From positions 1 through 37,459 of IMG/VR virus record IMGVR_UViG_3300043411_000956: 37,459 bases of DNA. One strand, written 5' to 3'. The DNA is from a virus. The notes beneath the pieces were generated by a model, which was not told the DNA's origin, searched no databases, and saw only the letters and a program-made list of their open reading frames with translations. Shown in pieces: positions 1-37,459 of this stretch; the first letter of the stretch is position 1, and each line of letters begins with the position of its first letter. The position numbers were made by a program, and so were the translations under genes.

Positions 1-96
1 CCGCCGCGCCGCTATCAGCTTATTGTTTGCAAAAAGTGCGGGCATTCAACGATGAGAGATGCCATTGAGTTGGTTGAGAAGGGAGCCACCCCATGA
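1..96 (+). CDS. 3' part of the zinc-ribbon-like gene that crosses the contig join (duplicate of 37333-37428)
   Basis: This is the C-terminal part of the 69-residue protein described at 37219-37428, repeated because of the contig-end overlap. It includes the single CKKC pair. Its TGA stop at 94-96 overlaps the ATG of the next gene at 93, so the operon is continuous through the join. It should be counted once. Confidence 0.85.
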   Translation, partial: PPRRYQLIVCKKCGHSTMRDAIELVEKGATP

Positions 97-127
97 CATG
101 CCCGAAGTGTAGCCAAGGCGCGATGGT
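1..127. repeat. Left copy of exact 127-bp contig-end repeat
   Basis: Bases 1-127 are identical to 37333-37459. The copy cuts through a coding frame that is intact only at the other end of the contig, so it reads as the same stretch sequenced once and written twice. The length 127 equals a common maximum assembler k-mer, which supports a circular or circularly permuted molecule and not a physical terminal repeat. Confidence 0.95.
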
Positions 128-311
128 AGGGCCGCGATACAGAAAACTCTTTAATGAATGGGGAGGCATAGAAGAGTGCCTTGTCTTTACCTGCACACGA
201 TGTGGATATGAAGAAGAAAGACCATGCTTAGACAGAAAAGAGATGACACGCGAAAAGGCGGAGCAATTCAAGGTAATGCAAAACATAAAGAGGGGGCCGA
301 TAGATGAGTGA
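93..311 (+). CDS. Small zinc-ribbon protein, 72 aa
   Basis: Two CxxC pairs are visible, C3/C6 and C34/C37, the arrangement of a four-cysteine zinc ribbon. The C-terminal half is charged and probably helical. Its ATG overlaps the stop of the gene that crosses the contig join, and its stop overlaps the next start at 304, so it is translated as part of a tightly coupled operon. Small ribbons of this kind are common in phage early regions, where they may bind nucleic acid or host proteins. No specific function can be assigned. Confidence 0.8.
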   Translation: MTCPKCSQGAMVGPRYRKLFNEWGGIEECLVFTCTRCGYEEERPCLDRKEMTREKAEQFKVMQNIKRGPIDE

Positions 312-621
312 GGAGAAGTTTCTGAGCATAGAAGAGACGTTTACAAAAAAGCTTAAACACGCCTGGGATAACGGATTCGAGAACGGCAAGAGCAGCGCCA
401 TCCCCTGGCGCAAGCCGGAAGAGAGGCCGGAGGTGGGCAGGGAATTGATTCTTGCGGAAGCGCACTGTGATCCGGAAAAGAAGCCAGTTTTGTCTGAAGG
501 AAGGGTAACACAGAATGGGAAGGTCTATCTCCCTTACACAGAATGTGAACATAAATTAGAGAGTTTCTTGTGTTGGCTCTACGCCGACGAACTCCCATTA
601 CCTGACTGGGTGCAGAAATGA
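304..621 (+). CDS. Hypothetical early protein, 105 aa
   Basis: The frame opens with ATG at 304, inside the end of the zinc-ribbon gene, and closes with an ATGA overlap to the next small gene at 618. The protein is soluble and acidic with a tryptophan-containing C-terminus, and has no membrane segment or familiar motif. Its middle (around residues 30-75) has the spacing of many phage inserts of unknown role. I do not recognise a family. The coupling on both sides and the uninterrupted frame make it a real gene. Confidence 0.75.
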   Translation: MSEEKFLSIEETFTKKLKHAWDNGFENGKSSAIPWRKPEERPEVGRELILAEAHCDPEKKPVLSEGRVTQNGKVYLPYTECEHKLESFLCWLYADELPLPDWVQK

Positions 622-755
622 CCGACGCCAAAACAACACAGCGAATGATTGAGTCTTTGGTTGCCGAGCTTAAGCAGTGCAAGAGCACCTATCGGATCCG
701 GCAGTTGAAGAAGCAGATTGAGAAACTTGAAAAGGAAAGGAGAAACGATGAATAG
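618..755 (+). CDS. Short basic coiled-coil protein, 45 aa
   Basis: This gene of 45 codons starts at ATG 618, overlapping the upstream TGA, and ends with TAG at 753-755, inside the start of the next gene (ATG 748). The product is almost entirely helical and strongly basic, with leucine/isoleucine heptads in its second half (about residues 26-40), so a small coiled coil or nucleic-acid-binding peptide is plausible. The purine-rich sequence coding its last residues doubles as the ribosome-binding site of the next gene. The function is unknown. Confidence 0.6.
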   Translation: MTDAKTTQRMIESLVAELKQCKSTYRIRQLKKQIEKLEKERRNDE

Positions 756-1023
756 CGAGTTGGAGAAGAGGGCGGAGGAGGAGATAGGGGCCACTTATGA
801 GAGTGAGCTTCCTGCGGAATGCGTTCCAAAAAAACCCGACATGACGGTCGCTTTAGTAAAATATATGAAGAGATTGTTTTACGCCGGAGCGGATTACGGA
901 GCCAAAGCCGAGCGCGAAAGAATATGGGGGGCTCTTACAGAGGGGGTAGAACCCGGCATTGGTATTAGCTTTACGATTTTGTATGAACCTTTGAAGCAGC
1001 TTATTTTCGAGGATGAGAAATGA
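748..1023 (+). CDS. Hypothetical protein, 91 aa
   Basis: An upstream TTG at 718 is in frame, but the ATG at 748 is preceded by AAAGGAAAGGAG at good spacing and is the likely start. The product has an acidic N-terminus and a central helical stretch (about residues 30-65) with aromatic residues and an AGADYG turn, resembling many short phage early proteins that lack a named function. It ends with an ATGA overlap to the gene at 1020. No catalytic motif is visible. Confidence 0.7.
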   Translation: MNSELEKRAEEEIGATYESELPAECVPKKPDMTVALVKYMKRLFYAGADYGAKAERERIWGALTEGVEPGIGISFTILYEPLKQLIFEDEK

Positions 1024-1235
1024 CACCAGAACAGGAACGCAAGCGAATGGAGGCCCTTGAAAATGTTATCGCGCCAAGGATCTGGCAGGTGGTGCGGGAA
1101 ACCATGCTCAATGAGCAGCGGCAAATCTGGGAGAGTCTTCAGGCTCTCGCGGAGCACTCACCACAACACGGGACAGTCTTCAGAAAGGAAGACGTAAGAA
1201 GATCCATTTTTGATAGGAACAAGGAGCCAGCATGA
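1020..1235 (+). CDS. Hypothetical helical protein, 71 aa
   Basis: Its ATG overlaps the upstream stop and its TGA overlaps the ATG at 1232. The protein is predicted helical throughout, with alternating charged residues (EQERKRMEALE near the start) and a basic C-terminus. No domain is recognised. Coupling to the secreted protein gene that follows suggests co-translation, but gives no clue to role. Confidence 0.7.
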   Translation: MTPEQERKRMEALENVIAPRIWQVVRETMLNEQRQIWESLQALAEHSPQHGTVFRKEDVRRSIFDRNKEPA

Positions 1236-2470
1236 AGAAAAAGAAGCGCAATCCGAACGATGCAACGATGAGGAATATAACCGCACTCAAGAAGCGAGTG
1301 GCAAAGCTTGAGAAGATAGCTAGGAAGCTTTTGAAGTCGTGCGCAGTGGTTGTCTTGCTTCCATTCTTGGCTTTTGCCGAAGCACCAAACTGGTTTCTTT
1401 ACGACCAACGAATGGGCCAAAAGGCCCAGGAATACAAAGATAGGTGGGCGACAGGAAACAACGACGAAAAACTTGCAAGCTACTACTATGATGCGGCGCG
1501 GGGCTTTGAGTATATCTCCCGTCGTTTGGGCGATCCGTCACTAACCAATACCGCACTAGCGGCGGTCAACTTCTACGCTGATAACTATGTGCTTGCGAAT
1601 GGGGGAAACATTCCGGGCTATTGGTCATTCACTGACGGCCTGAAAGTTTTTAGTGGAGCAAACCATAGGCAAGCTATCATTTCCATGGCTACGAATGGCG
1701 CGTTCTGTAGAGACTCAACAGTAGAGGACACCCGCGATACTGCTTATTCCAGAGAGTCAGCTTACTGTGTCAGGGCAATGCTTGCCGCCGAATCGTTAGG
1801 CCAGCCACGACGAGCAAGGCTTGGCGTTCTTGTAGCTCATAGCCAGTCACACCTAGAGCAGTGGACAAACGGAACAGCGCCCTATTTGCGACCCTTTATG
1901 GTGGGGCTTACTGCTATCTCTTTGATTCGCGCAAGTGAAGCAGGATTTGACCCGGTGGGTATTCGTTCCAGGTTGCAAGCTATCGCAACGAAAATGAAAG
2001 CAGAGCTATGGCAAGAGAGCGCAAGGGCGTTTCGCTACACGGATCGCATAGTGGCGGATGCTAACGACATGCAGCCAGCGCCGGATCTAAACCTTCTGAT
2101 AGCGCCTATATATGCGTGGTTAGGTGACCGCGAATTCGCAGGGAAAGTTTTTAATGGGGGTATAGAGCAAGCATGGTTAGGAAACATCGGGAACATGAAG
2201 CAGTTCAACCAAAACGTGCAGTTCGTGGAGGAGTTCCAAACGTGGATGGCAACGCCGACACCTACCCCAACTGCTTCCCCTTCGCCTTCCATGACTCCGG
2301 CGAATACACCGACTCCCTCACCCTCACCGACCATTTCGCCATCGCCCTCGCCGTCTCCTCTCCCGACTCCATGCCAGCGACCGGCATCAATGAACAGCAT
2401 CAAGAAGCTGGACACCTGGACAAAGTGCAGGATGGATCGAATCGTAGAAATAAATAATCTGATCGAGTAA
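1232..2470 (+). CDS. Secreted or membrane-anchored helical-toroid-like protein with Thr/Ser-Pro linker
   Basis: The product has 412 residues. Residues 1-35 are very basic and partly coiled coil. Residues 36-50 form a hydrophobic segment ending in AFAEAP, a plausible Sec signal or signal anchor. Residues 55-340 are helix-rich, with repeated Tyr/Trp/Gly patterns (YYYDAARG, GNIPGYWSF, DLNLLIAPIYAWL, MKQFNQN) like those of (alpha/alpha) toroid glycosidase or lyase-type folds. I also recall this pattern in uncharacterised environmental-phage proteins, without being able to search. Residues 341-380 are a low-complexity Thr/Ser-Pro linker, followed by a short tail with two cysteines. Polysaccharide degradation or host-surface modification is an inference. 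The position at the end of the early unit, away from the virion genes, is odd for a depolymerase. Confidence 0.65.
   Translation: MKKKKRNPNDATMRNITALKKRVAKLEKIARKLLKSCAVVVLLPFLAFAEAPNWFLYDQRMGQKAQEYKDRWATGNNDEKLASYYYDAARGFEYISRRLGDPSLTNTALAAVNFYADNYVLANGGNIPGYWSFTDGLKVFSGANHRQAIISMATNGAFCRDSTVEDTRDTAYSRESAYCVRAMLAAESLGQPRRARLGVLVAHSQSHLEQWTNGTAPYLRPFMVGLTAISLIRASEAGFDPVGIRSRLQAIATKMKAELWQESARAFRYTDRIVADANDMQPAPDLNLLIAPIYAWLGDREFAGKVFNGGIEQAWLGNIGNMKQFNQNVQFVEEFQTWMATPTPTPTASPSPSMTPANTPTPSPSPTISPSPSPSPLPTPCQRPASMNSIKKLDTWTKCRMDRIVEINNLIE
2252..2371 (+). repeat. Low-complexity Thr/Ser-Pro coding repeat
   Basis: This C-rich stretch of short degenerate repeats (units such as ACNCCN and TCNCCN) encodes the 40-residue Thr/Ser-Pro linker of the 412-aa secreted protein. 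Such tracts expand and contract easily. On the complementary strand the same bases open a spurious frame rich in Gly/Glu/Val. Confidence 0.7.
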
Positions 2471-2478
2471 CTCGCGGT

Positions 2479-3084
2479 ATGCACAACGCCCTTTCTACTG
2501 TAAACTTTGGGCCAGTGGATAGAGTCCAGCGCGGAAATTCCCGCATTGACTTAAGCCGCGAGCAAATCGCGGCTGAGGGCTTTCGACACAAAAACCAGGC
2601 ATTAATCGATGGTGGCATAAAGTACGGTTCGCGGAGTGAGATCGCTTGCTCTCGCTTACTGCAAAAGTATCTTGCTGGCTGGCTTCCGGTAGAGGGGCAA
2701 ACTTTCCAGGTTCCCATCGGCTATAACAAAAGGTGCGACTTCTACATACCCGCCCGTGACCAGCTCATAGAGTTTCACCCTATCATTCTCAAATACGAGA
2801 TACAGCACAGGGGCGCAGCGCGAGAGATTGAGCGCGCACTATGGCGCATGGATCGCGAAACAAGAGCAGGGCTTGAGGATGCTCTCGTGGCAGAGCTCCG
2901 GCTTCAGTACTTCAAAAAGAGGCGCTTTGCGCTCGATTATGGCGACGGGCGTTTTGCTCACACAGAGCTAGTTTTGGTCTGTTCAAGTGAAGAATTTATC
3001 GAGCGGGTGTTGCGGTTCAACGGTCAGAAGAGGGCGGAGGCTTTAGCGGAGTGGAAAAGGGTAGTAAGCAGCAAGAAGATCTAG
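2479..3084 (+). CDS. Putative PD-(D/E)XK-like nuclease
   Basis: The product has 201 residues. After a basic N-terminus, the motif GSRSEIACSRLL supplies a helix glutamate (E54). It is followed by a beta-hairpin with D87 in KRCDFYIP and E98-F-H100 in LIEFHP. This spacing, helix E then D then ExH/ExK, is the core layout of PD-(D/E)XK enzymes, with histidine where lysine is usual. The later half is charged and helical. The function is inferred as DNA cleavage or resolution in recombination or packaging. The His replacement leaves open that it is a divergent or inactive member. It lies 8 bp after the toroid-like gene. Confidence 0.5.
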   Translation: MHNALSTVNFGPVDRVQRGNSRIDLSREQIAAEGFRHKNQALIDGGIKYGSRSEIACSRLLQKYLAGWLPVEGQTFQVPIGYNKRCDFYIPARDQLIEFHPIILKYEIQHRGAAREIERALWRMDRETRAGLEDALVAELRLQYFKKRRFALDYGDGRFAHTELVLVCSSEEFIERVLRFNGQKRAEALAEWKRVVSSKKI

Positions 3085-3425
3085 ATAAGGATGACAATAT
3101 CACCGGGATTGATCCTGTGTGGGCGTGGGAGCCGTACCTTCGTGATAAGGACGGCAAAATAAGAATCGGAGACAACGGACAGCCAATAGCAAGGGACGCT
3201 TTACTCCCAGCGAGCAGGAAGCACGACCTCGACTATGTAAGGCAGAAAGAGGATCGGCTATCGGTTGATAGGCGGTGGCTTAGGACTTCGCTCGATATCG
3301 CAAGGAGAATGTCAAATCCCAACAGAAGGCGGTGGACCTTTGTTCGTGCTGGCTTGAGCTATGCGGCTATTAGGTCGCTTGGTTGGCTTCCCTGGTATGC
3401 ACGTCGATGGGGGCTTCGACGATGA
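3051..3425 (+). CDS. Phospholipase-A2-like / DUF1353-like small protein
   Basis: Translation is placed at GTG 3051, with AGGGCGGAGG about ten bases upstream. The ATG at 3091 lies in another frame. The 124-residue product contains ASRKHDLDY (HDxxY at residues 58-62) followed by a second helix with D73 and a C-terminal AAIRSLGW...RRWG. Both phospholipase-A2-like phage proteins and DUF1353 proteins have such a His-Asp helix, paired with a second Asp-bearing helix and a terminal AxRxxG. Membrane phospholipid hydrolysis during lysis or entry is possible but unproven. The canonical calcium loop and disulphides of secreted PLA2 are absent. The gene overlaps the upstream frame by 34 bp. Confidence 0.55.
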   Translation: MEKGSKQQEDLDKDDNITGIDPVWAWEPYLRDKDGKIRIGDNGQPIARDALLPASRKHDLDYVRQKEDRLSVDRRWLRTSLDIARRMSNPNRRRWTFVRAGLSYAAIRSLGWLPWYARRWGLRR

Positions 3426-3763
3426 CGGTTCAAAATGCACTAGATTTCGACAGCTATCGCGAGTCAGTAGTACCAGAGCACCGGCTGATATGGTGCGTGT
3501 TTGAGAGGGCAGTGCTCGACGCCTTCGGGCCTATCAAAGCGCCTACTGGCTCTAAGCGCTACATACGAGCAAAGGCGCGGGCTTGGTTGATGGATTGGGA
3601 AGGAACCGATCCCTTCTCTTGCCCTTGGATTTGTTCAGTTTTGAACATCCCGAAAGAGCAGGTGATGAGGGTAGTTCGTAATGGCACAGCGGAGCGGAAG
3701 AGGCACAACAACAATACAGGAGACACGTTGTTTCAAGTACTTGACGATCCGAACTTTACTTAA
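3422..3763 (+). CDS. Hypothetical protein, 113 aa, last gene of the early unit
   Basis: A TTG at 3383 is in frame, but the ATG at 3422 overlaps the upstream TGA (ATGA) and is preferred. The protein has an FERAVLDA helix, a GSKRYIRAKARAWL basic segment and a second helical part ending NIPKEQVMRVVRNG, which could be a helix-turn-helix-like DNA contact. I recognise the general shape from phage genes next to terminases but cannot name a family. Its 3' end overlaps by 8 bp the end of the opposing minus-strand miniprotein gene. Confidence 0.65.
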   Translation: MTVQNALDFDSYRESVVPEHRLIWCVFERAVLDAFGPIKAPTGSKRYIRAKARAWLMDWEGTDPFSCPWICSVLNIPKEQVMRVVRNGTAERKRHNNNTGDTLFQVLDDPNFT

Positions 3764-3917
3764 CCTCGACGGGCTCGGATTGAACCTGTGTGATTATGGC
3801 TGAAACCGCGTCAAGTAGCGGTTCCGCGTTAGTGATTCCGAGTCCAGCAAAAAAAGCCACAAGAGCGGCGATTGCTGCTTTCTTAAGTGCTGATGGTACC
3901 TTCTCTTTAACCGGCAT
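3756..3917 (-). CDS. Minus-strand single-pass membrane miniprotein, 53 aa
   Basis: On the minus strand, ATG at 3917-3915 opens 53 codons closed by TAA at 3758-3756. A strong ribosome-binding site (AAAGGGGG) precedes the start by three bases. The product starts with a basic MPVKEKVP segment and has one hydrophobic helix at residues 14-28 (AAIAALVAFFAGLGI), then an acidic soluble tail. It is one of only two credible minus-strand genes in the genome and diverges from terS at a shared promoter region. A pinholin, antiholin, superinfection-exclusion peptide or regulator would all fit, and nothing seen separates these. Confidence 0.65.
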   Translation of the reverse strand: MPVKEKVPSALKKAAIAALVAFFAGLGITNAEPLLDAVSAIITQVQSEPVEVK

Positions 3918-3937
3918 AGACCCCCTTTAAAAGTGAG

Positions 3938-3966
3938 CCGACATGGCCCTATAAAGCCACTATACT
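3938..3966 (+). promoter_or_regulatory. Rightward promoter for the structural unit
   Basis: The -35 is CCGACA (3938-3943), followed by a 17-bp spacer and -10 TATACT (3961-3966). The expected start is near 3973, about 48 bases before the terS ATG. Four of six -35 bases and five of six -10 bases match the sigma-70 consensus, so host RNA polymerase could use it. It is the only good promoter seen at the head of the late genes. Confidence 0.6.
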
Positions 3967-3987
3967 GCACTCAGGGCGCTACGTCGG
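3959..3987 (-). promoter_or_regulatory. Leftward promoter for the 53-aa miniprotein, overlapping the rightward one
   Basis: On the minus strand, -35 CCGACG (3987-3982), a 17-bp spacer and -10 TATAGT (3964-3959). Its -10 overlaps the rightward -10 within ACTATACT, so the two promoters face apart from one shared melt site and should exclude each other. The expected start is near 3952, giving a leader of about 35 bases. Confidence 0.5.
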
Positions 3988-4020
3988 CCCTTGGTAACAA
4001 ATGGATTTCAACAGGGGTCT

Positions 4021-4332
4021 ATGACCTTCGTAAAGGGCGTAAGCGGCAATCCTTCAGGTAGGCCAAAGCTTGCGGAGAACGTCAAAGAGCTTGCAAGGAG
4101 TAAGGCTCCTCGCGCCTTTGAGCGCATCTGTCAGCTTGTAGAATCGAGCGACGAAAAGATAGCACTACAAGCCGCGATGGCAATTGTTGACCGCGCCTAT
4201 GGCAAGCCCGCACAAGCGATAGAGCATAGCGGAGAAATTACGCGCTACGTCATCCGCGCCCCGCAATTAGAAACGGACATTGAGGAGTGGAAGAAGAAAT
4301 ACCAGCCCAAAACGCAGCAGAATATACAGTAA
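4021..4332 (+). CDS. Terminase small-subunit-like protein (DUF5681-type N-terminus)
   Basis: The ATG at 4021 follows AGGGG closely and is preferred over an in-frame TTG at 3991. The 103-residue product begins FVKGVSGNPSGRPK, the signature of DUF5681-type proteins found just before large terminases. A helical middle (AFERICQLVESSDEKIALQAA) and IVDRAYGKPAQ follow. Small terminases bind the packaging site and recruit the large subunit. The 3' end overlaps terL by 46 bp, so translation is coupled. Assignment as the small subunit rests on the family signature plus position. Confidence 0.75.
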   Translation: MTFVKGVSGNPSGRPKLAENVKELARSKAPRAFERICQLVESSDEKIALQAAMAIVDRAYGKPAQAIEHSGEITRYVIRAPQLETDIEEWKKKYQPKTQQNIQ

Positions 4333-5729
4333 TCTGGGAGCCACAACCCGGACCGCAAACAGCCCTCCTGGCTTGTCCATGTGATGATATATTCTTTGGT
4401 GGCGCTCGGGGCGGGGGGAAAACTGACGGAGCTTTAGGGGAGTTTGCGTCTCACGCCGATGAGTACGGGGCGGCAGCTAACGGGCTGATGGTTCGACGGT
4501 CCCGAACAGAGCTTAAAGAGACGATAGAGCGCAGCAATAAGATCTATACTCCACTCGGGGCAACTTATAATTCCACTGAAAAGATATGGCGCTTTCCTTC
4601 GGGGGCGCGGTTCACGTTTGCGTATCTCGATAGAGATTCGGACGCTGAGAACTACCAAGGGGACAGCCGCACCCGCGTTTATATTGAGGAGATCGGTAAC
4701 TTTCCAGACCCGGCACCGGTCGACAAGCTAAAGGCAACGCTTCGTTCGGCGTCCGGTGTCCCGTGTAAATTTATAGCGACCGGCAACCCTGGCGGCCCCG
4801 GTCATGGCTGGATTAAAGAGCGGTATATAGACCCGGCCCCTCTCGGTTGGGTGCCACTGGTGACAAAGTTTGTTAACCCTTTCGATGGCTCAGAGCTAAC
4901 CAAGACGCGCATCTACATACCGTCTCGCCTGACGGACAACAAGTTTCTGGACCCGGCGCAGTACATACCTAACTTGCAATCATCGGGGTCAGAGCAGCTT
5001 GTAAGAGCTTGGCTACTTGGCGACTTTAGCGCGGTTGCCGGTGCGTACTTTGATGAGTTCAGCATCGAGCGGCATGTTATCGCGCCCGTCGCCATTCCTC
5101 CCCACTGGGTGCGTTTCAGGGCGTTTGACTGGGGTTCAGCGCGTCCCTTCGCTTGTGGCTGGTTTGCCGTGTCTGATGGTTCTGTACCGGGCATAGCAAA
5201 GGGCGCTTTAGTGCTCTATCGCGAATGGTACGGCGGCAGTAGTGCGAACGTGGGTCTTAAGCTCACAGCAGCGGCGGTTGCTGATGGTATCCGGTCACGC
5301 GAGGCAAAAGAGGAGCGCATTACCTATTCGGTTGGCGACCCGTCAATCTTCACAGAAGACGGCGGCCCATCTATCGGTGAGGAGATGTCAAAGCGCGGCG
5401 TTAAGTTTAGGCCAGCCGACAATAAGCGCGTTGCCGGGTGGTCACAGATTCGCGGGCGCTTAACTGGGCAGGATGACAAAGCAATGTTAGTTTTGTTCAG
5501 CACTTGCTCCCATTCCATCCGAACTTTCCCACTTTTGCAGCATGATGAAAAAAATCCAGAGGATATCAACACTGAAGGCGACGACCACTGCGCTGACATG
5601 ATACGTTACGGTTGCATGAGTCGCCCATGGGTGAAACTAGCGCCAGTCCATCTCCCGATGAAGAACATGCACGACCTCACTCTCAATGAACTCTATGAGA
5701 AAGAACGGCAAAGGAAGCGGGCGCGTTGA
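4287..5729 (+). CDS. terL: Terminase large subunit
   Basis: The 480-residue packaging motor has a Walker A (GGARGGGKT, residues 38-46), Walker B with catalytic acids (VYIEEIG, 131-137), and a coupling motif (TGNPGG, 165-170). Its C-terminal RNase-H-like nuclease has acids at D281 (FDWGSARP), D351 (GDPS) and D432/D437 (GDDHCADMIRYG). It cleaves concatemeric DNA and pumps it through the portal. The GTG at 4287 is the only reasonable start before the ATPase domain and lies inside the small-subunit gene. The portal gene follows with a TTGA overlap. Confidence 0.95.
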   Translation: MEEEIPAQNAAEYTVIWEPQPGPQTALLACPCDDIFFGGARGGGKTDGALGEFASHADEYGAAANGLMVRRSRTELKETIERSNKIYTPLGATYNSTEKIWRFPSGARFTFAYLDRDSDAENYQGDSRTRVYIEEIGNFPDPAPVDKLKATLRSASGVPCKFIATGNPGGPGHGWIKERYIDPAPLGWVPLVTKFVNPFDGSELTKTRIYIPSRLTDNKFLDPAQYIPNLQSSGSEQLVRAWLLGDFSAVAGAYFDEFSIERHVIAPVAIPPHWVRFRAFDWGSARPFACGWFAVSDGSVPGIAKGALVLYREWYGGSSANVGLKLTAAAVADGIRSREAKEERITYSVGDPSIFTEDGGPSIGEEMSKRGVKFRPADNKRVAGWSQIRGRLTGQDDKAMLVLFSTCSHSIRTFPLLQHDEKNPEDINTEGDDHCADMIRYGCMSRPWVKLAPVHLPMKNMHDLTLNELYEKERQRKRAR

Positions 5730-7957
5730 ATAACGACACAGAAGAAAAGCCGAAACCTACTGAGATGGCCGAATTGGCTGTTTTTTGGGGGCGTCAGCTC
5801 AAAGGCGCTAAGAAAGAGTTTGACCGATGGGAGAAAGACGCCAAAGACGCTATCAAGCGTTATCGCGATGAGTCGGAACTAATCAGCGATTACGACGGCA
5901 ACGGCGCGGCAAAGTTTAACGTGCTCTGGTCTAACACTCAGGTGCTACATCCGGCGCTATACTCCCGCACCCCAAAAGCTGAGATAGAACGGCGCAACAA
6001 AGATAGCGACAAGATTGCGCGTCTTGCGTCAGAAGTTTGGCAGCGGGCGGTTGAGTATTCTATCGCCGAATATGCGTTTGATGAGGTCATTAACGGCGGG
6101 GTGTTTGACCTTCTATTGCCTGGGCGCGGCGTTGCCCGTGTGGCCTATGAAGCAGAGTTTGAGACTGTAGAAGCGCAGCCTATCCCGGTCATAGCGCAGA
6201 AAGGCAAGCTGTTTGGTCAAGACGGCGCGCCAGTCAAGGCGAAGCCTGACGACGTAATCCAGACGCCGGAGGGCTTTGCGGTCAAGCAGTATGTTGAGCG
6301 GGTGGCTAAGGAAAAGGCGCTTTGTAAGTACGTTCACTGGTCTGATTTCTGTCATACGCCAACCCGTATGTGGTCGGCTGTCTGGTGGGTGGCCTTTCGG
6401 TCGCACCTTGACCGCGAAGAGCTCACCGAGAAGTTTGGGGAGGAAGTCGCAACCGAGGTTCCTTACTCATCGATGCCCAAGGGTGCTGACGAAGCAGAGA
6501 GTCGCAGCGATAGCAAAGAGGGGAAATGCGCGGAAGTCTGGGAGATATGGGATAAGCGCAAGAAGCACGTCGTTTACTTGGTCAAGGGCTACGATAAAGC
6601 CGTACAGGTCAAGCCCGATCCCCTCGGCTTGGATGATTTCTTCCCGTGTGGGCGTCCGTTACTCGCCAACATTTCAACCGACAGTCTAAAGCCTCGGCCT
6701 GACTTCGCGATGTATCGCGACCAAGCTAGAGAGCTCGATGAACTCACGATGCGCATCTCTCTTCTTACGTCGTCCCTCCGGGTGGTTGGCGTATACGACA
6801 GCTCAATGGAGGCCCTTGCTCGCATAACAAGCGAGGCGACAGAGAATAAGATGATCCCAGTGGATGCCTGGGCAATGCTTGCTGACAAAGGCGGCCTCAA
6901 AGGCGTCATGGACTTTTTCCCGATGGAGCAGGTAGCCGAGGTTCTTACGCGGCTCTATGATGCTCGGGACAGGACACTACAAAGCATATACGAGCTCACC
7001 GGCATCTCTGACATTGTGCGCGGCGCGTCCGACCCGGGCGATACGGCAACGGCGCAGCAGATTAAGGGGCAGTTTGCTACACTTCGTATTAGCTCGCGGC
7101 AACAGGCGGTTCAAGAGTGGATACGTGACCTCATAAGCCGAAAGGCTGAGATTATCGCGGAGCACTTCGCACCTGAAACGATTCGCATGATATCCGGGTA
7201 TGACGGCTTAGCCGGCGCAAATCCGCAAGACCCGCAAGAATTTGAAGCCATCATTCAGCTGTTGCGTAATGACCCGCTCAGGCGCTACCGGATAGCGATT
7301 GAAACCGATTCTACCCTTGCTGTTAACGACCAAGCCGAGAAGCAGAGGGTTAACGAGTATATCCAGGTTGTCGGACAGTTCCTCTCTAACTCTCTCCCTC
7401 TCGCGGCTCAGGTGCCAGAGATGGCCCCATACCTCGGCGAGACTCTTAAGTTTGTGGCACGGCGCTACAGAGCAGGGCGGCAGATGGAGGAGAGACTCGA
7501 ACAGGGAATTGATGCTCTTATTCAGAAGGCATCTCAACCGCCACCACCACCGCCACCCGACCCGCGAATTGCAGCAGAGCAAGCCAAAGCGCAACTTGAG
7601 CAGCAGAAACTACAGTTCGAGGCGCAGAAATTCCAGGTTGAAACACAGCTCGAAGAGCAGCGCATGGATAAAGAGCAGCGCTTTGCAGTCGAAAAGATGG
7701 CAATGGAGATGGAAAAAATCAGGGCTGAGATGCAACTCAAGCTCGCTGAAATTTCCTCCACTCAACAACAGCAGTACGCGGTGCAGGCTGAGAAGGCAGC
7801 GGCAGCCAGTGCGTCAGCCCCAGCAGCGCCAGCAGCCCAACCCTCGGTTATCAATGTCACTTTACCCAACGCCAATAAGCGCATTGTCTTAGGGCCACTG
7901 GACCCGGTAACGGGCGCTAGACAGGGAGCCGTGATCAGCGAGTCAGACGATGGCTGA
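5726..7957 (+). CDS. Portal protein, 743 aa
   Basis: Its size is close to P22 gp1 and it sits directly after terL. The N-terminal part has the portal pattern of long helices and a conserved-looking ARELDELTMRISLLTSSLRV segment with a later TGISDIVRGASDPGDTATAQQIKGQ helix region, typical of podovirus portals. A Pro7 run (about residue 605) is followed by a Gln/Glu-rich coiled coil to about residue 695 and an Ala/Pro tail, matching the barrel extension and crown of long portals. TTG 5726 overlaps the terL stop and has AAGGAAG upstream. It forms the dodecameric DNA gate and head-tail joint. Confidence 0.9.
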   Translation: MNNDTEEKPKPTEMAELAVFWGRQLKGAKKEFDRWEKDAKDAIKRYRDESELISDYDGNGAAKFNVLWSNTQVLHPALYSRTPKAEIERRNKDSDKIARLASEVWQRAVEYSIAEYAFDEVINGGVFDLLLPGRGVARVAYEAEFETVEAQPIPVIAQKGKLFGQDGAPVKAKPDDVIQTPEGFAVKQYVERVAKEKALCKYVHWSDFCHTPTRMWSAVWWVAFRSHLDREELTEKFGEEVATEVPYSSMPKGADEAESRSDSKEGKCAEVWEIWDKRKKHVVYLVKGYDKAVQVKPDPLGLDDFFPCGRPLLANISTDSLKPRPDFAMYRDQARELDELTMRISLLTSSLRVVGVYDSSMEALARITSEATENKMIPVDAWAMLADKGGLKGVMDFFPMEQVAEVLTRLYDARDRTLQSIYELTGISDIVRGASDPGDTATAQQIKGQFATLRISSRQQAVQEWIRDLISRKAEIIAEHFAPETIRMISGYDGLAGANPQDPQEFEAIIQLLRNDPLRRYRIAIETDSTLAVNDQAEKQRVNEYIQVVGQFLSNSLPLAAQVPEMAPYLGETLKFVARRYRAGRQMEERLEQGIDALIQKASQPPPPPPPDPRIAAEQAKAQLEQQKLQFEAQKFQVETQLEEQRMDKEQRFAVEKMAMEMEKIRAEMQLKLAEISSTQQQQYAVQAEKAAAASASAPAAPAAQPSVINVTLPNANKRIVLGPLDPVTGARQGAVISESDDG

Positions 7958-9518
7958 TGATGTCACGGTCGACAACGGAACATTAACTGACTACAACGTA
8001 CGCTCGACTGAAGTCACGGGCGGTAAGCAGATCCAGCATGTGCGGCTCGATTTAGGATCGGGAACGTCCGAGGATGTGGCAGTCGCGGCGGTGCCGGTTA
8101 GCGGTACGGTCACGGCCAATCTTGGGACCGTTGGCGGGCTTGCAACTGAGACAACTCTTGCGGCATTGGATGCGAAAGTCACGGCAGTAAATACCGGCGC
8201 GGTGGTTGTGTCGTCATCTGCTTTACCGACAGGCGCGGCTACGTTTACTGAACAGCAGACCCAAACAGCCTCTCTGTCTGTGCTTGATGACTGGGACGAG
8301 TCTGACAGGGCGAAAGTCAACACAAAGGTAAGCACTGGGACGCCGAGCGTATCCAGTGTTACGACGATAGGCACAACGGCGGCGCTATCGCTAACTTCTG
8401 AGCCGTGTGCGTTTCTTGAAATATCGGGGACATATACAAGCATATCTTTGACGTTTGAGGCGCGAGCAATCGGCGGGTCTGCATATCAAGCAATCAAGGG
8501 ATATGACACCTTCGCTGAGTCATACGGGACATCGACTACAATATTGTCGAACGTGCAGCGACGTTTTTACTTCAACACCGAGGGCTTTGACTCCATACAG
8601 TGCAGAGTGCTCTCGTACGGTTCTGGAGCCATGGATACGCGATGGATTCCAGTCAATACGAACGGACCATTCAACGCTAGTTATGTGCTGAATGCGGTAT
8701 CAGCCACCATCACGGGGACAACCTTCACCGATTCGTTTGGTAATTCTGGTCCTGGTGACGGTGTTCAAATTGGGTTCATTGACACGGTTGTTGGCGATTA
8801 TCAGCGGCAGAGCGGAAGCAGTGGTGCTGCATGGACGAATCTCCGAGACGAGAACGGGAGTGAGATCGGCGTATCTGGTAGTCCAGTAAACACGGCAGAC
8901 ACGCGAACAGCTGGAAGTGCACAACAGGTGCAAGGGCCTTTGGCAGTAGGGGCTCTATCGGCAGGCGCAAATCCTTTATCAATTGCGTTTCAGGATATTT
9001 TTGGAACTGTCGCAATCCCTACAGGAATCGACGCTGGCGGTTTGAAGGTTCTAGGGGTAGTCCCTCTTGATCTAAGTCTGAACATTCAAGACTTCTCAGC
9101 AGCGGGGGAGGTGTTCTCTCTGGGCGCGGCAACTGCCAACTCATCAGCGACAGCGAGGTATATTGCTTGCGATGCATCGGGAAACATAGGGGCAAATCCC
9201 ACAACAGCGAATGGCAAGACGATGACGTATGTTCCAGTCGCACAAGGCGCAGCAGGAACGACAGTACTCGCGGCAGCACTTGCTTCTAATAAACATAAGA
9301 TTGTCGGGTGTTCGCTCACGCTGAGCGCAGCGGGTACGCTGAAATTTCTCGATGGCAGTGGAGACTTAACGGGCGCGATGGACATATCAGCAACGGGCGG
9401 TTTTGTGTGGCCTACTTCTGTTATCCCTTATCAGCAGACGGCAACGAATTCTGCATTAAGTATCACAACAACAGGCGGTGCAGCGAAGGGTGTTGTTATA
9501 ATTTTGACCGAGGCATAG
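7950..9518 (+). CDS. Beta-rich virion protein, probable head fibre or decoration
   Basis: The product has 522 residues. The sequence is rich in Thr/Ser/Gly/Ala/Val with few charged residues, as in exposed beta-structured capsid attachments. The N-terminal 120 residues include the PVSGTVTANLG and LATETTLAALDAK units often seen in phage head-fibre bases. The last 90 residues (GTTVLAAALASNKHKIVGC... LKFLDGSGDLTGAMDI) match a common phage beta-sandwich domain at the end of virion decorations. It lies between the portal and another virion gene, overlapping the portal by 8 bp. The exact site on the particle is inferred. Confidence 0.7.
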   Translation: MADDVTVDNGTLTDYNVRSTEVTGGKQIQHVRLDLGSGTSEDVAVAAVPVSGTVTANLGTVGGLATETTLAALDAKVTAVNTGAVVVSSSALPTGAATFTEQQTQTASLSVLDDWDESDRAKVNTKVSTGTPSVSSVTTIGTTAALSLTSEPCAFLEISGTYTSISLTFEARAIGGSAYQAIKGYDTFAESYGTSTTILSNVQRRFYFNTEGFDSIQCRVLSYGSGAMDTRWIPVNTNGPFNASYVLNAVSATITGTTFTDSFGNSGPGDGVQIGFIDTVVGDYQRQSGSSGAAWTNLRDENGSEIGVSGSPVNTADTRTAGSAQQVQGPLAVGALSAGANPLSIAFQDIFGTVAIPTGIDAGGLKVLGVVPLDLSLNIQDFSAAGEVFSLGAATANSSATARYIACDASGNIGANPTTANGKTMTYVPVAQGAAGTTVLAAALASNKHKIVGCSLTLSAAGTLKFLDGSGDLTGAMDISATGGFVWPTSVIPYQQTATNSALSITTTGGAAKGVVIILTEA

Positions 9519-10616
9519 ATGAACGAGAGTAAGCTTGAGCGGTGGTACGGGAAAGAGAACTTCGCACTTATGCGTGAAGGAATGGATAAGTGGTATGGTC
9601 CACCGATTCCAGTAGCCAACTCATTCGGTAAGGTTTGGATTGGACGCGGTGGAGAGTTCATTGGTCACACGGATGTTGGTGGTTTTTGCTCGTTAGCAGA
9701 CCGCACTGCTGACGTTCTCACTCGATATGCAAAGAGGGTTGCCAGAAACACACACACTTGCAACATGGGATTTGCTTCGTTGTCTGCCTTAATTGCGGCA
9801 GCGACGGGCGGCAAGTCTCAGTTCTTGATGGCGACCAAAGCAGGAACGGCGGGGACGGCTGGGCGGTCAAATAGTCTGTGGCGTGTTGGGAATTACCCTG
9901 TTGCAGGAGCAGCGGGTGGAACTACGGGAACGGGCGCTGTTTTAACTAGGACTAATCAAGGCGCATGGGCTCAAGCAGATCCAGGTGGGTCTGATACAAC
10001 CCACATTACCACGATGACCGTACAGGGGAGCGTAGCTGGACAGATGCTTCTCCTTTATGATCGTTTGTGGGACATGACTCACACGATGACGGTTGACCCA
10101 CGCTCTTGCGATGCTGCAAATGTACCGACACGGTACCAGACATCGGCACTTGCTCCAGGGAACTTTATCAGTGGAGAAGTGACAACGGTTCTTCCTGCGG
10201 CAACTCCGACTATTACATTTGACTACGTAGACCAAGACGGAAACAACGCAACAGGCTCGGCGCTGTCTACTATTCAAAGTGCGGCAGCGGTTAATACGGT
10301 GCCGTTTACATCGCCTAATTGGTACTATCCATTACTCGCGGGGGACACAGGGGTGCGCTCGCTTCAGAATAGCGCCAACGCGGTTAACTTATCAGCAGCG
10401 ATGGCGTCGGGTGTTGTAACCTGGTTCATCGGTCATCCCCTTGTATTTGTGCCGATTGGTCTTGCAAACGCGCCTATCGTGATTGACGGAATCAATTCAG
10501 CGTTTAACCTACAGGAGGTTCTAACAGGTGCCTGCCTTGCGTTTATGGAGATATCGAAAGCAGCAACAACAGCTACGAACTGGTGGATAAACCTACAGGT
10601 AGTATCGGGGTCATAA
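9519..10616 (+). CDS. Putative virion structural protein, 365 aa
   Basis: ATG 9519 follows the upstream stop directly. After a charged helix (residues 1-25) come a conserved-looking IPVANSFGKVWIGRGGEF segment and long Gly/Ala/Thr-rich beta regions. Its length and composition resemble a structural protein found next to portals in several podovirus and siphovirus genomes, and it could form a second shell or trimeric attachment. The aromatic, cysteine-poor C-terminal region ends with WWINLQVVSGS. I infer virion location from composition and its place in the block. Confidence 0.65.
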   Translation: MNESKLERWYGKENFALMREGMDKWYGPPIPVANSFGKVWIGRGGEFIGHTDVGGFCSLADRTADVLTRYAKRVARNTHTCNMGFASLSALIAAATGGKSQFLMATKAGTAGTAGRSNSLWRVGNYPVAGAAGGTTGTGAVLTRTNQGAWAQADPGGSDTTHITTMTVQGSVAGQMLLLYDRLWDMTHTMTVDPRSCDAANVPTRYQTSALAPGNFISGEVTTVLPAATPTITFDYVDQDGNNATGSALSTIQSAAAVNTVPFTSPNWYYPLLAGDTGVRSLQNSANAVNLSAAMASGVVTWFIGHPLVFVPIGLANAPIVIDGINSAFNLQEVLTGACLAFMEISKAATTATNWWINLQVVSGS

Positions 10617-10617
10617 T

Positions 10618-10818
10618 ATGCAGGTAAGAAACCTATATGCTCGATGTAAGGCGTTCGCACTCCAGAGCGAGGCGTTAAAGCCTAGCGAACAGTGGCAACC
10701 GATTACGGTTGGAACTTCGGCGCAGCATGACCCTAACCCACCAATTACGATTGATACGTACGTACCGCCACCGAGCGGAACCCTACTGCTTAGAATGTCT
10801 ATGGGGATGGGGAGTTAA
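10618..10818 (+). CDS. Small hypothetical virion-block protein, 66 aa
   Basis: ATG 10618 lies one base after the upstream stop. The protein has a basic N-terminus and a proline-rich beta-prone C-terminal half (DPNPPITIDTYVPPPSG). No family is recognised. The position between two virion genes suggests a minor structural or assembly role, but there is no direct evidence. Confidence 0.55.
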   Translation: MQVRNLYARCKAFALQSEALKPSEQWQPITVGTSAQHDPNPPITIDTYVPPPSGTLLLRMSMGMGS

Positions 10819-10819
10819 T

Positions 10820-11020
10820 ATGCCAACGCTTAAATTGTCCAATTCACAAAAGCCAGGACTACCGCAGATAAAGCGGTTTATCATGATGCTTTTGAGGCGT
10901 GGTGATCTTGATAGGGCGCAACTTGTGGCGCTGATGCAGTCTAATCCACAGTTCCGGCCTGCTTTAGTCGCTCAAGCCGTTGCCGACCTAAAGGCAGAGG
11001 GCAAGATAGAGGAAGAATGA
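10820..11020 (+). CDS. Small helical protein, 66 aa
   Basis: A longer frame opens at 10709 inside the previous gene, but ATG 10820 has GGATGGGGAG upstream and is the likely start. The product is basic and helical: a QIKRFIMMLLRRGDLDRAQLVALMQ segment followed by AVADLKAEGKIEEE has the shape of a small winged-helix or helical DNA-binding unit. The ATGA overlap at 11017 couples it to the coiled-coil gene. The function is unknown. Confidence 0.55.
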   Translation: MPTLKLSNSQKPGLPQIKRFIMMLLRRGDLDRAQLVALMQSNPQFRPALVAQAVADLKAEGKIEEE

Positions 11021-11448
11021 GCCTTCTACTTCTCTTTCGACCACGGGCAGGGACGGCGGTCGAAGAGACGACCTCACGAGGATTCTACCTTGCGTGGAAC
11101 AGCGTTCGCGAGTGGGAGCGGAAGCCTAAGCCTAAACCTAAAAAGCTGATACCGGAGAAGGTTGAAGAGGTTGCCGTAGAGCGAGAATCGGCGCTTGAAC
11201 TACTCCAACGGACCACTAAGATTAAAGAGAAGATCGACGCAGCAAGAGCCGAGAACGCGGCGCTGCTCGCGTCTCTGCTCTCGAAACTTGCTGATATTCA
11301 AGCAGAAAACGAGAAAAAGGCGCTAGAAAAACAGGCGCAACGCTTGGCGATGTATCTCGATAAAATCAAAGCCGACCATGAACAGTGGGTGTTGCAGATG
11401 GATGAAATCGACACAGCTCTATTCCTGATACTCGCCAGCGAAGTTTGA
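11017..11448 (+). CDS. Coiled-coil hypothetical protein, 143 aa
   Basis: A basic proline/lysine segment (KPKPKPKK, around residue 37) is followed by a long charged coiled coil (about residues 48-130) with alternating Glu/Lys/Ala/Leu. Its size and composition fit a minor virion or assembly factor. It ends at 11448, and a 36-bp gap with promoter-like elements follows. Confidence 0.6.
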   Translation: MSLLLLFRPRAGTAVEETTSRGFYLAWNSVREWERKPKPKPKKLIPEKVEEVAVERESALELLQRTTKIKEKIDAARAENAALLASLLSKLADIQAENEKKALEKQAQRLAMYLDKIKADHEQWVLQMDEIDTALFLILASEV

Positions 11449-11449
11449 G

Positions 11450-11478
11450 GCGACACAAGGCCCCCTCGTCCGTATCAT
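11450..11478 (+). promoter_or_regulatory. Internal late promoter placed for a leaderless transcript
   Basis: -35 GCGACA (11450-11455), a 17-bp spacer and -10 TATCAT (11473-11478). The core GACA-N17-TAT-AT matches the layout of the promoter at 3938. The expected start, seven bases past the -10, falls on the A of the next ATG (11485). Confidence 0.45.
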
Positions 11479-11484
11479 CCGATC

Positions 11485-11742
11485 ATGAGCTTGGCAGAGT
11501 TTGCACAGAAGCGCGTGAAGGCGATGGGTCTAGACTGTGAGGTTGAGTCTGACGGTTTGCACGTTACGTTACGGCTTAAAATCACGTCACCCCGCACCGG
11601 CAAGACTGCCATTATCGGTAGTGTAGCATTCCTTGCTGGGCTCCCTAACTCAAGAGAATTCCAATCTGTTGTAGAGGCTGACATCAAAGAAGCGGCAGCA
11701 ATCGGCATGAGAGAGCCAGCCGCGAGGGCGCTCAATGGCTAG
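11485..11742 (+). CDS. Hypothetical protein, 85 aa, probably leaderless
   Basis: No Shine-Dalgarno sequence precedes ATG 11485, which is unusual in this window. Instead a promoter-like pair puts the transcript start at the ATG. The product is a small alpha/beta protein with two beta strands (LHVTLRLKI and KTAIIGSVAFL) and a helical C-terminus. No family is recognised. It overlaps the following gene by 8 bp. Confidence 0.6.
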   Translation: MSLAEFAQKRVKAMGLDCEVESDGLHVTLRLKITSPRTGKTAIIGSVAFLAGLPNSREFQSVVEADIKEAAAIGMREPAARALNG

Positions 11743-12019
11743 GCAAGTTTATGTATTTCGCGGCGGCAAGTGCATTCCCATCGAGGAAGCGGGCGACTAC
11801 GCAGAGCGCACCCGGACGCAGATAATCACCGATGACATGCCCCCAACTAAACATATGTGCGACGGGCGCATTTACACGTCAAAAAGCAAATTTCGTAACA
11901 CTACTAAACTTTTCGGATGCGTTGAAATCGGGGACCAACCTTTGCCAAAGAAAGAGGCAAGAAAAGATCCGACCATTAAACGCGATCTTTTGAAGGCATG
12001 GGATGAATCAGGAAACTGA
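11735..12019 (+). CDS. Conserved phage protein upstream of scaffold, 94 aa
   Basis: It starts RQVYVFRGGKCIP and carries a central MPPTKHMCDGRIYTSKSKFR segment followed by GCVEIG. I recognise this pattern from small proteins encoded just before the scaffold in other podovirus genomes, where no function is known. The DGRIYTSKSKFR part resembles short metal-binding or RNA-binding beta units but has only two cysteines. It overlaps the scaffold gene start. Confidence 0.65.
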   Translation: MARQVYVFRGGKCIPIEEAGDYAERTRTQIITDDMPPTKHMCDGRIYTSKSKFRNTTKLFGCVEIGDQPLPKKEARKDPTIKRDLLKAWDESGN

Positions 12020-13142
12020 AACAGAGTCGAACTCACTCCGGGACGCGCTAGAGTCTTCATGGGACGCTATCGAATCGGGGCAAACTGACGGAGCGAAAGA
12101 TGATGGCATTATTCCAGAGCTCGATACTCCTCAAGCTGAAACCGCTACTCCTGTTTCTCCTGAAGTTTCTAAGACTGAATCACCTGGCGATACTCGGGGA
12201 GATCGTGACGATAAAGGGCGCTTCCGAAAGAAGGAGCTTGAGGCAGCGGCGGCGAAGGAAGGCAAGGCACCAGAAGTAAAGACTGAGGCAGCCACGCCAG
12301 CGCCAGAAGCGGGCGATCCTATCGTGGCCCCTATTTCGTGGAAGAAGGAAGAACAGGAAGCGTTTAGAAGTCTTCCGCGCCCCGTTCAAGAGACAATTGC
12401 CCGGAGAGAGAAAGAGCGCGAGATTGCATGGAATCGCGGACAAATGGAGGTTGCGAACTTCCGTAAGAAGTATTCGAGCATTGAAGAGGCGTTAGCTCCC
12501 CACTCCAACAAGTGGGCGCGCCTTGGGGTTGAACCCGGTCAAGTTATTAAGCAGTTCCTTGCGTGGCAAGAGCGGCTAGACCAAGACCCGAAATCGGGAA
12601 TCGCAGAGCTCGCGGCAACCTACGGCCTCGACCCATCGGCAATCGCGCAACACGCGCCAACAGTCGATCCACAAATTTCATCGTTACAAGCTGAGATCCA
12701 GCGTTTGAAAACCGAAGTCATGGGGCGCTCGCAGTATGAAGAGCAAGCCTATATGTCCGAGATTTCAAATTCAATCGGGGCTTATGCGATGGAAAAAGGG
12801 CAGGACGGGAAACCGCTTCGACCCTATTTCAATGACTTGTATCATGACATGTTGCCCATTGCTGACTCGCTTAAGCGCGCCAACCCCAACGCAACGCCAA
12901 CGCAGATAATCGACGCGGCCTATGACCGTGCCGTGTACGCGAACCCCTCAACAAGGGCGGCGATGCTAGAGGAACGCAGCAAGCAAGAAGAAGCAAAGCG
13001 CATTGCGGAAGCGAAGGATCGGACCACACGCGCAAAGCTGGCTAGTAGCACGTTAACAAACGGCACTCCCGGCACATTGACCAACGGCGGCCCGAAGACG
13101 ATTCGCGAATCTCTCCTACAGACGTGGGATGAGCTTACGTAA
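12003..13142 (+). CDS. Scaffolding-like protein
   Basis: The product has 379 residues, highly charged and without hydrophobic core patterns, as expected of a scaffold that lines the procapsid and is later released or cleaved. The first 110 residues are acidic and disordered. A middle segment with QETIARREKEREIAW and YSSIEEALAPHSNKWARLGV is a familiar podovirus scaffold pattern, followed by coiled coil and a basic C-terminal part that could bind coat. It lies directly before the major capsid gene. No protease motif was seen. Confidence 0.8.
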   Translation: MNQETETESNSLRDALESSWDAIESGQTDGAKDDGIIPELDTPQAETATPVSPEVSKTESPGDTRGDRDDKGRFRKKELEAAAAKEGKAPEVKTEAATPAPEAGDPIVAPISWKKEEQEAFRSLPRPVQETIARREKEREIAWNRGQMEVANFRKKYSSIEEALAPHSNKWARLGVEPGQVIKQFLAWQERLDQDPKSGIAELAATYGLDPSAIAQHAPTVDPQISSLQAEIQRLKTEVMGRSQYEEQAYMSEISNSIGAYAMEKGQDGKPLRPYFNDLYHDMLPIADSLKRANPNATPTQIIDAAYDRAVYANPSTRAAMLEERSKQEEAKRIAEAKDRTTRAKLASSTLTNGTPGTLTNGGPKTIRESLLQTWDELT

Positions 13143-13166
13143 CGCTTAAACTTTTATGGGCTAAAT

Positions 13167-14138
13167 ATGGCAACTCCGAACCTGTCGGAGCTGATCACAA
13201 CGACTCTTCGTAGTCGTACTGGGAAGCTTGCCGACAACGTAACAACCAACAATGCACTTTTGAACAGATTGAAAGAGCGCGGGAAAGTAAAGCCTTTCTC
13301 TGGCGGTCGTACTATCGTTCAGGAACTCAACTATGCCGAAAATGGCACGTTCATGTACTACTCTGGATACGAGACTCTTAACGTCTCGCCCTCCGAAGTA
13401 ATGAGCGCGGCTGAATTCGACATCAAACAAGCAGCTGTCGCGGTTTCGATTTCTGGGCTCGAAGAGCTTCAGAATGCTGGCAAAGAGCAGGTTATTGACT
13501 TGCTTGAGTCGCGCATCGAGAACGCAGAGCAGACCATGCAGAACAACATCTATGACGGACTCTATTCAGATGGTACCGGCTCAGGTGGTAAGCAGATTGG
13601 TGGACTTCAGCTCTTAGTTGCTGATGCTCCAACTTCCGGCACTGTCGGGGGAATCGATCGCGCAACTTGGTCTTTCTGGCAGAATCAGGTGTTTGACGCA
13701 ACGTCTGACGGCGGCGCGGCAACAACTGCGGCGAACATTCAGACATACTTTAATCGTATGTACGCTGAGGTAGTTCGAGGGCAGGACCGACCTGATCTCA
13801 TCCTCGTAGACAACGTCTACTGGGGCTTCTTCATGGCTTCGTTGCAGAACATTCAACGAATCAGCAATGACAAGATGGGATCGCTCGGTTTCACATCCGT
13901 GAAATTCATGGATGCTGATGTAGTGCTTGACGGTGGAAATGGCGGCGGATGTCCTGCATCCCATGCTTACTTCCTCAACACCAAGTACATCCACTACCGA
14001 CCACACTCGGCGCGGAACATGGTTCCCCTGTCGCCTGATCGGTATGCAACAAACCAGGACGCACATGTGAAGTTGATCGGCTGGGCGGGAAATATGACCG
14101 CTTCGAACTGCTCACTTCAGGGCGTTTTAAAAGAATAA
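13167..14138 (+). CDS. Major capsid protein (HK97-fold type)
   Basis: The product has 323 residues. The opening NLSELITTTLRSRTGKLADNVTTNNALLNRLKERG and the later GGRTIVQELNYAENGTFMYYSGYE are typical of a HK97-like coat family of podoviruses and siphoviruses. The E-loop and spine-helix region (EELQNAGKEQVIDLLESRIENAEQTM) and the A-domain (DLILVDNVYWGFF) follow in order. It lies directly after the scaffold. Its start has only a weak ribosome-binding site, surprising for the most abundant virion protein, which may indicate coupling or an uncharacterised initiation signal. Confidence 0.9.
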   Translation: MATPNLSELITTTLRSRTGKLADNVTTNNALLNRLKERGKVKPFSGGRTIVQELNYAENGTFMYYSGYETLNVSPSEVMSAAEFDIKQAAVAVSISGLEELQNAGKEQVIDLLESRIENAEQTMQNNIYDGLYSDGTGSGGKQIGGLQLLVADAPTSGTVGGIDRATWSFWQNQVFDATSDGGAATTAANIQTYFNRMYAEVVRGQDRPDLILVDNVYWGFFMASLQNIQRISNDKMGSLGFTSVKFMDADVVLDGGNGGGCPASHAYFLNTKYIHYRPHSARNMVPLSPDRYATNQDAHVKLIGWAGNMTASNCSLQGVLKE

Positions 14139-14150
14139 GGAGGGCTGAAT

Positions 14151-14654
14151 ATGAGTGCATTTGTTTTCACAGACCAAACGCTAGGCTTACAGCCTATCAC
14201 TGAAATAAGCACCACGCAGCGTCACCCGTTGGGGACGATTCGGAGCGCTTACGACACGGCGACAACCGCATACGGAGAGGGAGAGTTTATCTACCTCAAA
14301 GGCGTGGCATCAACGGTGTTGGGCTCAGTGGTTACTTACAATATGGACGACGGCTCTACGGCGCTTCTCGCAGCTAATGCGATCGGCCCCGTGGCTATCG
14401 CCATGGCCGCAACTGTCGCAAGCACTTTTGGATGGTATCAGATTAAGGGCAAGGGGGTAGCTAAAGTACTCGCTGCATTTGCTGATAACGCCAACTGCTA
14501 CGCAACGGCCACGGCTGGCAGCATCGATGATGCTGTGGTCGCGGGGGACCGCATCAAGAACATGAAGGGAGCATCGGCAATCGATACTCCTTCCACTGGG
14601 CTTGCTGAAATTGAACTTGATCATCCGTTTATGGATGACGCTGTCGCGGCGTAA
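14151..14654 (+). CDS. Capsid decoration-like protein
   Basis: The product has 167 residues. AAGGAGGG precedes the ATG closely. It is beta-rich and Ala/Thr/Gly-rich (GEGEFIYLKGVASTVLGSVVTYN, GWYQIKGKGVAKVLA), with the folding pattern of DUF2190-like head decoration proteins, and follows the major capsid gene as such proteins do. It is followed by a hairpin terminator, which would set high capsid and decoration expression apart from the genes downstream. Confidence 0.7.
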   Translation: MSAFVFTDQTLGLQPITEISTTQRHPLGTIRSAYDTATTAYGEGEFIYLKGVASTVLGSVVTYNMDDGSTALLAANAIGPVAIAMAATVASTFGWYQIKGKGVAKVLAAFADNANCYATATAGSIDDAVVAGDRIKNMKGASAIDTPSTGLAEIELDHPFMDDAVAA

Positions 14655-14660
14655 CGCTTT

Positions 14661-14695
14661 AGGGGGGCGGGGCAACTCGCTCCCCTTTAATTCTT
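14661..14695 (+). terminator. Rho-independent terminator after capsid/decoration genes
   Basis: AGGGGGGCG (14661-14669) pairs with CGCTCCCCT (14678-14686), nine pairs including one G-T, around an 8-base loop. It is followed by TTTAATTCTTT. The U-tract is imperfect, so partial termination is likely. Confidence 0.65.
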
Positions 14696-14710
14696 TGAGG
14701 ACTAAAAACG

Positions 14711-15391
14711 ATGCAAACACAGAATTTCGGTATGTATGAGAACAGGTTGAACGGCGCTATCAGGGAAGACCCGGCAGATAAGGGGCTCTTAGTGACGTTC
14801 TCGTTCAAGGCGATAAAGAACGAAGCGAAGACGGCAACCGAGGGGCGGTCGGTTTTTGATAACGTCGAATGGATCAAGATTCAGATCCCCGGCTCAAAAG
14901 ATTCAGCAGAGCGCAAGGTTACAGAGAACGACAAGCGCAGATTTCATACTAGATACCAGGAATGGAAAGTTGCGGGCGAGATGCCTGTTGACGGTATCCC
15001 TCTTAAAGAGTGGCCGATGGTTTCAGCCTCTCAGATTGCCGAGTTTGCGGCATTAAACATTCACACAGTTGAGCAGCTTTCAGCTGTTTCAGACTCTCAC
15101 CTGTCCAACCTCGGCATGGGTGGCCGGACCCTAAGAGACAAGGCGATTTCGTACCTTGCTCAAGCTAAAGATTCCAGCTTCGCGATGCGTGTGGCCCAGG
15201 AAAACAAAACCCTTAAATCAGAGCTTGAAAGAACTCAGGCGCTACTCGCGGAGCTTTCCGCGAAGGTCAACGTACTGTCGGGTGTAGCGGTTCAAGCCGT
15301 CACCCCGCTCGCATACGAGACCACCGTAGCAGATGAGGTCATTTCGGCTGGTAAGCCAAAGAAAAAGAAAAAGGAATCACCCGATGCTTAA
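14711..15391 (+). CDS. Conserved phage protein with helix-hairpin-like middle and coiled coil, 226 aa
   Basis: The first 75 residues contain charged beta structure and KDSAERKVTENDKRRFHTRYQEWK. Then comes PVDGIPLKEWPMVSASQIAEFAALNIHTVEQLSAV, a pattern I know from phage proteins next to capsid genes, where the TVEQL/GMGGRTLRDKA helices resemble a helix-hairpin-helix. The C-terminal 70 residues are coiled coil with a lysine-rich end. The function is unknown, possibly DNA or head assembly. It overlaps the next start by 8 bp. Confidence 0.65.
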   Translation: MQTQNFGMYENRLNGAIREDPADKGLLVTFSFKAIKNEAKTATEGRSVFDNVEWIKIQIPGSKDSAERKVTENDKRRFHTRYQEWKVAGEMPVDGIPLKEWPMVSASQIAEFAALNIHTVEQLSAVSDSHLSNLGMGGRTLRDKAISYLAQAKDSSFAMRVAQENKTLKSELERTQALLAELSAKVNVLSGVAVQAVTPLAYETTVADEVISAGKPKKKKKESPDA

Positions 15392-16037
15392 AAGAATTTT
15401 ATCTGTTCTCGCTTTCCTTCTAGTCGGTTCTGTCGCATGGGCGCAGAACGATCCGTTTATTCGCAATGACGCGGCGACGACAACCATCGTTGGCTCAAAT
15501 CTGACGACCGGCAAAGCTGCAATCAGCTCGCTAGGTCAGCAGTTTACTATCTCTGAGGGCGGAGCTGGGCACGGTCAAACGGCAGTCAGCGATCCCGTAA
15601 TTGTCGGCTCTGTGGCGGCAACGTCTAACCCTGGTGGTTTTACCGCCGGGCTGGCGATGCAGTTTCTTATCGATATTTTCGGTCGGCAAGTAACGGCTCC
15701 CTATGCCTTGGTGGGACGGTCGGTTTCTGGCGTTACAGCTTCCGACATCACCGACACAACGAGTACTTCGATCATCGCAGCGCAGGGCGCAAGCGTTAGG
15801 ACCTACCTAACCAACGTGATTATTACAAACTCGGATGCGACAGTTGGTACTGATGTCATTGTGTTAGATGGCGCTACGCGGCGGTTGGTTTGCACGGCGG
15901 CGGCGAATAACGGCGGGTGTTCGGTGGCTCTCCCCTTTGCGTTACGTGGCACGGCCAACACGGCTTGGAACTGTCAACCTGTCACGACCTCGGCGCAAGT
16001 CAACTGCACCTTTGTCGGGTATACGGCGGTTGATTAA
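15384..16037 (+). CDS. Signal-peptide virion-type protein, 217 aa
   Basis: The ATG at 15384, after AAAAAGGAA, gives a classic signal peptide: MLKRI, a hydrophobic core LSVLAFLLVGSV and an AWA-Q cleavage site (about residues 1-21). The rest is Gly/Ala/Thr-rich beta protein. IFGRQVTAPYALVGR followed by a sandwich domain with DVIVLDGATRR and cysteines C-Sx7-C-like is the pattern of phage head or tail fibre modules. Sec export of a virion-type protein is odd for a cytoplasmically assembled phage. It may be an exported fibre, an envelope-bound decoy or a captured domain. Confidence 0.65.
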   Translation: MLKRILSVLAFLLVGSVAWAQNDPFIRNDAATTTIVGSNLTTGKAAISSLGQQFTISEGGAGHGQTAVSDPVIVGSVAATSNPGGFTAGLAMQFLIDIFGRQVTAPYALVGRSVSGVTASDITDTTSTSIIAAQGASVRTYLTNVIITNSDATVGTDVIVLDGATRRLVCTAAANNGGCSVALPFALRGTANTAWNCQPVTTSAQVNCTFVGYTAVD

Positions 16038-17854
16038 TGATGCGCTTATTGGCCGCTGTCTTCTCTGCGTTCTTTGCGCTTGATGCGTGGGCTTTAGCTT
16101 GCGCGTCTAATGCGGCGGGTGCGTGGTCGACGGCGGGAACCTGGACATCATGCGGCGGTGGGTCACCTGGAATTGGGGACACCGCTTCAATCACACATGC
16201 CGTTACTGTTTCCGGTAACACCACTGTCGGCAATTCCCCGGCAGAGGGAAACTTCGTTGTAACTGTGTCTGGTTCTGGTACCGTTTCCGTCAACTCTGGA
16301 ACCTTCACAGCTCGCGGCGGTGTGTCTCTTGCGACATCTTCAAATACTTGGACGCAAGCGGCTGGCACGGGTTTTGTTTCTGATGCGTCAAATGCCACTG
16401 ACCCAACTAATCAGCAATATGAATTCCGCATCGGCACAGGTCACAATAGTGGCCCTCGATTAATCCTCAACGGGTCTTCTGGTTCTCGTGTCACAATGTC
16501 GTCACAATCGGGTGGCGGTAATTTTTACATAACGGATGGTGATAACGGGCCTTGGCTTCAGGGTGGGCTCATAACCGCAACCTATGCCGACTTCACCCGT
16601 TGTGGTGATGCTTCTCATCGATGCATTCGCACATCTCCCTCTGGAGCGGGTAATGCAGTCACAATCCAGAATTCGAGATTCGATACGACTGGCGGCATTG
16701 GCGGAACTTATAATATCTCCACCACCTCCGACATTTCTTTCACTGATAACTGGTTTACCGCCACAGCTCAAAGCGAAACCATCAAGTGGGAAAACGCTTC
16801 TGGCTATACCTCTGGCACTCGCGACTTTCTCAGGAACGTTGCTGATAAGGTTGTTCAGTTCTACACCCCGGCAGGATGGACGATAGAAGATAACGTCTTC
16901 AATGGCTCAATCGAGGCCACTACCGGCACATGGGTAAACTTCCAGAACAACTTTGTGCGATTCGGCACTGGAACAGGAACCCCATTCGTACTTCAGGGGC
17001 CAACTGGCCCGGGTTACAACTACGGCTTTAACTCTGACTCCGCTAGTAGTAATCCGCATTATTGGCAAGTTCAATCTACTCTCACTGTTGATTCTTTGAT
17101 CTGCGAGAGCGCCTACGCAACAAACGCAACTGGCGAGGGTGATTGTGTTCAGTTCGGTTCGCCGGGTGGCGCTGTCACAATTGACGTCACTGGCGTGCTG
17201 GTTATCCCCGATGCATTCGGCGGAACGTCTGGCACAATAGTTTCTGCTCTTGGCAATGCGAACATCACGGCGAATGTTTACCGCAATACCCACGTTGCTA
17301 ATACGACCGATGAAGCGTGTATAGCTCTAGGAGAAACATATGGGGGGCATCCTGGTATGTTCACCCGCATCGACTCTAATCTCTGCGTAAACTTGACGGC
17401 TGGAACTGACGGTCCGATTGCTTGGGACTCTGGTGGAAATGATTCTGTAACTGACCTAATTAGCGCGGCAAATGGAAATCGCAACTGTCACTACCAGATC
17501 GACTCTGTTCGATATGTAAATCTAGAGCTGTCAACCGGTACATTAGGCGCGGACGACACAAGCGCAAATCCGTCTTTTGTGGACTCCTCTCGCGACCTTG
17601 CTTCATGGGCTGGCTCTATTGGTCTTTCCGCTACAAATGCGGCGGCCCTCACTTGCCTAAACGCTATGAACTCAGCCTCGGCAACGGTCGGTTGTACCCC
17701 CTCGGCTCTCTCAACTTGGGTCACTGCGGGCTTCGTCCCTAGGTCGGCATCTCTCGACGGTGCAGGGCTCTCTGGGGTCGATTGCGGGGCGTTTGATGTT
17801 GCTTTGTCGACTGGCAATAAAGGGGCCTGTCTATTAATGGGAGTGGGAAAGTGA
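16037..17854 (+). CDS. Signal-peptide, right-handed beta-helix-like protein, tailspike candidate
   Basis: The product has 605 residues. Residues 1-20 (LLAAVFSAFFALDAWALA) are a signal peptide. The body opens with GAWSTAGTWTSCGGGSPGIGD and ITHAVTVSGNTTVG, then repeats of short beta strands with Asn/Gly/Thr turns, as in pectate-lyase-like beta-helices and secreted parallel beta-helix proteins. Its size and fold fit a tailspike or polysaccharide-degrading enzyme, but the signal peptide suggests transport to the cell surface. TAATG overlap joins it to the other secreted protein, so the pair is made together. Confidence 0.65.
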   Translation: MMRLLAAVFSAFFALDAWALACASNAAGAWSTAGTWTSCGGGSPGIGDTASITHAVTVSGNTTVGNSPAEGNFVVTVSGSGTVSVNSGTFTARGGVSLATSSNTWTQAAGTGFVSDASNATDPTNQQYEFRIGTGHNSGPRLILNGSSGSRVTMSSQSGGGNFYITDGDNGPWLQGGLITATYADFTRCGDASHRCIRTSPSGAGNAVTIQNSRFDTTGGIGGTYNISTTSDISFTDNWFTATAQSETIKWENASGYTSGTRDFLRNVADKVVQFYTPAGWTIEDNVFNGSIEATTGTWVNFQNNFVRFGTGTGTPFVLQGPTGPGYNYGFNSDSASSNPHYWQVQSTLTVDSLICESAYATNATGEGDCVQFGSPGGAVTIDVTGVLVIPDAFGGTSGTIVSALGNANITANVYRNTHVANTTDEACIALGETYGGHPGMFTRIDSNLCVNLTAGTDGPIAWDSGGNDSVTDLISAANGNRNCHYQIDSVRYVNLELSTGTLGADDTSANPSFVDSSRDLASWAGSIGLSATNAAALTCLNAMNSASATVGCTPSALSTWVTAGFVPRSASLDGAGLSGVDCGAFDVALSTGNKGACLLMGVGK

Positions 17855-18108
17855 TTTCAATTATTTCATTAGCGTTTGCGGATGCGGGAAGCATAGATCC
17901 AAACATATTTCCTTCGATATGGCTCAGGCTGGTAGATAGCGGCTTGTCGTTCATGTTGTTTGGCGCGGCGATTTACTACTTTGTGCGCAAAGAGAGCCGA
18001 ACTGAGCTCTTAATTAGCTCGGTTATACAAGAGAACACCAAGGCAATTTTAAGACTTGAAAGTTTAATTTCTGACTATATGAAGAGGGGGCGCGGGCGTG
18101 ACAGTTAA
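17851..18108 (+). CDS. Holin candidate (BhlA/UviB-like architecture), 85 aa
   Basis: It starts with GTG at 17851. One hydrophobic helix (about residues 29-46, LVDSGLSFMLFGAAIYYF) is followed by a charged amphipathic helix RKESRTELLISSVIQENTKAILRLESLI and a basic end. A single membrane helix plus a short coiled coil is the build of BhlA/UviB-type holins. The N-terminus (MISIISLAFADAG) is also mildly hydrophobic. It overlaps the beta-helix gene and a small helical gene by a few bases. A holin would pair with the transglycosylase of the ejection protein or an unrecognised endolysin. Confidence 0.5.
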   Translation: MISIISLAFADAGSIDPNIFPSIWLRLVDSGLSFMLFGAAIYYFVRKESRTELLISSVIQENTKAILRLESLISDYMKRGRGRDS

Positions 18109-18274
18109 TCTTACAGCGGCGGTATTGAGCGAAGTTATCCCAATGCTCTTGGATCTTGAGGTCCACGGGCGACACGCTAAGGCCCTAGGGCGTATACTAG
18201 ACATGCTCATCACTCTCGATAAAGAAGTGAAGCGCGAAGAGGCAATTTCTAAAGCCGCAAGCGGGGGTGAGTAG
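18098..18274 (+). CDS. Small helical protein, 58 aa, next to holin candidate
   Basis: GTG 18098 lies inside the holin-like gene, preceded by GAGGGGG, and the TAG at 18272-18274 shares its last base with the GTG of the adaptor gene. The product is helical and amphipathic with no membrane segment (LDLEVHGRHAKALGRILDMLITLDKEVKREE). Its place directly after a holin candidate suggests an accessory lysis or regulation role, but nothing in the sequence proves it. Confidence 0.6.
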   Translation: MTVNLTAAVLSEVIPMLLDLEVHGRHAKALGRILDMLITLDKEVKREEAISKAASGGE

Positions 18275-19143
18275 TGTCAATTCTTACGATGGCCCAAAAC
18301 GTAGCGTATGAGGTGGGTATATCTCCTCCTGGCGCGGTTGTCTCATCTAGCGACCAATTAGTTCAGAGAATCCTGGCGTTACTCAAGCGCGAGATTTATG
18401 AACTCCGAATGACCTACGATTGGCCGGAGCTGATGAAAGAGGGGGCAATCACCCTTGCGACTTCAACGAGTGGCTACGCTCTCCCGTCTGATTTCGCAAA
18501 GTGGAGCCACAGAACACAGTGGGACGATACCAACAACTGGGAGCTAATCGGCCCGGTAACTTCGCAAGAGTGGGAAAGGCTTACGCGGGGCTTTGTTCAG
18601 AACACGCCCAGAAAGAAGTTTAGAATCAACGGCTACACAACCGCGCAGTTTCAGATCAACCCGACACCAACAGTCAGCGAAAACGGGCAAATAATTTACT
18701 TTGAGTACTTCTCAGAAACGGCGGTGCTTCCTGTTGAGTGGACTACCTCGACGGTATTCATTGCCGATGCTTACTGTTCCTACAATGGCAACGTCTACCA
18801 GACGACGCTAGGCGGCTCAACTGGCGCGACTCCACCGACCCACACGAGCAGTTCGGTGAGCGACGGCGGTGTGACCTGGACCTACATATCAGCTCCATAC
18901 ACTGGCTTCATAGCTGACAATGATTTTTGCGTGTTGCCCGAAAAGGTTGTTGAACTCGGCGCACAGTGGAGATTCTTGCGGCTTAACGGGCAAGCATACG
19001 AGGACAGGCGCAGAGAGGCGCAAGCGGCGGTATCTCGCGAGATAGTCGCGAAGAAGGGAGCAAGGACCATTTCTCTTGCTCGACCTGTCGGAACTTTTTA
19101 CATAGGACCGGGTTCGGTTCCTGAAACTGGATTAGGGAGTTAA
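18274..19143 (+). CDS. Head-tail adaptor (P22 gp4-like) with an inserted domain
   Basis: The product has 289 residues. LVQRILALLKREIYELRMTYDWPELMKEGAITL and the later LPSDFAKWSHRTQW and GPVTSQEWERL are typical of podovirus adaptor proteins that attach below the portal. Residues about 155-206 form a compact extra module (YCSYNGNVYQTT..TPPTHTSSSVSDGGVTWTYI), similar in pattern to type-3 carbohydrate-binding or fibronectin-like modules used on phage virions. After the insert, the helical C-terminus returns (LPEKVVELGAQWRFLRLNGQAYEDRRREAQAAV). The insert would be exposed on the particle. The start is GTG. Confidence 0.75.
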   Translation: MSILTMAQNVAYEVGISPPGAVVSSSDQLVQRILALLKREIYELRMTYDWPELMKEGAITLATSTSGYALPSDFAKWSHRTQWDDTNNWELIGPVTSQEWERLTRGFVQNTPRKKFRINGYTTAQFQINPTPTVSENGQIIYFEYFSETAVLPVEWTTSTVFIADAYCSYNGNVYQTTLGGSTGATPPTHTSSSVSDGGVTWTYISAPYTGFIADNDFCVLPEKVVELGAQWRFLRLNGQAYEDRRREAQAAVSREIVAKKGARTISLARPVGTFYIGPGSVPETGLGS

Positions 19144-19145
19144 TT

Positions 19146-19514
19146 ATGAATGGATTAATGGCAGGAATGGACAGACGGTTGCAGATGGGAGCGGCGCAGC
19201 CTGGGCAGAGCTTTACGCCACTAGAGGGGCCACAGCTACCGACTGACAACATGCGGGCACCACAAGCCGAGGCCGAGGCTGGACCATCCGAGGATCCAAG
19301 GTATGCAGCCCTAACACAGATACTTGGTCGCAACATCATGAAGGACAGAGCACAAAAGGCAGCGGCAATGAAGGCCGCGCAAATGGCGCAATCTCAAGCG
19401 GGGCAGCCTGGCGGGATGGTAACTCTTCCAGGGACATTACCGGAGGGAACTTCCGCAAGTTCGCTTATGCAAGCGATAGCGCAACCTCAAGGGAATCGCT
19501 ACGGGAGGATGTAA
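19146..19514 (+). CDS. Small virion-block protein, 122 aa
   Basis: The sequence is rich in Ala, Gln, Gly, Pro and Met, with helical KDRAQKAAAMKAAQMAQS in the middle, and is largely disordered. It overlaps the next gene by one base and follows the adaptor. Similar composition is seen in small internal or tail-associated proteins. No family is recognised. Confidence 0.6.
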   Translation: MNGLMAGMDRRLQMGAAQPGQSFTPLEGPQLPTDNMRAPQAEAEAGPSEDPRYAALTQILGRNIMKDRAQKAAAMKAAQMAQSQAGQPGGMVTLPGTLPEGTSASSLMQAIAQPQGNRYGRM

Positions 19515-20398
19515 TGGGCTGGGAATGGGACGCTGGAACCAACGACTATTATTGGAAAGAAGAGGAAAAGAAAGGCCCAAAGGCGACTAGTCCTTACGAA
19601 CAGCTCGCGATGATTGTCGCGGCTCAAGCGGCTCAAAGTGGTGGGCAGTCTATTGGTACCGGTCTTTTCGGTGGGTCTGAAGGCGGTGGTCTTCTTGGTG
19701 GTTTGCTCGGGGGAGGCGAAGCCGTCGCGACGGGAGCAGAAGCGCTTCCCGGCGCTTCCGGTTCTATTGCGGCATCACAGGCCGGAGGTGCGGCAACAAG
19801 CGGCATCGGCTCTTCGCTTGGCTCTCTTGCAAGCCTAGCTCCCTATGCTGGCGTTGCGGCTGGCGGCGCTCTCTTAGCCAAGGGCGCGAGTGATTTGATT
19901 AACAATGAAAAGACCGAGGGCCTTGGTGGCTGGGGTGGTCGCGCTACTCTCGGAATTGCAACGGGTGGACTCTCTGAGCTTGCAAAAGCGGCAGGGCTGT
20001 TCGACCACAAATCAACACGCGATGTCGCGAAAGACCACACGTCTGACCTGATGGGACGATTCCAGGATGACCAAGGGTATCAGGGCTACGTGTCGGGGAT
20101 GCGCGAGCAGTTCAATCAGGGTCCGACCGATCCAAGTAAGCCGTTCGCTGGCAAGTACGGCACTTGGGACGAGTACAAGAGCGCGGGCCTTGATGCTAAA
20201 GACTTGAGCGGGGTTTACGGAAACATAAACACGTTCGGGCAAGACTGGACAAAGATTGACCAAAAGAAGCGCGAAGAAATTACAAAGGCTCTCATAGACG
20301 CGAATCTCTATCAGTCGAAAAAGGGAGAGGTGGAAATTACCGACCCTGATAAAGCCAAGAAAATCTACTCTGAACTCGCTGGAATCGTGGGGGGCTAA
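19514..20398 (+). CDS. Glycine/alanine-rich internal protein candidate, 294 aa
   Basis: The first 150 residues hold long Gly/Ala/Leu runs (GLFGGSEGGGLLGGLLGGG and ASLAPYAGVAAGGALLAKGAS), able to insert into membranes, as in ejection proteins that form a channel. The C-terminal half is charged and globular. A short DHKSTRDVAKDHTSD segment separates the two. It sits between adaptor and plug genes, as P22-type ejection proteins do. Ejection function is inferred from composition and place. Confidence 0.6.
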   Translation: MGWEWDAGTNDYYWKEEEKKGPKATSPYEQLAMIVAAQAAQSGGQSIGTGLFGGSEGGGLLGGLLGGGEAVATGAEALPGASGSIAASQAGGAATSGIGSSLGSLASLAPYAGVAAGGALLAKGASDLINNEKTEGLGGWGGRATLGIATGGLSELAKAAGLFDHKSTRDVAKDHTSDLMGRFQDDQGYQGYVSGMREQFNQGPTDPSKPFAGKYGTWDEYKSAGLDAKDLSGVYGNINTFGQDWTKIDQKKREEITKALIDANLYQSKKGEVEITDPDKAKKIYSELAGIVGG

Positions 20399-21948
20399 TG
20401 TACAGAGAGGCTGCACAGGAAGAGGCGCAGAGCTATACGTTACCGGCCCCCGTTGGAGGCTGGAACGCTCGCGATCCGCTTGATGTGATGGCTGAGACAG
20501 ACGCTATCGGGCTTGTGAATATAATCCCAGACACGAGCGTATGTCGGCTTAGGCGCGGCTTTCGCGAACATGCCGACACCATGGGAAGCGGAGCAGTTGA
20601 GACTCTTGCGGAGTTTTCAAGCGCGGCAGGGACGAAGAAGCTGTTGTCGGCGGCAAACGGCAATATATACGACTGTACTACTTTCGGCGCGGCTGGTACT
20701 TCGCTTGGAAGCGGTTTTACTTCGAACAAATGGCAAACGACAAACTTTCGAGCATCGGGTGCTAACTACATAGTTTTTGCGAATGGCGTTGATCAACCGA
20801 AAAAGTGGGATGGAACGACTTTCAACGACGCGGCGTATACGGACGCTGGACTAGCAGACGATGCCGTCTTAGTTCAGCCATGGGCGTACAAGAGCAGAAT
20901 CTACCTGGTTGAAATCAACACTACTCGGTTTTGGTATACCGCCACGGGTGCTGTTCAGGGTGCGGTAACTGTAGAGGATTTGGCTTCCATCTTTTCACGC
21001 GGGGGATATCTGCAGTGGGTTTCCTCATGGTCGCGAAACATCTCTTCTGGCGTCGCAGAGTTCTTTGTTGCCTGTTCCTCTATGGGCGAGGTTCTAGTTT
21101 ATCAAGGTTCTTATCCCGGTGATACCGCAACGCCGTGGGCTCTTGTCGGTAGGTACTTTCTGCCCCCTCCTCTTGGTAGGCGGTCATTCTTTCATCTTGA
21201 TGGCGACCTCTGCATTCTTACGACTCGCGGCGTTATTCCCCTTTCTCGCGTTGTCGGGGCGACTGATGCACAAACGTACACCACGGTTAGTGATAAGATT
21301 CAAAAAGCTTTCAACGATTCCGCATCGTCCTACTCAACGAATTTTGGATGGCAGGGGGTCGTTTATTCCCGTGGTAACTACGCTCTAATCAACTTGCCGA
21401 TGGTAGAGGGCGGGAGATCGGAGCAATATATCATGAACCTCATGACCGGCGCTTGGGCGCAGTTCCAAGGGCAGAACGCGGCTTGCTGGGCGATTCATAA
21501 CGACAAGCTTTATTTTGGTGCCACCTCTGGCGGTACGGTGTATGAAGCCGACTCTTCTCAAGACGACAACGGGTCCAATATCGAGGGCTACATAAAGCAA
21601 GCCTTTAGCTATTATGGGGACAGAAGCCGCAAGAAGCGGTTTCTCATGGCAAGGCCCATCCTCACCGGAAGCCCACAAATTTCCTTTGCAATTGGAATGG
21701 ATGTGGATTTCTCAAATCAAACATTGACGGGAACGGTCACAACTTCCGGCGCAACAGGCAGTGAGTGGAATACCGCGCCTTGGAATACGTCGTCATGGTC
21801 CGAGGGCGATGAGGTAAGCGCAGATGACTGGTATGGAATCAGCGGGCTTGGACGTTGCGGAGCCTTGCGGCTTCAGGGTGATTTTAACGGCGTCTCATGG
21901 GCGCTTAATGCAACGCAGATTATTTTTGAACCGGGGAATTACATCTAA
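20398..21948 (+). CDS. P22 gp10-like tail plug / packaged-DNA stabilization protein
   Basis: The product has 516 residues. It begins with TLPAPVGGWNARDPLDVMAETDAIGLVNIIPDTS, the signature of podovirus tail proteins related to P22 gp10, and continues with repeated beta blades (VFANGVDQPKKWDG, GDLCILTTRGVIPLSRV, DKLYFGATSGGTVYEAD) that fit a beta-propeller. Such proteins close the portal channel and carry the distal tail. It starts at ATG 20398, sharing a base with the upstream stop. Confidence 0.8.
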   Translation: MYREAAQEEAQSYTLPAPVGGWNARDPLDVMAETDAIGLVNIIPDTSVCRLRRGFREHADTMGSGAVETLAEFSSAAGTKKLLSAANGNIYDCTTFGAAGTSLGSGFTSNKWQTTNFRASGANYIVFANGVDQPKKWDGTTFNDAAYTDAGLADDAVLVQPWAYKSRIYLVEINTTRFWYTATGAVQGAVTVEDLASIFSRGGYLQWVSSWSRNISSGVAEFFVACSSMGEVLVYQGSYPGDTATPWALVGRYFLPPPLGRRSFFHLDGDLCILTTRGVIPLSRVVGATDAQTYTTVSDKIQKAFNDSASSYSTNFGWQGVVYSRGNYALINLPMVEGGRSEQYIMNLMTGAWAQFQGQNAACWAIHNDKLYFGATSGGTVYEADSSQDDNGSNIEGYIKQAFSYYGDRSRKKRFLMARPILTGSPQISFAIGMDVDFSNQTLTGTVTTSGATGSEWNTAPWNTSSWSEGDEVSADDWYGISGLGRCGALRLQGDFNGVSWALNATQIIFEPGNYI

Positions 21949-23258
21949 TGGCTAAAACTTTAGACGAATTAGTAGCGCGGAAAAAGGCGATTAAATCAAA
22001 GATGGAAGCACCCGGCGCTAATGTTGAAGCGCTACAGGGGCGACTTTCTGGCACGAAGGAGAAGATTCAGGGAATGAAGGGGCTTTTTGCTAAGCCTGGG
22101 CAGAGTGGATTCGATAACCGACTCAATGCCTCCGGGCAGCAGTGGGCGGATTCAAATTATCAGAATGGATTCAATGTTCCAGCGGGGGCTTTTAATTCCT
22201 TGCCTCACGGGGCGGAAACGCAAGACGCTTACAATATCGGCGTGATGGGGCGGCAGGACGATTTTAATCGACCTAATGAATTCAACCCTTACGGCTCACA
22301 GACTTTCGAAGTTGGGCCAGACGGGCGAATGGTTCAGCGTACAAGTTTAAGCCCAGAGCAACAGCAGATCCTAGACCAACAGCAAGGGCTAGACATCGGA
22401 ATGGGCGATCTTGCTCAAAGGCAACTTGGGGGTGTTGAGTCGTCCTATTCCTCTCCTTTTTCTTTAGATGGTATCGGCAACGACCCGCGCAATATCGACT
22501 TTTCGGCTGACAGGCGGCGCATAGAAGATCAAATCTCAGGGCGCTTTGAGGAGTTAAATGCTGACAGATTTTCGAAGCAATCAGCCGACATGGCGCAAAG
22601 CATGGCCGATAGAGGGATTGACCCTAACAGCAAATGGGCAGAGCAAGAAAAGCTTTCTCTTTCACGGCAGCAGGAAGACGCAAGGCGCGGGGCGCAACTC
22701 GGCGCAATTGGCATGGGTGGCGAAGAGATGCAGCGCTCTTACTCGATGAGCCAAGACGCGAGAGGAAGAAGTATCGACGAAAACATACTACAACGCGACA
22801 GACCCTACACCGAGCTGTCTAATATCCTCGGTAGCCGTCAAGGCGTCGTCAATCCGAACTTCCAAGCCCGATCAAACATCGACGTGCCGAATATCGACAT
22901 GTTCGGCGCGGCAACTGGAAATGTACTACAGACGAAGCAAAACGAGTGGCAGGGCGGGCAAAACGCGGCAGACAGGGCGCTACAGGAAAAGGGCCTTGCA
23001 ATGCAGGGTGCTGGCACTATGAGCACGGCAGATAGGATTGCCCTTGTGAACGCCGAAAGAGACGCAGCGATTGCGAGAGACAATAACCAACTCGGAAGAC
23101 CGCCTAAACCATCGGGACCGCCGACAGCGCAGCCCGCATTTGCGCCGGCGCAACAGCCAATGCAGAGCAACGCAATCACGCGCAGCGCCACGGATTTAAG
23201 CTACCCGCGTAAGCAGTCGAACAGCGGCGGCGCTCCTTTTAAGTGGAGGGGCTACTAA
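21948..23258 (+). CDS. Internal or tail-associated virion protein, 436 aa
   Basis: The product contains NEFNPYGSQTFEVGPDGRMVQRTSLSPEQQQILDQQQ, a pattern I recognise from podovirus internal or tail proteins, and long Gln/Glu/Arg-rich helical repeats with SADMAQSMADRGIDPNSKWAEQEKLSLSRQ. The rest is low-complexity and helical, fitting an ejected or tail-associated component. It ends in SNSGGAPFKWRGY. It overlaps neighbours at both ends. Confidence 0.7.
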   Translation: MAKTLDELVARKKAIKSKMEAPGANVEALQGRLSGTKEKIQGMKGLFAKPGQSGFDNRLNASGQQWADSNYQNGFNVPAGAFNSLPHGAETQDAYNIGVMGRQDDFNRPNEFNPYGSQTFEVGPDGRMVQRTSLSPEQQQILDQQQGLDIGMGDLAQRQLGGVESSYSSPFSLDGIGNDPRNIDFSADRRRIEDQISGRFEELNADRFSKQSADMAQSMADRGIDPNSKWAEQEKLSLSRQQEDARRGAQLGAIGMGGEEMQRSYSMSQDARGRSIDENILQRDRPYTELSNILGSRQGVVNPNFQARSNIDVPNIDMFGAATGNVLQTKQNEWQGGQNAADRALQEKGLAMQGAGTMSTADRIALVNAERDAAIARDNNQLGRPPKPSGPPTAQPAFAPAQQPMQSNAITRSATDLSYPRKQSNSGGAPFKWRGY

Positions 23259-24454
23259 TGGCTTACGAGGAATTACTTCAGGCTTTAGTTGGACGGAAAA
23301 ATCAACTTGAAAGCGAAGACCCTTTCTACTCTATCGGTCGCGGTGTAGCGGCTACGAGTCCGGTCGTTCAGGGGGCTTCGTTTGGGGACAACCTTGGGGC
23401 GGTGGCGCTTCAGGGCTTATTGTCCGGGTTGGGGACGGGCATAGGCCGATCCCGCGTAGAATCGCAGTACGGTAAAGAGGCTGATGCTCTTCGCGGTTTC
23501 TATCAAGCGCCACAGGATCAAAGGGAACAGCTTGCATCGAGTCCAGAAATGGCCCCTTACAAAGGCTTTTTAGCTTATGACCAAGTTTCTCAGCAAAGGG
23601 ACCAAGAGAACGAGGCTAGAGAACTGAGCAAAGCTGTTGCGTTGGCAAAAACTAAGGCGACGTTTGAAAATCCTCGGCTTTCGGAGCTTGCTGGGGATGT
23701 CAGCATAGAGCCCACGGCTAACGGTAGATACGAGGTTAAAAGGTCCGGGCAAAAAATGCCGATAGCTCAAGAGTCGGCCTCTGGTGCACAACCTGGAAGT
23801 CTCACCAACAAGCACCTACAGATATTTAATCAGTTGGTAGAAAGCGGCGTTCCCTCCGTCCAAGCATCGGCAGCGGCAGACAAGCAGATGGATATAGAAC
23901 GAAAGAAGATGACTCGGACTTATAAGGCAATCGAGGCGTCTCGGGAAAAGGCGGCAACGCTTGAGTCTATGGCAAGAACGGCAAGCGAGGGGCTATCGGG
24001 GGCAGGAAGAACCGGCCCGGGATCTAGCGACACGCTCGCGTCTCTTGCTGGTTTGGTATCCTCCGATCAGGCAAACAAGGCCGCATCTACAACGCTTCTG
24101 AACTCCATAAAACCTGACGCATTGCGGGCGCAAAAGGTTCCGGGCATGGGCGCGATGTCAGACTTTGAAAGTAAGCAGTTTTTTGCAGCCGCGCCCGGTA
24201 GCGATAAGACACCAGAGCAAAACTCCGCACTGATACGAAAGATTCAGCAAGCGGCGCAAATAGAGCAGCAATATGCGGACTTCGTCGAATCGTACGTAGA
24301 AGACAGGGGAACCGATGTCGGAGCACAACAAGCGTGGGACAAGTACAAACGGGAGGTAATGCCTGAAATTTTCAGCGGGACGCAGTCTCAAGCAAATAGC
24401 GGCGGGGATGTGATAACGGCGCCAGATGGTAAGAAATTCAGGTTTATCGACTAA
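23258..24454 (+). CDS. Internal virion (ejection) protein candidate, 398 aa
   Basis: An in-frame GTG at 23243 exists, but ATG 23258 overlaps the upstream stop (TAATG) and is preceded by GTGGAGGGG. The protein is helical and charged, with a long coiled coil (residues about 95-330) and Gly/Ala-rich N-terminal part. Its size and place before the transglycosylase protein fit an ejection protein. No specific motif was found. Confidence 0.65.
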   Translation: MAYEELLQALVGRKNQLESEDPFYSIGRGVAATSPVVQGASFGDNLGAVALQGLLSGLGTGIGRSRVESQYGKEADALRGFYQAPQDQREQLASSPEMAPYKGFLAYDQVSQQRDQENEARELSKAVALAKTKATFENPRLSELAGDVSIEPTANGRYEVKRSGQKMPIAQESASGAQPGSLTNKHLQIFNQLVESGVPSVQASAAADKQMDIERKKMTRTYKAIEASREKAATLESMARTASEGLSGAGRTGPGSSDTLASLAGLVSSDQANKAASTTLLNSIKPDALRAQKVPGMGAMSDFESKQFFAAAPGSDKTPEQNSALIRKIQQAAQIEQQYADFVESYVEDRGTDVGAQQAWDKYKREVMPEIFSGTQSQANSGGDVITAPDGKKFRFID

Positions 24455-26421
24455 TGGATGAAGTTACTCCTATCACGCGGGCAGAGTATGCAAAGCTTTA
24501 CGGCGGGCAGGAAGAGCCTACCCCTATTTCCCGTGCTGAGTATTCAAAAATGTATGGTGGCGGCTCTCCGGGCGAAAAGGCGCAAGGGGTTCTAACCTCG
24601 GCAACTCAGGGATTAACTTTCGGCCTCGGTGATGAGATCGTTGCTGGGTTGGATGCAGGGACCAATTACGTTGGGGACATGTTGCGTGGGCGTAATAAAG
24701 ATATCTCGATAGGTCAGCAGTACGACGCGGCACTGGAGGCAAGACGAGGCCCACAAAAGCAGTTTGAAGAGCAGAATCCGATCGCGTCAACCGCAGCTGA
24801 AATCGCGGGGAATATTCCAACGGCGTTTATCGGTGGAGCTCCTTCGAGCATAGCGGGGGCTATGAAACTCGGCGCGGGTCTTGGTGGTTTGTATGGCTTT
24901 GGCAAGGCAGAGGGCGGGGCGGCAGAAAGGGCGAAGGGCGCGGCAATGGGCGGCGCTGTCGGGGGCTTAGCTTCAGGCGCTATTGCTGGCGCTGGTAAGT
25001 TTCTAAAGGGAGCCGGAACTGTTGCAGACGATGCGGGGCAAAGGCTCAAAGCAGGGGCTTTAGGAGCAACAAAGACAGATTTTAAAATGTCGGCTAAGTA
25101 CAAAGGGCTCATTGATACAGCCGAGGGCGGGAAAAGTACCAAGCTGATGCAGTCAATTCAGAATGTGATCGATGATGGAACCTTTACCAAGTCGGGGGCT
25201 AGTTCAGCCGAGGATATGCTTTTAGCGAACACTTCGCGGATCGATTCGTATGACGACGCTTTGGCAAAAGTTTTGGCCGATGCCGATTCGGTTGCGACAC
25301 AGTCGGGTGTCAGAATTGAGCCAACCTTTTCAAAAGCAAAACAGTTTCTTGCGAGAGCAAATCCACTAGAGAAAAAGGCTCTCGAAAAAGAGTTTGCAGA
25401 GGCTCAGCTTGCTATCGGAGATGCTCTTGATGGCTCTCTCTCTAAAATGCAGGAAGTGAAGCGGTCCCTTTATCGCTCGGTTTATTCCGAGAATGGAAAG
25501 GCAAAACAAGAACTGGCGAGGGCTCTTGCAGAAGACCTTAAGGACGGAATCGAGAGGGGCGCAGCATTCGCCACAAAGTCGCCAGAAATGGCTGCGAAGG
25601 TTAAGGCCCTTAACGCGAAGATGGGAGAACATCTAGAGGTTCAAACTCTACTCACGCGACGGCTTGGACAGGAACAGGGCTCGGATGCGGTAAAGGGGAT
25701 AGTGGGAGCGCTCAGAACTTCCGGGGGGATGCTCACAACCCCAACGGTCATAGGTGGCCTTGTCGGGGGTTCGGGCGGTGGGGCGTTAGGGCTCGCCACG
25801 GGGGCGGCTATAAACCTAGCGGGGCGGCCCGGTTCGCGCATGGCTCTTGGTAAGGGTCTTCAGTCAGTTGCTCCAAAAATTGGACAGGCGGGAAGAGGCT
25901 TAATGGCCGCATCTCCACTCGGCGGTTTTCTTGGCGGGATCGGTGGAGCATCAAGCCCGAAGGGCAAAAAAGAGGGAGTACAGATGGAAGACATAAAAGC
26001 ACCGAAGGTAGAGCAGCAGGATATTTCCGCGATTATTGAGAAAACGGCGGGCTCTCCTGAGATGGCAAAGCTTACAAAGGCCGTCATTAGGGCAGAGAGC
26101 AACGGCGATCCGAGAGCGCAAAGCGGAGCAGGTGCTCAAGGGCTTATGCAAATTATGCCAGCGATGCAAAAGTCTCTTGGCGTAAAAGACCCGTTCGACC
26201 CGGCTGATAACATTCGCGGCGGCGTTGCTCTCTTGAAAGAAGAAATCAAGCGCTTCGGTGGAAACCTAGAACTTGCTTTAGCTGCATACAACGCAGGAAG
26301 CCCAAAAGTGAAAGCAGCGATTGCAAAAGCTGGCTCTATGGACTGGGAAGAGGTCGCGAAGTATTTGCCGGAAGAGACAAGAAACTACGTGCCAAAAGTT
26401 AAAAAGTATATCGAGGTATAG
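24454..26421 (+). CDS. Ejection protein with C-terminal lytic transglycosylase domain
   Basis: The product has 655 residues. Two near-identical 14-residue repeats open it (TPITRAEYAKLYGG at residues 5-18, TPISRAEYSKMYGG at 23-36). Gly/Ala-rich hydrophobic stretches that could enter membranes follow, and then a helical middle. The last 120 residues are a soluble lytic transglycosylase domain: catalytic E548 in IRAESNGDPRA, GAQGLMQIMP, AAYNAG and TRNYVPKV. It should open the peptidoglycan during DNA entry, as T7 gp16 does, and is probably injected with DNA. It starts at ATG 24454. Confidence 0.85.
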   Translation: MDEVTPITRAEYAKLYGGQEEPTPISRAEYSKMYGGGSPGEKAQGVLTSATQGLTFGLGDEIVAGLDAGTNYVGDMLRGRNKDISIGQQYDAALEARRGPQKQFEEQNPIASTAAEIAGNIPTAFIGGAPSSIAGAMKLGAGLGGLYGFGKAEGGAAERAKGAAMGGAVGGLASGAIAGAGKFLKGAGTVADDAGQRLKAGALGATKTDFKMSAKYKGLIDTAEGGKSTKLMQSIQNVIDDGTFTKSGASSAEDMLLANTSRIDSYDDALAKVLADADSVATQSGVRIEPTFSKAKQFLARANPLEKKALEKEFAEAQLAIGDALDGSLSKMQEVKRSLYRSVYSENGKAKQELARALAEDLKDGIERGAAFATKSPEMAAKVKALNAKMGEHLEVQTLLTRRLGQEQGSDAVKGIVGALRTSGGMLTTPTVIGGLVGGSGGGALGLATGAAINLAGRPGSRMALGKGLQSVAPKIGQAGRGLMAASPLGGFLGGIGGASSPKGKKEGVQMEDIKAPKVEQQDISAIIEKTAGSPEMAKLTKAVIRAESNGDPRAQSGAGAQGLMQIMPAMQKSLGVKDPFDPADNIRGGVALLKEEIKRFGGNLELALAAYNAGSPKVKAAIAKAGSMDWEEVAKYLPEETRNYVPKVKKYIEV

Positions 26422-26423
26422 AG

Positions 26424-27506
26424 ATGCCATTTAACGGTTCAGGAACATATTCACGCGACAATGGAACCTACACGGGTTCAACCGTATGGGCGCAGGATAA
26501 CGCTAACGGATACAAGATTGTTGATACTCGGCACGACCTGCACGATCAAGATATCGCAACGGCGCTCTCTTCTTGCCTCGTAAAAGACGGGCAGCAGTCG
26601 CCTACCGCGAATTTGCCGATGGCCGGGTTTAAACACACAAATGTTGCCGTGGCCTCGGCTCGCACTGACTACGCTCGATATTCTCAGGTCCAGGATTCAA
26701 GCCCGGTTTACGCGACCGGCGGCGGGACGGCAACGGCTTACACTCTAACGCTTTCGCCAGCGGTCACAGCCTACGCAGCGGGGCAAAGATTCTTTTTCTT
26801 TGCTAACGCGGGTAATTCTTCCGGTGCGGTGACTTTAAATGTAAATGGAGTGGGGGCAGTCGGCATAAAGAAAAACGACGGCACAGCCAACGGGACCGAC
26901 CCGGAGGCTTTTGCAATTCAGCAGTATGATCTCGTCGAGGTAGTACATAACGGCACAGTTTTTATTCTTGCTGGAAAGTACGAGAACATTCGACCGGCAA
27001 CCAACAACACCTTTGCGCTTGGTAGCGCGGCCCTTGCGTTCTCTCAATCTTTCACTCGGAAAATCTCGGCAGACACGGGGCAGGATTTAACGCTTGCAAG
27101 CCCAGCGGGAAGCGCTCAATGGACGATAGGCACTAGCTCAGGGGATATCACTCAGGACGGCTCTAACGGCGGTGATATTGTGCTCTCTCGCGATAATCGA
27201 GCCTATCGCCAGTCGGTAGAAGCAACGGTAACAGCGGCGGGAGTTAGCCAAGGGACCGCAACGCCGATCAATAAGCTTTATACCGTAGTCACAGCAGGGA
27301 GCGGCGGCGTAACACCATCGGATGCATGGCCCGTTGGGTGCGTGATGTATATCACGAATTTACTAGGCACAACTCTCACGGTTTACACAGCGGGATCGGC
27401 CAAGTTTGAGCCTGGACCTGCCGCATCGATAACCGTTGCAAGCGGAGCCTCAACGATCATCGCTAGGGCGTCGTCTCTTGTGTGGACAAGGGTTAGCGCG
27501 TCGTAA
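26424..27506 (+). CDS. Tail fibre or appendage protein
   Basis: The product has 360 residues. The start MPFNGSGTYSRDNG...WAQDNANGYKIVDTRHDLHDQDIATALSSCLVKDGQ is a well-known tail-fibre base of podoviruses, followed by PTANLPMAGFKHTNV. The rest is beta-rich, with Gly/Thr/Ala repeats that fit a trimeric shaft and head. No receptor-binding enzyme domain is visible. It is the last gene of the virion block, so host range would map here. It ends 30 bp before the convergent HNH-XRE gene, and I see no convincing terminator between the two. Confidence 0.85.
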   Translation: MPFNGSGTYSRDNGTYTGSTVWAQDNANGYKIVDTRHDLHDQDIATALSSCLVKDGQQSPTANLPMAGFKHTNVAVASARTDYARYSQVQDSSPVYATGGGTATAYTLTLSPAVTAYAAGQRFFFFANAGNSSGAVTLNVNGVGAVGIKKNDGTANGTDPEAFAIQQYDLVEVVHNGTVFILAGKYENIRPATNNTFALGSAALAFSQSFTRKISADTGQDLTLASPAGSAQWTIGTSSGDITQDGSNGGDIVLSRDNRAYRQSVEATVTAAGVSQGTATPINKLYTVVTAGSGGVTPSDAWPVGCVMYITNLLGTTLTVYTAGSAKFEPGPAASITVASGASTIIARASSLVWTRVSAS

Positions 27507-27536
27507 GCAAATCTAAGACTTTCGCATCTGATGTTT

Positions 27537-28259
27537 TCATTTGTTTTTCCTTTTTTCAGAGATTCCCTTTTGAACGTCCTTGTCTATTAGCTGGCCTATT
27601 TCCTCCCAAGAAATCTCAAGTTTTTTTCGAATCAATGAGAGGATCTCGAAAGAACACCCACGGGCCTTTTCTTCATAGTAGTAGTAACTTTGCGGGAGTA
27701 TGTCTAAGTGGCGAGCCATCTCGTACTTAGTGAGGTTAAGTTTATTGCGAAGTGTCTTAAAAAATAACATAGTTCTTTCCCTTCTACCGATTGCTGTTCT
27801 ATCACCCTTTGAGGAATTCTCTGAGTGCGTTATTACCTGTAGGTTAGCGAGCTCGTATCCCATCCAGCCATCGATCCTGTCGATCGTTGGTTTGATTATA
27901 TTCCTATTCATAGGGGCACACTTACTATACTTCCTATACATAGACTCAAATTTTGTCTTCTTAAGCCACTCCCAAAACTCAAAGAAAGAATAGGGTAAGC
28001 GTGACTTTGTGATTCTTTTATGTCGAACTTTCATGCCGTTAAAAGATCGCAGTGCTTGAGCGATCGCAGAATCAGAGCCCTCACAATTCTTGCAAATTAA
28101 TAGCTTTTTGGGGTCAATCCTACCCCGCTGGCCCTCGCAGTAACGCTGATAACGAGTCCCCCAAACGCCGTCCCGACACTCAACAACCGGTTTGCCAGCT
28201 CCTCTAAACCGGCCCTCTTCTAACTCCGTTTTACATCCAAGGCAAAAATGTTTGTCCAT
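27537..28259 (-). CDS. Zinc-ribbon / HNH-like / XRE-type HTH fusion protein
   Basis: The product has 240 residues. N-terminal zinc-binding cysteines are C6/C9, C28, C41 and C56/C59. Residues 124-152 (PTIDRID then GYELANLQVITHSENSSKGD) match the second half of HNH endonuclease motifs. Residues 167-222 have the XRE-type helix-turn-helix pattern (LRNKLNLTKYEMARHLDIL, then YYYYEEKARGCSFEILSLIRKKL). The gene is the sole minus-strand gene beside the early unit, divergent from it across an 86-bp region with two identical sites. It may be a repressor carrying a nuclease-like body, a self-regulated homing endonuclease, or both. A missing leading His of the HNH core leaves catalysis unproven. Confidence 0.75.
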   Translation of the reverse strand: MDKHFCLGCKTELEEGRFRGAGKPVVECRDGVWGTRYQRYCEGQRGRIDPKKLLICKNCEGSDSAIAQALRSFNGMKVRHKRITKSRLPYSFFEFWEWLKKTKFESMYRKYSKCAPMNRNIIKPTIDRIDGWMGYELANLQVITHSENSSKGDRTAIGRRERTMLFFKTLRNKLNLTKYEMARHLDILPQSYYYYEEKARGCSFEILSLIRKKLEISWEEIGQLIDKDVQKGISEKRKNK

Positions 28260-28273
28260 CTTAAAGAATCCTA

Positions 28274-28286
28274 TTCAGTATACTTG
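28274..28286 (+). promoter_or_regulatory. Operator-like repeat 1 (TTCAGTATACTTG)
   Basis: This 13-bp copy contains the perfect palindrome AGTATACT (28278-28285). On the minus strand it contains TATACT (28283-28278), the leftward -10, and it runs into the rightward -35 TTGACG. A protein bound here would cover the leftward promoter. Confidence 0.65.
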
Positions 28287-28313
28287 ACGTCTACACGATA
28301 AGTTCAGTATACT
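28284..28313 (+). promoter_or_regulatory. Rightward early promoter
   Basis: -35 TTGACG (28284-28289), an 18-bp spacer and -10 TATACT (28308-28313); both elements match five of six sigma-70 consensus bases. It should drive the early operon from 28346 onward. It is the best sigma-70-type promoter noticed in the window. Confidence 0.7.
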
Positions 28314-28315
28314 TG
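28303..28315 (+). promoter_or_regulatory. Operator-like repeat 2 (TTCAGTATACTTG)
   Basis: The second identical 13-bp copy lies 29 bp from the first. Its palindrome AGTATACT (28307-28314) contains the rightward -10 TATACT (28308-28313). A protein bound here would block the early promoter. Confidence 0.65.
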
Positions 28316-28345
28316 TTCGGGAAGTAGATTGCAAACGAGGAGCTT

Positions 28346-28564
28346 ATGGAAAACGAGGAAGCAGAAATACATAGACTGGAGCTAGAGCTTGAGCTCTACG
28401 CAGATGGCGCAAGGTGCGAAGGGTGCAAGAGGTTCTTTGCTGGCTCAAGCCTGGTGAAGCTCTGGCCCACCGAGGGCTACTACTGCGAAGAGTGCGAGGC
28501 GGCGATGGAAGCAGAGCAGAAAGATATGGAAGCGAGAGAATCAGATTTTTTAAGGAGCAGATAA
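28346..28564 (+). CDS. Small zinc-ribbon protein, first early gene, 72 aa
   Basis: Four cysteines, C24/C27 and C47/C50, form a zinc ribbon inside an acidic, largely helical protein. It is the first gene after the early promoter, with GAGGAG upstream, and its stop touches the ATG of the recT-like gene. Being first and small it may act early on host functions or support the annealing protein, but no family is recognised. Confidence 0.75.
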   Translation: MENEEAEIHRLELELELYADGARCEGCKRFFAGSSLVKLWPTEGYYCEECEAAMEAEQKDMEARESDFLRSR

Positions 28565-29436
28565 TGAACGAGATTGTGAACTACGAAGACAAAAAAGTAC
28601 TGCAAACGATTCGCGAGACGGTAGCGATAGGGGCGACGGATAGTGAGTTCGCTATGTTTATCGGGTTTTGCAAGGCGACCGGGCTGAATCCCTTTAAGCG
28701 CGAGATCTGGTTCATCAAAGTCAATGGTCGAGTCCAGATGATGACCGGGATCAACGGGTTCCATGCGATAGCAAATTCGCACCCTGAGTATGATGGGATT
28801 GAAAGCGGCTTGGTAGGGAAGGGGGGAGAGTACCTTTCTGCAACCTACCCCGGCAACGATTTCATCGGAGCGTGGGCGCGGGTACATAGGAAGGATCGCA
28901 AGCTCCCAATTGAGGGCGTGGCGATGCTTTCCGAGTACGATAAAGGTCACGGCAACTGGAAGACGATGCGCCGAGTTATGATCAACAAATGCGCCGAATC
29001 GGTAGGACTCAGAAAGGGTTTTCCGCAGCAATTGGGCGGATTATATACGGACGCGGAGTATCAGCCAGAAGCCAAGCCCATAGAAGAATCGGCGGTAGTT
29101 GTTGAGCCTCTGAAGCCCGTAGAACCGACCTTTTATCTCATCGAAGCGCCAACGAAAGAGCAGACTTTATTCATGAGCAAGCGCGGTGAGTACGTTCAGG
29201 AGCTCGGCGCGTGGTGCGTGAAGAAAGAGCTTGAGCCGAGAGAGATTGAGAAGTTGGCCCCGTACAAAACAACGCTCGAAGAAATTGAGGCGACCAAAGC
29301 GCAAGCGGCAGCGGTTGCGGCACAAGTCGAGCCAGTAGGGGAGACGCAGAAAGTAGAGCGTGAGGAAACTCCCCTCGAAAAAGCTAAGAAGCGAGTAACG
29401 AAAATGCTGGAGGGTACAGATCATGAAGTTATATGA
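28564..29436 (+). CDS. recT: RecT/Bet-type single-strand annealing protein
   Basis: The ATG at 28564 is preferred over an upstream in-frame start at 28414. The 290-residue product has the RecT/Bet pattern: SEFAMFIGFCKATGLNPFKREIW, VQMMTGINGFHAIANSHPEYDG, ARVHRKDRKLPIEGVAML and KCAESVGLRKGFP. Such proteins pair complementary single strands in phage recombination. The C-terminal 100 residues are charged and variable. It lies directly before a Gp157-like gene, and no matching exonuclease of lambda-Exo type was seen, unless the VRR-NUC protein serves that role. Confidence 0.85.
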   Translation: MNEIVNYEDKKVLQTIRETVAIGATDSEFAMFIGFCKATGLNPFKREIWFIKVNGRVQMMTGINGFHAIANSHPEYDGIESGLVGKGGEYLSATYPGNDFIGAWARVHRKDRKLPIEGVAMLSEYDKGHGNWKTMRRVMINKCAESVGLRKGFPQQLGGLYTDAEYQPEAKPIEESAVVVEPLKPVEPTFYLIEAPTKEQTLFMSKRGEYVQELGAWCVKKELEPREIEKLAPYKTTLEEIEATKAQAAAVAAQVEPVGETQKVEREETPLEKAKKRVTKMLEGTDHEVI

Positions 29437-29908
29437 GATCGACCATGCGATTGCTCAAGAGCTTGAGTTTCTTGATGCGGCAGAAGAGACAGGCGAGACG
29501 CCAGAGAGCATTAAAGAGCGCCTTGATGCGCTACAAATCGAACGCGAGGCGAAGCTTGCAGCAATCGTTGCAGTCGCCAAGAACCTAAGCGCGGAGGCTG
29601 ACGCATGCGAAGCAGAGGCGAAGCGACTGAAGGCGAGGGCGGCGCACAACGAGAAGCGCATCGAGGGGCTTAAGTGGTACGTCAGCCAGGTATTGAAAGG
29701 GGAGAAGTGGGGGAATGGAGTACACGTCATTTCTTACCGCGATTCGGAGGCGGTGGAAGTGACCGATGAAAATAAAATCCCGTCTCTTTATATGCGTGAA
29801 GTTTTGTATTGGGAACCCAACAAAAAACTACTCAAGGAAGATCTGAAAAGTGGCGCTAGTATCCCTGGCGTCGAACTTAGAAAGAATATTTCGGTGCAAT
29901 TTAAGTAG
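29423..29908 (+). CDS. Gp157-like protein (siphovirus Gp157 family)
   Basis: The product has 161 residues. It matches the Gp157 family pattern: a helical coiled N-terminal half (residues 1-85) with KNLSAEADACEAEAKRLKARAAHNEKRIEGLKWYV, then a small beta domain ending SIPGVELRKNISVQFK. The family is found next to recombination genes. Resistance to phage infection has been reported for some members, so its role may be DNA metabolism or interference. It overlaps the recT-like gene by 14 bp. Confidence 0.8.
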   Translation: MKLYEIDHAIAQELEFLDAAEETGETPESIKERLDALQIEREAKLAAIVAVAKNLSAEADACEAEAKRLKARAAHNEKRIEGLKWYVSQVLKGEKWGNGVHVISYRDSEAVEVTDENKIPSLYMREVLYWEPNKKLLKEDLKSGASIPGVELRKNISVQFK

Positions 29909-29924
29909 GTTTATGGAGGCAAAA

Positions 29925-30278
29925 ATGAGCGAAGAAACGGAGAGCAGAAGAGGTAAGGGTGGGGCGGTTGCGGTTGCGGCGCTCTTGCTGATGACATTCG
30001 GCGGTTGGGTGGTTCCGAAGGTGTGGGACGCAGCATCAAGCGCGTACGCGAAGCAGAGAGAGCGCGTATTGCTCTCAATGATCGCCAGCGACTTGGACGG
30101 CAAGAGCTTTGAGGTTGATCCGCAAAGAAAGCACCACATGATCGCGCCGATGATGGAGCGGAGCGATTTGTTGAAAGCGCTCTATGTGCTGGATCTTCGC
30201 TTTCGGCAGCAGACGGGAATTATCGACGGAATAAGAAACGCAGCGCAGTGGGACGGCGCAATGATTGGGGAGGAATAA
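29925..30278 (+). CDS. Single-pass membrane protein, 117 aa
   Basis: The ATG at 29925 follows GGAGGCAAAA. A short basic N-terminus is followed by one hydrophobic helix (about residues 13-31, AVAVAALLLMTFGGWVVPKVW). The rest is a charged, helical cytoplasmic or periplasmic domain with a DLDGKSFEVDPQRKHHMIAP segment. It may anchor early complexes to the membrane. No family is recognised. Confidence 0.65.
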   Translation: MSEETESRRGKGGAVAVAALLLMTFGGWVVPKVWDAASSAYAKQRERVLLSMIASDLDGKSFEVDPQRKHHMIAPMMERSDLLKALYVLDLRFRQQTGIIDGIRNAAQWDGAMIGEE

Positions 30279-30279
30279 A

Positions 30280-30408
30280 ATGAAACAGGTTGATTCAAAG
30301 ATAGTTGCTAGGGCCATGATTTTGAAACTTAGAAAGTGCGCGGTGAGTGCCGACCAAAGGCAGCGCGACCGCATGATTACGCGATTGGTAAAGGCTCTTA
30401 CTAAGTAG
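30280..30408 (+). CDS. Small basic protein, 42 aa
   Basis: ATG 30280 lies two bases after the upstream stop, with GGGGAGGAA before it. The product is a short, very basic helical peptide (KIVARAMILKLRKC, then RQRDRMITRLVKALTK), which may bind nucleic acid. It is followed by a stable hairpin. It is too short for domain assignment. Confidence 0.55.
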   Translation: MKQVDSKIVARAMILKLRKCAVSADQRQRDRMITRLVKALTK

Positions 30409-30409
30409 G

Positions 30410-30445
30410 GTAGGACAGGAGGTTCTGCGGAGCCTCCGATCCTAC
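30410..30445 (+). other. Stable hairpin between two small genes
   Basis: GTAGGA (30410-30415) pairs with TCCTAC (30440-30445), and GGAGG (30418-30422) with CCTCC (30433-30437), with a 2x2 internal loop and a 10-base top loop. There is no U-tract, so it is not a typical terminator. It may protect RNA ends or block ribosomes. Confidence 0.6.
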
Positions 30446-30466
30446 GGTGCTTATGGCCGTTAGGTT

Positions 30467-30808
30467 ATGAAAAAGGTTGATATGAGAAAGCAGATGGTTG
30501 TACTAGGTGTACTGGTTGCCGTCCTCTCGTCTGGTTGCGGTGCAGTGTTGAATGTCGGCAGTGAGCAAGCGAGCCTGTCCGGTTCACCGGAGGGTATCAG
30601 GGCGATGCTCGACGGGATGAACGGATTAATCCAAAACGGGAAAGCCTCACCCGATAAAAAGACCGCGCACACAATAATGCGATTGGAGCAGGAGAGAGAG
30701 TTCACGAAGAGGGCAATGAAGCCCGGCTTCTTCTCTAATTTGCTTTCAAGAAATGCAGCGTCGAACGTCACGAACGTAGACACCGGCGGCGCTTCAACAA
30801 TCGAATAA
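30467..30808 (+). CDS. Small putative lipoprotein, 113 aa (start uncertain)
   Basis: Two in-frame starts are possible: 30467 or 30482. The second has AAAAAGG upstream and gives MRKQMVVLGVLVAVLSSGC, a lipoprotein-type signal whose box (SSGC) differs at the -3 position from the usual Leu. The mature part is small, charged and helical. An envelope lipoprotein in the early operon could modify the host surface, for example to exclude other phages. That role is an inference. Confidence 0.6.
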   Translation: MKKVDMRKQMVVLGVLVAVLSSGCGAVLNVGSEQASLSGSPEGIRAMLDGMNGLIQNGKASPDKKTAHTIMRLEQEREFTKRAMKPGFFSNLLSRNAASNVTNVDTGGASTIE

Positions 30809-30818
30809 GGGGGGACTT

Positions 30819-30896
30819 ATGCAAGAGATGATGAAGTATTTTCTGTACGGTAGTTCGTTCTATTTCGTTGTTTTTGTGGCTCAAAACTTAATTTAA
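30819..30896 (+). CDS. Membrane micropeptide 1, 25 aa
   Basis: AAGGGGGG precedes ATG 30819 with good spacing. The 25-codon frame encodes MQEMMKYFL... with an aromatic, hydrophobic helix through about residue 22 (YFLYGSSFYFVVFVAQ). It pairs with a second 25-aa membrane peptide just downstream. Confidence 0.5.
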   Translation: MQEMMKYFLYGSSFYFVVFVAQNLI

Positions 30897-30906
30897 CGGA
30901 GGCTCT

Positions 30907-30984
30907 ATGCCAGCGGTTTTAGCGGTTTTCATGTTTACGACTTTTGGCTTTTTTCTAGGGTGGTTCGGGGTGTTCTTTGAATAA
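30907..30984 (+). CDS. Membrane micropeptide 2, 25 aa
   Basis: ACGGAGG precedes ATG 30907. The peptide is almost entirely hydrophobic (AVLAVFMFTTFGFFLGWFGVFF) and ends just before a strong terminator. Like its neighbour, it would span a membrane once. Confidence 0.5.
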   Translation: MPAVLAVFMFTTFGFFLGWFGVFFE

Positions 30985-31002
30985 AACGATTGTATGAAAA
31001 AA

Positions 31003-31033
31003 GGGGGGTGGATTATACCACCTCCCTGTTTTT
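31003..31033 (+). terminator. Rho-independent terminator
   Basis: GGGGGGTGG (31003-31011) pairs with CCACCTCCC (31018-31026) over nine pairs including one G-T around an ATTATA loop, followed by TGTTTTT. It closes the first part of the early operon. Genes beyond need readthrough or a new promoter. Confidence 0.85.
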
Positions 31034-31195
31034 ATGTCGTGGGCGAAGTTCGACCGCGAACTTTGCAGACGAATAGCAAAAAAACTGATTGCGGTATGAT
31101 CGGGGTCGTTGTACAAGTGAATAGCTAGGCTGGCTGAGGCTGGCGCTTGGTAAAGAAAAGGCCCCCATGGTGGGAGCCGATTCAGCCGAGATTCC
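31034..31195. other. Noncoding interval between early subunits: hairpins, direct repeats, possible origin or leader
   Basis: About 160 bp without a credible gene. It holds the 31043-31066 hairpin, a TATGAT (31095-31100) -10-like box lacking a clear -35, direct repeats GGCTGGC (31128-31134 and 31138-31144), and a short hairpin at 31160-31178 whose loop contains an ATG. Its place before a replication initiator suggests origin DNA or an operon leader. Neither is proven. Confidence 0.45.
31043..31066 (+). other. Perfect 10-bp hairpin downstream of the terminator
   Basis: GCGAAGTTCG (31043-31052) pairs with CGAACTTTGC (31057-31066) over ten pairs, one G-T, with a four-base ACCG loop. No U-tract follows. 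It is a candidate RNA processing or origin-type hairpin. Confidence 0.6.
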
Positions 31196-31303
31196 ATGAG
31201 ATTGCAGCTCATGTTCGACATACTGAAAATTCTACTCAAGGCGCTCTTTCAGCGCAAGAAAATCAATAAAAAAAATGAGTGGCTTAAGGCGAGGTGCAAA
31301 TGA
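31196..31303 (+). CDS. Basic amphipathic small ORF, 35 aa
   Basis: Its TGA overlaps the ATG of the replication gene (ATGA) and it codes a basic amphipathic helix (MFDILKILLKALFQRKKINKK). No clear Shine-Dalgarno sequence is present. It could be a leader peptide coupling translation of the initiator gene, or an accidental frame. Confidence 0.35.
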   Translation: MRLQLMFDILKILLKALFQRKKINKKNEWLKARCK

Positions 31304-32202
31304 GTCGCTTACCGGCCATGCAGTTCTACCCCGCAGATTGGCAAAGTGATCCCGGTATTAGGGCGCTTGGTTTTTTTGATCGCGGTGTTTGGTTTGAGAT
31401 GTTGTGTGTAATGCACTTCTCTTCAGAGCGCGGAGTTTTGCTACTTAATGGCCGCGCTATGACCGACGACGAAATTGCTCGCTCGCTCGGTTTGGATAAG
31501 CAAATTCTAACCACCACCTTAACCACCCTCCTAAGTAGTGGGGTGGCAAGCCGTAGGGAGAGCGACGGGGCGATCTACTCGCGTCGGATGGTGAGAGATG
31601 AGTACATCCGCCAGGAACGAATAAAAGCGGGGAAGAGCGGCGGCAACCCTAATTTGCTTAAGCAAAATCCAACCACTGGGGTTAACCAAAATCCAACCCC
31701 TTCATCTACATCTACATCTACATCTACTAATAATAGAAAAGAAAGCATCGATGCCCCCTTATCGGGGGCGGCGGTCGAATCGACTAAGCCAAAAAAATCA
31801 AAATCAATCGAAGATCGATTTCAAGAGCTACAGTTTCCGAACGAATGGAACAGTACTGCATGTTACGCGATGCGCAAGTGGCTTGAGTACCGCTCGGAGA
31901 TTAGAAAGCCACTCACGGCCAGAAGCTTACAAGCTCAAATTGAAAACTATAAAAGCTCGCCCGATGAGTTTATTAGGGCGGTGAATCACAGCATTGGGAA
32001 GGGTTGGGTGGGGCTTTTCGCCCCGGATCCGCCCGGTCGAATGGGTGGCAAGTTAAGCGCAGAGGAACAGCGAAAAAAGAACTGGGAAATTTTAGAGGGT
32101 AAGAGCCATGACGAAAGAACAGGTACTTCAATTTTTGAAAGTGATGACGGAAGCATTCAGATCCTTTCAGCCAACCGAGGCGACGGTTCCACTGTGGGCT
32201 AG
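31300..32202 (+). CDS. DUF1376-type replication protein
   Basis: The product has 300 residues. The N-terminal 110 residues (FYPADWQSDPGIRALGFFDRGVWFEMLCVMHF, then DDEIARSLGLD and GAIYSRRMVRDE) are the winged-helix DUF1376/YdaU-like module used by phage replication initiators. A Ser/Thr-rich linker (STSTSTST) follows, and a C-terminal helical domain (FQELQFPNEWN... ALSQIEN-like) resembles DnaD/helicase-recruiting parts. It probably binds the origin and loads host DnaB with the next gene product. Its last 95 bp overlap that gene. Confidence 0.75.
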   Translation: MSRLPAMQFYPADWQSDPGIRALGFFDRGVWFEMLCVMHFSSERGVLLLNGRAMTDDEIARSLGLDKQILTTTLTTLLSSGVASRRESDGAIYSRRMVRDEYIRQERIKAGKSGGNPNLLKQNPTTGVNQNPTPSSTSTSTSTNNRKESIDAPLSGAAVESTKPKKSKSIEDRFQELQFPNEWNSTACYAMRKWLEYRSEIRKPLTARSLQAQIENYKSSPDEFIRAVNHSIGKGWVGLFAPDPPGRMGGKLSAEEQRKKNWEILEGKSHDERTGTSIFESDDGSIQILSANRGDGSTVG

Positions 32203-32677
32203 TTTGCTTGCGGAGTACGAGGCTACGGACGTTCAGGCGGCGCTAGTCGACTACCTTCGCACTGGTAAATTTGCGCCGGTTCCAGCGGATATTATTCAGC
32301 GATGTGAAGCCATTCTGAAATCGCGGCGCGGGGAGCTCTCACCCGATCAGCTTTGGCCTATTGCACTACGGGCGGCGGCTCTCTCGAATTACAACAATGG
32401 GCGGCCTATTGCGATCCAGGCAAGTGCTGAACATTTGATAAAAATGGGAGTTCCGGAGTCTCAAGCGTTACCCTGCCTTAGAGCTATAAAAAGTCTTGGA
32501 CAGGCTCGATTGAGTAGTCTCGATCCAGAGGCACCCGAGTTTTCATTTGCCCGAAAGGACTTTCTCTTGGCGCTAGAGTCGGAATCGGAGCACGCAGAAA
32601 CTCACAAAGTTGCCTCAGCGCTCGCTATAGGCCCGGCTATTAAAAACCTTATTTCAAACGTGAAGGTGATTCAATGA
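32108..32677 (+). CDS. Helicase-loader-like protein (G39P-like pattern)
   Basis: The product has 189 residues. The N-terminal part (VLQFLKVMTEAFRSFQPTEATVPLWASLLAEYEATDVQAALVDYL... FAPVPADIIQRCEAI) has the helical pattern of SPP1 G39P-type loaders and DnaC-helper proteins, and RGELSPDQLWPIALRAAA is common in phage replication modules. It should bring the replicative helicase to the origin together with the DUF1376 protein. No phage helicase was seen, so the target is probably host DnaB. It overlaps the upstream gene by 95 bp. Confidence 0.65.
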   Translation: MTKEQVLQFLKVMTEAFRSFQPTEATVPLWASLLAEYEATDVQAALVDYLRTGKFAPVPADIIQRCEAILKSRRGELSPDQLWPIALRAAALSNYNNGRPIAIQASAEHLIKMGVPESQALPCLRAIKSLGQARLSSLDPEAPEFSFARKDFLLALESESEHAETHKVASALAIGPAIKNLISNVKVIQ

Positions 32678-33033
32678 GCGAAAAGCTATACGCACTACGC
32701 TATTTGAAAGAAAATTCAGCCTTACTCGGCAGCATCGACGCTGAAACCTGGGCGCGATTCGAGGAGTATTTTATGGGCAATCCGAGAGTCTGGACCTACT
32801 TCAAGAGGTTCGCGGCATACGCAAAAGCGCACAACAAAAAAATCGGCGCAAAAGCGATCATGGAACGCGTACGGTGGGAGTGCGATTTCGGCGAAGAAGC
32901 GAGTGGGACGGAGTTCAAGGTAAACAACAATTACACGAGTTACTACGTTCGACTGCTTATTTCTCAATGCCCAGAGTTCAAGGGCTTTTTCGAGCTTAGA
33001 GAAATTCACGGGTTACAGAAGGAGGCCGCCTAG
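32674..33033 (+). CDS. Conserved phage protein, 119 aa
   Basis: The pattern WARFEEYFMGNPRVWTYFKRFAAYA, ...AIMERVRWECDF and NNNYTSYYVRLL is widespread in phage replication and recombination operons, always without a named function. It is probably a small DNA-associated helical protein. Its start overlaps the loader stop (ATGA). Confidence 0.65.
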   Translation: MSEKLYALRYLKENSALLGSIDAETWARFEEYFMGNPRVWTYFKRFAAYAKAHNKKIGAKAIMERVRWECDFGEEASGTEFKVNNNYTSYYVRLLISQCPEFKGFFELREIHGLQKEAA

Positions 33034-33299
33034 TGGACGCATCAAGATTTGAGTTTTGGGTGAGGCATTTTAGCAACGCGGCGGCGGTGCTGGCGTCTGA
33101 AAAGGTTGTCTTGTCAACTCTCTCAGAGGAGCAGCTAAACGATCATCATCAGACCCTTCACTCGCTTAAGAAAGGTTTGCAGCAGATAAAGCGCAAGGTG
33201 GAATCGAACCTACTTTCGACCACGCGCATGCTTGTGAAGATCGAAATCGACAAAGAGACAGCAAGATATCCAGAAGATTTATGGAGGGCTCATGATTGA
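33033..33299 (+). CDS. Hypothetical helical protein, 88 aa
   Basis: The start is GTG 33033, overlapping the previous stop. The product is helical and basic, with a coiled-coil-like middle (QTLHSLKKGLQQIKRKVESNLLSTTRMLVKIEI). It overlaps the membrane protein gene by 8 bp. No family is recognised. Confidence 0.6.
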   Translation: MDASRFEFWVRHFSNAAAVLASEKVVLSTLSEEQLNDHHQTLHSLKKGLQQIKRKVESNLLSTTRMLVKIEIDKETARYPEDLWRAHD

Positions 33300-33510
33300 A
33301 TTCTTAGCGTTGTTTTTATCAGTATTAGCGATTCTGTTCTCTCTCTTCGCGTCTATCGCTTCTATAGCGGCGTGCAGCGAGGCCGTGAAGACTCGTAAGC
33401 AGTTGGAGAAGTTAGAGCAGAGAGCAAGGGAGCTAATTACTCTCACGGGGCGAATAGCAAGGGTTGCAGAGTCCAACAAGTCGGTTGATGCAAGCGGGGT
33501 AATTCAATGA
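33292..33510 (+). CDS. Membrane-anchored coiled-coil protein, 72 aa
   Basis: A hydrophobic helix (about residues 3-27, FLALFLSVLAILFSLFASIASIAA) is followed by a charged coiled coil (TRKQLEKLEQRARELITLTGRIARV). It resembles single-pass membrane anchors that tether replication or lysis parts. The function is unknown. Confidence 0.6.
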   Translation: MIEFLALFLSVLAILFSLFASIASIAACSEAVKTRKQLEKLEQRARELITLTGRIARVAESNKSVDASGVIQ

Positions 33511-33704
33511 GCCAGCGCGGAGAGTCTCATACCGGCAGCAAGCTCACTCAGTCGTTTGTGCGTGAGATTATGAAAGCTCTGCAAGCGAAAGAAAGAGCGA
33601 AGGATATCGCGGCGCGCTATGGAGTTTCGGAAGCGACGGTGTCGCGGATTCGTAAGTCTTCTACGTGGGCGCAAATTACAAAGGTAGAGGTGACAAATGT
33701 CTAA
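33507..33704 (+). CDS. Small helix-turn-helix protein, 65 aa
   Basis: A homeodomain-like helix-turn-helix is clear: LTQSFVREIMKALQAKERAKDIAARYGVSEATVSRIRKSSTW (about residues 13-54), as in phage regulators and terminase-like DNA binders. It is encoded directly before the VRR-NUC nuclease, overlapping it by 8 bp. It could regulate the operon or guide nuclease binding. Confidence 0.65.
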   Translation: MSQRGESHTGSKLTQSFVREIMKALQAKERAKDIAARYGVSEATVSRIRKSSTWAQITKVEVTNV

Positions 33705-34080
33705 AGTAGTTCAGTTCCCGACACCCACCGAAGCCCAAACAATGGAGGCAATCTTTGATTGGCGCGATGTTGTTGTTGGGACTTACCCAGAATTAGAACT
33801 ACTGCACCACGTCATGAACGAGGGTAAGCGAGGATGGAAGGCACAGCGAGCGGTTAAGCGCGGCGGGGTGCTTAAGGGCGTTCCCGATATCTGCTTACCT
33901 GTGGCGCGGTGCGGTTTTATTGGCCTTTACATCGAGCAAAAGAGAGAAGGGGAGAAGCCGACCTTTGAGCAACTTAGAATAGCGCAGTTACTTAGGGACC
34001 AAATGCATGCGGTGTACTTGTCCTACACGGCGGTGGATACGCAGCAAATAATTCTTAATTACATAACTGGGAGAGCTTAG
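33697..34080 (+). CDS. VRR-NUC domain protein
   Basis: The product has 127 residues. GVPD (61-64) and IEQK (79-82) are the D and E-x-K of the VRR-NUC branch of PD-(D/E)XK nucleases; the later EQLRIAQLLRDQMHAVYLSYT helix fits the fold. Standalone phage VRR-NUC proteins are thought to resolve or cut branched DNA. It follows a small helix-turn-helix gene and precedes the nucleoside-hydrolase-like gene. Confidence 0.75.
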   Translation: MSKVVQFPTPTEAQTMEAIFDWRDVVVGTYPELELLHHVMNEGKRGWKAQRAVKRGGVLKGVPDICLPVARCGFIGLYIEQKREGEKPTFEQLRIAQLLRDQMHAVYLSYTAVDTQQIILNYITGRA

Positions 34081-34814
34081 TGGTCAATAAATGCTGGATA
34101 GACACAGATATTCACGCCTCAGAAACAGACGATATCCACGCGCTGATTTACGCACTTGTGATGCACTTACAGAAGCGTGTCGAGATTGTGGGAATCTCTA
34201 TCGGTTGGCCTCGCGGCGAAATGAAGCTCGCGGAAAAGGTCTTTAAAGCTTTCGAGAAAGATGGCTTCAAGGTTTCGATACCGCTCTATCAAGGGGCAAA
34301 GAAGCCGTATGGAGCTGGTATTCCCAAACAAACGATTCACGCTCTCTGGTATGCGCTCCATCAGGGCGCGTTGTTTTGTGCTTGGGGATCCTTGACGACC
34401 TTTGCCGAAGCATCAAGTTCTCTAAAGAAGCTTACTCCACTTCATGCGATCACGAGTTGGAACCGCGAGCAAGATAAGGCCGCATATAGCGTCATTAAAG
34501 CAGGGTATTCTCGGTTTTGGATCGACAACGAGAAAGACTTCCGGCGCATTTATCAAGGCTGGCCAGTAGCGAAAAACAGAGCGTGGGTCAAGAAAATCGC
34601 CTCGATGATGACGCCGAACGTGCGGAGGCTTTGGCTTGATGCGGCAGCTAAAACGAACACGGGGAAAGATACATTTAAGGGCGGGGATATTCCCTCGCTT
34701 CACTGGGCGATCCACTACGACGGGGGGCCGATGAAATATGTCACTCGGCGCAAAAAGATTCTCGATGAGTTCACGGAAGAAGTTGAATCACTTTTTGGGA
34801 AGGGGGAAGAATGA
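34080..34814 (+). CDS. Nucleoside-hydrolase-like (DUF1593-type) protein
   Basis: The product has 244 residues. IDTDIHASETDDIHALIYAL (D8, D10, D17, D18) matches the N-terminal Asp cluster that binds calcium in nucleoside hydrolases (DTDxxxxDD). VEIVGISIGWP and KGGDIPSLHWAI (GGD at 201-203) match the later ribose-loop and GDIPS/GDTPS part of DUF1593-type relatives. These enzymes cleave N-glycosidic bonds. A phage copy could salvage bases, act on NAD or modified nucleosides, or counter defence. It starts with GTG at 34080. The catalytic identity is not proven. Confidence 0.6.
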   Translation: MVNKCWIDTDIHASETDDIHALIYALVMHLQKRVEIVGISIGWPRGEMKLAEKVFKAFEKDGFKVSIPLYQGAKKPYGAGIPKQTIHALWYALHQGALFCAWGSLTTFAEASSSLKKLTPLHAITSWNREQDKAAYSVIKAGYSRFWIDNEKDFRRIYQGWPVAKNRAWVKKIASMMTPNVRRLWLDAAAKTNTGKDTFKGGDIPSLHWAIHYDGGPMKYVTRRKKILDEFTEEVESLFGKGEE

Positions 34815-35185
34815 GCTTTGAAACGGTCGATGTGCAAAAGGGAAGCCTAGTTTTGTTTAACGACGGGGGCCAAATGATATGCCCGGAAGATGCGCCGGTG
34901 GCCTGTGTCGCGACGATCTACGAGCCTACGGATATTTCTGCTGATAGTTCCATAATCCGAAGGTTTGAAGACGCCTACTATGCTTTCTCTTTTCGTGAGT
35001 GGTTGATTGATGAAATCGAAGCCGGTCGCGTCAAGATATTCGACCAGCGATATCAAGCAGAACAAGAAAAGGATCTTACACCAAAACAAAAAGTAATCGA
35101 AGAGATTAATGCTATGAGCATTTCCGAAGCCGATAAGGAGAAGCTTATCGGTGCATTTCGCGCGGTTTTGGAGGCGTCAAAATGA
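34811..35185 (+). CDS. Hypothetical protein, 124 aa
   Basis: A beta-rich N-terminal half (SFETVDVQKGSLVLFNDGGQM, VACVATIYEPTDIS) is followed by two charged helices (KDLTPKQKVIEEINAMSISEADKEKLIGAFRAVLE). No motif is recognised. It is coupled by ATGA to both neighbours. Confidence 0.65.
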   Translation: MSFETVDVQKGSLVLFNDGGQMICPEDAPVACVATIYEPTDISADSSIIRRFEDAYYAFSFREWLIDEIEAGRVKIFDQRYQAEQEKDLTPKQKVIEEINAMSISEADKEKLIGAFRAVLEASK

Positions 35186-35451
35186 GCAGAATTTACGCCA
35201 TGCAATACCCTGACGGTTCGATAGATGATTCGATTTTATATAGGGAGCGCGATTTTGATTCCTCAATAGGAGAACCATACGAACACCAGGCCATGGACGC
35301 TCGGATGCGATTAATGTTTCGTGATGAATTCAATGAGGAGTTTGATCATGTTAACCCTCTCCACAAAGCCGCAATGAGAGAACTCTATAGGCTATATGAA
35401 CGGTGCAAAATGGTGCGCGTGAAGATCGTATCCGTGGAGGTGCAGGAATGA
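35182..35451 (+). CDS. Hypothetical acidic protein, 89 aa
   Basis: The product is acidic and helical, with a MQYPDGSIDDSILYRERD start. No domain is recognised. It is one of the run of small coupled early genes and overlaps its neighbours by 4 bp at each end. Confidence 0.6.
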   Translation: MSRIYAMQYPDGSIDDSILYRERDFDSSIGEPYEHQAMDARMRLMFRDEFNEEFDHVNPLHKAAMRELYRLYERCKMVRVKIVSVEVQE

Positions 35452-35648
35452 GCAACGAATGGGGCCGCGATCCAGAGAATGAGCCAGACTATACCGGCAT
35501 GATTTTAACCTTTGTGTTTTTGGTCAGCGCGTTGCTGTTAGTAAGCGCTTTGCTTTCCGGTTGTGCTCGGCATCAGTGGCCGGAGATCGGGAATGGGGTG
35601 AAGGTGGAGAAGGTGACGATACGGGAATGTAAGCAGGGGGAGTGCTGA
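35448..35648 (+). CDS. Small lipoprotein or membrane protein, 66 aa
   Basis: ATG 35448 overlaps the upstream stop; an in-frame start at 35403 is less likely. An acidic N-terminus of about 16 residues, unusual for a signal, precedes a hydrophobic helix (MILTFVFLVSALLLVSALLSGC) that ends in a good lipobox LSGC. The short periplasmic part is charged and ends with two further cysteines in its last eight residues. It could be a spanin-like lipoprotein or a membrane anchor. Confidence 0.55.
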   Translation: MSNEWGRDPENEPDYTGMILTFVFLVSALLLVSALLSGCARHQWPEIGNGVKVEKVTIRECKQGEC

Positions 35649-35649
35649 G

Positions 35650-35904
35650 ATGAGTAGGTGTCGAAGTTGTGACTCGGAAATTGTTTGGGTAAAGACCAAG
35701 ACGGGCAAGAACATGCCTTGCGATCCTGATGAGCTTTACCACGACGAGATGGATCAGGGCGATGTTCTCGTAACCCTCGACGGCCATACTCAGAAAGTGG
35801 ATAAGGCAAAATCGTATCCCAACCTAAAGGGTTATGTCTCTCATTTTGCAACATGTAAAGACGCCGATTCGTGGCGTAACAAGCAGCAGGAGGGCGAGAA
35901 GTGA
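35650..35904 (+). CDS. Small zinc-finger-like protein, 84 aa
   Basis: C4/C7 and H65/C69 can bind one zinc. The CRSCDSEIVWVKTKTGKNMPCDPD start is a common small phage protein pattern of unknown role. It overlaps the next gene by 4 bp. Confidence 0.65.
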   Translation: MSRCRSCDSEIVWVKTKTGKNMPCDPDELYHDEMDQGDVLVTLDGHTQKVDKAKSYPNLKGYVSHFATCKDADSWRNKQQEGEK

Positions 35905-36101
35905 GTGAGGAGAAAAGCGCACTAGAATTAAAGATTGTGGAGTCGGTGGCAAGCAACAGGCCAGTTGTTAAAATTCGAACTTACAAGGTCGAAACAATGT
36001 GTCTGAACTGTTGCTCTAATATCAAGCTGGAACTGCCGCTAGGTATCCGAGTTAAAGGGCAGAAGTGTCCGACCTGTGAATGTAAACTGGGAGAGGAGTA
36101 A
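35901..36101 (+). CDS. Small zinc-ribbon protein, 66 aa
   Basis: The start is GTG at 35901. Two cysteine pairs (C34/C37 with C38, and C56/C59 with C61) make a ribbon after a charged N-terminal half. It is one of several ribbons in the early operon. Confidence 0.65.
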   Translation: MSEEKSALELKIVESVASNRPVVKIRTYKVETMCLNCCSNIKLELPLGIRVKGQKCPTCECKLGEE

Positions 36102-36106
36102 GAGAA

Positions 36107-36475
36107 ATGAGTGAAGATTTAACACCGGAGCAATCGGCCATAGAGCTAGATTCGTTACGCATCGACATAAACAGGAAGCTAACCGAGGAAATTTCTAGAT
36201 TGATATTTCAATACAAGGCGTTGTTTCGAGACCCCCCTCTTGGTGTTGCAATCAGCGCTTACGACCATCTCTCGCTCAGTCTTACTTTTGCGCATACAGG
36301 AGTTAGGGTTGGCCATTTCGATTCCCGCGCACCATTAAAGCTTGATGGAGTTAGTATTCTGCCAAAACTGGCTGGACCCCCAGAATTAATTGCTAACTAC
36401 GATCACCTATCGCACATCGCATATTTAAGACAGAAGGATGATAAGAAACTTTGGCCTTTGCTGTTGGGGGCGTGA
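36107..36475 (+). CDS. Hypothetical protein, 122 aa
   Basis: AGAGGAG lies upstream of ATG 36107. The product contains helical (DLTPEQSAIELDSLRIDINRKLTEEISRLIF) and beta parts with AYDHLSLSLTFAHTGVRVGHFD. No family is recognised. It ends three bases before the lipoprotein gene. Confidence 0.65.
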   Translation: MSEDLTPEQSAIELDSLRIDINRKLTEEISRLIFQYKALFRDPPLGVAISAYDHLSLSLTFAHTGVRVGHFDSRAPLKLDGVSILPKLAGPPELIANYDHLSHIAYLRQKDDKKLWPLLLGA

Positions 36476-36478
36476 GCG

Positions 36479-37222
36479 ATGAAAAAACTCCTCCTCGCCT
36501 TTCTCCTCTCCGCTTGCGGCTCCGACCAATCTCCTGACGCCGGGAAAAAGGTCGTGTCGCTCGATTTACTCGGAATCATGCACGAGGATTTTCCGTGCGA
36601 AAAATATTTGGAGGAACTAGAAGATGCAACAGAAATCAACATTGGCTACCTTGCTGGAAAAACTTTCGGCAATCAACGCCGATGTCTCGAAACTTTCTTT
36701 CAAGATCCACGTACCGCAAATATTAGGGTTCACATTTGTAACGGTCCTTGTATTCGAAACGAGCGATGCCACAGAGCCGAGTGCTCTTTTGGTCTACAAC
36801 GGCCAGACGGAACTATTGACCTTCCACGATTTCAATCTTTCGTTGCCGACGAACTTTTCAATCTGCCTACCAGCAGACGATATCGGGTATCTCCCGTATT
36901 GGAGCATGAGCTTACCCCCGAGGTGTTCGGACTCGTTGCCTCTACCACTCTCAGACTCGCAGCAGAGTACGGACTGCAAATCGAAATAATTGATAACCCA
37001 CTTTACCCCCGCGAATCTCCGTACTTGCTTGAGGTTCACAACGAATTCGATACGGTGCAGTTCCCATATATCTATTCCACCGACGGCTACATGTTCGATC
37101 CAAGGGTTTTATTGTCACTGAATCAAGAGGCGCTTATCGCTTTTGAATGGCGGCCATCGATGAACGGTCTTTGCACTGACGGATCGCCTTGGGTTAGTCC
37201 GTTGGATAGGAGGTGCTGGTGA
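36479..37222 (+). CDS. Putative lipoprotein, 247 aa
   Basis: MKKLLLAFLLSAC is a full lipoprotein signal with box LSAC (cysteine 13). The mature part is a globular, cysteine-bearing protein (FPCEKYLEEL, VHICNGPCIRNERCHRAECS, VLEHELTPEVFGLVAS), probably disulphide-bonded in the periplasm. I recall the pattern from environmental phages but cannot name a function. A second frame of 121 codons lies inside it. Envelope-level exclusion or host-surface alteration is possible. Confidence 0.65.
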   Translation: MKKLLLAFLLSACGSDQSPDAGKKVVSLDLLGIMHEDFPCEKYLEELEDATEINIGYLAGKTFGNQRRCLETFFQDPRTANIRVHICNGPCIRNERCHRAECSFGLQRPDGTIDLPRFQSFVADELFNLPTSRRYRVSPVLEHELTPEVFGLVASTTLRLAAEYGLQIEIIDNPLYPRESPYLLEVHNEFDTVQFPYIYSTDGYMFDPRVLLSLNQEALIAFEWRPSMNGLCTDGSPWVSPLDRRCW

Positions 37223-37428
37223 GGACGTTTCTCGAAATGGAGCGCGACATAGAGAGTTCCACCGAATGCGCCAAGGCTGGTGTCAGACACTCGTATGTAA
37301 GGGACGGTAAACCATTCTGGATTTTCTTTACACCGCCGCGCCGCTATCAGCTTATTGTTTGCAAAAAGTGCGGGCATTCAACGATGAGAGATGCCATTGA
37401 GTTGGTTGAGAAGGGAGCCACCCCATGA
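37219..37428 (+). CDS. Small cysteine-pair protein crossing the contig join, 69 aa
   Basis: AGGAGG precedes GTG 37219, which overlaps the lipoprotein stop (GTGA); GTG 37213 is the alternative. The product carries one CKKC pair and a FFTPPRRYQL segment. The last 96 bases are duplicated at the start of the contig, and the frame ends in ATGA, coupling it to the ribbon gene at 93 (37425 on this end). Confidence 0.75.
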   Translation: MRTFLEMERDIESSTECAKAGVRHSYVRDGKPFWIFFTPPRRYQLIVCKKCGHSTMRDAIELVEKGATP

Positions 37429-37459
37429 CATGCCCGAAGTGTAGCCAAGGCGCGATGGT
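37333..37459. repeat. Right copy of exact 127-bp contig-end repeat
   Basis: Identical to 1-127. Removing one copy gives a circle of 37,332 bp on which the genes at 37219 and 93 are continuous. Confidence 0.95.

Follow-up and report, generated by a model that had tools for sequence, protein, structure and literature searches.

The window analysed here, the whole 37,459-nucleotide stretch of IMG/VR virus record IMGVR_UViG_3300043411_000956, carries a gene whose product (P0001) joins a zinc-ribbon and HNH-type body to an XRE-type helix-turn-helix (HTH) and which is divergent from the early operon of the phage. From the domain matches of P0001 and the conserved sites next to its gene, we consider it rather likely that the protein is an operator-binding regulator of the phage early switch, in which an XRE HTH has been joined to a DRID-type, PacI-like HNH body. 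The pieces are known separately, as XRE switch proteins, DRID phage nucleases and nuclease-regulator fusions. For all of them together, at a phage switch that has conserved operator-like sites, no match was found in the open literature that was searched, which was limited. If P0001 both represses and cuts, it would show how a nuclease from a mobile phage family can be turned into a switch regulator.

The fusion gene and its relative

The P0001 reading frame fills its interval exactly (Table 1), starts with ATG and encodes 240 amino acids. The nuclease-like body comes first and the HTH is C-terminal: the CxxC pairs are C6-x-x-C9 and C56-x-x-C59, DRID occupies residues 127-130 and GYELANLQVITHSENSSKGD residues 134-153. 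The preliminary description had proposed that CxxC pairs, an HNH-like DRID segment and a C-terminal HTH are combined in this one protein, and this reading is borne out by the ORF itself, by matches to PHROG 1035 and Pfam HTH_3 and by a full-length relative, P0002. In the hmmscan search, HTH_3 covered residues 168-221 with an E-value of 1.9e-4 and 21.8 bits, against a cut-off of 23 bits, and in the six-frame genome search it rose above the cut-off with 23.8 bits; HTH_3 and its relatives are the only Pfam matches of the protein. The best PDB match of residues 157-233 is C.Esp1396I (VIA-align Z 10.0, 2.2 A over 76 residues). These matches indicate that P0001 carries an XRE HTH domain, a trait of repressor-type regulators.

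Table 1. Features of the fusion gene, the divergent intergenic region and the first genes of the early operon
Feature	Position	Strand	Basis
Fusion gene P0001: zinc ribbon, DRID/PacI-like HNH body and XRE HTH	27537..28259	-	ORF and domain matches; 41% full-length relative; model pLDDT 81.6
XRE-type HTH, residues 157-233	27561..27791	-	HTH_3; VIA-align to C.Esp1396I; identity to P0002
Predicted beta-beta-alpha nuclease-like core PTIDRIDGWMGYELANLQVITHSENSSKGD, residues 124-153	27801..27890	-	Family conservation; PacI alignment; model
CxxC...CxxC, presumed zinc ribbon, residues 6-59	28083..28244	-	Cys kept in P0002
Operator-like site 1, TTCAGTATACTTG	28274..28286	+	Repeat scan; same motif in L001
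Promoter-like site of the early operon, TTGACG-18-TATACT; -35 overlaps site 1, -10 in site 2	28284..28313	+	Consensus scan only
Operator-like site 2, TTCAGTATACTTG, with -10 boxes on both strands inside	28303..28315	+	Repeat scan
Promoter-like site of the fusion gene, TTTGCA-18-TATACT (or TTGCAA-17); -10 in site 2	28306..28335	-	Consensus scan only
Gene that opens the divergent operon; small Cys-rich product of 72 aa	28346..28564	+	
RecT-like annealing protein, divergent operon	28564..29436	+	PHROG 2780, E 2e-40

P0002 is 41% identical to P0001 and is encoded on IMG/VR contig 3300049893_001519 (phage G001, locus L001). The HTH is the best-conserved part, with 46 of 77 residues identical (60%), versus 48 of 144 in the body (33%). 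Because this relative matches over its full length, keeps the same order of parts and is also encoded divergently from RecT/Gam genes in a second phage, the fusion is more than a chance event, and the sequences support a real joining of zinc-ribbon, HNH-type body and XRE HTH in one protein. A mis-called ORF, or parts that were joined by chance, might be suggested by the HTH score slightly under the Pfam cut-off in hmmscan; with the same architecture along the full length of P0002, and with both HTH and beta-beta-alpha element in the predicted structure, this explanation is practically ruled out. Statistics on the conservation of the fusion are thin, as it has two known members. At the sensitivity used, searches of viral contigs, GTDB species genomes, phage records and plasmids turned up no third full-length member. 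The searches used single proteins, a profile, a profile of the HTH only and a back-translated KARGCSFEI pattern (on viral and genome contigs), with GTDB searched by profile, and plasmids were covered as well. The one match of the KARGCSFEI pattern in a genome contig is not a relative, and the matches in phage records cover the body only, without the XRE part.

The preliminary description had also placed the gene at a switch position, divergent from the early operon. This is confirmed, as the opposite operon encodes RecT, Gam and replication proteins (after the genes of Table 1, a Gam-like protein at 29423, an O-like replication protein at 31294 and a helicase loader at 32108), and the P0002 gene is likewise divergent from the Gam and RecT genes of G001. 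Between the window phage (G000) and G001, identity amounts to 41% for the terminase, 29% for the portal, 54% for RecT and roughly 27-42% for other virion proteins, and by these sequence comparisons the two are related phages. The identity of the fusion (41%) equals that of the terminase and lies between those of the portal and RecT. Compared with the window phage, the late genes of G001 are inverted with respect to its early genes, and the position of the fusion gene is still kept. Because this place beside Gam/RecT was kept despite the flip of the late genes, and because the fusion diverged like a core gene, we regard it as a resident of the phage lineage and not as a recent arrival. Relatives of the portal include those of Myxococcus phages Mx8 and Mx9. 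A link of the protein with immunity, as envisaged in the preliminary description, and a temperate life of the two phages stay hypothetical, because the Pfam models Phage_integrase and Resolvase matched nothing in either contig (the contigs may be incomplete).

Predicted structure

An AlphaFold model of P0001 based on a 69-sequence alignment reached a pLDDT of 81.6; an earlier model from 2 sequences was poor (pLDDT 56) and its PDB matches were mainly HTH proteins. The newer model comprises a beta-beta-alpha element followed by the XRE domain, with strands at residues 124-128 and 140-144 and a single helix (145-174) that runs straight into the HTH. Block-mean pLDDT is 91-95 over residues 121-150, and confidence is low at residues 27-48, between the CxxC pairs. 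The prediction thus contains a beta-beta-alpha element in the body as well as the HTH, the two folds that the preliminary description expected. The PDB lists obtained for this model with Foldseek and VIA were filled by HTH proteins, which says nothing against a PacI-like fold of the body. In the viral structure library, the best matches were relatives of the body, the first being a putative endonuclease of Pseudomonas phage KIL5 (E 3e-5).

The nuclease-like body

By profile comparison, the body of P0001 belongs to PHROG 1035, an 'endonuclease VII / homing' group that is widespread in phages. This 'endonuclease VII' profile matches the body of P0001 with an E-value of 5e-7 and residues 1-145 of P0002 with 2e-7 (profile positions 61-212 of 271), and three further HNH/endonuclease PHROGs match P0001 too; Pfam HNH models gave no match in P0001 with hmmscan. 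In P0001, the XRE HTH stands in for profile positions 213-271, a C-terminal stretch that is NUMOD-like in some members. Many short members of the group stop at the same point, so that this stretch is no defining trait of it.

Members of the group, such as the KIL5 endonuclease, share with P0001 the zinc ribbon and the ...W...PSxDRID..GY...N.....(T)..EN core; P0001 differs from them in its XRE HTH and in the divergent switch position of its gene, where theirs lie within operons. In phages, relatives of the body are as a rule encoded by lone genes flanked by conserved ones, for example between the genes of RNA polymerase subunits or beside that of DNA polymerase, and some have NUMOD-type modules at their C-terminus. 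Two pattern scans for the family yielded 124 loci and 92 distinct core-carrying proteins. None of these 92 has an XRE part, and only 2 of the 82 relatives with usable flanks are divergent from the upstream ORF. A stand-alone DRID protein of about 130 amino acids is common in phages (loci L023-L102); it follows the pattern YEKT..GF...YRNM.SR...TPSVDRIDS..GY...N..WVTHSENSRRG and has no DNA-binding extension.

In the 69-sequence family alignment, D127, R128, Y135 and N148 are found in all sequences and N139 in 68; the conservation of D and R is partly guaranteed by the search patterns, and Y135, N139 and N148 lie outside them. Cysteines occupy the C6, C9, C56 and C59 columns in 40, 39, 37 and 37 members, respectively. 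Position 128, which in classical HNH enzymes holds the general-base His, is Arg in 69 of 69 sequences, and in the P0001 body, as aligned, this His is absent.

When the two family profiles were compared with solved structures, both matched the restriction enzyme PacI (3ldy, 3m7k), itself an HNH nuclease, with a statistically weak E-value of 0.002 each. PacI ranked first for the body-only profile, and second for the full profile, after the NUMOD part of I-HmuI. Although weak, the match is collinear, spans the N-terminal CxxC ribbon and VDRSDSFEGYSPQNARLACFICNRIKSN, and falls on the invariant residues of the family: D127-R128-Y135-N139-N148 of P0001 align with D92-R93-Y100-N104-N113 of the PacI chain (segment 88-120), so that the two would share a D-R-(6)-Y-(3)-N-(8)-N arrangement together with the CxxC ribbon. 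Unlike P0001, PacI has no HTH. In PacI, the Asp and an Asn hold the metal and a Tyr is placed as general base (PMC4081073), and Y100 would correspond to this tyrosine. An early reading, in which Arg in the place of His marked a dead site, was given up after the PacI match.

The term HNH-like, used in the preliminary description, can be kept in part: it agrees with the HNH/endonuclease PHROGs and with the predicted beta-beta-alpha element, but the general-base His is missing and PacI is the best solved match. On alignment evidence, the body is not a classical HNH domain and belongs to a DRID...Y...N...N family. It keeps every family-conserved residue and is likely to have retained the binding of zinc and of a catalytic metal. 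For the DRID group as a whole, the fact that Arg replaces the HNH His throughout the family, combined with the invariant Tyr, suggests PacI-like catalysis. We thus propose that this large and mostly uncharacterised 'endonuclease VII' group of phages may use a PacI-like Tyr site and not a dead HNH site.

The divergent intergenic region

The divergent intergenic regions of the window (28260-28345, 86 bp) and of L001 (106 bp) both contain two copies of a palindromic site, TTCAGTATACTgaa, the core of which is the -10 box of promoter-like sites. In the whole window, the exact 13-mer of Table 1 has only these two occurrences. The sites of L001 read ATTCAGTATACTGA (at about 5935-5936) and ATTCGGTATACTGA (at about 5975-5976), and the motif common to the regions of both phages is the palindrome TTCAGTATACTGAA. 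The pair of regions was compared with 5000 dinucleotide shuffles of itself, scoring the longest word repeated in both regions with one mismatch allowed in one copy. A palindromic 11-mer is doubled in both regions (one copy with one mismatch), and none of the 5000 shuffles exceeded a 7-mer. A shared 12-base word, taken without the repeat condition, is less striking, as it was reached in 11 of 5000 shuffles; it is therefore the double occurrence that carries the weight. The sites are spaced by 29 bp in the window and by 40 bp in L001, a difference of 11 bp or about one helical turn, which would keep them on roughly the same face of the helix.

Matches to the promoter consensus are only slightly more frequent than in shuffled sequence, with 3 versus 1.7 expected in the window and 2 versus 0.8 in L001, and in every promoter-like match of both phages the -10 hexamer is the GTATAC core of the site. 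The paired palindromic operator-like sites are thus predicted to overlap divergent promoter-like sites. Conserved as a pair over the -10 boxes and not equalled in the shuffles, they support the view of P0001 as an operator-binding repressor of its own gene and of the early genes. A search for the operator pair elsewhere in viral contigs returned matches that fall within a long structural gene or on AT-rich repeat sequence, with no regulator there, and these were discarded.

Possible function of P0001

Classical phage repressors of the CI/LexA and C2 types have an XRE HTH, a divergent gene position and paired palindromic sites over promoters. Their HTH is combined with a peptidase or dimer domain, whereas in P0001 it is C-terminal and has a nuclease-like partner. 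Operator binding, repression, and catalysis with its target are what we infer for P0001. The protein would dimerise via its XRE part and, as a dimer, occupy both palindromic TTCAGTATACT sites of the divergent intergenic region. Bound there, it would mask the -35 and -10 boxes of the early promoter together with the -10 box of the fusion gene's promoter, and both promoters would be repressed. If the nuclease site is competent, the genome of the phage itself would have to be spared from cutting, for example because dimer states compete, which has been proposed for C-REase fusions (PMC3850674), or because the geometry at the operator is unsuitable, as it is for I-TevI (PMC2988022).

The nuclease-like body had been described as unusual for a phage repressor. 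This stands insofar as the open literature searched (a limited library) yielded no earlier case of an HNH domain in a phage repressor, but nuclease-regulator fusions as such are known, in C-REase proteins and I-TevI. The nuclease of CR.NsoJS138I is a PvuII orthologue, of a nuclease fold different from that predicted for P0001. CR.NsoJS138I is an active C-protein/REase fusion that, like P0001, has an XRE regulator and a nuclease in one chain and a self-regulating promoter, the latter being predicted for P0001 (PMC3850674). It is part of a restriction-modification system, whereas for P0001 no methyltransferase of three Pfam families was found in either contig, and its parts have the order nuclease then HTH. 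I-TevI, a homing endonuclease and autorepressor that can bind its operator without efficient cutting (PMC2988022), also unites nuclease and DNA-binding parts in one protein; unlike P0001, it is an intron-encoded GIY-YIG nuclease with other DNA-binding modules.

The chances that P0001 cuts DNA at some site, presumably a non-operator site or only in some state, as with I-TevI and the C-REase fusions, appear evenly balanced. The body may instead be catalytically silent, P0001 being a pure repressor in which a zinc-stabilised dimerisation, DNA-bending or signal-sensing domain replaces the usual protease or dimer domain. We hold this as a tentative alternative: it agrees with the absence of the general-base His and with the lower conservation of the body (33%) than of the HTH (60%), and Pfam methyltransferase families PF01555, PF00145 and PF02086, which might shield the phage DNA, had no match in either contig. 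It accounts poorly for the five core residues (D127/R128/Y135/N139/N148) and four Cys that P0001 and P0002 both keep despite 33% body identity, and a Tyr in place of His works in PacI (PMC4081073). That one protein acts both as switch repressor and as PacI-type, Tyr-using nuclease, cutting for example competitor phages or a cognate site, with the two activities made exclusive by competing dimer states, seems rather unlikely at present; a fusion that represses and cuts would be the phage version of a C-protein/restriction-enzyme fusion.

Two further readings give the nuclease the leading part. P0001 might be a mobile, free-standing homing-type endonuclease that settled next to the early operon; its HTH would then serve mainly to select targets and to regulate its own gene, in the manner of I-TevI, and the phage switch would not be under its control. 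The body family, with its single genes wedged among conserved phage genes and its NUMOD-type modules in some members, would agree with this, and for I-TevI both endonuclease activity and autorepression are proven (PMC2988022). We nevertheless judge it unlikely, given that the place adjacent to RecT/Gam is kept in two phages at core-gene divergence, that few genes of the family are divergent (2 of 82), that the operator-like sites overlap the early promoter as well, and that phage, plasmid, viral and genome collections yielded no third copy. A C-REase-like repressor-nuclease that cuts incoming competitor DNA, as a one-protein barrier to superinfection, is more doubtful still. The PacI-like core, the C-protein-like HTH (Z 10.0 to C.Esp1396I) and the known active C-REase fusion (PMC3850674) speak for such a protein; yet XRE folds are all alike, neither contig has a methyltransferase of the three tested families, and among defence-system models only a generic HTH was matched. 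The regulator of the early switch is our preferred reading of P0001.

Neighbouring genes

In both phages, the gene that faces the fusion across the operator-like sites encodes a small Cys-rich, zinc-ribbon-like protein (28346-28564, plus strand; L001 5655-5894, minus strand). A sequence similarity between these two first early genes had been suspected, and none was found. The protein could be an antirepressor, or it could be unrelated to the switch. A second, weak HTH_3 match lies in the early region at 33600-33668 (+) and in G001 at 16698-16814 (+), there within an ORF of 74 amino acids; these matches possibly mark a Cro-like counterpart. The product of 34080-34814 (+) matches inosine-uridine nucleoside hydrolases over part of the model and with a score under the cut-off.

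Elsewhere in the window, a 412-aa protein (1232-2470, +) has a long Pro/Ser/Thr repeat near its C-terminus (PTPTPTASPSPS...) and no Pfam match. It is followed by a 201-aa protein (2479-3084, +) whose middle part looks like a small nuclease by eye, with no Pfam or PHROG match. In G001, L153 3347-5224 (G001 21847-23727) encodes 626 amino acids with a signal-peptide-like start; by eye it resembles a secreted polysaccharide lyase, and it has no Pfam match. Lastly, a 655-aa protein of the window (24454-26421, +) ends in a transglycosylase SLT domain (E 3e-25) and is likely to be an ejected or virion-bound peptidoglycan enzyme.
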